This document shows, in pieces, positions 1 to 48,024 of a stretch of DNA of 48,024 bases. The position numbers and the translations under genes are program-made. Positions within the stretch are counted from its first letter, which is position 1, and each line of letters begins with the position of its first letter. The DNA is from Candidatus Gottesmanbacteria bacterium (GTDB taxonomy: Bacteria; Patescibacteriota; Microgenomatia; UBA10105; UBA927), in the NCBI GenBank assembly GCA_016214885.1, contig JACRMP010000011.1, forward strand, positions 1-48,024, in the 5' to 3' direction. The notes below the pieces were generated by a model that saw nothing but the letters and a program-made list of their open reading frames with translations, did not search any database and was not told the DNA's origin.

Positions 1-1
1 T

Positions 2-3000
2 CCGACAGAGCAGACAACGACGCCAACAACGACATCTAGTGAACCGCCGAAAGAAACCGGTCCGCCGGAGCAGGGGCAGATTCTGGACGGAGCCTCTACC
101 GAGGCAGCCCCGTCACCAACCGTGACCCCGGAACAACCGGAAGAAGGAGTACTTCACGCGTCCGTACTTCAAAATGTAGAAGCAGCCTCACTTGACCTCG
201 ATAATATCGACCCTTCAAATAGCGCAACGCTATCAACTGATAAAGCGGACTACGCTCCAACAGACACGGCGATTATTACCGGGACGGGATTCAAACCGAA
301 TCATGACTACAACATCACAGTGAGTTCCGCGGATGAACCGGCCACATCGACAACCGATACGATTACAACAGACGTGGACGGCGCATTTGTGTACGCATAT
401 CAACTCGACGGAATTTACCGCCCTAACTACAAAGTTGTCGTGACAAACAATGGGGGACACACGATCGCGGCGACAACGTTTACTGATTCTGCAGCTGTAG
501 ATCAGTATTCACAATGTGCTAATGACACGGGTACGGGCTATACATCTGGAGACACGGGGTGTCAATGGATTAACGGAAATCTGCAATCAAATAATTCGGC
601 GTATTATGAAGGAGACGCTACCCCACAGAGACTTTATTTAACAGGGTTAATTAACGGAACGCACACAGTAGTAATCAAGTATGGAACAACAAAAGGTGGC
701 AAACACGCCTACGATTTCGTCACTGACGATACATTCTCTGAAAGTTGGATCACGAATGCAGAATTTTGTGAAGGATTAACTGGCTTTGGTGATTGCGCTA
801 CACTCACCCCAAACCTTTCATCCCTCATTCCTACAGATTCTAATGCCGGCGGGTTTGACGTCGCGCAAGCAAATCGTCATTTCAAAATTCGGAACGGAAA
901 TTTCGTCAGTGTGGGCACCCCAACACTAATTAGCGGTTCTTATGCAGGAGACAGCGAAACAACAATTCTTTTAACTTTTAACGTTGACACAAACACTTGT
1001 GCTAACAAAGTTGTCGATCACGGTAAAAACCCAAACCCCGACGAATGTCCAGTGTTAATCACATGGGGGGAACACGTTTCCAAACAATCTGATTGGGGAA
1101 CTGGTAATTCAGCAGTAAACATAAGCGGCTCGCCATACCACGTTTCGTTGGAAACGGTGGATGGGGCATCTGCAGGTAGCAGAGATAATCAAATGCAAGC
1201 AGGCGCCATTAAGGGCTCTATTACAATTATTAAAGACTCTCAACCAAATTCCGCTCAAGATTTTTCATTTACAACAACCAGAACCGGACTTACTTCATTT
1301 AACTTGGATGATGATGCAGACGTAACACTTTCAAACACCAAATTTTTTGGAAATCTCGACGCAGGAAGCTACACAGTGTCCGAGATTGCAGCAACAGGAT
1401 GGACACTAAGTAACATCACTTGTGTGGATCCGACTCAAAATTCGACGAGTGGTCTGCCAACCGCACCAACGGCAACGATCAATTTGGCTGCTGGTGAAAA
1501 TATCACCTGTACGTTCACCAATACCCAACAGAATGGTCACCTGACGGTTCAGAAAACAACCATACCGGCAGGTAGCCAACAATCATTCGCAATCACAGCA
1601 ACTGGTTCCGGAACCATCACCGGCGGCGGGGCGGGAAGCATCACTGACAGCACGGATCAAACATATGAAGTGACAGCAGGCACCTACTCCGTATCGGAAA
1701 CCGTACCCACGGGTTGGACTCAAACTTCTAACACATGTTCCAATGTGGTTGTCGCAGCCGGAGGTAATTCAACGTGTCTTATTACAAATACCCAAAAAGG
1801 CCACATTGTCGTGCGCAAAGTTACGTCAGGAGCAGACGATACGTTTACCTTTACGACAGGCGGAACCGGATACAACGGATTCTCGCTTTCTCACGGACAA
1901 TCCAATGATCAGGAGGTTATACCTGGCTCATACACAGTAAGCGAAACAGCGCTTAGCGGCTGGTCATCCGACGGTGGAAGTTGCGACAACGGAGAAACCC
2001 CCAATAGTCTGGATGTGGAAGCCGGGGAAACAGTAACCTGCACGTTTACCAATACGAAACTCCGAAACATCACCGCCTGCAAATATGACGACACCAATGG
2101 TAACGGCACGAGGGATACTTCCGAACCGCTTCTCGACGGCTGGAATATGACACTTACCCCGGGAAGTGTGACGCAGACAACCGTCAACGGCTGTACAACA
2201 TTTACAAATCTTTCTCCCGGTAATTATAGTATCGCCGAGACCCTCAAGACCGACTGGGCCAATACGACACCGTTATCACAAAACGTGACGCTCACTTCCA
2301 GCCAAAATGAAACCGTATATTTCGGTAACTTTGCCTGCGCGACCATAAGCGGCATGAAGTGGGAAGACACGGATGGTGATGGGGTAAAGGATACCGGTGA
2401 ACCGGCACTTCCTGACTGGACGATTAACTTAAACGGCACACAGGCTTCTGATGTGACGGACGCAAACGGCCAATATTCATTCAAAGTCTGCAGTGCGGGA
2501 ACGTTTACAGTTACCGAAACAATTCCTAATACGCAGGTCTGGTATCAAACTTCTCCCGGTGGTAATTCACCGAATCATCAGGTAGAGGTGACCAGCGGCG
2601 GCAGCTATACCGGCAAAGACTTCGGCAATGCAAAGTATGCCAAAATCTACGGAGTAAAGTACCGCGATAACGACGGAGACGGCACGTTGGACGCAAATGA
2701 TCTCACTGCGACGCTTTCCGGATGGGTATTTGATCTGTATGACGGAACGACAAACGCGGTACTGGGAACCTATACGACCTTGTCAGACGGCTATTATGAA
2801 TTCACGGGACTTCTGGTAAACAAAACATATTATGTACTTGAGCAACTCAAGCCGGGCTGGACGCAGACGATCGGCCCGACGCCGACCCCCACGCCGTTTG
2901 CGGTACAAAGCGGGGAAACAAAGCAAATCAATTTCGCAAATTTCGAAAACATGGCTGTTACGGTGTGTAAAGTCGAAGATGCCGACGGCAGTCTTACGAC

Positions 3001-5680
3001 AACCACTGACCGCACACCAGTAAGCGACTGGCAAATAGATCTTCTGAAAAACAACCAGATGTATGACAATGCGCAAGTCACCGGTAGGGACGGGTGTTAC
3101 ACCTGGACAAATCTTACCCCGGGAAGTTACAGCACGCAGGAAGAATCACAGTCTGGCTGGCAGCATCTTGGCAGCACATCGCACGATTTCGGCACGTTGG
3201 AAAACGGGCATACCTACTCACACACGTTCGTCAATACCCACATGGGAAAAATTATTGTGGAGAAACAAACGCTTCCCGACGGAAATACCCAAAGCTTCGA
3301 CTTTACGGCTGACTATGATGCAAACGGATTTGCATTGACAGACGGAGCACAAAACGACAGCGGCTTTCTTATGCCAGGCACTTACAGTGTTGCGGAAACC
3401 GGTGAAACGGGATGGGATCTGACTGACGCCAGCTGTTCCGACCAAAGTGAACCCACTGCTATCAGTTTGTCTGCCGGAGAAACAGTAACCTGCACATTTA
3501 CCAACACGAAGCGTGGACACCTGATCGTACAAAAAACGACTATTCCAGCAGATGACTCCAACGTATTTAGTATCCTGGCCACCGGCTCCGGCACGATCAC
3601 CGGCGGAGGAGCAGGTTCTATAAGTGATGATACGGACAAAAACTACGAAGTCACACCGGGCACGTATTCCGTGAGCGAAACCGTACCGGGTAACTGGGAT
3701 CAAACGGCCAACACATGTACAAATGTGGCAGTAGCTGCGGGAGAAACCAAAACCTGCGAAATCACCAATACCAAGCGCGGACATGTCACCGTGATCAAGT
3801 ACTATGACCACGATATGGACGGCACGAAAGACGCAGGAGATCAAGTACTTGGAGATACTGGTGTAGGATCCGAAATAGAGGCAACCAGATGGGAAATTCA
3901 CCTTGTCGGCACAGATGTTAATGCGTATCAATGGACCGGCGCTCAGACTGCAGGTCAGGTGACATTTAGTGATCTGACGCCGGGAGCATTTACCCTGAGT
4001 GAACAACTCAAAACCGGCTGGCTGCAATCCAATATTTCCTGCGGCAATGAGTCTGCAATTGACAAAGACAATAGCCACCCGGTTACCGTAACTGCGGGAC
4101 AAACGACCACATGTACCATCGGAAATTACGAGCAGGGCAGAATTATCGTAGAAAAACAAACCAACCCTGACGGCAGCAATCAGGAATTTGACTTTTCTAC
4201 AAATTATGACAAAAACGGGTTTGTGTTGTCGGACGGTGAACAAAACAACAGCGGATATCTGAATCCAGGAACCTACAGCGTGTCGGAAACGGAACTCACC
4301 GGCTGGACACTCACCAATACGGTTTGTACGAGTTCGAATGAGGATACTGAATCTGCAGATAATCTTCAGCTTGATCCGGGAGAAACGATCACCTGCGTAT
4401 TTACGAACACCAAGCGCGGACGCATTATTGTAGATAAAGTAACAGATCCGAGCCGCGATCAAACCGCATTTGCTTTTACGGCTAGTGGTAGCGGGTATGG
4501 AAACTTCTTCCTGTCTGACTCCGACGAACCAAATGACCAGTCGCTGTTACCGGGCTCTTATGCAGTTTCCGAAACCGTTCCCACCGGCTGGGATCTTTCA
4601 TCAGCCATCTGTATGAGTTCGCACGAAGACAGCGAGTCTGTTAATTCTCTGAACCTTTCAGCAGGAGAAGTCATTACCTGCACATTTACCAATACCAAAC
4701 GTGGAACGGTCATCGTAACCAAATATAACGATGAAAACGGAAATACTGTACGCGATGAAGGAGAAGACGTGCTCTCCGGCTGGACGATGAATTTAAACGG
4801 CGATGAAGAACAGGAAGTCACCAACAATGACGGAGAAGCAATATTTGAACACCTGCTTCCCGGCCGCTATACGCTTACCGAAGATCTGCAAAAGGGCTGG
4901 GAGCAAACTCAGTTAAGCTGCGGCGGCAATGAGGAGTTCTTTGCTGATGACACGGCGGACGACACCATAGATACCGGAGCGTTTACGCTTTCCCCGGGAG
5001 AAACACAGTACTGCGTTGTCGGAAACCGCCGCCTCAATCCGATCCTTACGATTACGAAAGACAACAATGCGACAGGCGACAAGGCTCCCGGCGAGAATGT
5101 CCTGTTCACACTCACAGTTACCGCAACCCAGAGCGCGGCGTTTAACGTAGTGGTGACCGATTTACCTGCTGCAGGCTTCACATACCGGAGCGGCTCATGG
5201 ACCAGTGTCTCCACCGCCAGGGGAGACCTTAAAATGCTTGGTATCACCACCGAACCGGCATATCATTCACCCGGCGTTTGGATATTGGGAGATATGGTCG
5301 AGAACGAAACGGTTACCCTTACATATATTGCTGATATCAGTTCCGATCAAAAACCGGGGCTTTACAAAGATTTGGCCTGGGCATACGGATGCAAATTTGA
5401 AACGGATTGTGCGGTAAACGACGGCAATGATGTAGTCGCCATCGCGGTAAGCCCCGGATACATCGATGAAACGAACCACGTGGGCACAGGAGTGAACGTC
5501 GTCAAAAGTACACAAAACGGAGCTACCCTAAATCCGACAACCGGCGAAGTATTGGGAGCGTCTACCGAACTTCCCGCCACCGGGGCGGATGAGGCATGGC
5601 TTACCTTTGCGGCTCTGTTGTTCCTTATGGGTATCGGACTACTAACTGCCGGGAAATATGCACGGAGGCTCCATGTTTAA
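2..5680 (+). CDS. Large secreted/cell-wall-anchored adhesin (5'-truncated by window edge) with prealbumin-like and SdrD-B-like repeats and an LPATG sorting signal
   Basis: The frame is open from base 2 (PTEQTTTPTTTSSEPPKETG...), so the ORF start at 122 is internal. Repeats of the type 'GxYSVSETxxTGWxxxxxxCxxx...LxxGETxTCTFTNTKRG'. Asp-rich Ca-binding-like loops (DTDGDGVKDTGEP, DNDGDGTLDANDL). C-terminus LPATGADEAW-hydrophobic-KYARR. Confidence 0.85.
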   Translation, partial: PTEQTTTPTTTSSEPPKETGPPEQGQILDGASTEAAPSPTVTPEQPEEGVLHASVLQNVEAASLDLDNIDPSNSATLSTDKADYAPTDTAIITGTGFKPNHDYNITVSSADEPATSTTDTITTDVDGAFVYAYQLDGIYRPNYKVVVTNNGGHTIAATTFTDSAAVDQYSQCANDTGTGYTSGDTGCQWINGNLQSNNSAYYEGDATPQRLYLTGLINGTHTVVIKYGTTKGGKHAYDFVTDDTFSESWITNAEFCEGLTGFGDCATLTPNLSSLIPTDSNAGGFDVAQANRHFKIRNGNFVSVGTPTLISGSYAGDSETTILLTFNVDTNTCANKVVDHGKNPNPDECPVLITWGEHVSKQSDWGTGNSAVNISGSPYHVSLETVDGASAGSRDNQMQAGAIKGSITIIKDSQPNSAQDFSFTTTRTGLTSFNLDDDADVTLSNTKFFGNLDAGSYTVSEIAATGWTLSNITCVDPTQNSTSGLPTAPTATINLAAGENITCTFTNTQQNGHLTVQKTTIPAGSQQSFAITATGSGTITGGGAGSITDSTDQTYEVTAGTYSVSETVPTGWTQTSNTCSNVVVAAGGNSTCLITNTQKGHIVVRKVTSGADDTFTFTTGGTGYNGFSLSHGQSNDQEVIPGSYTVSETALSGWSSDGGSCDNGETPNSLDVEAGETVTCTFTNTKLRNITACKYDDTNGNGTRDTSEPLLDGWNMTLTPGSVTQTTVNGCTTFTNLSPGNYSIAETLKTDWANTTPLSQNVTLTSSQNETVYFGNFACATISGMKWEDTDGDGVKDTGEPALPDWTINLNGTQASDVTDANGQYSFKVCSAGTFTVTETIPNTQVWYQTSPGGNSPNHQVEVTSGGSYTGKDFGNAKYAKIYGVKYRDNDGDGTLDANDLTATLSGWVFDLYDGTTNAVLGTYTTLSDGYYEFTGLLVNKTYYVLEQLKPGWTQTIGPTPTPTPFAVQSGETKQINFANFENMAVTVCKVEDADGSLTTTTDRTPVSDWQIDLLKNNQMYDNAQVTGRDGCYTWTNLTPGSYSTQEESQSGWQHLGSTSHDFGTLENGHTYSHTFVNTHMGKIIVEKQTLPDGNTQSFDFTADYDANGFALTDGAQNDSGFLMPGTYSVAETGETGWDLTDASCSDQSEPTAISLSAGETVTCTFTNTKRGHLIVQKTTIPADDSNVFSILATGSGTITGGGAGSISDDTDKNYEVTPGTYSVSETVPGNWDQTANTCTNVAVAAGETKTCEITNTKRGHVTVIKYYDHDMDGTKDAGDQVLGDTGVGSEIEATRWEIHLVGTDVNAYQWTGAQTAGQVTFSDLTPGAFTLSEQLKTGWLQSNISCGNESAIDKDNSHPVTVTAGQTTTCTIGNYEQGRIIVEKQTNPDGSNQEFDFSTNYDKNGFVLSDGEQNNSGYLNPGTYSVSETELTGWTLTNTVCTSSNEDTESADNLQLDPGETITCVFTNTKRGRIIVDKVTDPSRDQTAFAFTASGSGYGNFFLSDSDEPNDQSLLPGSYAVSETVPTGWDLSSAICMSSHEDSESVNSLNLSAGEVITCTFTNTKRGTVIVTKYNDENGNTVRDEGEDVLSGWTMNLNGDEEQEVTNNDGEAIFEHLLPGRYTLTEDLQKGWEQTQLSCGGNEEFFADDTADDTIDTGAFTLSPGETQYCVVGNRRLNPILTITKDNNATGDKAPGENVLFTLTVTATQSAAFNVVVTDLPAAGFTYRSGSWTSVSTARGDLKMLGITTEPAYHSPGVWILGDMVENETVTLTYIADISSDQKPGLYKDLAWAYGCKFETDCAVNDGNDVVAIAVSPGYIDETNHVGTGVNVVKSTQNGATLNPTTGEVLGASTELPATGADEAWLTFAALLFLMGIGLLTAGKYARRLHV

Positions 5681-6662
5681 AAAATATATCGTTCTCACCA
5701 TGGCGGGTTTTGTTGCACTAGCCATAACCGGCAGAGTGTATGCTGCCAAAAATGTCAGCGTTAGAATCCAGCAACCCAAATCACCGATCAATCAGAATAA
5801 TTTCAATGTAAGTTTCGTCGCCCTTGATCTGCAGGGGAGAACCGTAACGGTCAAATGCTTCCAGAAAGGCCCGTCCGACGGCGCATTTTCCCAATTCGGA
5901 TCCTCCCAAACATTTACCAATGGGGGAAACAGCGGCAATTGTGCGGTAGACAATTCCGTGATGAACGACGGAGAGGGATCCTACGCATTCAAAGTAGAGG
6001 CAACTGCAGGAGACGGAACGGGCGATAATTTCGATGACGAAACGACAACCGTGACCTACGACACGAGCGGTCCCGGGGATTTACGCGATTACAGCAAGAA
6101 CAGAACGAACGCATGCGAATACACCATCCACTTTAAAACAGCAAACGACGCTGGTGCTACGGTAAAGGCAGAACTCTACCGTTCCGACACTGTACCATTT
6201 AACGCAGATAACGGAACCCGCATACAGGTAATCTCAATCGGCTCAGACGAATCCAAAAACGTCACGGACACGCCGCCTGACTGCAACAAAACGTATTACT
6301 ATGCCGTGCGCGCATTTGACGCTGCAGGAAACGGGTCAGCGCTTATCGGAGACAATGTCAGTACAATCACCGTCATCAATCCGACCGCATCCCCGGCACA
6401 GGGAGCCATTCCGTTAAACGGAGGCACCAATACCGGCGGTAGCGTGCTCGGGCAGGAATCCACGACAGGAGCCATAGGGGCTACCGGCACAAGTGGGGAA
6501 ACCCTGGGCGAAACCAGCCCGAGCGCTGAAGTTGTGGAGACGGGTAAGAAAGATGACACGAAAAAATCCATGGCTCGAAACCTGATGCTCGGCGGTGGTA
6601 TACTGCTTTTAGGAGCAATCCTGTATGCCATCTGGAAAAAGAAACAAACCCCGGCCACATAA
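5673..6662 (+). CDS. Secreted membrane-anchored surface protein (signal peptide, Ig/FN3-like region, C-terminal TM)
   Basis: ATG at 5673 behind GGAGG. N-terminal signal MFKKYIVLTMAGFVALAITGRVYA. C-terminal TM followed by WKKKQTPAT, no LPXTG. Confidence 0.7.
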   Translation: MFKKYIVLTMAGFVALAITGRVYAAKNVSVRIQQPKSPINQNNFNVSFVALDLQGRTVTVKCFQKGPSDGAFSQFGSSQTFTNGGNSGNCAVDNSVMNDGEGSYAFKVEATAGDGTGDNFDDETTTVTYDTSGPGDLRDYSKNRTNACEYTIHFKTANDAGATVKAELYRSDTVPFNADNGTRIQVISIGSDESKNVTDTPPDCNKTYYYAVRAFDAAGNGSALIGDNVSTITVINPTASPAQGAIPLNGGTNTGGSVLGQESTTGAIGATGTSGETLGETSPSAEVVETGKKDDTKKSMARNLMLGGGILLLGAILYAIWKKKQTPAT

Positions 6663-7287
6663 CACAAGGAGGGCGGGAACAAAATTCTCCAACAAACTAT
6701 CGGATCGGCTTCTGTTTGCCGGATTTATATTTATCGGCTTATCACTTGCTCTTTTCGGCGCAGTTTTTTGGCCCGTGTTACGGGAGGAAATAGGTTACAG
6801 ACTCCGCAAACATGTTGCACCAAATACACAGTCACGACCCATTACTCCGGCAAGCGAAGCATTCGGCATAGTCATCCCCAAAATAGGAGCCAATGCCAAA
6901 GTAATCGCCGACGTCAATCCATTTGACAGCAACGAATACCAGCGTGCCTTAACCCGGGGAGTTGCTCACGCCAAAGGCTCTGCTAAACCGGGGAGCAATG
7001 GCAATATATTTTTATTTTCCCATTCTTCGGTAAATTTTTATGAAGCGGCACGGTTTAACTCGGTTTTTTACCTTATCAATAAGCTAAACGAACATGATCC
7101 TATAGATCTGTATTACAATGGCGCACAGTTCCGGTATACCGTAACCAAAAAACAAATGGTGAGCCCCACATCCATACAGTTCATGCTGCCCAAAAGCATA
7201 GGCGCCGAAACGCTGACTCTTATGACATGCTGGCCGCCCGGAACAACACAAAAACGTTTATTGATTATCGCAGAGCGTCTCCCGTGA
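6625..7287 (+). CDS. Sortase
   Basis: N-terminal TM, FLFSHSS (catalytic His region), LTLMTCWPPGTTQKRLLIIAE (TxTC...R catalytic Cys/Arg motif). Directly downstream of the LPATG protein. Confidence 0.9.
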   Translation: MPSGKRNKPRPHNTRRAGTKFSNKLSDRLLFAGFIFIGLSLALFGAVFWPVLREEIGYRLRKHVAPNTQSRPITPASEAFGIVIPKIGANAKVIADVNPFDSNEYQRALTRGVAHAKGSAKPGSNGNIFLFSHSSVNFYEAARFNSVFYLINKLNEHDPIDLYYNGAQFRYTVTKKQMVSPTSIQFMLPKSIGAETLTLMTCWPPGTTQKRLLIIAERLP

Positions 7288-7808
7288 TAGGCATACTTTT
7301 TCTTATACTCCAACTGTTGCTGACAGGATTTTTCCTGTTTCTTTGTCTTGCGTTTGTTACCGGGGGGCCCTTTGTCCCTTCCAACCAAAAATCAGTGACT
7401 GCGATGGTAAAACTTGCCCGTATCAAGCCCGGTCAAACGGTTATCGATGTGGGAAGCGGCGACGGGCGGGTGCTGCTTGAGGCAGCCAAACAGGGAGCCA
7501 ATGCCATAGGCGTCGAGATTAATCCGTATCTTGTCTGGTTTACCCAGCTCCGTGCCTTCCTGAGCCCTTACAGAGGCAGGATTACCGCAGTCTGGGGCAA
7601 CCTCTGGACTTCGGATTTACGTGCCGCTGATGTTGTATTTGTATACCTTATCCCGTGGAAAATGGATGTCCTGGCCAAAAAACTCCGGGAGGAAACAAAA
7701 CCCGGTACGCTTATCGTTTCCAACACATTCATTTTTCCGCACTGGAAGATCGTCCGCAAAGATGTGAAACATCACATCTACGCATTCACCATCAGCGCGC
7801 AAAAATAA
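7284..7808 (+). CDS. Membrane-anchored class I SAM-dependent methyltransferase
   Basis: GTG start overlapping the sortase stop. N-terminal TM, VIDVGSGDGRVLLEAAKQGANAIGVEINP motif I. Confidence 0.7.
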   Translation: MIGILFLILQLLLTGFFLFLCLAFVTGGPFVPSNQKSVTAMVKLARIKPGQTVIDVGSGDGRVLLEAAKQGANAIGVEINPYLVWFTQLRAFLSPYRGRITAVWGNLWTSDLRAADVVFVYLIPWKMDVLAKKLREETKPGTLIVSNTFIFPHWKIVRKDVKHHIYAFTISAQK

Positions 7809-8580
7809 CAAACGAGAACAGTTTATTTCCGCCGCCGAAGTCCCGTTCATAGAGCGCGACGTGTCCGTTATTTCTGATTTCTTTGCCCCAATCGGACGCA
7901 TTCCCAAATTCTGCGGTCGCTGTCCATTCAGGCATTTTGCCTGCGTTACGTGTCATACTCTGACCGACGGTCGTAATCCCGTCAAGATGTGCATAAATAA
8001 TCTCTAATTCTTCATAATCATGTGCGTTGGGATGTTCGTTGCTTGGCGGTCCCAGGGGATTGCTTGTATAGTCCATGCACGTACCGAGATTGGTATTATC
8101 AAACGCTTCGTCCTGATGATCCAATCCGAGCCCATGCGCTATTTCCTGGCACATGACTAACCGGCGCCATTCCGGCTTATTGTAGGTATTCGTCGTAAAA
8201 TACGTATCGTTCATCTTGGCCAACGCCTGCGTAATATGCGTGCCATTTACCCATACCTGCGCGAGTCCCAGCCAGCCGTTGTTGCCGTATTTACGGTTAC
8301 AGACTTCAATACGCCCGGCGGTAGCTTTACAGTTTTTCCCGCCGTTTCCGGCGACGATTGTCGTGTCCAACATTGAGGACACAGACCAATCCGCTGAAGA
8401 TTCGGAAAGATACGGTTTCCATGCGCTGCTTACGTTGTCGCCCAGTTTCAGGGTATATGGATTTGCAGTACGGGCCCAATGATAACCGCCCCAGGAATGA
8501 TTTGCAGACACACGCGGGATGAGGACGGTAGCAAGAAGCAGGAATCCCAAACTCAGACCCAACAAACGGAATGCTTTCAT
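7792..8580 (-). CDS. Secreted matrixin-like metallopeptidase-fold protein
   Basis: Signal peptide MKAFRLLGLSLGFLLLATVLIPRVSA. Motif CQEIAHGLGLDHQDE...GTCMDYT resembles HExxHxxGxxH...MDY. Confidence 0.65.
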   Translation of the reverse strand: MKAFRLLGLSLGFLLLATVLIPRVSANHSWGGYHWARTANPYTLKLGDNVSSAWKPYLSESSADWSVSSMLDTTIVAGNGGKNCKATAGRIEVCNRKYGNNGWLGLAQVWVNGTHITQALAKMNDTYFTTNTYNKPEWRRLVMCQEIAHGLGLDHQDEAFDNTNLGTCMDYTSNPLGPPSNEHPNAHDYEELEIIYAHLDGITTVGQSMTRNAGKMPEWTATAEFGNASDWGKEIRNNGHVALYERDFGGGNKLFSFVIFAR

Positions 8581-8662
8581 AGCAAACCTCCTTTATATTA
8601 TGTAACGCGCCTTACCTATTCAACTATAGAAACACGGTGCTCGGGAGTCAAGCGACATAAGA

Positions 8663-8691
8663 TTGACACGTCTAATCTGCCATGATAGTCT
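8663..8691 (+). promoter_or_regulatory. Candidate promoter for the thrS cluster
   Basis: TTGACA (8663-8668), 17 nt, then TAGTCT (weak -10). Confidence 0.35.
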
Positions 8692-8775
8692 ATGGATACT
8701 TCCCGGTTGCATGAGACCTAACCAACCTCAAAGAGAAGCGCGATCTTCGGCGTAAAAGAAGAAGTAAAGTACCGT

Positions 8776-8838
8776 TTCTAAAATTTGCGCTGGAACCTCC
8801 TGCCAACAGCGGGGCGCAAAGGGAAGGACGGTTTTTTT
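8776..8838 (+). promoter_or_regulatory. Terminator-like hairpin immediately before thrS (candidate attenuator)
   Basis: Stems TTTGCGC (8784-8790)/GCGCAAA (8814-8820) and an outer ACCGT/ACGGT pairing, then T7 (8832-8838) abutting the ATG at 8839. Confidence 0.45.
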
Positions 8839-10584
8839 ATGGAAACAAAACATTTAGATAACTTACGTCACTCATGCGCCCATTTGCTTGCCGCCGCCGT
8901 TTTGGAACTGTGGCCGCATGCCAAACGGACGATCGGACCTGCTATCGAAAACGGTTTTTATTATGACTTTGATTTCGGTGAGACGAAAATATCCGAGGCC
9001 GATTTCCCCGCTATAGAAAAAAAGATGCACGAACTCGTCCGCGACTGGAAATCATTTGAACGGCGCGAGGTTAACCGCGATGAAGCACTCACGGTGTTTG
9101 CCGACAATGAATATAAAAAAGAGCTGATCGAAGAATTTGCCGGTGAGGACAAAACGCTCACGCTGTACCAGTCAGGAAGCTATATGGATTTGTGCCGCGG
9201 GGGACACAGTCCGCATCCCAATAACGATCTCAAGCACTTTACCCTGCTCTCGGTGGCCGGCGCATATTGGCGGGGAAGCGAAAAAAACAAAATGCTTACG
9301 CGTATTTACGGCACAGTGTTTCCTTCTAAAACAGCGCTGGAAGCATATCTCGTCCAGCAGGAAGAGGCCAAAAAACGCGACCACCGGAAACTGGGACGCG
9401 AACTGGAGCTGTTTCTCCTGAGCCAGTCGGTGGGCGCCGGATTTCCGCTCTACATGCCCAAAGGATTTATCGTTAAACGGGAGTTGGAACGCTGGATCAT
9501 GGCGGAGAAAGAAGCCCGGGGGTACCAGTTTGTCTGGACGCCGCATGTCGCTAAATCAGCGCTGTATAAGCAATCCGGACACTGGCAGAAATATGATGCC
9601 ATGATGAATCCGATGAAACTCGAGGAGGACGAATATGTGGTGAAGCCCATGAACTGCCCGCACCACTTCCAGATCTATAATGAACGCCCTAGGAGTTACC
9701 GGGAGCTTCCGCTGCGGCTCGCTGAAAATGCGACGGTCTACCGTTTTTAAAAAGCCGGCGAGGTAAACGGGCTTTTGCGGGTGCGGAGCCTTACCCAGGA
9801 TGATTCGCATATCTTTGTGCGCCATGCCCAGATTGCAGAGGAAATCGACCGTATTCTGGATCTTGCCATGCAGGTATACAAAACATTCGGCTTTTCGGAC
9901 TTTATGGCCAGAATATCTGTCCGTGATCCAAAAAATCCGGATAAATACATGGGCGACCCCAAAAATTGGGACCGTGCGGAAGCAGCGCTTATCGCTGCTG
10001 TCAAAAAACGCGATATGCCGCATTTTGACGGTGAAGGGGAGGCGGCGTTTTACGGCCCCAAAATAGATATCGTGGTAAAAGACGCCCTGGGACGTGAATG
10101 GCAGCTCACCACATGCCAGCTGGATTTTGTCCAGCCTGAGAACTTTACCCTCCGCTACATAGATGAGCAGGGCAAAGAAGACCGACCGGCGGTCCTTCAT
10201 GTAGCGATACTAGGCTCCGTTGACCGGTTTATGGCCATCTTAATTGAGCAGTACGGAGGAGCGTTCCCCTTATGGCTTGCCCCGGTGCAGACCGTGGTAG
10301 TACCCATCGCGGAACGGCATAATAGCAAAGCTGCCGAGATCATGATGCAGCTCCGTGAGATGGGCATCCGGGCCGAAGTAGATACCCGGAGCCAGCCGAT
10401 GCAGGCAAAGGTTCGCGATCATACATTGCAAAAGGTGCCGTACTTAGCTATAATCGGGGATACCGAAATAAATAGTAATACGGTGAGTGTACGTACGCGA
10501 CGCGGGGAAAATCTTAAGGATATCCTCCTTAAAGACTTCCAAGCGAAGCTGGTAACCGAGATTGAGACCAAAGCAATTTCATAA
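8839..10584 (+). pseudogene. thrS: Threonyl-tRNA synthetase interrupted by an in-frame TAA at 9748-9750
   Basis: Two same-frame ORFs read through the stop as ...[32 protein letters not shown]..., matching the ThrRS core VYRYEKSGELHGLxRVRGFTQDD. No TGS domain. Confidence 0.85.
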
Positions 10585-11125
10585 ATTTAACCGGATCAAC
10601 TATCAGATTCTGAGTCCGCAGGTGCGTCTCTTGGATGAAAAGGGGGTTCAGGTTGGCATAGTCTCCAAACTCGAGGCTTTACAAAAAGCCAAAGAATTTG
10701 GGGTCGACGTTGTCGAAATTGCGCCAAACGCCAAGCCTCCGGTTGCCAAACTTATTGATTACAAGAAATTTAAGTATCAGGAATCAAAAAAAGACAGGGA
10801 AGCTAAGAAAAACGTTAAAAATGTAGGGGTCAAAGAAGTGAGGCTTAGGCCTTTTATCGAGCAGCATGACTTTGACACTAGGCTAAAAAGAGCAATTGAG
10901 TTTATCGAAAAGGGAAACCAGGTAAAGATAAACGTGCTCTTCAAAGGCCGCGAGCTCGGGAGAAAACAGTTTGGATTTGAGGTGTTAAACCGTTTTATCA
11001 AATCCATACCGGGCACCAAATTAGTACGGGAACCAAGAATGGAAGGCAGAATATTGGCCGCCATGGTAGTACCCGACAAAAAAGGTGAAGGTAACGCAAC
11101 GGAAGAACATACAGCAACTAATTAA
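10562..11125 (+). CDS. infC: Translation initiation factor IF-3 (TTG start candidate)
   Basis: NRINYQILSPQVRLLDEKG...KLIDYKKFKYQ...GREL motifs; position between thrS and rpmI. Confidence 0.93.
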   Translation: MRPKQFHKFNRINYQILSPQVRLLDEKGVQVGIVSKLEALQKAKEFGVDVVEIAPNAKPPVAKLIDYKKFKYQESKKDREAKKNVKNVGVKEVRLRPFIEQHDFDTRLKRAIEFIEKGNQVKINVLFKGRELGRKQFGFEVLNRFIKSIPGTKLVREPRMEGRILAAMVVPDKKGEGNATEEHTATN

Positions 11126-11136
11126 CTAACAATCGT

Positions 11137-11346
11137 ATGCCAAAAATGAAAACCAGGAAAGTAGCGTCTAAACGGTTCAAAGTAACCGGGACGGGCAAAC
11201 TCGTGCACCGGGTACAGGGAGCGCGCCACATCAGACGCCGCAAAGACAAACGAAGGCAGCGGCGCCAGGACCGTCAGGTTGCTCTGGAAAAAGCGATGGT
11301 CAAACATGTTAGAATATATGTCCGACGCAAGAAAAAGGAGAGATAA
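11137..11346 (+). CDS. rpmI: 50S ribosomal protein L35
   Basis: MPKMKTRKVASKRFKVTGTGKLVH; infC-rpmI-rplT synteny. Confidence 0.93.
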   Translation: MPKMKTRKVASKRFKVTGTGKLVHRVQGARHIRRRKDKRRQRRQDRQVALEKAMVKHVRIYVRRKKKER

Positions 11347-11349
11347 CCT

Positions 11350-11700
11350 ATGAGAGTCAAACGCGGAGTTGCCAGTAAAGCAAAACATAACAAAATATTC
11401 CGGGCCAATAAAGGCTATCGGATGACCAAGAAAAAGCTTATCAAGGTTGCAACAGAAGCATACCTTCATGCGGGCGAATACGCTTTTGCCGGACGGAAAA
11501 ACAGAAAACGCGATTTCCGTGAACTCTGGATTACCCGCATTTCCGAAGCGAGTAAAACTCGGAATCTTTCCTACAGCTCATTCGTGCATAAGCTCAAGGA
11601 AGCCCATATCGAGCTTGACCGCAAAACACTTGCTAATCTCGTAGTGGAAGACCCGGCCGTTTTTGATGCAATTCTTGACGAAGTAAACACCGTCAACTAA
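11350..11700 (+). CDS. rplT: 50S ribosomal protein L20
   Basis: MRVKRGVASKAKHNKIFRANKGYR...WITRISEASK. Confidence 0.95.
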   Translation: MRVKRGVASKAKHNKIFRANKGYRMTKKKLIKVATEAYLHAGEYAFAGRKNRKRDFRELWITRISEASKTRNLSYSSFVHKLKEAHIELDRKTLANLVVEDPAVFDAILDEVNTVN

Positions 11701-11709
11701 TAGTTATCC

Positions 11710-11778
11710 ATGAGAACACAGCAATACTTTACGTTTTTCTTTACGAACTCGCTTCTGCGGGTGCCTTTGGGTGTATAA
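11710..11778 (+). CDS. Phe-rich leader peptide MRTQQYFTFFFTNSLLRVPLGV
   Basis: 22-codon ORF with four Phe codons in five positions (FTFFF), followed by a terminator at 11803-11825 and a competing antiterminator stem. Confidence 0.6.
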   Translation: MRTQQYFTFFFTNSLLRVPLGV

Positions 11779-11802
11779 AAAGAAAAACACAGTAATCCAA
11801 AG

Positions 11803-11825
11803 ATCCCGCGAAAGCGGGATTTTTT
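11803..11825 (+). terminator. Intrinsic terminator (attenuator of the X-pheST unit or end of the rplT unit)
   Basis: ATCCCGC-GAAA-GCGGGAT followed by T6. Confidence 0.85.
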
Positions 11826-11846
11826 ATGGATTACAAAGCATTACCT

Positions 11847-12110
11847 ATGAGCACACAGGAAGAACGCATTTTAGCAATACGGGGAAGAGACCGGTACGAT
11901 GAGGGGCTGCGGCACTTGCGTGTCGTAGCAAACGGCGCGCGTGAGGGTGCACTGCCGTCGTTCCGCACACGGGCAGAGCGGCTTATTTCGTTTGAGCAGA
12001 ATCTGGATGATGACCGCCGCGGTAAACTACTCAACATGCTGGCGACAGGAGCTGCACGGTCAACCGAAGAAGCGTTGCTTCTCCTGGAACAGGAAATAGA
12101 GGATTCATAA
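11847..12110 (+). CDS. Small hypothetical protein
   Basis: ORF MSTQEERILAIRGRDRYDEG...; an alternative ATG at 11826 lies directly on the terminator U-tract. Confidence 0.6.
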   Translation: MSTQEERILAIRGRDRYDEGLRHLRVVANGAREGALPSFRTRAERLISFEQNLDDDRRGKLLNMLATGAARSTEEALLLLEQEIEDS

Positions 12111-12161
12111 AGTATTTCTTGTCATGAAGAACCCGGAAAACGTACAATACTAACTACTACT

Positions 12162-13241
12162 ATGTCAGATGAATTAATAGCAGCATCGAATCTTATCAGC
12201 CTCCTTATAGAGGCACAGGAAGATGCGTTGGCCACCATTAAGGCAGGGAATAAACCGGAGAGCGAGCTCCGCCTCCAGCTACTGGGAGCAAAAAGCGAAC
12301 TAACCCGTCTTACCCGGCAAATAGGACGCGTACCCAAAGAAGAACGCCAAAAGATAGGCCCGGTGGTGACGGAGATTAAACGCTCCATTGAAGATGCGCT
12401 GAATGCGATCGCTACCGACGCTCCGCCAAAAAATAGCGATTGGGTAGACGTGACTACTCCAGGCATCAGACCACCGGAAGGGCACCTCCACATAGTTTCT
12501 CAGGCAATTATGGAAGTAACCCGCATATTTGAACGTATCGGATTTACCCGGGTGAGGCACCCTGAGGTGGACTGGGACTGGTATCCGTTTGAGTCACTCA
12601 ACATGCCTGCCCACCACCCGGCGCGTGACGAATGGGAGACATTTTTCCTGGAGTATCCCGGTAAGCCGGGTAAAGATCCTCATAAACAAAAAATAGTGCT
12701 CACTCCCCACACCAGCAACGGTCAAGTCAGGGAAATGGAAAAGGGGAAATTGCCTATCCGCATGATAAATATAGCTAAATGCTACCGGCGCCAGATTGAT
12801 GTATCGCACACCCCGATGTTTCATCAGTTTGAGGGGCTTTACATTGATAAGGATGTCTCCATCGGCCACCTCAAAGGAGTCTTTGACCATTTTGTTAAAC
12901 AATTTTTCGGTCCAAACCGCGAAACGCGTCTGCGCCCATTCCACTTCCAGTTCACCGAGCCGTCGTTTGAAGTGGATATAAACTGCGGTATATGTCTGGG
13001 AACCGGCAATCTTGCCAACGGATCACCGTGTAAATTATGTAAGGCAGGATGGCTGGAGCTTGGCGGATCCGGTATGGTACACCCGGTGGTGCTTCGTAAC
13101 GGCGGTATTGATCCCGATATCTATTCCGGATTTGCGTTCGGATGGGGTATTGAACGGACGTATATGATGAAATCAGGCACCAAACTTGACGATATCCGTC
13201 TTTTGTACAGCAACGATGTGCGGTTTTTGGAGCAATTTTAA
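12162..13241 (+). CDS. pheS: Phenylalanyl-tRNA synthetase alpha subunit with CxxC zinc-ribbon-like insertion
   Basis: Class II aaRS motifs (FEGLYIDKDVS, GFAFGWGIERTYM), insertion CGICLGTGNLANGSPCKLCKAGW. Confidence 0.95.
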   Translation: MSDELIAASNLISLLIEAQEDALATIKAGNKPESELRLQLLGAKSELTRLTRQIGRVPKEERQKIGPVVTEIKRSIEDALNAIATDAPPKNSDWVDVTTPGIRPPEGHLHIVSQAIMEVTRIFERIGFTRVRHPEVDWDWYPFESLNMPAHHPARDEWETFFLEYPGKPGKDPHKQKIVLTPHTSNGQVREMEKGKLPIRMINIAKCYRRQIDVSHTPMFHQFEGLYIDKDVSIGHLKGVFDHFVKQFFGPNRETRLRPFHFQFTEPSFEVDINCGICLGTGNLANGSPCKLCKAGWLELGGSGMVHPVVLRNGGIDPDIYSGFAFGWGIERTYMMKSGTKLDDIRLLYSNDVRFLEQF

Positions 13242-13245
13242 TTTT

Positions 13246-15255
13246 ATGAATATTTTAGTACCTGACATCTGGCTGAGAAAATACCTATCCACCAAAGCTA
13301 CCCCGCTGCAGCTTAAGGAATACCTGTCGTTGTGCGGACCTTCCATAGAGCGCATTTATGGCGAGGGGGAAGAGACAGTCTATGATATAGAAATCACGGG
13401 AAACAGGCCGGATGCTATGTCCGTTATGGGCGTCGCACGCGAGGCGGCAACCATACTTCCGCGGTTTGGCCTACCGGCGACACTTACCGGCGACCCGTAT
13501 AAAGAAAAAGTAAAATTCCCCACGGTAAAAAAGCCGCTCCCGCTCACCTTAAAAACAGACGCGGAGCTTAACCCCCGCTGGGCCTCGATAATTTTTGACA
13601 ATGTTACTGTAGGCGAGTCTCCCGAATGGCTGCGCCACCAACTGGAACTATCCGGCTTGCGGAGCCTTAACACAGTGGTAGACATCACCAATTATCTGAT
13701 GCGTGCATACGGTCAACCCGCCCATGTGTTTGACTACGATCTCATTGAGAGTCATAAGATGACGCTGAGGGCGTCTAAAAAGGGTGAAAAGCTCATAACC
13801 CTCGACGGCAAGAGTCACACGCTCCCCGGGGGCGACATAGTCATAGAAGACGGGTCAGGGAAGCTTATCGATCTATGCGGCATCATGGGCGGGGAAAACT
13901 CATCGGTAACCAACAATACCAAACGCGTCATGCTGTTTATCCAGACCTATAACGCTTCCCACATACGGAAAACTTCCATGGCGCTTGGTCACCGCACAGA
14001 AGCAGCGGGGTTATTCGAAAAAGGCCTCGATACCGAACTCGTTACCCCGGTGCTTATGCAGGGAATGACTATGATGACCTCCCTAACGGGGGGTAGCGTG
14101 GCAAGCAACGTCACTGATCTTTACCCCAAACCATTTGTGGGGGAGCAGGTATCGGTAAGCCGGAAAAAAATCAATTCTTATATTGGTGTAATTCCTGATA
14201 AAGAAATAAAAGAAATACTTGTGTCTCTGGGATTTACCGTAACGATGCACGCTGATACTGTCTCTGTGCGTGTACCCAGTTACCGGAGGGATATTGCTAT
14301 CGATGTCGATATCATCGAAGAAATTGCCCGTATTCATGGGTACCACACCATCCCGTCTAAGCTCCCGGATCATGCACCGCCCGTTACCATGCCCGATCCG
14401 CAACTCCAGCTGGAAGAGCAGATTAAAATCCGTCTGCGCGACTGGGGTTACACGGAAACATACACCTATTCCATGATCTCGGAAGAACAGATGGATCAGT
14501 TTAACCTGGACAAAACAAGGGCATATACTATCGCTAACCCGCTGTCCGCGGAATGGATGTATATGCGTCCAACTTTATGGCCATCCATGCTTGCCACCGT
14601 AAAGACAAACTTGGAACGGGTAAAAAACGGAAAGTTTTTTGAGCTGTCCATGAGCTATCTCTGGCGGCCGGGTGATCTACCGGCAGAAACACCCATGCTT
14701 CTCGTCGCTTACACCGGAGATAAATTCCTCGAAGCCAAAGGTCTTATGGAAGCGCTGTTTGATCTCTATGGCATACCGGAGCCGGAATACGATACCACAG
14801 CTCACCATGATTGGTTGGATCCATCCCGTACCCTGCTACTAAAAGGATTCGGGTCCGTAGGCCTACTTAACACAACGCTTTCGAAAACTTTGGGCATACA
14901 TTCCCCGGTAACTATACTGGAGCTAAACCTCCTGGCGTTTGCTGCACAGGCAAAGGCAGGAAAAACGTACATTCCCGTTCCCAAGTATCCCAGTATTATT
15001 GAAGATTTATCGTTTATCGTACCGGATAAGTTTGAGATTGGCAGATTGCTCTCCGCCATGAGGAAGGCGCATCCATTGGTTTCCCGAGTGAGTTTACTCG
15101 ACGTACACAAGGAAACGCGCACTGTCCACATTGAATATCAGGATCCTGCTAAAAATCTTACCGGGGAGGACATTACACCCATACGGAAAAAATTGATTGC
15201 ACTGGCAGAACATGATTTCGGTCTAACGCTCCGGCAGGCCGCTATCACGGCGTAG
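13246..15255 (+). CDS. pheT: Phenylalanyl-tRNA synthetase beta subunit, lacking the N-terminal EMAP-like tRNA-binding domain
   Basis: DIEITGNRPDAMSVMGVAREAA, YDLIESHKMTLRASKKGEKLITLDGK, C-terminal FDX-ACB (PSIIEDLSFIVPDKFEIGRL). Confidence 0.95.
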   Translation: MNILVPDIWLRKYLSTKATPLQLKEYLSLCGPSIERIYGEGEETVYDIEITGNRPDAMSVMGVAREAATILPRFGLPATLTGDPYKEKVKFPTVKKPLPLTLKTDAELNPRWASIIFDNVTVGESPEWLRHQLELSGLRSLNTVVDITNYLMRAYGQPAHVFDYDLIESHKMTLRASKKGEKLITLDGKSHTLPGGDIVIEDGSGKLIDLCGIMGGENSSVTNNTKRVMLFIQTYNASHIRKTSMALGHRTEAAGLFEKGLDTELVTPVLMQGMTMMTSLTGGSVASNVTDLYPKPFVGEQVSVSRKKINSYIGVIPDKEIKEILVSLGFTVTMHADTVSVRVPSYRRDIAIDVDIIEEIARIHGYHTIPSKLPDHAPPVTMPDPQLQLEEQIKIRLRDWGYTETYTYSMISEEQMDQFNLDKTRAYTIANPLSAEWMYMRPTLWPSMLATVKTNLERVKNGKFFELSMSYLWRPGDLPAETPMLLVAYTGDKFLEAKGLMEALFDLYGIPEPEYDTTAHHDWLDPSRTLLLKGFGSVGLLNTTLSKTLGIHSPVTILELNLLAFAAQAKAGKTYIPVPKYPSIIEDLSFIVPDKFEIGRLLSAMRKAHPLVSRVSLLDVHKETRTVHIEYQDPAKNLTGEDITPIRKKLIALAEHDFGLTLRQAAITA

Positions 15256-15271
15256 GCACGCCTCGTTGAGG

Positions 15272-17848
15272 TTATGGCGAAGCGGGCGTTGGTGTCGGCG
15301 TTGCATACGCCTCATTAATTCCTACATGAAGCTCGCGGTCAGACGCAGTGCCACGTTTATCTACTACCCGTACTTTTATGATATGGGAACCGTTTGCGAC
15401 GGTAATAGTTTCGGTTATCGACTTCTCATTTGATATTTCTTTCACCTTATTGCCGTCGACGTATATCTCAAATTTCTCAATGTCTGCGGTTGAAATCGCC
15501 GTTGCCTCAACCGTCACGCTATTGCTATCAATCCGTTCATTGTCCCCGGGTCTTTTAACCTGGAGGACGACTTGATTGGAATCACCACCGCTATATGTTT
15601 CCGTGGGTGCTTTGTATTTGCTGTCAGCGCCTGCAATCCAGCCGTTAATGCCTTCCTGCCAACGGTTTTTGCCGTCGCCTGAAACGGGGTCATCTTCCCG
15701 TAGTACTATAAAAAGCTTCTCATCATAATCTCCGGTGGCCACTTCAACCGAGTTAGCCAGTTTATTACTGTCCTTCCTCGATATTTTAAGCTTCTGATAT
15801 ATTGCAGCGGGTCCCGTGGGTTCGGAACCACGGACAAAAAACTCTTTGCGCTGAGGCTGCCCTTCAAACGGAAGGCCTCCGCCGAACGCATCGATATCCA
15901 TCTCTATCACATTATCCGGCCGCTCAAAGGGTTCATCGGGAATGTCCTTAATCGCTTCGCGCATGATACGGTTCCAAATGGGAGCGGCTCCCGTGATTCC
16001 GGATGCCAGAGTGGGACTCATAGGGGAGTTGTCGTTATTACCCACCCAGGTAACTACCACACGGCTTTTGGAATATCCCACGGTCCAGTTATCCCGCTTA
16101 TCATCGGTGGTACCGGTTTTTGCCGCGACCGTTTTACCTGATATAACTAAATGCGACCGCAGGCCGAACACATCCTTGCGGGCATCGTTGTCGGAAAGAA
16201 TGGAAGATATAATAAAGGCTACGTCCGGCTCCAGCTCAGGCCGGGGAGCGACCGGTTTATGCTCAAACAATGTCTTGCCGCTAGAATCCACGACCTTAAG
16301 GATTGCCGTCTGCTCCATCCGCATACCGCCTGTCGCAAATACTCCAAAGGCTGTCGCCATGTCAGACATACGCACCTCAGCGCCTCCAAGCGGGAGGGAT
16401 AATCCTACACGCTTAAGATTAGCATCGGTAGGCTCCCACGTTGTAAGCCCCATGACATAGCCCAATTTCAGCACATCCTTAACACCCACTAAGGCTGCTA
16501 CTTTAACGGCAATGGTATTTATAGAGTTAGCAAGCGCATACCGCAGCTGCATGGGCCCTCTATATTTATTGTCGTAATTTTTGGGATTATATTCAGGCTT
16601 AGACGGATCTCCTGACGGATACTTGGTCTCGACATCCATGAGCATCGTGCTCGCCGTATACCCGCGGGTTAATGCGGCAGCATAAATAATTGGTTTTAAG
16701 GTACTTCCGGGTTGCCGCAATCCCTGTGTCACCACATTAAATTTAAGGCCTGAACTATCGGTAGAAGCATAATCCTTGCTTCCCACCATAGCCAGTATTT
16801 CACCGGTTTTAGGGTCAGTGACAATGGCAGCGCCGTTACTAACTTTAAGTTTTTTGGCCTTGTCCACTTCTTCCTTCACCGCGAGCTGCGCTGCTTCCTG
16901 CAGTTTCCAGTCCAGCGTGGTTGTTACGGTGAGCCCTCCTGCATTGACCAGTTTTTCACCGAACCGGTCGATTAAGAGTTCCTTTATATATGCAACGAAA
17001 TGGGGAGCGCGAAGTGCTGAATCTCCTGCAGCAAACTGGATAGTCTCCATTTGCTTCTTCGCCTCACCTTCCTGAGCGGGAGTGATATATCCCTCTTCCC
17101 GCATGCGCCGCAATACATGTGCGGTGCGGTCTTTGTATGCCCCTTCGGTACCGGTAAACGGTGAATAATAGCTAGGAGATTGGGGCAACCCGGCAAGGAT
17201 TGCAGACTGAATAAGGGTAAGATCTTTTACGTCTTTATCAAAATAGTGGTTGGCGGCGGTCTTGACGCCCACGGCAGTTCCACCGTACGGCGCTTCGTTC
17301 AGATACATAAGAAGAATATCGTTTTTGCTGTACTTCCTCTCAATCTGAATCGAAAGCACCGCCTCCTTCATCTTCCGAGGAAGCGTGCGCTCCTGTGAAA
17401 GGAGAACATTTTTCACCAGCTGCTGGGTAAGGGTACTTCCCCCCTGGCACCGGCGCAGCAGGATACAGGCGGTCATACCCCGGAGAATTCCCGGCACCGA
17501 CAATCCCTGATGGGTATAAAAATCCTTATCTTCAACGGCAATAGTGGCATCTTTAAGATACTGGGGGAGCTCTTCCCATTTAGCGGGAATCCTGTTTGCT
17601 TCCTCGAATATGTCGTAAAGTTTTTCTCCGTTCCTGTCTAAGACCACGGTAGATAATCCTTCGCGCCGCTGTACCTTATCCGGGCGGGGGAGATCCTTGG
17701 CATACCAGGCAAAAAGAACACCTATGCCCAGCACCAAAACAATAAGACCAATGAACGCTGCGTATACGACAATGCTCCACAATTTCATCCGTGAGACATT
17801 GCTCCCAAAAAGCTTCCGCCGCTGCCGCTCACTGAATAAATCAGACAT
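15272..17848 (-). CDS. PBP1A-family bifunctional transglycosylase/transpeptidase with C-terminal Ig-like domain
   Basis: EDKDFYTHQG, GGSTLTQQLVKN, RKMKEAVLSIQIERKYSKNDILLMYLNEAPYG; transpeptidase KTGTTDD. Confidence 0.93.
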   Translation of the reverse strand: MSDLFSERQRRKLFGSNVSRMKLWSIVVYAAFIGLIVLVLGIGVLFAWYAKDLPRPDKVQRREGLSTVVLDRNGEKLYDIFEEANRIPAKWEELPQYLKDATIAVEDKDFYTHQGLSVPGILRGMTACILLRRCQGGSTLTQQLVKNVLLSQERTLPRKMKEAVLSIQIERKYSKNDILLMYLNEAPYGGTAVGVKTAANHYFDKDVKDLTLIQSAILAGLPQSPSYYSPFTGTEGAYKDRTAHVLRRMREEGYITPAQEGEAKKQMETIQFAAGDSALRAPHFVAYIKELLIDRFGEKLVNAGGLTVTTTLDWKLQEAAQLAVKEEVDKAKKLKVSNGAAIVTDPKTGEILAMVGSKDYASTDSSGLKFNVVTQGLRQPGSTLKPIIYAAALTRGYTASTMLMDVETKYPSGDPSKPEYNPKNYDNKYRGPMQLRYALANSINTIAVKVAALVGVKDVLKLGYVMGLTTWEPTDANLKRVGLSLPLGGAEVRMSDMATAFGVFATGGMRMEQTAILKVVDSSGKTLFEHKPVAPRPELEPDVAFIISSILSDNDARKDVFGLRSHLVISGKTVAAKTGTTDDKRDNWTVGYSKSRVVVTWVGNNDNSPMSPTLASGITGAAPIWNRIMREAIKDIPDEPFERPDNVIEMDIDAFGGGLPFEGQPQRKEFFVRGSEPTGPAAIYQKLKISRKDSNKLANSVEVATGDYDEKLFIVLREDDPVSGDGKNRWQEGINGWIAGADSKYKAPTETYSGGDSNQVVLQVKRPGDNERIDSNSVTVEATAISTADIEKFEIYVDGNKVKEISNEKSITETITVANGSHIIKVRVVDKRGTASDRELHVGINEAYATPTPTPASP

Positions 17849-17877
17849 TTGTATCACGGAATCCATTGTAACTTTGA

Positions 17878-17906
17878 TTGACAAAAATGACAAATTGTGA
17901 TATAGT
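17878..17906 (+). promoter_or_regulatory. Strong sigma70-like promoter for the T-box operon
   Basis: TTGACA (17878-17883), 17 nt, TATAGT (17901-17906). Confidence 0.8.
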
Positions 17907-18142
17907 TTTTATCAACAATTGAATACGAAAAGCACTGAAGGTGATGAAGTAGTAGCTAGTCTGAGACAAGAGAGAGGAGACGGTTGGTGCAAGATCTCCC
18001 GTTAGATTACCTGCGAAATACTCGCCTGAGCTGAAAGGTTGAACATCCGCCAGTTGGCGGACAGTAGACCAATCCGGGTAAGCCCGTAACAGCAGAATGT
18101 GAATGTCGCAAATGCGGAGTTCACAAATGAGGCTTAGGTAGA

Positions 18143-18167
18143 ACCGACCTCTGGTCGGTTTTTTTGT
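18143..18167 (+). terminator. Terminator-like hairpin inside the T-box leader, upstream of the antiterminator motif
   Basis: ACCGACC-TCT-GGTCGGT followed by a T-run. Confidence 0.6.
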
Positions 18168-18240
18168 GGCTAAAATGCCGCTTTTTAGCGCGTGAACGCT
18201 CCCCTAAGCAAACCAAGGTGGTACCGCGTGGTAAAAAAAT

Positions 18241-18288
18241 ACCCCGCCCTTGTTCCTGATTATTTCAGGGATGAGGTCGGGGTTTTTT
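18241..18288 (+). terminator. T-box terminator hairpin
   Basis: ACCCCG...CCTGA-TTAT-TTCAGG...CGGGGT followed by T6. Confidence 0.85.
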
Positions 18289-18290
18289 GT

Positions 18291-18384
18291 GGCAACAGCA
18301 TAGTGATAAGCAAATATTGCTGAGGTAGCCCCTCAAAGCAACTGGGGCAACAGCATAGTGATAAGCAAATATTGCTGAGGTAGC
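18291..18384 (+). repeat. 39-bp direct repeat in two copies (18291-18329 and 18346-18384)
   Basis: GGCAACAGCATAGTGATAAGCAAATATTGCTGAGGTAGC is identical in both copies. The second copy runs into the 5' end of the tRNA-like element. Confidence 0.95.
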
Positions 18385-18458
18385 AAAGGGGACAACTGCG
18401 GCTGTCGGTTAGACAGCTGGTCAACAGATCTACGGAGGTTCGAATCCTCCCCTCAGCA
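18374..18458 (+). tRNA. Class II tRNA-like element (Tyr-like body) with atypical anticodon loop CGGTTAG
   Basis: Acceptor GCTGAGG/CCTCAGC; D arm GCA-AAGGGGACAAC-TGC; anticodon stem GCTGT/ACAGC; variable arm GGTC-AACA-GATC; T arm GGAGG-TTCGAAT-CCTCC; discriminator A followed by CCC (no encoded CCA). Confidence 0.7.
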
Positions 18459-18499
18459 CCCGTGTTATGCATTATTTTTTGCACGGAGAGGAGGTGTAT

Positions 18500-19426
18500 A
18501 TGAACGATAAAGAAATATCGCGGTCATTGGGCCGTGAATTTGGTCAAGGACTACGGAGAACAAGCGGCTACGAAGAAACCAGAGCACGAATGGAAAGTGA
18601 GGGCTTGTCCGATGAGCTTCTCAACAGGACTCCGCCGGTGGGACTTAATCTGCAGCTTTTATCGGAAATGTCCGGTATCCATTTACTATCGCAGCGCATA
18701 AACCGGCACCCTGTTTCCGTCGCCATGCTGGGACTAGCGAGCATTGATGGGGTAGAGGATACCGAGCGGTTTGTACAACACGCACTCAACACAACACTTA
18801 GTGATTTCCATGTCGTCGACATTGATGAGGATATTATTGCCGAAGTAAACAAACTCAAGCGGGAGAAATCTCTTTCCCATGTAAGCCCGCATCTTATCGA
18901 TGCACGCCACACGGGGCTCGCCGAAAGATCAGTAGATATCGTCATAAGGGATCATACGGGTAACTGCTGCCCTCCTCATATCGATCGGGAAATTGACGCG
19001 GAAACCGCCCGGATTCTTAAGCCGGGGGGTACTTCTATTGTCAATATATCAACAAGCGAGCTACTTCCCACGTCCGAAAACCGGCAGGTTGTAGACCTTT
19101 CGAACGGCATACGTCGGAACACTGCGATAACTGACGCGTTACAAAATCATATATACGATCTGGCACAATTTAAACAGGAATTCGGTGAAGAAATGGAGAG
19201 CTTGCGGGGAAATCTTGTCGAAATTGAGCACCCAGGAGGCTTTGTTGTATTCGGCGAAGATCCCGATGGTCATGGGGAATGGTTCAGGAGTTTGGGTGAT
19301 CACCTGAATCTATGGCAGCGGTTAGGGTTTATTGTCAGCGATCTTAAAAGCAGGTTTGGCAACGATAGCCATACTCCGCCGCTTATGTGTATGCGTCACA
19401 ATATTGTGCTTACCAGGAAGGAGTAA
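18500..19426 (+). CDS. Putative class I SAM-dependent methyltransferase
   Basis: Strong SD (GAGGAGGTG) before ATG 18500. DARHTGLAERSVDIVIRDHTGNCCPPHIDREIDAETARILKPGGTSIVNIS resembles Rossmann MTase post-motifs. Confidence 0.55.
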   Translation: MNDKEISRSLGREFGQGLRRTSGYEETRARMESEGLSDELLNRTPPVGLNLQLLSEMSGIHLLSQRINRHPVSVAMLGLASIDGVEDTERFVQHALNTTLSDFHVVDIDEDIIAEVNKLKREKSLSHVSPHLIDARHTGLAERSVDIVIRDHTGNCCPPHIDREIDAETARILKPGGTSIVNISTSELLPTSENRQVVDLSNGIRRNTAITDALQNHIYDLAQFKQEFGEEMESLRGNLVEIEHPGGFVVFGEDPDGHGEWFRSLGDHLNLWQRLGFIVSDLKSRFGNDSHTPPLMCMRHNIVLTRKE

Positions 19427-19432
19427 CTCTCT

Positions 19433-20557
19433 ATGAAACTACAAACACGTTGTGTTCATCAAAACGGTCCGTTACTTACTGACGGAGACATTGTTACACC
19501 TGTCCATACGTCGGTGATTTTTGCCATGCGCACCCCTTCTTCAGTAAGCGGTGCCCAATACGGAAGGATACACAACAAAACGAGGGCAAGTGCAGAATCA
19601 GTACTGGCCGGAATACACAATGCAAAATTCGGAATTACAGCATCCAGCGGATCCGCTGCAATTACTGCAGTATGTTTGCTGTTACACCAAAAAAGCATTG
19701 TGCTGCATCACACCGAACTGTATGAAGGAACAAGGCGTATTCTGCGAACGATTATGCAGCCATTCGGGGTGACGGCTGTTCCTGTTAATTTTCACAATGT
19801 ATCGCTTGCCGGCAACGAAATAGCAAAAATAAAGCCATCATTAGTGTGGCTGGAAACACCCACAAATCCATCGCTCCGGCTGCTTGACATTGCCCGCATT
19901 GCAGCGATTGCCCGAAAGAATGAGGCATTACTTGCCGTCGATACAACCATGTGCTCCGGCCTGCTGCAACAACCGCTCGTACATGGTGCCGATATTGTCG
20001 TGGAAAGCCTCACCAAAAATCTTAATGGCCACAGCGATGCGCTTGGCGGATTTGTGGGTACAAATAACAAAAACCTTGCGCAGAAATTACGGTTTCTTAT
20101 ACAAACGACGGGTATGGTGCTTGACCCTGTTTCGGCATCTCTTATATTACGCGGTATCAAAACCGCTCCCGTACGCATAAAAGCGCAGCAGCAATCCGCG
20201 CAAACTGTAGGCAAATGGCTGAGCCATCATCCGCTTATTCGGCAGGTATTAATTCCGGGAAAAATGAATAGCGAAGAACGGCTCCTGTTACGACGACAAA
20301 TGTCCGGGAGGGGACAGCTTATTTCATTCATATTGAAACAACATGCTGACCCGATATCGACCATAGAAAAACTCCGGTTGATTTGCATAGCACATTCTTT
20401 CGGAGGAACAGAGACGATAATCCAACACCCGGCATCTATGATGGATTGGTCCCGACTAACGGAAGATCTCCCGGACAGACAGCTGCTGCGCCTTTCTGTC
20501 GGATTGGAACACCCTGAGGACATTATAAACGACCTAAAACAGGCTCTGGAACAATAG
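19433..20557 (+). CDS. Cys/Met-metabolism PLP-dependent enzyme (cystathionine gamma-synthase/lyase family)
   Basis: TPVHTSVIFA, YGRIHNKTRASAE, ASSGSAAI, WLETPTNPSLRLLDI, ESLTKNLNGHSDALGGFV (PLP-Lys motif), LSVGLEHPEDIINDL. Confidence 0.9.
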   Translation: MKLQTRCVHQNGPLLTDGDIVTPVHTSVIFAMRTPSSVSGAQYGRIHNKTRASAESVLAGIHNAKFGITASSGSAAITAVCLLLHQKSIVLHHTELYEGTRRILRTIMQPFGVTAVPVNFHNVSLAGNEIAKIKPSLVWLETPTNPSLRLLDIARIAAIARKNEALLAVDTTMCSGLLQQPLVHGADIVVESLTKNLNGHSDALGGFVGTNNKNLAQKLRFLIQTTGMVLDPVSASLILRGIKTAPVRIKAQQQSAQTVGKWLSHHPLIRQVLIPGKMNSEERLLLRRQMSGRGQLISFILKQHADPISTIEKLRLICIAHSFGGTETIIQHPASMMDWSRLTEDLPDRQLLRLSVGLEHPEDIINDLKQALEQ

Positions 20558-20589
20558 GTGTGCCTGTGATATAGATAAAGGAGGAAACT

Positions 20590-21777
20590 ATGGATACTAT
20601 TGAAGAACTGTTGACCAGAGGTGTGGAAAATATTATTCCGGGTAAAGAAAAACTCCGGGAGTTACTTTCCGGCGGCAAAAAGCTAAATATATATTTAGGC
20701 ATCGATCCCACTGCCACTCAAATCCATATCGGACATGCAGTGCCGTTACGAAAGCTTAACGCATTTGCCCAGCTTGGCCACAATGTCATGTTCCTTATTG
20801 GAGACTTTACCGCCCTTATCGGCGACACCTCTGATAAAGATACAGAACGGCCGGTGCTTACCAGCGAACAGATTCAGGCAAACTTTGAAACCTATAAAAA
20901 ACAGGCGGAAAAAGTTCTAGATTTTTCAAAAATAACGGTCGTTCATAACAGCGATTGGCTGAAAAAACTGGCCTTTACTGACATCGTCAAGCTTACCCAG
21001 CATTTTTCGGCCGGAGACTTTGTAAGCCGTGAACTTATCAAAAAGCGCCTCACTGAAGGAAAAAAGGTAGGACTCCATGAGCTTTTATACCCGGTCATGC
21101 AGGGGTATGACAGCTATTTCCTGGATACCGATATCCAACTCGGCGGCACCGACCAGACGTTTAATATGCAGGCCGGACGCGTGTTACAGAAGGATTTGCG
21201 CCACAAAGAATCATTTATTATCGCGAACGGCTTTCTGGAGGGCACCGACGGCCGAAAAATGAGCAAAAGCTGGGGCAATGCCATATGGCTCACTGACGAA
21301 CCCAAAGAAATGTTCGGGAAAGTCATGTCGCTCAGGGATGAACTGATCGTCCAGTATTTCACCCTGGCGACAAATATTTCTATGGATGAAATAACCAGGA
21401 TAAAAACCCGACTGGACGCAAAAGAAAACCCCATGACCCTCAAAAAAGAGCTGGCACACCGGTTGGTGAGCGAACTGCATTCGGAAGATCTGGCAAACGA
21501 CGCTACGGCAGACTTTGAGAAACGGTTCCAGAAGGGGAAAGTATCGGAGTCGGCGCTTCCTGTTGTGTCGCTTAACTCGCTCAAAACAGACAGCCCGACT
21601 GCTGACGCATTGGTTGCATTCGGCTTGGCGTCCAGCAAATCAGAAGCCAAGCGTCTCATTGAGCAAAAAGCGGTTAAAATTAACGGCATTGTAGTTGCTT
21701 CATCAAAGGATCCAGTCAAACTGCAGAAAAATGATACGGTTGAAGTGGGTAGAAAAGCTGTTAAAATTGAATCCTGA
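20590..21777 (+). CDS. tyrS: Tyrosyl-tRNA synthetase
   Basis: YLGIDPTATQIHIGHAVPLRKL, GGTDQTFNMQAGR, KMSKSWGN, C-terminal S4-like domain. Confidence 0.96.
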   Translation: MDTIEELLTRGVENIIPGKEKLRELLSGGKKLNIYLGIDPTATQIHIGHAVPLRKLNAFAQLGHNVMFLIGDFTALIGDTSDKDTERPVLTSEQIQANFETYKKQAEKVLDFSKITVVHNSDWLKKLAFTDIVKLTQHFSAGDFVSRELIKKRLTEGKKVGLHELLYPVMQGYDSYFLDTDIQLGGTDQTFNMQAGRVLQKDLRHKESFIIANGFLEGTDGRKMSKSWGNAIWLTDEPKEMFGKVMSLRDELIVQYFTLATNISMDEITRIKTRLDAKENPMTLKKELAHRLVSELHSEDLANDATADFEKRFQKGKVSESALPVVSLNSLKTDSPTADALVAFGLASSKSEAKRLIEQKAVKINGIVVASSKDPVKLQKNDTVEVGRKAVKIES

Positions 21778-21870
21778 TATGACCGGGTAGTAGAATTTCG
21801 CCACGCTTTCGTTCATTGCGCGTGGAATAGATTACCTGTACATACTATAATTATTTACAAAGAAAGGAAC

Positions 21871-21910
21871 TGAAATTTCGTCAGCGTAAAACGCAATGGT
21901 CGAAATTTCA
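21871..21910 (+). promoter_or_regulatory. Nested stem-loop in the 5' region of a micropeptide gene
   Basis: Perfect 10-bp inverted repeat TGAAATTTCG/CGAAATTTCA enclosing GCGT-AAA-ACGC. Confidence 0.75.
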
Positions 21911-21918
21911 CAACCCGG

Positions 21919-22029
21919 ATGAATTTTTTCCGTAAACACGAAAAGGTCTGGAAAGTTATTGTTGTTATATCAACGGTAGCTCTTATCGCAACCTCGTTTG
22001 TCCCGCTTCTTGCGGGCGGCTTGCAGTAA
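21919..22029 (+). CDS. 36-aa membrane micropeptide MNFFRKHEKVWKVIVVISTVALIATSFVPLLAGGLQ
   Basis: Short ORF with basic N-terminus and a single TM segment; TATAAT at 21846-21851 upstream; absent from the supplied ORF list. Confidence 0.6.
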   Translation: MNFFRKHEKVWKVIVVISTVALIATSFVPLLAGGLQ

Positions 22030-22075
22030 CTAATTTTCCCTCAGGTATTGCCCGCGTACGTTATAATATGCCCGT

Positions 22076-22528
22076 ATGACGGCACACGCCGAACGGATAG
22101 AAAAACTGGTAGACCAATACGGAGCAACCCAACTCAATACTCTCGAACATCTTGGGGGAGGTAATCTCCGGTCGCTAGCACGCACCATATGGATGGGTTT
22201 TGGACTCTATACCGGCGATGACATAGGTATCGCGCGATTCCTGGCGCCTCTACCCATGACAGTTACCCCGATGCCTACATTTACCTACACCCGCTTCCTT
22301 TTTCCGTTCCCATTGTTTGAGTTAGGAATACACTCCCATGATTGCCTGCCTTGGCCATATGATGATCATTTACGCACCAGAATCAGGCACACACCAATTG
22401 TGGATGCACTACTTAATGGAGCAGTTAACATACATGAAGGTATCAATGTACATGAGGATAGGGGAAGAATACTCCTCCATCTTGTGCACGCGACGGTTAT
22501 GACTGCTCACGAAAAAGGTTTACAGTAA
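22076..22528 (+). CDS. Hypothetical protein
   Basis: 150-aa intact ORF in an otherwise free interval; no family recognised. Confidence 0.5.
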   Translation: MTAHAERIEKLVDQYGATQLNTLEHLGGGNLRSLARTIWMGFGLYTGDDIGIARFLAPLPMTVTPMPTFTYTRFLFPFPLFELGIHSHDCLPWPYDDHLRTRIRHTPIVDALLNGAVNIHEGINVHEDRGRILLHLVHATVMTAHEKGLQ

Positions 22529-22702
22529 ATCTTCCGGATCATTGCCCCCGTAAACTTGGTAGAAACGGAACTTAACCGATGCACCACGTACACGGGTACC
22601 CTCAGGCACGAAACTCAACCTTATACCACCTATTTGAAGCAAATCAACTGGCCACCAAAAAAAAGAAAACTCATCTACTGGTAATCGCGATATAATAGGG
22701 GA

Positions 22703-24485
22703 ATGGATTTACAATTAACGTCCCCCGTCCAATATGTGCCCCGCGTCGGACCCCGCATGGTATCACTTCTCAAAAAAATCGGTATTGAAACCGTTTACCA
22801 GCTTCTCTGTACCTAACGAAAACCCTGCACGAAGGGGACACACTTAGTGCTTCGGGAAGAATTGACTGGTTCGGACAAAAAATCGTATTAAGTTCACCCG
22901 AATATGAAGTGCTTAAAGGCGCAGGGGAGCAGCAGACCAGCCTGCACACCGGCAGATTAGTCCCCGTATATCCGGAAACGGAGGGGCTTAGCTCCAAATG
23001 GCTTAGGGGCAGGATTGCATTTGTTCTGGAACAGTGCCTGCCGATGGTCAAAGAAACTTTACCGGATCACATACGGGCGTCCCAGCATTTTCCGCTTCTC
23101 ACTGATGCCATCAGGGAGATCCATTTTCCCAATAACGAACAATCTGCCAATCTTGCACGCCGCAGGCTTGCATTTGATGAAATCTTTCTATTGGTACTCC
23201 GGAGCAGACAGCAAAAACGAGAATGGAAAACGACATTGCGGGCAACCCCATTTACCCTGACCCCCCAAGCACAAAAAAAATTTCTTGGAAGCCTGCCATT
23301 TGTCCTTACGGAAGATCAACAGCAGGCTACAAACGAAATCGCATCCGATATGGCAATGCCTACTCCCATGAACAGACTCCTTGAAGGAGACGTAGGAGCA
23401 GGGAAGACAGTGGTGGCAGCAGCGGGTATGTATGCCGTTTGTACCCAGGGCAGCAGCACCGCCCTCCTTGCTCCCACCCAAATACTCGCACAGCAGCACG
23501 CGGCAACGCTCCGGGAAATTCTCGAAAAACCCCACGGCATACCGGTGCATCTCATCATGGGTGGATCCGCAAAAAAAACACTAATACCCAAAAACGCGCA
23601 TCCTGGTTCGGTGTTACCCAAAGGGGACTACTGCGGAATCAATCCAAACATGCACGGGTTCCTCACCAACTCACGATGACCGCAACGCCCATCCCGCGCA
23701 CCATTGCCCAGACAGTATTCGGAAATCTGGATCTTTCGGTTCTTCACGGGCTCCCCAGCGGCAGAAAACCGGTAAAAACTTGGGTAGTGCCCAAAAACAA
23801 ACGTACGGCAGCGTATGCGTGGATGAAAAAGGAATTAACAGAGTCCCACTCTCAGGCGTTTGTCGTTTGCCCGCTTATCGACGATTCCGAAACCCTTACT
23901 ACGGTACGCGCGGCATCGAGTGAACATACCCGCCTCACATCGGTATTTGCACCGCTGCACGTAGGATTACTGCACGGGAGGATGAAACCGGATGAAAAAA
24001 CAGCAGCGCTCGAACGCTTACGCCGCGGCAGTGACGATATTCTTGTATCTACCCCCGTCGTGGAGGTGGGTATTGATATACCGGATGCAACCATCATGGT
24101 GATCGAAGCTGCTGAGCGGTTCGGCCTCTCACAACTCCACCAGCTGCGGGGAAGGGTAGGGAGGCGCGAAAAACCCTCGTACTGCCTGCTGTTTACCGAA
24201 AACGAAACACCCGAGGTGTTAACCCGGCTTAAAGCACTGGAGACCGTGCACAGCGGTCCGGAACTGGCAGAACTTGATCTAACCCTCCGCGGTCCCGGCG
24301 AACTCTTTGGCACAAGACAGCATGGATTACCAGGATTTACGGTAGCAACCCTCTCTGATACCGGACTTATACAGGAGGTAAACCGCGAAGCAGATGCCCT
24401 TATGGAGGCTGATCCTGAGCTCTCACGGTTTCCCTACTTGAGAGAACGCGTCAATGAGAGTAAAATAGAGACTATTCAATCGTAA
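22703..24485 (+). pseudogene. recG: RecG-like helicase with two internal deletions/frameshifts
   Basis: N-term MDLQLTSPVQYVPRVGPRMVSLLKKIGIETVYQLLCT* (22703-22816), then frame 1 (YLTKTLHEGDTLSASGRIDW...GDVGAGKTVVAAAGMYAV), then frame 0 (FGVTQRG...LTMTATPIPRT...GRVGRREKPSYCLLF). Motif II (DEQH) segment missing. Confidence 0.9.
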
Positions 24486-24488
24486 CCT

Positions 24489-24692
24489 ATGACACCACTA
24501 CCAAAACGACGCGCATCTAAACGACGCCAAGGCAAACGCGATGCAAGCATCCGGATGAAATTGCCGGGCATTATGGTGTGTGCCAACTGCGGCAAACCAA
24601 GACTTCCTCATCGCGCCTGCAAATCATGCGGGTATTACGCAGGAAGGGCAGTAGTCATTAAAAAAGAAAAGAAAATCAAAAAAAGTTCCTAG
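24489..24692 (+). CDS. rpmF: 50S ribosomal protein L32
   Basis: MTPLPKRRASKRRQGKR...CANCGKPRLPHRACKSCGYYAGR. Confidence 0.93.
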   Translation: MTPLPKRRASKRRQGKRDASIRMKLPGIMVCANCGKPRLPHRACKSCGYYAGRAVVIKKEKKIKKSS

Positions 24693-24766
24693 TCTCAGCG
24701 TGTCAGGATAGCAACGGGTAGAAACCCGCCTTGATATATTGACACGTTGATACATAGATTCTGTTC

Positions 24767-25120
24767 ATGAAGACCGCCAACGATCCCCGCCACCAAAAAC
24801 GAATCACCCAAATGCAACAGTTATTCAGCTTCAGCTTCCACGAAGAAGCCGCCCGCCATGAAGAAAGCGCTCCAATTATTCCGCTGCTCCCTGACATAGA
24901 CGCCCATATAGAAAAAGCCGCTCCGGAGTGGCCGCTTTCTAAAATTGCCAAAATAGACCTCGCTATATTACGGCTAGCCGTTTGGGAGCTTATGTATGAC
25001 AAACAAAATCCCTCCAAAGTCGTTATCGACGAAGCAGTCGAGCTTGCCAAAGCATTCGGCAACGAACACAGTGCTAAATTTATCAACGGAGTTCTGGGCA
25101 CCATCATGCAGCACGTATGA
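24767..25120 (+). CDS. nusB: Transcription antitermination factor NusB
   Basis: KIAKIDLAILRLAVWELMYDKQNPSKVVIDEAVELAKAFGNEHSAKFINGVLG. Confidence 0.92.
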   Translation: MKTANDPRHQKRITQMQQLFSFSFHEEAARHEESAPIIPLLPDIDAHIEKAAPEWPLSKIAKIDLAILRLAVWELMYDKQNPSKVVIDEAVELAKAFGNEHSAKFINGVLGTIMQHV

Positions 25121-25803
25121 CCTTATCTGATTTAGAAACCACTATCGGCATCCAATTTACCAATAAAGCGCTTCTTGCTCAGGCCTTTGTCCACCGGTCG
25201 CACCTTAACGAAACAAAAGAACATACGGAATCTAATGAGCGCCTGGAGTTCCTGGGAGACGCCGTGCTTTCGTTTGCCACGTCTGAGTATCTGTATTCGT
25301 CCTATCCCAAATTCCCTGAGGGGACACTCACCAACGTCCGGTCTACTCTGGTAAAAACCAAAAGCCTGGCACTGGTAGCTGCTGACCTCCGCTTAGGAGA
25401 TCTTCTTATGCTGAGCCGCGGAGAAGAGTCTTCCGGAGGACGGGTAAACGAGTCACTGCTCGCTGACTGTTTTGAAGCGCTTCTGGGAGCTATTTTCCTG
25501 GATCAGGGTATTGATGCGGCGAAAACATTCCTCAGAACTCACCTTTTGTATAAAACAGATACAATCCTGGAAACTAAAAGCTACATAGATTTTAAGAGCC
25601 TGCTTCAGGAACTCACGCAGGAAAAAACCAAAGTTTCGCCGACATACCGGGTGATAAAAAGCGAAGGTCCTGATCATAACAAAACGTTCTGGGTAGAAGT
25701 ACTAAGCGGGGAAACGCTTCTCGGGAAAGGGACGGGTAAATCCAAGCAGGAAGCTGAGCAGAACGCCGCCAAGACGGCTCTTGAGAAGAGCGGCAACATC
25801 TGA
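25117..25803 (+). CDS. rnc: Ribonuclease III
   Basis: NERLEFLGDAVLSF signature, C-terminal dsRBD. Confidence 0.95.
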   Translation: MTLSDLETTIGIQFTNKALLAQAFVHRSHLNETKEHTESNERLEFLGDAVLSFATSEYLYSSYPKFPEGTLTNVRSTLVKTKSLALVAADLRLGDLLMLSRGEESSGGRVNESLLADCFEALLGAIFLDQGIDAAKTFLRTHLLYKTDTILETKSYIDFKSLLQELTQEKTKVSPTYRVIKSEGPDHNKTFWVEVLSGETLLGKGTGKSKQEAEQNAAKTALEKSGNI

Positions 25804-25868
25804 CGGTGGGCGGTATATGAGGCTGAAGCTTGCGATTTTCTGCCCAATCGCATAAAATACTAATTCTT

Positions 25869-26102
25869 ATGATAAAAATCCGACTTGCACAATACGGCTC
25901 CAGAAACAGACGCACCTACCGCGTCGTGGCTATCGAAGAAGGAAAACGCAGAAACGGCAAACCCGCTGAAATATTAGGCTTCTATAACCCACTGGTTAAA
26001 CCCGCACAAGTAAAAATCGATCTGGAACGCGTCAAATACTGGCAATCACAAGGGGCACAGGTGACTATTGGTGTCGCTAAACTTCTTGAGAAAAAATCAT
26101 AA
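25869..26102 (+). CDS. rpsP: 30S ribosomal protein S16
   Basis: MIKIRLAQYGSRNRRTYRVVAIEEGKRRNGKPAEILGFYNP. Confidence 0.95.
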   Translation: MIKIRLAQYGSRNRRTYRVVAIEEGKRRNGKPAEILGFYNPLVKPAQVKIDLERVKYWQSQGAQVTIGVAKLLEKKS

Positions 26103-26363
26103 ATGAAAGATACACTTCTTTACATGGTTACTTTCCTCGTGGATCACCCCGAGGAAGTCTCGATTGAAGAACGCGTTGAGGGTGATGCGACAATCCTTAT
26201 TATCCATACCCATCCTGAAGATATCGGTAAAGTTATCGGCAAGAGCGGCCGGATAATCAGAGCACTCCGTGACCTCATCAAAGTACTGGCAGCAAAAGCA
26301 AATACATTTGTCGACGTTGAGATAGCAGAAGATGCCACCCGGACACCCGAGGCGTCCGCATGA
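26103..26363 (+). CDS. khpA: KH-domain RNA-binding protein (KhpA-like)
   Basis: VIGKSGRIIRALRDLIK KH motif; rpsP-khpA-trmD order. Confidence 0.9.
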   Translation: MKDTLLYMVTFLVDHPEEVSIEERVEGDATILIIHTHPEDIGKVIGKSGRIIRALRDLIKVLAAKANTFVDVEIAEDATRTPEASA

Positions 26364-27040
26364 AAATTTCTATCATAACGCTATTTCCGGAAATGTTTTC
26401 CGGTCCCTTTACTGCTTCGATCATTAAACGCGCTTCCACAGCCGGAAAAATCCACATAGAATTTATCAACCTCCGGGATTTTGCCGATGACCGGTACAAA
26501 TCGGTTGACGACCACCCGTATGGCGGGGGAGCAGGCATGGTACTCAGGGTTGATGTGATCGACAAGGCAATACGGTCTGCGGTTTCCCGATCAGAGGTGC
26601 CATCCACCGAGCGCCAGATTATCCTACTGGATCCGCAGGGAAAAACCTACACCCAGAACACCGCCCGCGAATTAAGTGCACTACAGCATATTATATTTCT
26701 TTCCGGTCATTATGAGGGAGTGGATGAACGGGTACGGGATTTAGTTGACAGAGAAATTTCCATCGGAGACTACGTGTTAACGGGTGGGGAAATACCCACG
26801 ATGGTGCTTGTCGACAGTATTGTCCGCCTCATCCCTGGTGTACTTAACAAACCGGATGCAACCCGATCCGAATCCTTTGAGGATAACCTGCTAGAATACC
26901 CCCAATACACCCGTCCGGAAGACTACAATGGCGCTAAAGTGCCGTCTATTCTACTATCAGGCGATCATGCCAAAATACGTGCATGGCAAAAAGAACAAGC
27001 GGTACTCAAAACGAAAAAACGGCGACCTGACCTCACCTAA
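26360..27040 (+). CDS. trmD: tRNA (guanine-N1)-methyltransferase
   Basis: DDHPYGGGAGMVLR, LSGHYEGVDERV, SIGDYVLTGGE. Confidence 0.96.
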   Translation: MKISIITLFPEMFSGPFTASIIKRASTAGKIHIEFINLRDFADDRYKSVDDHPYGGGAGMVLRVDVIDKAIRSAVSRSEVPSTERQIILLDPQGKTYTQNTARELSALQHIIFLSGHYEGVDERVRDLVDREISIGDYVLTGGEIPTMVLVDSIVRLIPGVLNKPDATRSESFEDNLLEYPQYTRPEDYNGAKVPSILLSGDHAKIRAWQKEQAVLKTKKRRPDLT

Positions 27041-27771
27041 GGAGAAAAGGGATTATCTTTGGTTTTTCCGATTAATGGCGGCGGCAGTGCTCCGCTCTCC
27101 TGTGACGCGAGAGGGAAAAGTGTTAACCGGTTAATCACCCGGACATCCTCTTCGGTAAGCGTGGGCAGCACCGTCTTCGTACTTCCGATATTGGTAGGCA
27201 ACGGTTCATAAAACGCATCCATTTCGATCATTACGGTAAGCGGCTTATCCTCTTTCGGGAAAGCGATAGAAAACACGCGCACCCGAAGAAGCCTCCGCAC
27301 CCCCGGCACCAGTGCAATAAACTGCTGCACGGCATCCAAGGTCCCGTTGATAGTAACGGAAAACGGAATGGTACGGGTACCGAGTTTTTTATCCGAAGCC
27401 GAAACGGCAGTAGGAGTGGCAAGCGACGCCCCCCCGGAAATAGCCATGCTTACCACTGAAGTCCCGGTTTGTGCCGCAACGCTTTCTACCGTCTCGAACA
27501 CTGTAGGAAATGACCGTTCAGCAGGCACGGCGGAAAGCACGTTGGCTAAGTTAGTGCGCAACGTTGCCTCGTCCAAAGCACTTAACGTGTTTAATTTTTT
27601 CTGGAGCGATGAGGTTTCTTCTGAAAGCTTGCGCATTTCGCTCACCAATTCCTGTATTTTGCCAATAGAGGGAATTACGGCAAAAATAAACGCGGCGGCA
27701 CAAAAAACCAGGAGGGCTCCTGAGACACTCACATTCTGGTATTTTTTAAATGATTTGCTATCTGCAGACAT
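27037..27771 (-). CDS. PilO-like type IV pilus assembly protein
   Basis: N-terminal TM plus coiled coil, C-terminal small domain; position after PilM and PilN. Confidence 0.7.
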   Translation of the reverse strand: MSADSKSFKKYQNVSVSGALLVFCAAAFIFAVIPSIGKIQELVSEMRKLSEETSSLQKKLNTLSALDEATLRTNLANVLSAVPAERSFPTVFETVESVAAQTGTSVVSMAISGGASLATPTAVSASDKKLGTRTIPFSVTINGTLDAVQQFIALVPGVRRLLRVRVFSIAFPKEDKPLTVMIEMDAFYEPLPTNIGSTKTVLPTLTEEDVRVINRLTLFPLASQESGALPPPLIGKTKDNPFSP

Positions 27772-27773
27772 AG

Positions 27774-28328
27774 TTAAAAAATCGGATAAAACGACACGGT
27801 AAGTTGCACCTGACCATCATCTCTGAGAGCAAACGAGAGCATCTGCGGTGTCCGAAGCGCACGCTCACCTGCCAGCGCCATAATGTTTGTTACAACATCC
27901 ACCGTTTCATCGATGCTCGCAAGCTCTAGCCCGGTACTTACCCTGCCTGTTTCGTCTATGGACACCGTACTAAACGCCTCTTCATAAGCTATATCCGATA
28001 ACACGGAAAACACTCTACCCCATGGCTTGGCGGCATCAAGCGCCTTATTGGCTATACCGACCCTTTCTTTAAGAGAAAGCAGAAGACCTTCCTTGGCGCT
28101 TTGCGTGTTTATCTCTTTTGCTATCGTAAGCCGTTTCGCCTGGATCCGTTCCGTCTGCACCCGGAGATAGAAATATGCGGATCCGATCATAAGCCCTACG
28201 ACGAACAGACCCGCCAGCGACCATAACGAGGCTATCCTCAGGCCTTCTTCAACCCGCGAAAACTGGCCCATAGAGCTGACGTCTTTTTTGATGAGGTTTA
28301 TTTGTGTGTCACCCATAGACTTGGTCAC
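27774..28328 (-). CDS. PilN-like type IV pilus assembly protein
   Basis: INLIKKD N-terminus, TM, position next to pilM. Confidence 0.75.
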   Translation of the reverse strand: MTKSMGDTQINLIKKDVSSMGQFSRVEEGLRIASLWSLAGLFVVGLMIGSAYFYLRVQTERIQAKRLTIAKEINTQSAKEGLLLSLKERVGIANKALDAAKPWGRVFSVLSDIAYEEAFSTVSIDETGRVSTGLELASIDETVDVVTNIMALAGERALRTPQMLSFALRDDGQVQLTVSFYPIF

Positions 28329-28329
28329 C

Positions 28330-29358
28330 TCACGACTCTCGAAGCGCTAATCCGACGGCAACGGTGAACGTGGGGCCTTCTTTATCCAGTACGGCAAACC
28401 GTGGATCCCGTTTTATGCCCACCCAAGGGTTGGCAAGCTGCGCCTCCATCCCGATACTTTGGGCTATATACACCACCATACCCGGGAGTTTCGCCGTCCC
28501 TCCCGAAAGCAAGGTGACTTCCACCTTTTCGTCTTTATGTTTTTCTATATAGAACGCAAGCGCCCGCTTCATTTCGCCGATGATCGTATCCATGATGGGT
28601 TTGACTGCCGTGACGATTTTTCCCTGCAGCTTGTCTTTTTCCAGACCGTATGTCCTTTTAAACTCTTCTGCCTGGTTAACATTAAAGTCGAGACCCGACA
28701 CCAACGCCCGGCTCAATGCCTCACCTCCTGCAGATATAGAACGCGTAAATGCCAAAACACCATTACGGAGAATAGCCAGATCGGTAGTTTGCGCCCCCAG
28801 GGAGACTAACAATGATGCTCCCTTTATGCCGGCAACTGACCGGGAAAGGGCTCTGGCTGTTGCAATAATTTCTGTCTCTGCTGCAACGGGAACAAGCTCT
28901 GCAAGCTCGATGATAGCCAGATACTTTTCCAATAAAGTCTTAGGACACGCAACCAGCAGAACATCCATTTTGTCGGTACCCGTTTCCTTCGCGTCGCGGA
29001 GAATGGAGTAGTCAAGGTTCACTTGGTCAAGCGGAAGGGGGATATACTGCTCTGCCTCCCAGCTTATCGCAGAAGACAGCTCGCGGGGGCTTAACGGCGG
29101 CACCTCAATAACCCGGGTAAATACCTGGGATTCGGGGAGCGCTAATACAACAGACGTTGATTTCGCCCCTGTTTCTTTCATAAGCTGCTTTATCGCCATG
29201 GCGACCGCCTGATGATCCGCTTCAAGTGATGACTGGAGCGCCTTAGGAGGGGTGGGAATGCTTCCTGCTGCAAGAAGCTGCGGAACTCCGCCTGACGTAG
29301 CTATCTCTATAAGCTTAATACTGTGTGATCCTATGTCTAATCCAAGTAATGTTTTCAT
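28330..29358 (-). CDS. pilM: Type IV pilus assembly ATPase-fold protein PilM
   Basis: LLGLDIGSHSIKLIEI; actin-like motifs; LLSGGTAKLPGMVVYIAQ. Confidence 0.93.
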   Translation of the reverse strand: MKTLLGLDIGSHSIKLIEIATSGGVPQLLAAGSIPTPPKALQSSLEADHQAVAMAIKQLMKETGAKSTSVVLALPESQVFTRVIEVPPLSPRELSSAISWEAEQYIPLPLDQVNLDYSILRDAKETGTDKMDVLLVACPKTLLEKYLAIIELAELVPVAAETEIIATARALSRSVAGIKGASLLVSLGAQTTDLAILRNGVLAFTRSISAGGEALSRALVSGLDFNVNQAEEFKRTYGLEKDKLQGKIVTAVKPIMDTIIGEMKRALAFYIEKHKDEKVEVTLLSGGTAKLPGMVVYIAQSIGMEAQLANPWVGIKRDPRFAVLDKEGPTFTVAVGLALRES

Positions 29359-29373
29359 GGGGCAGCTTTCCGG

Positions 29374-30258
29374 TTAATGTCCGAACGCAGACTCACTATA
29401 GATAACCGAGTCAAAAATAGAGAGGGGAGCGCGATATTGCTGATACACCACCACTTTGCGGCTAACTCCGGTACCTGTTGCCCCCACTGATTCTATCTGA
29501 TTTCCCTGCTTGGGAATTTCATTGATACCACCGTTTATCGCAAGCGTTGCATCCGTATAGTATGGCTTGATCCTGAGGGCGATCAACGTATCAAGCGCGG
29601 GATTGACTGCCGGAGCAAAATCGGTCGTAAAGTTAATGGTTTTCCCATAATAGCCAAGACCGCATCCCGTCGTGGTGATACCTGTCGCAGTAAAATTATT
29701 ACCCCTTGTCGCGGCATCTGGATCCAGCGCCATACGTGCCGTATGATAATCACCAAAAGTATCCTTATACAACACGGTGACTCCCAGCGCAGCGGCTACA
29801 TCGGGTGCAGTTTCCTGGCTCCAACAAAGTTCAATCGTGTTTGCGGTATAAAAAGGTGTTTCGTTAACGGCTCCTGTATCAGTATGTTCTACGAGCCAAA
29901 GTGTTTCCGTCGTGTTCTCAAGCGTTTTTCTTGCCATCTGAAATACTCCTGCAACACCCCCGATAACATTTACCGACACATCATAGGTTACCCCTGGGGA
30001 TAGTGTTACAGGGAGCGTTGTCCCGGCTCCCGTCCGCAACGCCTGTTCAATACCTGCTTCTGCAGCATTGAACGCCCGGGTGGACTCTTCGAGCTGATTG
30101 CTCATGGAAAGATCAATAGTTGCCCTGCCGATAAGGGATAGCGCTACGGTGGTAGCAACGGTGAGCACCAGAAGGGTTATTAACAGAATCTGACCGTTAT
30201 TTCCCATGGTTTTATATTTGGTAAATACTCCCATACGGTTATTGTTATATATTTTCAT
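29374..30258 (-). CDS. PilX-like pilus assembly protein
   Basis: GQILLITLLVLTVATTVALSLIGRATIDLSMSNQLEESTRAFNAAEAGIEQAL. Confidence 0.65.
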   Translation of the reverse strand: MKIYNNNRMGVFTKYKTMGNNGQILLITLLVLTVATTVALSLIGRATIDLSMSNQLEESTRAFNAAEAGIEQALRTGAGTTLPVTLSPGVTYDVSVNVIGGVAGVFQMARKTLENTTETLWLVEHTDTGAVNETPFYTANTIELCWSQETAPDVAAALGVTVLYKDTFGDYHTARMALDPDAATRGNNFTATGITTTGCGLGYYGKTINFTTDFAPAVNPALDTLIALRIKPYYTDATLAINGGINEIPKQGNQIESVGATGTGVSRKVVVYQQYRAPLSIFDSVIYSESAFGH

Positions 30259-30278
30259 GCCATTGACAATAGGAGCTG

Positions 30279-30842
30279 CTATTCGGAACTATTACGCATT
30301 GTTGCAGTCGTCTGAAATGATTCACTCGTCTGTTCAAATGCAGTGTCCGACATGCCCGATTGCGAAAGATCAAAAGAAATTTTTACGCTGGAAGGAACCC
30401 CCGCCCCTCCCGAACAAGTAAACGAAAGGGAACTGGCAGAGCAAAGTGTGCCACCCATGGTTACATTATCGCTGGTGAGGTATTCAGTTCTTAAAGCGCT
30501 GGTTGATGCAAGCCGTGTAGCTGTACCGTCAAGACGGCATTCATAGGTTGTTACCCCTTCGTCATCGTTAATGATGGTTAACGACTGTGAGACCGTTCCT
30601 GCACTGTCACAGGCAGAAGTAACCTTTTTTGCACTCTGGATCATGCGCACCATGGATTCCAGGGCAAGATCCCCGTTTTGTTTCATATCTTTGGATATTT
30701 CAGTCTTCGCATTCGTGCGAAGCGTCACCAGAAATACCTGGCTTAATACCACCGCAACAAGTGCGACAATTGCCACGGACACAATAAGCTCCAGAAGGGT
30801 AAAGCCGGCTTCCCGTAGCTTTCTCTGCGTCATGGTTGGCAA
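30279..30842 (-). CDS. Prepilin (PilW/GspJ-like)
   Basis: GFTLLELIVSVAIVALVAVVL type III signal peptide. Confidence 0.85.
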   Translation of the reverse strand: MPTMTQRKLREAGFTLLELIVSVAIVALVAVVLSQVFLVTLRTNAKTEISKDMKQNGDLALESMVRMIQSAKKVTSACDSAGTVSQSLTIINDDEGVTTYECRLDGTATRLASTSALRTEYLTSDNVTMGGTLCSASSLSFTCSGGAGVPSSVKISFDLSQSGMSDTAFEQTSESFQTTATMRNSSE

Positions 30843-30861
30843 AAAAGAAAAATTTTTAATA

Positions 30862-31308
30862 TTACTGCCTCCAGTCGCTAAGATATGTACGCAGTGTTAC
30901 CGTAGAACCTGTTGACCGGTCACCCCAGGAAACTTCGCTCGTTACATCCATAACGGAACCGCTCAGCACAAATGTTACGGTGCGCCAAAATGTGCTTCCC
31001 ACAGCTATTGGACAACCTGATCCGTCACTTACCGACCAGCTACCCGCTTCATTTAAACACCAGGCACCCGTGCCGCTGCTGTATGCAGAAAAATCTGCCC
31101 ATGGACTGGTATCCCGCAGTTTGCGCGCAAGCTCGACGCCTTCCTGGGCAAACTTCACCCCCTGGCTACGGTATTTACTCACCTGGGAATACCGAAGCGA
31201 TGCGGTGACTGCAGTAACCAAACCGGTTAATACGACGGCAATCACTCCCAAAGCCACAACAATCTCCAAAAGTGTCTGACCTCTCTCATAACGCCGGCAT
31301 TGTTTCAT
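30862..31308 (-). CDS. Prepilin (PilV/GspI-like)
   Basis: RGQTLLEIVVALGVIAVVLTGLVTAV. Confidence 0.8.
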   Translation of the reverse strand: MKQCRRYERGQTLLEIVVALGVIAVVLTGLVTAVTASLRYSQVSKYRSQGVKFAQEGVELARKLRDTSPWADFSAYSSGTGAWCLNEAGSWSVSDGSGCPIAVGSTFWRTVTFVLSGSVMDVTSEVSWGDRSTGSTVTLRTYLSDWRQ

Positions 31309-31775
31309 TGGAACCCTCCGTCATTTACGCTCCCGTTGGGGGAGACGGTAAGACTGTATAGTTCACTTCCGTTAATGATAATCAGGCTCACGGGGGAGGC
31401 AATATTTATTGTGTTGGTCTGACTGAGAATCGTGAAGGCAGAAGGAACCGGCGAAAACGTGATGCCGGGAGGCAATGTAACCGTTTCAGAACCACCGACA
31501 ATGCCTTCAGGATTGCATTGATGCCCGATGGAGTAGGTGGTGGCGGTAAAACTTACATACATCCCGGTAAAACTCGTGCAGCCGCTCGTCGGTTTTTCCA
31601 CTGATATTGCTTTGGTTTGAGCGAGCCTGAGTGTTGATTTCAGCGTAAGCGCGGTTTGCTTAAGTCGCTCCCTGCGGTTAAACGAGTTAAATGTCGCAAG
31701 TCCCGCTCCCAACATGATAATGAGGATCGATATGACGATCAGTAATTCAACGAGAGTAAATCCTTTCTTCATCAT
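31305..31775 (-). CDS. Prepilin (GspH/FimT-like)
   Basis: KGFTLVELLIVISILIIMLGAGL. Confidence 0.87.
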   Translation of the reverse strand: MMKKGFTLVELLIVISILIIMLGAGLATFNSFNRRERLKQTALTLKSTLRLAQTKAISVEKPTSGCTSFTGMYVSFTATTYSIGHQCNPEGIVGGSETVTLPPGITFSPVPSAFTILSQTNTINIASPVSLIIINGSELYSLTVSPNGSVNDGGFQ

Positions 31776-32245
31776 GGATTTTTCAGACCATATGTGTGAC
31801 CCGGAGGCAGAGTGTCCGTGCAGGTATCTGCAGGATTTTCTGACTCCAGCTGGGAACTAATACAATAGCCGTAATACACACCTCCTACGGCATTTTTAGC
31901 CAGATACATATAGCTCTGCGAAGACTTCGGGTCGGTAGGGATGGCTCCCATATACGTAGGAACTAAAATAGGGGTAAGCCCCGCAAGCGCGTCAGTGGCG
32001 CTCGATGCGGCCGTCCAGCTGCCGGATCCTACTGACGGGTAAAACCCGTTATCGGTGCGGTACATTTCAAGAGCGGCCCTGACCTGCTCCATGTCGCTTT
32101 TCCGTTTGGCGTCCCGGGACTGCTTATTAATAGTGGCGTAGGAAGCGATACCGATGGCAATCAAAATAGCAATAATAGAAACGGTTACCAAAAGCTCTAC
32201 GAGGGAAAAACCGGAGTGTGGCAATGAATAATCGGGTCGTTTCAT
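31772..32245 (-). CDS. Prepilin (GspG/PilA-like)
   Basis: SGFSLVELLVTVSIIAILIAIGIASYATINKQSRDAKRKSDMEQVRAALEMYRTDNGFYPS. Confidence 0.9.
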   Translation of the reverse strand: MKRPDYSLPHSGFSLVELLVTVSIIAILIAIGIASYATINKQSRDAKRKSDMEQVRAALEMYRTDNGFYPSVGSGSWTAASSATDALAGLTPILVPTYMGAIPTDPKSSQSYMYLAKNAVGGVYYGYCISSQLESENPADTCTDTLPPGHTYGLKNP

Positions 32246-33030
32246 ACGAGTAATCTAAGCCATATTTCCCATAAACTGCCGCCCCAACGAAAAGCTATGA
32301 GCGTACCAAGAATAAGAAACGGGCCAAATGCAATACGGGAACGCATTTTAGCTTTCCTGCTCATTATCAGTATGACACCCACTAATGCACCGGTCAAGAA
32401 AGCGGCATACAGAGCAATAATAATATTAGGATACCCCAATAACGCCCCCAAAAGCACGCTTAATTTCACATCACCGAACCCTAATCCGCGGCCTCGGGTA
32501 ACGAGCCACAAGAATAAAAATCCGCTCCCTGCTCCCAGCCCGGACATCAGATGGATAATGCGGTCCGCCTGGGGCAGACGGATCACGTATATAATACAGA
32601 AAAACAAAAGGGAGATAAGTAATTCATCCGGCAGGATCTGCTCTTTAAGGTCGATAACAAATAAAACAAGAAATAAACAAAACAGAAAAATCAGCGATAT
32701 CAATCCGACGGAATCAGCTGCCTGCGAGTAAAGGAGGACAAACGAAATGCCGCTGACGAGCTCTATCAAAGGATACTGATACGATAAGCGTTTTTTACAC
32801 CGGGCACACTTACCCCCAAGAAATAAAAATGAAATAACAGGAATAAGTTCATACCAGCGGAGAGGTTTTTTGCAATGATCGCAATGCGAAGGTTTCCAGA
32901 CAATGTTTTCGCCCCTCGGCAGGCGGTCAATCACTACATTGAGAAATGAACCGATCACCAGTCCGAATATAAAAACAATCCCGCTTATGATCATAGGTAT
33001 CAGTATCGGGGAAGTGGTACAAACAATCAA
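32242..33030 (-). CDS. pilD: Prepilin peptidase
   Basis: GSFLNVVIDRLPRGE, CxxC pairs (CDHCKKPL, CARCKKRL), GLGFGDVKL catalytic motif. Confidence 0.95.
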   Translation of the reverse strand: MIVCTTSPILIPMIISGIVFIFGLVIGSFLNVVIDRLPRGENIVWKPSHCDHCKKPLRWYELIPVISFLFLGGKCARCKKRLSYQYPLIELVSGISFVLLYSQAADSVGLISLIFLFCLFLVLFVIDLKEQILPDELLISLLFFCIIYVIRLPQADRIIHLMSGLGAGSGFLFLWLVTRGRGLGFGDVKLSVLLGALLGYPNIIIALYAAFLTGALVGVILIMSRKAKMRSRIAFGPFLILGTLIAFRWGGSLWEIWLRLLV

Positions 33031-33075
33031 GAGACATTGCGGCTGGTGCTAAAAAAAAGTAGACTACACCGTGAT

Positions 33076-35325
33076 ATGCGGGCATATTGGGCAGATATTA
33101 CCAGCGTCATCACCATGCTTCTTCTCGTTGCGGTGTTTTTTGCCCGGCTTTTTTATCCGCAGCCCCAACTCATCGTCACGCCTGACTATGGAAGAAGTGA
33201 CGCATGGCATTTCAGCCTGCCCACCAAATACGCCCTATCCCAATCACTAGCCACCAATACGCTTCCCCTGTGGCGGAACGATATCGGGGGCGGATTCCCG
33301 CTTTTTTCAGAGGGACAAACCGGAGCGCTGTTTTTACCAAATCTTATCCTGTTTAAAACTCTTCCTATAACACACGCATATAATGCTGCGTTGATTCTGG
33401 CCATCGCAACGCTGGGGATTGGCATATATGGATTGTTACGCGTACTCAGATATTCCAGCGTTGCTTCCTTGCTCGCAGGAATAACCCTAGCGTTTTCCGG
33501 CCTATCCATAACACAGCTTACTCATATTACCCTGCTGCAGGGGGTGAGCATGCTTCCTTTTGTTGTTTTACTCAGCATCCTCACCGTAAGAACCGCTAGC
33601 CGTTTTTGGACCGGACTACTAGCCATAGCCATATCACAACAAATTTATGCAGGTTTTCCCCAGGCAAGCTTCATGACGCTTATTTTGTCGGGAATTATGG
33701 TAGCAGCTATCGCATTACAAACGAAACGCTGGCAGTCCGCTGCCTATTGGATAGGCGCCGTGATCCTGGGGATTGGCGGAGGGGCAGCCCAGCTCCTGCC
33801 TTCTTGGGAATTTCTGCGTGCCAGCACCAGCCCTGCGGGATTTACTCCGCAAACGGCCACCGCGTATTCCATGCCGATAGTCCACATTAAAACATTTCTT
33901 GACCCGTTTGCGCTGGGTAATCCGCGATTTGGTACCTACCCGCCGTTTTATAATTTTGACGGCAGTATTTTTTGGGAAAACACCGCATTCATTGGCCTTC
34001 TCCCGTTAATTATCGCCGGAGGAAGCTTTCTCCTTATCAAAAAAGATAAACCGCTGATGCTGTGGTGGGGGATACTTATCGCGTCAATCACCCTTGCTGC
34101 CGGCAAATATGCTCCTACATACATTCTGTATAGTATTTGGCCGATGACGCTTTTCAGAGTGCCTTCCCGTTTTCTCTGGATAACCATGATCGCCGTCGTC
34201 GTAATCGCCGCCCATGTCGTTGACCGTATACGGAAGAAACGTGCCTGGAAAATAAGCATCACGATACTCCTCATGCTACTCCTTATCGCGCATACACTTC
34301 AGCTTATGGGTACATGGTGGTCATATCATCTTGTTACTCCCGCAAGTGCGTGGATGACACCCCCCGAAACGGTGGCCGGAGTACAAAACGGCAGAGTTAT
34401 GACCCTGGGGGAGGGGAAAGTACACAACGATGTTATGACGACAAAAGGCTGGATCGACAAAGGGTTCTATTCATTTCTGAGGAGCGGCTTGTCTCCCGAC
34501 AGTAATATGCTCTGGGGAATATCCCAATATGACGTGTATGCAGGTCGTTTTCTTAAGCGCCCGTCGATCACTGACTCCATGCTTTCCGACAGCATCGCGC
34601 TTAGCCCCGCTATTGCCACCATTTCTTCCACAACACTCATGAATATATTTCCGGTAAGCCATATTCTCTCGTATATTCCCGTCGACTCCGCAGAACTCAC
34701 CCTGGTACAATCGCTATCCCGTGGCTCTACAATTCTGCGCCACTATAAAAATAACGGTGCGTTACCGCGGGCATATGTAACTTACGAAGCAACGACTGCG
34801 GCAACGCTGTCGCAAGCTGCTGCGACTATCACGGATAGTTCGTTTATTCCCGGAAAAAACGTACTTTTGGAATCTCACGCAGTCAATACATTTCCAGGTC
34901 TTGCGGAACGCATTGCAACGAAGACATCCATCGCAGCGCCAAAACCTGCAACCGTCACCTGGCAGGAAAACCGGCATGAATCGGTAATACTTACAGTGGA
35001 AACCCAACAACCCGGCTTTCTTGTCCTCACCGATACCTATTATCCGGGGTGGCGCGCCTACATCGACGGAAAAGAAACTCCCATATTCGCCGCTAATCTT
35101 TCCCAACGCGCTATTGTTCTCCCTGAGGGAACACGCACCGTACGGTTCAGCTACGCGCCTGAATCGGTTATCGTAGGGGGACGGATTGCAGCAGTGACAC
35201 TTATCGTCACAATACTTCTAATGATTCTTCCGATTGGCGTTCGAGCTTCTCGTATTCAGAAAAAAGCTCACGGGCACGCTTCTCATCCCCCAGGCACTCG
35301 CCGTATGCAGCTGACTCCATCCTGA
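33076..35325 (+). CDS. YfhO-family multi-TM membrane protein (putative glycosyltransferase)
   Basis: Multiple TM segments, C-terminal VLTDTYYPGWRAYIDGKETPI motif. 3' end overlaps the convergent gene. Confidence 0.8.
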   Translation: MRAYWADITSVITMLLLVAVFFARLFYPQPQLIVTPDYGRSDAWHFSLPTKYALSQSLATNTLPLWRNDIGGGFPLFSEGQTGALFLPNLILFKTLPITHAYNAALILAIATLGIGIYGLLRVLRYSSVASLLAGITLAFSGLSITQLTHITLLQGVSMLPFVVLLSILTVRTASRFWTGLLAIAISQQIYAGFPQASFMTLILSGIMVAAIALQTKRWQSAAYWIGAVILGIGGGAAQLLPSWEFLRASTSPAGFTPQTATAYSMPIVHIKTFLDPFALGNPRFGTYPPFYNFDGSIFWENTAFIGLLPLIIAGGSFLLIKKDKPLMLWWGILIASITLAAGKYAPTYILYSIWPMTLFRVPSRFLWITMIAVVVIAAHVVDRIRKKRAWKISITILLMLLLIAHTLQLMGTWWSYHLVTPASAWMTPPETVAGVQNGRVMTLGEGKVHNDVMTTKGWIDKGFYSFLRSGLSPDSNMLWGISQYDVYAGRFLKRPSITDSMLSDSIALSPAIATISSTTLMNIFPVSHILSYIPVDSAELTLVQSLSRGSTILRHYKNNGALPRAYVTYEATTAATLSQAAATITDSSFIPGKNVLLESHAVNTFPGLAERIATKTSIAAPKPATVTWQENRHESVILTVETQQPGFLVLTDTYYPGWRAYIDGKETPIFAANLSQRAIVLPEGTRTVRFSYAPESVIVGGRIAAVTLIVTILLMILPIGVRASRIQKKAHGHASHPPGTRRMQLTPS

Positions 35326-37058
35326 GGTGGAGCGGAGAGGGCACAAACGCGTGCTGTTTTGCCCGTGCCAGCGCATCAAGTGCATTGGTACAATCTTTAA
35401 AATATAAATGGGAGAGTGCCAAAAGCTCAAGCGATTCGGTAAGACTGGAATCTCCCGACAAAGCAACTGCCGCGGCAAATTCACGGCGTGCTTCTTCCCA
35501 TTTTTCTGCCCGCATGAGTGTTTTACCCATAGCGATGTGCCCCGCAGCATACACATCCAGCACATCCGAAAGCATAAGATGCGGATACCGTGAAAGAATA
35601 CCCGACAGGGGATTATGCATAGCAGTAGCAGTCGCCAAATATGATGCGTACATATCCTCTGCTCCTGGTAATTCCGCGTAAGGTACCGCTTCATACAATA
35701 ATCCCCTCGGCACCCAATACCATCCCTTATCTATCGGCAAAATTATATTGCTATATACACGCGTCGATGCAGTTGAATTAACTTTGATAAACTCTGCCGA
35801 AAACCGTGCCGGAGGAGCATCCGGAAACAGCAAGCGCGGGAAGTGTTTTTTAAGCACAATCTGATAATCGGGAGTTGCCAACCGTGATGCATGGATAACG
35901 GCAGTGTCACCCCTCACTCTCAAACCGTAGCGCACATATTGTGTCGTAAAAAGCGTGGTATCCTGGCTTAATAACAATACACTGTTAGGTTTTGCGGTAG
36001 CCAGAATATCACGTCCCAGATTTTCCGCCGTCCGATCCTGTGGCAAACCCCAAAACCGCCACAGGGTAACCCCACCCATGGACACGGGGTACACCATAAA
36101 AGTAACAAATACCAAAAGCACCGTGGCTTTTATTTTTCCGCCGGTTAAACGGTGCGTTAACACGGTTTTCACGCGGTCAAGCAACCAGGATAGACCGCAA
36201 CCCACCGCGATAGCGATAAAAAGGTAACTCGGCAACAAAAAGCGTTCATACGTGCCCAAGGTAAACCTGTTCGCCAAAGGAAAACTTGCATAGAAAAAAA
36301 ATGCCGGCCCCAAAAAGAAAACGGCAATCATCCATGTTATGAACCACGGACGCAAATTCCTGTACCATGCAGCAACGCCGGTAACAGCCAAGATAACGCC
36401 AACCCAACTCCAATCGGTAACAAGAAAGGTAAAATAAGCCGAAACGGCAATGGTCCGTTCTCTTAGAGAATGACCTATTGATCCGCCTGACACAAACGTC
36501 CCGTAATCAGCCAACACGGTCACGATGCACATACACGTAATAGGCGATTGCCGGTGCAAAAAATAACATGAGGTGGTGGTGCGAAAGCGACAGCCCGTAG
36601 ACGAAAGCGGCGACTGGCAGCAAGCGTGCGTTTTTTGTATCCTTCCATAACACTAAAATATACCAAAGAAGTATTACAAATAAGTCAAACAGGGCAAATA
36701 CTTCCGGGGTACTACTGTAAAGAAAAAACAAGTAATTAGTAGCAATGCTTACCGCGCCGAATACAGCAGCGAATACATTTTTCCCTGTAAGTCTATATAT
36801 GAGCGCGTAAATGAGTCCAACCGCCGCTGCATGGGGGATGGACGAAAGCAAGGTGACGCGCCAAGACAGTGACCCAAGCGGTATATGAGCCGCAAGCCAA
36901 CCGAGCAGTGAATAGAGGGGATAGCCCGGAGGATGGGGGATACCGGCAATAACCGCTGCGGTAACGACATCGCCGCTGTCACCGGTAAAAATACCCTGCG
37001 CCTGGAAAAAAAGGAAAAGTGCAAAAGAAAAGAATGCCAATAACCACGAGCCGATCAT
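35207..37058 (-). pseudogene. DUF2723/TMEM260-like membrane glycosyltransferase with C-terminal TPRs, split by an out-of-frame internal deletion
   Basis: N-part TGDSGDVVTAAVIAGIPHPPGYPLYSLLGW...GLSLSHHHLMLFF (ends 36507); C-part in another frame ADYGTFVSGGS...TPR (from 36559). Confidence 0.75.
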
Positions 37059-37088
37059 GTGGGCATTATATCAGAGTACCCGTAAGCA

Positions 37089-37607
37089 TTACTGGATACA
37101 GAAGTAACATTCAGAGCCGGAAGTTCCGGTCGTTTGCGCCTTACACGTTACCGATGAGGTAACTCCGCTGGAATCATATATGGTATTCAGATCTTCCTGG
37201 AATGCCTTGGATTCCGGTTTAAAGCAGGCAGAAAGATTTTCACCGCTAGTAGAGTTGACATATATTTTCTCCAGATTGGAGCTTCCTGCGAGTTCCTTAA
37301 AGCGTGCCTTCAGTTCTCCTACCGTGATAAGCTCGTCTATCCAGGAAGAAAAGCCAGAGTATGCCGGCCCTGCAGTAGCATCAGTACCCCAAGGGAATTG
37401 TCCCTTGGTAGAGTAGAACCGGAGATTAGCATTGTAAAACTCAGAAACCGTGTTCCGGAGAGATGTATCACGTCCTTTTTTCAGTTGTTCGAACGGATCA
37501 ATAGTGGCAAGAAGTCCTACGGCAAGAGCACCTAAAAGCGCGATAACAATAAGAAGTTCGATCAAAGTGAAGCCGCTTTTTGGGGCAAGATAATTTCTCA
37601 TATACAT
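37089..37607 (-). CDS. Prepilin, possible major pilin
   Basis: SGFTLIELLIVIALLGALAVGLLATIDPFEQLKKGRD; four Cys in the C-terminal half. Confidence 0.88.
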   Translation of the reverse strand: MYMRNYLAPKSGFTLIELLIVIALLGALAVGLLATIDPFEQLKKGRDTSLRNTVSEFYNANLRFYSTKGQFPWGTDATAGPAYSGFSSWIDELITVGELKARFKELAGSSNLEKIYVNSTSGENLSACFKPESKAFQEDLNTIYDSSGVTSSVTCKAQTTGTSGSECYFCIQ

Positions 37608-37619
37608 ACAGGTTTATCA

Positions 37620-38828
37620 CTATTTAAATTGGCTTGTCAAGTTGTAAATCGGCGTAATGACGGCGATAACGATAAATCCGACGCCCACTCCAAGAAACAC
37701 CATGATAATCGGCTCAATTGCCGTAGTTAACCCTTTTACCAGGTTCTCGGATTCCGACGCAAAATATTTAGAAAGCTTAAGGAGTGTATCGTCCAATTTT
37801 CCTGTTTCTTCTCCTACCTTCATCATCTGGGAAACGATGGGAGGAAACACGGGGTATTGTCCGAACGTATCTCCCAACGGAAACCCGCGTTCAACCTTTT
37901 TGGATATCTCCACAATAGCGTTTCTGAAGAGAACATTATCCAGCGCATCTTTAAGAATGGTGAGCGCGTCAAGAAGCCGGATACCACTCGTTATAAGCAT
38001 GGACAGCGTTCTGGTAAACTCCACAAGAATGATTTTTTTCTGCAGCTCGCCGAACAAGGGGATGCTCAAAATAACCGTATCTACGATAAGCTGTCCGACT
38101 TTCGTTTCTTTCCACCGCAAAAACGCGTATCCTCCGCCGACAACCGCCGCAATAACCAGCCACCACCAACTCACAAAAAACTGGGAGATACTGATAAGTA
38201 ATTGTGTGGCAAACGGCAAATCAACGCCAAAATCGTTATAAAGTTCGGTTAATTTCGGAATAACGACGGTCATCATAATCATGACGACAATTCCCATACC
38301 CACCATAATAATGACGGGGTAAATCATGGCTCCAGACACCTTGCTCCGGAAATCCCTCTGAGACTCCATGCTGTCGGCAAGCCGTATGAGCACCTGGTCT
38401 AATTGACCCGATGATTCTCCTGCCCGGACAAGAGCTATGTATATCTGCGAAAAATGCTGGGGGTACTTAGCAAGTGCGTCACCCAGATTACCGCCGCTAA
38501 CGATCTGATGCTCGATTTCATTTAAGACCGTAACCAATGCGGGGTTGGGAGTCTGTACGCGGAGAATAGTAAGTGCTTCCGGAAGGGATAACCCCGCCAC
38601 CACCATCGTTGCCAACTGACGGGTAAAATTTACAATTTCCCCGAATCCCACCCTGCGGAATTTAAGAGATACCGCACTTTGCTCGCGGTTCCGCGTTTCG
38701 GTAAGTCCCACGACAAATAATTGCTTATCATGCAGCAGGCGTGTCGCCGCCTCCTTTGAAACAGCTTCGACAAATCCGGTGATGGATTTTCCCTGGCTAT
38801 CGCGCGCTTTATAAGAATAATATGCCAT
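37620..38828 (-). CDS. pilC: Type IV pilus inner-membrane platform protein
   Basis: T2SF repeats: FTRQLATMVVAGLSLPEAL, FTRTLSMLITSGIRLLDAL. Confidence 0.95.
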   Translation of the reverse strand: MAYYSYKARDSQGKSITGFVEAVSKEAATRLLHDKQLFVVGLTETRNREQSAVSLKFRRVGFGEIVNFTRQLATMVVAGLSLPEALTILRVQTPNPALVTVLNEIEHQIVSGGNLGDALAKYPQHFSQIYIALVRAGESSGQLDQVLIRLADSMESQRDFRSKVSGAMIYPVIIMVGMGIVVMIMMTVVIPKLTELYNDFGVDLPFATQLLISISQFFVSWWWLVIAAVVGGGYAFLRWKETKVGQLIVDTVILSIPLFGELQKKIILVEFTRTLSMLITSGIRLLDALTILKDALDNVLFRNAIVEISKKVERGFPLGDTFGQYPVFPPIVSQMMKVGEETGKLDDTLLKLSKYFASESENLVKGLTTAIEPIIMVFLGVGVGFIVIAVITPIYNLTSQFK

Positions 38829-38837
38829 AGGATACTC

Positions 38838-39893
38838 TTATTTCTGCAGTAATCTGCCCAATTCTTCAGGGCGCAGGGCATAGGAATTCGCGACATCCAG
38901 ACCGATAGTCCCGCTCCGTACCAGGGCTGCCAACGATGTTTCCATCGTCATCATGCCGTACTCTGCGCTCGTTTGAATAATATTATCGATCTGATGGGTT
39001 TTGCCTTCACGGATAAGCGTCCGTGCGGCAGGAGTGGCGGTAAGTATTTCACCCACCGGAACACGTCCGCCTGCTATTGCCGGCACCAAGCGCTGTGACA
39101 GCACCCCCTCCAGCACATTGGAAAGCTGGAGCCGCACCTGGGTCTGCTGATTTTCAGGGAATACATCGACAATACGGTCGATGGTTTGCGCTGCTGAATT
39201 TGTGTGCAGTGTCGCAAACACCAAATGCCCAGTTTCTGCGATGGTAATTGCCGACTGGATAGTTTCAAAATCACGCATTTCTCCGATAAGCACGACATCG
39301 GGATCCTCCCGGAGCACACTGCGCAGCGCCACATTCCAGGAATGGGTATCACTATGCATCTCACGTTGCGACACAATAGACTGCGCGGTCGGATACACAT
39401 GCTCGATAGGATCTTCTATGGTGATGATGTGAGCTCCTTTATTTTGGTTGATCATATTGATCATGGAGGCCAAAGTTGTTGATTTTCCGTGACCCGTAGG
39501 ACCTGTTACCAGCACCAAGCCCTGCCGTATTTTCACAAACTGGTGACAGATATCAGGCAGCCCCAGCTCCTCGATAGTCTTAATGCGCTGTGGTATAAGA
39601 CGGAAGGCTCCTGCAATTGTATTTTTTTGTGTATAGACGTTTACCCGAAAACGTCCAACAACCGTAGCCAGCGAATAGTCAATTTCTTTGTTCGTCTCAA
39701 AAATATCTTTTTGCTCAGGTGTTAATGTTCCGTAAAGTATCTGCCGGGCGCTTTCATCAGTCAGCACTTCAGTGCCTTCAACAGGCATCAGCACGCCGTT
39801 AATCCGGAGCATGGGAGGGAATCCGACTATATAATGTATGTCGGAAGCTTCTTTCCTGGCTGCTTCGCTGAACATTTGTTGGATATCCATCAT
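38838..39893 (-). CDS. pilT: Type IV pilus retraction ATPase
   Basis: VTGPTGHGKSTTLASMI, LREDPDVVLIGEMRD, ATLHTNSAAQTIDRIVDVFP. Confidence 0.95.
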   Translation of the reverse strand: MMDIQQMFSEAARKEASDIHYIVGFPPMLRINGVLMPVEGTEVLTDESARQILYGTLTPEQKDIFETNKEIDYSLATVVGRFRVNVYTQKNTIAGAFRLIPQRIKTIEELGLPDICHQFVKIRQGLVLVTGPTGHGKSTTLASMINMINQNKGAHIITIEDPIEHVYPTAQSIVSQREMHSDTHSWNVALRSVLREDPDVVLIGEMRDFETIQSAITIAETGHLVFATLHTNSAAQTIDRIVDVFPENQQTQVRLQLSNVLEGVLSQRLVPAIAGGRVPVGEILTATPAARTLIREGKTHQIDNIIQTSAEYGMMTMETSLAALVRSGTIGLDVANSYALRPEELGRLLQK

Positions 39894-39899
39894 ACGTAT

Positions 39900-41615
39900 T
39901 TAATCCTGGGCGACCCGCAGCACTTCTTCGATAGTTGTGACACCTTCGAGTGCCTTAAGATACCCATCCTGCTTCATGGTAATCATTCCTTCGGAAACCG
40001 CTTGTTTTTCAATTTCACTCATCGGCGCCCTCGTAAGGGTGAGTTTACTGATCGCGTCGGTAATAGGGAACACCTCAAACACCCCGAGCCGGCCCAAATA
40101 ACCTGATCCGCCGCAGCTTTCGCAGGGCTTATCACCAACGGTTCCTTTGCCTTTATACAGTACCATCGGTTTATCCTGCGGCCAAAGCGTACCCACCACA
40201 CTCTTCATGTCTACAATCACCGCTTCATCCGGCACATATTCTTCTTTACACGTCGGACACAACCTCCGCGCTATACGCTGACCTACAAGCGCATTGAGCG
40301 CTGAGGCAACCAAAAACGGTTCGGCACCAAGATCGATTAAACGCGGGATAGCGCCGGCTGCATTATTCGTGTGAAGGGTAGAGAATACAAGATGACCGGT
40401 AAGTGCCGCCTGAATAGCAAGCTCAGCCGTTTCCTGATCCCGGATTTCTCCTACCAGCACTATGTTAGGATCCTGCCGGAGAAAACTCCGGAGCCCCGTT
40501 GCGAATGTAAGTCCCGCTGCAGGGTTGATCTGCACCTGATTAACACCGCTTATCTCGTACTCTACCGGATCCTCCAGTGTCATGATGTTTACTTTTGCAT
40601 TGTTTAATATCGCAAGCACTGAATAAAGAGTGGTCGTTTTACCTGATCCGGTAGGGCCGGTAACCAAAATGACGCCGTGGGGGCGGCGTATGGCCGTTTC
40701 CAAGTGCTTTAGGGCAAGACCCCGTAGCCCAAGATCGTTAAGCGTGGGAATCCCTCCTGATTTTTTAAGCAACCGCATAACTACCTTTTCACCATGCACA
40801 GTGGGAAGTGTAGAGACACGGAGATCAACCTCGCTTTCACCCATTTTGAAATTAAACCGTCCGTCCTGGGGAATACGTTTTTCGTCAATTTTTAGGTCAG
40901 CCAAAATTTTTATACGCGATATTACGGCATCCTGAAGCCTGCGAGGAAGCATAAGCCGCTCCTGCAAAATACCGTCTACCCGATACCGCACCCTGGTTTC
41001 CCCAATCTGTGGCTCAATATGAACGTCAGACGCCCGGGTGCGTATAGCCTGTTCAAGGATTGCCGACACAATCTGGGCGATGGGTGCCTCACGGATAACT
41101 TCTCCCAGATGTCCGGCCTCATAAGTTTTGATGGTTGGTGCGGATTCCTCGAGTGCAGCCGTAACATCTGCGCCTAAATTTTGGGTATACAGTTCATCAA
41201 TCGCTGCGACAATGTCATCTTTAAATCCCATGAACGGCTTAATGGATCTGCCGGATTTTTTTTCCAGAAATTCCACAACCTGGAAATCCAACGGATCAGC
41301 CATCGCTACCGACAGCGTGCCGTTCTCTCCTGCGTCCAGCTGGAACGGAACCAGCGTATACCGCCGAGCAACCGGCTCAGGGATAAAATTAATCACATCT
41401 GGGGTAATAGCCCTCCCTGAAACATTCATAAACGGAATACCCAATGATTCCGCTTTTGCTCTGATAAAATCGTCGTGGGAAACACCGTACTTTCCGGTTA
41501 TAAGATCTTCCAATGGGAGACCTGAGTTAAGCGCTTCCGTGCGGATCCGCTCCGCTTGTTCCGCGGATAATTTATTGGAGGCTGCTAGTATGGAAACAAT
41601 ATCTTGGGCAGGCAT
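39900..41615 (-). CDS. pilB: Type IV pilus extension ATPase
   Basis: GspE-type N-domain, VTGPTGSGKTTTLYSVL, LRQDPNIVLVGEIRD, CPTCKEEY...CESCGGSGYLGR. Confidence 0.95.
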   Translation of the reverse strand: MPAQDIVSILAASNKLSAEQAERIRTEALNSGLPLEDLITGKYGVSHDDFIRAKAESLGIPFMNVSGRAITPDVINFIPEPVARRYTLVPFQLDAGENGTLSVAMADPLDFQVVEFLEKKSGRSIKPFMGFKDDIVAAIDELYTQNLGADVTAALEESAPTIKTYEAGHLGEVIREAPIAQIVSAILEQAIRTRASDVHIEPQIGETRVRYRVDGILQERLMLPRRLQDAVISRIKILADLKIDEKRIPQDGRFNFKMGESEVDLRVSTLPTVHGEKVVMRLLKKSGGIPTLNDLGLRGLALKHLETAIRRPHGVILVTGPTGSGKTTTLYSVLAILNNAKVNIMTLEDPVEYEISGVNQVQINPAAGLTFATGLRSFLRQDPNIVLVGEIRDQETAELAIQAALTGHLVFSTLHTNNAAGAIPRLIDLGAEPFLVASALNALVGQRIARRLCPTCKEEYVPDEAVIVDMKSVVGTLWPQDKPMVLYKGKGTVGDKPCESCGGSGYLGRLGVFEVFPITDAISKLTLTRAPMSEIEKQAVSEGMITMKQDGYLKALEGVTTIEEVLRVAQD

Positions 41616-41769
41616 ACGGACAAATGGTTACGACAGTAACAGTACCGGACTCACCGGTATAACCATTATTCATGGTTACCTAAGCCTTTGCAAGAGGAAA
41701 GCAAAGTACTATAGTACAAATCAGCAATCTGAATAAGATACTTGCAGTGTAGAAATTTTTCACTCATAT

Positions 41770-42438
41770 ATGCATACCTATTTACACCTAAACGCCGACG
41801 ACAAGGCGCGCGCCAGGGAAATAGACGCAGAGGCGACCCGCCTAGGCGTATCACCATTTGACAGGATTTCTCCGGCTGCCGAGGGCTCATCTATCGGTAT
41901 TGCCGAAATACGCGCCTTTATTAAACGCCTCACCCTGGCTCCGGTAGAAGGCGCGTACGCAGCAGGGATTATCGTAAATGCGGAAACACTCACCCAGGAA
42001 GCCCAGCAGGCATTATTAAAAACGCTAGAAGAACCACCGGAGCACGCGTATATTTTTTTGGGAGCGGCAAATGATTTACAGCTGATACCCACGATTATAT
42101 CCCGCTGTATTATCGTATCCCATGCAATTCATCAGTCCGGAATACCTGATGCAGAGCAGGCCGCCATAACCATATTAATTAATGAAATTCTGTCTGCATC
42201 ACCGGGCAAAAAAATACATTTAGTTTCTTCCATCGGCAAAACTAAAGAAGAAATTGAATCCTGGATAAACAACGCGCTCCTGTGTCTCCGGTCCGACCTG
42301 CTACGATCCGGCACCCCGACAGGACAAGCTGCTTCTGCCGCTAGAAAAACCCGGCTCATCCACCGGCTTTTTGAGGCTAAAAAATACCTTTCCGGCAATG
42401 TAAATCCGCTGCTCCTTTTGGAACATGCAGTTCTATAA
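41770..42438 (+). CDS. Truncated DNA polymerase III delta'-like protein (no Walker A seen)
   Basis: LTQEAQQALLKTLEEPPEHAYIFLGAANDLQLIPTIISRC is typical of delta'/HolB. Confidence 0.75.
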   Translation: MHTYLHLNADDKARAREIDAEATRLGVSPFDRISPAAEGSSIGIAEIRAFIKRLTLAPVEGAYAAGIIVNAETLTQEAQQALLKTLEEPPEHAYIFLGAANDLQLIPTIISRCIIVSHAIHQSGIPDAEQAAITILINEILSASPGKKIHLVSSIGKTKEEIESWINNALLCLRSDLLRSGTPTGQAASAARKTRLIHRLFEAKKYLSGNVNPLLLLEHAVL

Positions 42439-42469
42439 TAAGGGGAATTTATATACGGTAAGCACTGGC

Positions 42470-42498
42470 TGGACAAGCAAAATATGATCGGGTACAAT
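42470..42498 (+). promoter_or_regulatory. Candidate gyrB promoter
   Basis: TGGACA (42470-42475), 17 nt, TACAAT (42493-42498). Confidence 0.65.
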
Positions 42499-42506
42499 GG
42501 TTTTTA

Positions 42507-44471
<1,965 letters not shown>

Positions 44472-44495
44472 TTTGTAGAAACAAAGGAGGAATAT

Positions 44496-45014
44496 ATGAA
44501 TTTATCAGCAATCAAACCAGGTAGTAATCCGCCGGAAGACATAAACGTCATCATCGAAATCCCCGAAGGATGCATGGTGAAATATGAAATGGACAAAGAA
44601 GCGGAAGTCATCATGGTTGACCGCTTTGTCCGCACCACCATGGGGTATCCGGCCAATTACGGATTTGTCCCGAATACAAAATCCGGAGACGGTGATCCTG
44701 TTGACGTAATGGTGCTTTGCTCACAACCGCTGCACCCCGGTGTCATGGTAAATGTAGTTCCTATCGGCATGCTGGAGATGGAGGATGAATCCGGTATTGA
44801 TATGAAAGTGGTGGCAGTGCCGAGCGAAAAATCTGATCCCATTTACGGAGCGATGAAAGATATCGGTGACATTCCGGAACCCACAAAAGCAAAAATTAAA
44901 CACTTTTTTGAGCACTATAAAGAGCTGGAGCCCGGTAAATGGGTAAAACTCAAAGAATGGAAAGACAAAGCAGTTGCACAAAAAGAAATAATGGATGGTA
45001 TAGCACACAAATAA
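44496..45014 (+). CDS. ppa: Inorganic pyrophosphatase (family I)
   Basis: [42 protein letters not shown]. Confidence 0.95.
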
Positions 45015-45018
45015 GCAT

Positions 45019-47541
45019 ATGGCAGACATAGGAAAAATCCAGGAAAGTAATATCGTCGCGGAAATGCAGAAGTCCTACATGGACTATGCAATGAGTGTTA
45101 TCGTGTCCCGCGCACTTCCTGACGTGCGAGACGGTTTAAAGCCCGTCCACCGCCGAATACTTTTTGCCATGCATCAGACGGGGCTTCACCACAGCGCAAA
45201 ATACAAAAAATCAGCAACCGTTGTCGGAGAAGTCTTAGGTAAATACCACCCGCACGGCGATTCTTCGGTATACGAAGCGCTCGTCCGGTTAGCACAGGAT
45301 TTTTCCATGCGGTATACGCTTGTTGACGGTCAGGGTAACTTCGGTTCCATAGACGGCGACCCCGCAGCCGCCATGCGGTATACGGAATGCCGCCTGGACA
45401 GCATTGCCGATGAAATGTTACTCGATATTGAAAAAGAAACCGTAAGCTTTTTACCCAACTTTGACGGCTCCATCCAGGAACCCATTTGTTTACCTGCTAA
45501 ACTGCCGAACCTGCTCCTTATGGGAAGCGAAGGAATTGCCGTCGGTATGGCCACCAAAATCCCGCCCCACAATCTTTCGGAGCTTGTCGATGCCATCGTA
45601 TTTATGATCGGCAAAGTAACGATCGATAAAAAAGGGACCGCCAGCACCAACGATGTCGGCGAAAGTAAAAAATTCGGCATGACGTTTGATGTTACCCTTG
45701 AAGACCTCATGGGATTTGTCCAGGGACCCGATTTTCCGACGGCGGGAGCAATCTATGACATAAACGAAATTAGAAATGCGTACTCGACCGGTAAAGGTAA
45801 AATCGTGATGCGCGGCAAAGCTGAAATCGAAGAAATGGGCAACGGCAAAAGCATGATCGCCATTACGGAACTGCCGTATCAGGTAAACAAAGCAAATCTG
45901 GTGGCCAAAATCGCCGATCTTGTCAAAGACAAAAAACTTGACGGTATATCCGACTTGCGTGACGAATCCGACCGCAGAGGGATCCGGGTGGTCGTCGAAC
46001 TCAAACGCGATGCACAACCGAATAAGGTATTAAATAATCTTTACAAGTATACGGAACTGCAGACCACTTTCCCGGTAAACGTCGTGGCATTAGTCGACGG
46101 CACTCCCCGGACCCTTACACTTCAGGAAATTCTGGAAGAATACCTCAAACACCGGCACGATGTCATTTACCGCCGCAGTGAGTTTGAACTTAAAGAAGCA
46201 AAAGCACGCGAACATATCCTGGAAGGCTTGAAAATCGCCGTTGACCATATCGACGAAGTAATCGCCATCATCAAAAAAGCTAAAGACGCCGAGGACGCAA
46301 AACATAAACTGATCGAACGCTTTAAACTTTCTGAAATCCAGGCGACGGCCATCCTGGATATGCAGCTACGAAAACTTGCTGCCTTGGAGCGGCAAAAGAT
46401 CGAGGATGAACTTGCCATGATCCGGGAAACCATTGCATACTTAAACGATTTACTTGCACACCCTGAAAAAATTCTCGTCGTCATCAAGGATGAACTTATC
46501 AAACTTAAGGAAAAATACGGCGACAACCGGAAAACCCGCGTATACAAGAGCCGCGTAGGTGAACTTTCCGATGAACAGCTTATCCCCAACGAAGAAACGA
46601 TCATCACCATGACGGAAACGGGCTACATCAAACGGGTTCCCCGAACAACGTTTAAGCTTCAGGAACGCGGCGGCAAGGGAGTCATCGGCATGACGACGAA
46701 AGATGAAGATGCCATAGACCGCCTGGTGAGCGCAAGCACCCACGACAATATGCTCTTCTTTACCGAAAAAGGCAAAGTGTACCAGGTGAGAGTCTGGGAT
46801 ATACCGGAAGCAAGCAGGCAGTCCAAAGGACAGGCAGTCGTGAACCTTATCAACATCGAAAGCTCGGAGAAAGTAACCAGTATGCTGTCATACTCACTCA
46901 AACGCTCTGAGCAAAAAGAAAAAGGGATCGAGTATATTCTCATGGCGACCAAAAAGGGAATCGTCAAAAAAACGAAACTCTCCCAGTATGAAAACATCAG
47001 AAGAAACGGACTCCTCTCCATCAAGCTCGATGCCGGCGATGAACTTATCTGGGCAAAACTTACCTCGGGCAATGATGATGTCCTCCTGGTCACCCACAAC
47101 GGAAAAACAATCCGGTTCGGTGAATCTGAGGTGCGTCATACCGGACGCGACACGATGGGGGTGCGGGGCATTTTGCTTAAACCCGGAGATTATGTCGTGG
47201 CCATGGAGGTTATCGGCGGCGAAAACAAAAAAGCGGACTTCCTTACCCTTATGGAAAAAGGCATGGGCAAAAAAACCAATATTACCGGATTCCCGAAACA
47301 AAAACGGGGTGGTCAGGGGGTAAAAGTTGCCGAAATAAAGCCACGGACAGGCAAAGTGGTATTGTCCCAGATGGTTCCCGAAGGAAGTGAGGAAGTGATT
47401 CTGACCTCTACCAAGGGACAAGTAGTCAAGTTGCCAATGAAGTCCATCCCGCAGCTTTCGAGAGCCACAAGCGGTGTTATTCTTATGCGCTTTACCGATA
47501 AGAACGATACGATTGCGGCGGCCACCTGTCTCACGAAGTGA
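45019..47541 (+). CDS. gyrA: DNA gyrase subunit A
   Basis: [57 protein letters not shown] and QKRGGQG in the CTD. Confidence 0.96.
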
Positions 47542-48024
47542 TCCTATGACAGATGTCGAATGGAAACCGGGCTTAGCCTGCGAAGGCAGGCATTTACTCA
47601 TCGATTTTTACCGCGAAACATCAAAAAGTATTCCCCGGGTAAATGGCACACGCTGCGCTCCCATTCAGTATCAAGCTGGGATGTCGAGTGTTATGGTCGG
47701 ATGTGACAAACGCAAATGTCCGCTGCTTGCCGAGCAACCTGACGAAACACTTACCGAGCAAACAAATTTCGTGCTCAAGAACGCAAACACACGAAACAGG
47801 AATATATCAACACTCCAATTACAATGGAATCAATTCCCGTCGCTACGCGCATGTGGCGTTGTAGAAACTCAGGGCACAGTCGCTGATACCACATACATCC
47901 TCCCGAAACATCTGCGAAGAAAAATACCTAAACAAGGTGAAAACTATAGCATCAGGTAAGGTGCGGGTGTACCGTTTCAACAGGTGATACAATAAAGTTG
48001 CACTATGGAATCATTTTTTCAGCC

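Follow-up and report, generated by a model that had tools for sequence, protein, structure and literature searches.

Scavenging is believed to supply Patescibacteria with their amino acids. One of the closest described counterparts of the locus reported here is the Tyr T-box of Firmicutes, a class I, transcription-terminating leader located 5' of tyrS. Our locus shares with it the AG-bulge and distal loop of Stem I, the UAC specifier, Stem II, the pseudoknot region, the T-box sequence, the terminator and the tyrS target. A literature search retrieved no paper in which the T-box riboswitch is named along with either Patescibacteria or the Candidate Phyla Radiation, nor any naming the T-box together with Microgenomates. 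Enzymes have also been described that are needed during starvation and avoid the missing amino acid, a property termed low cognate bias (Fasani and Savageau 2014; PMC4209129). The tyrosine pathways that it surveyed, taken together, did not show such a bias (PMC4209129).

Operon layout and the T-box leader

The window analysed is a stretch of 48,024 nt from a Candidatus Gottesmanbacteria contig (JACRMP010000011.1). On one strand it carries, in this order, a promoter, a Tyr T-box, a class-II tRNA, a methyltransferase (MTase)-fold protein, a PLP enzyme and tyrS (Table 1). Profile matches agree with the list of parts given in an earlier note on this DNA, and the co-directional genes and short gaps that it described were recovered (6 nt between MTase and PLP enzyme, 32 nt between PLP enzyme and tyrS). 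That note had named misassembly of the segment as a possible refutation. However, the order T-box/tRNA-Tyr/MTase/PLP/tyrS is identical in two congeners (G005 and G001), so both misassembly and chance can be discarded as its source.

Table 1. Features of the tyrosine operon in the window
Feature	Position	Strand	Evidence
Sigma-70-type promoter, TTGACA-N17-TATAGT, extended -10	17878..17906	+	Similar promoter at the same position in G005, G001 and G002
Tyr T-box leader, full-length, transcriptional type	17926..18254	+	RF00230 match
Extra intrinsic-terminator-like hairpin with U7 in T-box Stem III, 5' of the antiterminator	18142..18165	+	-10.9 kcal/mol, z -4.3
Main T-box terminator with U6 tail, competing with the antiterminator (predicted)	18242..18288	+	-28.4 kcal/mol, z -6.6
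39-bp direct repeat, copies at 18291-18329 and 18346-18384; includes the initial 11 nt of the tRNA	18291..18384	+	Exact match twice
Operon tRNA-Tyr copy, loop CGGUUAG (GUU anticodon, G33), intact body	18374..18458	+	Class-II tRNA match, 42.4 bits
Class I SAM-methyltransferase-fold protein, 308 aa, only 2 Tyr	18500..19426	+	Profile, orthologue and structure matches
Cystathionine gamma-synthase/lyase-type PLP enzyme, 374 aa, only 2 Tyr (catalytic pair)	19433..20557	+	PF01053
tyrS, bacterial tyrosyl-tRNA synthetase (TyrRS)	20590..21777	+	TIGR00234, 341 bits; sole match in this genome

The leader covers the whole RF00230 model (1-219/219) with 87.5 bits (E 1.3e-19) and is missed at the default threshold because the Rfam cut-off is 93 bits; the orthologous leader of G005 scores 94.7 bits. 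Its UAC specifier (18019-18021, in a GAAA-UAC context) fits the downstream tyrS, and the motif GAA(A/C)UAC is common to G005, G001, G002, G018, G023 and Pacebacteria. The T-box sequence AAGGUGGUACCGCG (18215-18228) stands 5' of the competing intrinsic terminator. In 11 of the 12 Tyr T-box leaders, the Stem III position holds a hairpin with a T-run, whose stem sequence takes several different forms. Pairing of the GGUUGG loop of Stem I with this extra terminator was considered and dropped, as G001 does not keep it.

The induction logic that can be read from the sequence is well supported. Under tyrosine shortage, the leader would be bound by uncharged tRNA-Tyr (GUA, encoded by a second gene elsewhere in the genome), and termination would stop. 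A single transcript would then provide TyrRS together with a two-enzyme module, the MTase-fold protein and the cystathionine-lyase-type PLP enzyme. The tyrosine-starvation-induced operon of the earlier note accordingly finds support, as a prediction, in the Tyr T-box, its UAC specifier and the tyrS gene downstream.

Two enzymes purged of tyrosine

The start of the MTase gene was placed at 18500 rather than 18467, because orthologues begin there and a ribosome-binding site precedes it. The protein has a Rossmann-like MTase fold (predicted structure pLDDT 83; PDB matches with E 1e-11 to 1e-9), and these fold matches are generic. SAM motif I (GxGxG) is degenerate (LGLA..DG), Pfam scores lie at the cut-offs (24.9-25.2 bits), and the motifs RDH..NCCPP and DSH.PPL.C.RH are invariant within the operon family. 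Searching PDB with a profile of the family brought up no strong relative, and viral contigs yielded no relative of the MTase. AzeJ-like SAM cyclisation, present among the fold matches, was rejected as no more specific than the others. The PLP enzyme aligned with PF01053 (Cys_Met_Meta_PP; E 4e-95) and its catalytic K195 is invariant. All listed NCBIfam equivalogs scored far below their cut-offs (best 272 of 513 bits).

Tyr makes up 0.28-0.98% of the MTase and 0.53-1.14% of the PLP enzyme, against a window background of 3.04%. In 17 same-class PLP homologues encoded outside the operon, Tyr content ranges from 2.1 to 5.2%. Compared with these, Tyr is the most depleted residue of the operon PLP enzymes (4-fold, the next 1.3-fold; p 4e-5), in which the two catalytic Tyr are the only ones always kept. 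In G087, where the MTase homologue is not part of a Tyr operon, it contains 2.69% Tyr. Read from composition, this purge shows a need for both enzymes during starvation; it does not show that their product is tyrosine. Having lost nearly all dispensable Tyr, the two could be made when tyrosine is missing.

Conservation of the triad under two regulators

The MTase-PLP-tyrS triad is kept across three families of Microgenomatia (Patescibacteria), with the MTase-PLP pair at approximately 40-45% identity over very long distances. Triad loci were found in the Gottesmanbacteria genus (G000, G005 and G001), in Pacebacteria (L051) and in L052-L055, of which three are Roizmanbacteria/Microgenomates records and the fourth belongs to the same family. 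The search of related genomes proposed in the earlier note thus recovered the order of the three genes, whereas the adjacent tRNA is missing from five triad loci (L051 and the Roizmanbacteria-type L052-L055).

The TyrRS encoded in the last four loci is of archaeal type (L052 tested; NCBIfam PRK08560, 366 bits). These loci lack a T-box and have tandem Tyr-rich leader peptides instead. The upstream peptide is of the FYFYF type or contains YYY, and further Tyr runs occur in SYYYYELLYGG, TSYYYRELLYGG, GHYYYQLLYGG and SFYYYQLLYGG. GC-hairpin/T-run terminators follow, an organization matching a ribosome-mediated attenuator, and shuffled controls yielded 0-0.025 such leader ORFs per shuffle. Phe codons are also present in leader 1 of the Roizmanbacteria loci. 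By these predictions, regulation of the operons is Tyr-specific through two unrelated devices. Since the triad occurs without an adjacent tRNA, with another TyrRS type and under another regulator, the enzymes appear tied to tyrosine supply and not to the operon tRNA.

This conservation bears on the null hypothesis of the earlier note, simple co-regulation with tyrS, under which the tyrS transcript would carry two ordinary sulfur-amino-acid genes by chance. In its favour, the PLP enzyme resembles cystathionine gamma-synthase/lyase most closely, and known methionine-to-cysteine operons have MTase/CGL neighbours. However, the gene order holds across two regulators and two types of TyrRS, the operon PLP enzymes form their own clade (support 100/99), and the purge is specific to Tyr, with Cys doubled rather than depleted. 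Co-regulation alone is improbable and already disfavoured; it is too weak an explanation because the enzymes are both Tyr-purged and linked across different regulators and TyrRS types.

The operon tRNA

As comparison with G002 indicates, the 'tRNA-like' element is by descent a second tRNA-Tyr, with a class-II body and an altered anticodon loop. CUGUAAA has become CGGUUAG, which ARAGORN calls Asn(GUU); the GUA anticodon and U33 of a decoding tRNA-Tyr are replaced by GUU and G33, and C32 and G38 are able to pair. Canonical GUA tRNA-Tyr genes were found in G001, G002, G005, G009 and G018. Our genome encodes another tRNA-Tyr (GUA) and a tRNA-Asn elsewhere, so the operon copy is the only source of neither. 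From these loop features, it is probably non-decoding in this genome, as the earlier note had proposed. The adjoining 39-bp direct repeat, absent from G005 and G001, is a remnant of local duplication, to judge from its exact match to the start of the tRNA.

The role of aminoacyl donor or sensor given to it in the same note found no support. There, TyrRS would charge the non-decoding tRNA, and the Tyr-tRNA would be a substrate of the MTase/PLP pathway. Charging is thinkable because G34 and U35 of the altered loop, and the long variable arm, have been retained, and outside this loop and the variable region the body is identical to that of G002. However, the same enzymes lack an adjacent tRNA in five loci, the same tRNA accompanies other cargo genes in G002, G018, G009 and G023, and sister operons with the same enzymes have an ordinary GUA tRNA-Tyr. 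Such a pathway is therefore very improbable. The best explanation is that the tRNA belongs to the T-box/tyrS backbone and not to the two enzymes.

The copy in our genome is probably decaying or purely processing-related. We tentatively entertain, below even chances, that its shape is the reason for its retention, with RNase P/Z cutting at it to free the coding part of the transcript from the T-box leader. With a second tRNA-Tyr present, decoding by the operon copy would be dispensable and its loop could change. The eight differences from the G002 tRNA are confined to the anticodon loop (three) and variable region (five); the acceptor, D, anticodon and T stems are unchanged and the variable stem is still paired. 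The separate tRNA-Tyr and tRNA-Asn fit this reading. On the other hand, the partial duplication suggests plain birth and death of tRNA copies, and nothing prevents the variable region from drifting in any case.

Exchangeable cargo and a probable role in tyrosine supply

In relatives, the same slot holds other, mostly Tyr-poor enzymes, among them a racemase, aminotransferases, a prephenate dehydrogenase, a MetE-like protein, TyrRS-like proteins and, by eye, GNAT. Pooled, all slot cargo contains 0.95% Tyr, compared with 3.27% in neighbours. This cargo is exchangeable and dispensable, given its wide variation among relatives and its absence from several tyrS loci. No relative emerged when the TyrRS-like slot proteins were searched against PDB sequences, and for one of them Pfam gave a single hint (0.025), to tRNA-synt_1b. 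Chorismate synthase was found in none of the 14 genomes checked and prephenate dehydrogenase only in G025.

We favour, with moderate confidence, a tyrosine-starvation-induced operon for tyrosine supply (salvage) with exchangeable enzyme cargo. Its conserved arrangement probably helps bacteria without a normal tyrosine pathway to obtain tyrosine. We infer the supply of tyrosine, and the reaction carried out, from this context: the MTase and PLP enzyme would most likely provide it by salvage or an unusual route in a cell without the shikimate pathway. Against this, we know of no reaction connecting the pair to tyrosine, SAM motif I of the MTase is degenerate and its fold matches are generic, the purge speaks for need in starvation and not for the product, the slot cargo is dispensable, and leader 1 of Roizmanbacteria includes Phe codons.

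The cargo might instead protect TyrRS by modifying or destroying tyrosine analogues or TyrRS inhibitors from host or neighbour bacteria, the T-box sensing blocked charging and raising target and resistance enzyme together. Several cargo types are known kinds of modifiers of amino-acid-like drugs (GNAT, methyltransferase, aminotransferase, racemase and PLP lyase), cargo is exchangeable, TyrRS itself is of several types, and low Tyr content would also be needed under a TyrRS block. Yet the MTase-PLP pair is conserved unlike a fast-changing resistance gene, and the prephenate dehydrogenase/dehydratase-like cargo of G025 points to supply. We consider protection unlikely. Within the supply reading, a defined two-step route to tyrosine through the MTase and the YEGT-type PLP enzyme, bypassing the shikimate pathway, with different enzymes serving the same end from the same slot in other lineages, is also unlikely. 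Example chemistries are a PLP-driven side-chain exchange onto a phenolic acceptor and the release of tyrosine from an alkylated form.

If tyrosine supply is correct, some Patescibacteria would respond actively to a lack of tyrosine by means of enzymes of their own. The locus would also single out a pair of uncharacterised enzymes, with the tyrosine economy as the field in which to look for their substrate, and the Tyr purge, as a simple sequence signature, could find other starvation-rescue enzymes of unassigned function.

Comparison with described systems

The leader differs from the Firmicutes Tyr T-box in its patescibacterial host, in the additional terminator-like hairpin of Stem III and in a transcript that also holds a tRNA-Tyr gene and two enzyme genes. 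The Roizmanbacteria loci share with amino-acid-operon attenuators of the pheA/trp type a short cognate-rich leader ORF followed by an intrinsic terminator; unlike these, they carry two in tandem, cognate to Tyr and placed 5' of an MTase-PLP-archaeal-type-TyrRS operon. With the cystathionine gamma-synthase/gamma-lyase family (PF01053), the PLP enzyme has in common the fold, the PLP lysine, the Tyr/Arg pair and the carboxylate-binding Arg, but it has YEGT in place of YGGT, is Tyr-purged and TyrRS-linked, and falls in its own clade. Avoidance of the cognate residue is common to our enzymes and to low cognate bias systems (PMC4209129), although the purge in our operon, at about 3- to 4-fold, is almost complete.

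Operon organization, T-box and tRNA

The window is one entire contig of a 98% complete, 1.12 Mb genome, whose relatives in sequence searches were Candidatus Gottesmanbacteria, Pacebacteria and Roizmanbacteria, i.e. Microgenomatia. The layout described in the earlier note, in which a single promoter precedes a T-box, a tRNA, a methyltransferase-fold (MTase) gene, a cystathionine gamma-synthase/lyase-type PLP gene and tyrS, was borne out by identification of the promoter, T-box, tRNA and genes (see table). The MTase start was set at 18500 because orthologues start at that point; an ATG further upstream (18467) adds just 11 residues. Downstream of tyrS, recG (22810-24401) is broken across two reading frames, with a frameshift between 23524 and 23606; either it is a pseudogene or the assembly or sequence is in error here.

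Six T-box matches were retrieved from the window genome, of which only that of the Tyr operon is full-length, the remaining five being short. In 11 of the 12 Tyr T-box leaders, Stem III contains a terminator-like hairpin plus T run, 5' of the antiterminator, with stem sequences of several different kinds; it was not seen in the twelfth (G017), whose scanned stretch stops short. To our knowledge, this hairpin is not part of standard T-boxes. It may impose a low ceiling on expression or act as a pause site.

Both congeners (G005 and G001) encode a canonical tRNA-Tyr(GUA) at the position equivalent to the window tRNA, and G002, G009, G018 and G023 also have one, there ahead of different genes. 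The window and G002 tRNAs differ at 8 of 85 bases: the anticodon loop accounts for three and the variable region, with the pairing of its stem preserved, for five; the acceptor, D, anticodon and T stems show no differences. The anticodon loop of the window copy, CGGUUAG, has G at position 33 and a GUU anticodon, which cannot match the UAC specifier of the T-box, and possible C32-G38 pairing would leave a 5-nt loop. The gene ends in ACCC and does not encode CCA. Since contig 9 of the genome carries an intact tRNA-Tyr(GUA) and contig 3 a tRNA-Asn(GUU), the operon copy is a spare one. Just 5' of it, a 39-bp direct repeat that takes in its first 11 nt is a sign of local duplication, and the copy may be either decaying or retained as a processing site. 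Immediately 3' of the tRNA and ahead of the RBS, a hairpin CCGUG...CACGG (18460-18486) was observed, similar pairing being readable in both congeners. By eye, a degenerate-tRNA-like stretch (GCTGGGG...GGTTCGAGTCCTCCCCCTAGC) lies between T-box and tRNA-Tyr in G023 (L092, about 3540-3620, minus strand); it obtained no tRNA score from cmscan.

Conservation of the enzyme pair

Relatives were counted as species representatives. Among 374 genomes of the class, eight encoded an operon-type MTase; G087 contained a more distant, unlinked homologue. Of the gene order that the earlier note proposed to look for in related genomes, MTase, PLP enzyme and TyrRS were kept in all eight, but no tRNA was found at the Pacebacteria locus, which has its own Tyr T-box. 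Judged from sequence, the enzyme pair belongs to the tyrosine system and not to the tRNA.

In family f7 (Roizmanbacteria and kin), TyrRS is archaeal-type by sequence (NCBIfam test on L052), and no T-box was found at any of the four loci. At each of them, two short ORFs with many Tyr codons (e.g. MENKNFWIRQTSYYYYELLYGGEPFIA and MKNLSNKNFYFYFYSALGGGECDC) come one after the other, and a GC hairpin plus T run lies downstream of each ORF; the chance expectation for such ORFs is a mean of 0 to 0.025 per shuffle. Taking T-box and f7 loci together, one enzyme pair is therefore retained alongside two tyrosine sensors of unrelated kinds and two types of TyrRS. At three of the four f7 loci the first leader ends in GCDC, ECDC or TCDC, and a small ORF (about 80-90 aa) separates the two attenuators in the Roizmanbacteria loci L052 (5571-5850) and L053 (5567-5818).

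The operon PLP enzymes form a single clade (support 100/99) and retain the catalytic lysine, the Tyr/Arg pair and the arginine that binds the carboxylate; they have the motif YEGT (YDGT in G001), versus YGGT in same-class controls having the motif. The SAM motif of the MTase is degenerate, and a Cys/His-rich signature (NCCPP; DSH.PPL.C.RH), absent from the G087 homologue, is invariant across the operon family.

A census of tyrS loci across the order showed that the contents of the slot between T-box/tRNA-Tyr and tyrS vary among loci; the slot was empty in G013, G006, G019 and G021, and probably also in G004 and G020. Two Tyr-poor slot families resemble shortened class-I aaRS by eye (IADxHA, DERFFD/DERWFD); neither has a relative of solved structure, and Pfam matches are all but absent. 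G011 has two consecutive tyrS genes (L090:3209-5348), the first truncated to 310 aa.

Features of the tyrosine operon and related loci
Feature	Genome, locus or position	Description
Tyr operon	window 17878-21777	consensus promoter, Tyr T-box, class-II tRNA, MTase-fold gene, cystathionine-type PLP gene, tyrS
Stem III terminator-like hairpin	window 18142-18165; L011, L012, L064, L058, L051, L092, L060, L067, L056, L090	
Short T-boxes of window genome (G000)	L002-L006	before aspS, csaA-like/proS, argH-like, valS, ileS (read by eye)
Predicted tandem attenuators	L052-L055, about 5420-5950	leader 1 FYFYF-type; leader 2 YYY.ELLYGG or YYYQLLYGG
Slot cargo	G002	different MTase, MetE-like protein
Slot cargo	G018, G016	Asp/Glu racemase
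Slot cargo	G023	TyrRS-like protein, racemase
Slot cargo	G008, G024, G017, G012	class I/II aminotransferases; partners GNAT-like, TyrRS-like or HEPN
Slot cargo	G009, G022, G011	TyrRS-like proteins
Slot cargo	G025	prephenate dehydrogenase, weakly dehydratase-like protein; DAHP-synthase-like gene upstream
aaRS-like slot family A	L059:1432-2301, L090:2256-3212, L089:1642-2112	
aaRS-like slot family B	L066:2097-3101, L090:1201-2199, L092:2279-3349	

Tyrosine depletion and predicted function

Operon MTases contain only 1-3 Tyr per protein and PLP enzymes 2-4, corresponding to 0.28-1.14% versus 3.04% for the remainder of the window. Compared with 17 same-class PLP homologues outside the operon (2.1-5.2% Tyr), the operon PLPs are depleted 4-fold in Tyr and at most 1.3-fold in every other residue, with Phe unchanged and Cys doubled. 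Tyr is retained in all eight at only two positions, both invariant in the controls as well; in this family they are the active-site counterparts of Tyr60 and Tyr114 in human cystathionine gamma-lyase. In the unlinked G087 MTase homologue, Tyr makes up 2.69%. Pooled slot cargo has 0.95% Tyr versus 3.27% in neighbouring genes, the exceptions being the G008 aminotransferase, the G025 genes, which have few neighbours for comparison, and, at 5.3%, the HEPN gene, a probable passenger.

Together, T-box, attenuators and this near-absence of Tyr point to induction by tyrosine shortage. Genes that are induced when an amino acid runs short, and whose products can be made without that residue, would most simply be supply or salvage genes, a reading consistent with the presence of dehydrogenase, aminotransferase and racemase genes among the cargo. 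The strongest rival is that the cargo detoxifies tyrosine analogues or TyrRS inhibitors, which would also explain why it is exchangeable. Chorismate synthase was found in none of the 14 genomes checked versus 14 of 14 control genomes, and prephenate dehydrogenase in G025 only, bearing in mind that MAGs can miss genes. All of this evidence is sequence-based, and the leader-peptide and operon functions are predictions. As for known systems, some enzymes needed in starvation are known to be sparing with the amino acid in short supply (PMC4209129), although the tyrosine pathways in that survey were not, on the whole, low in their own residue.
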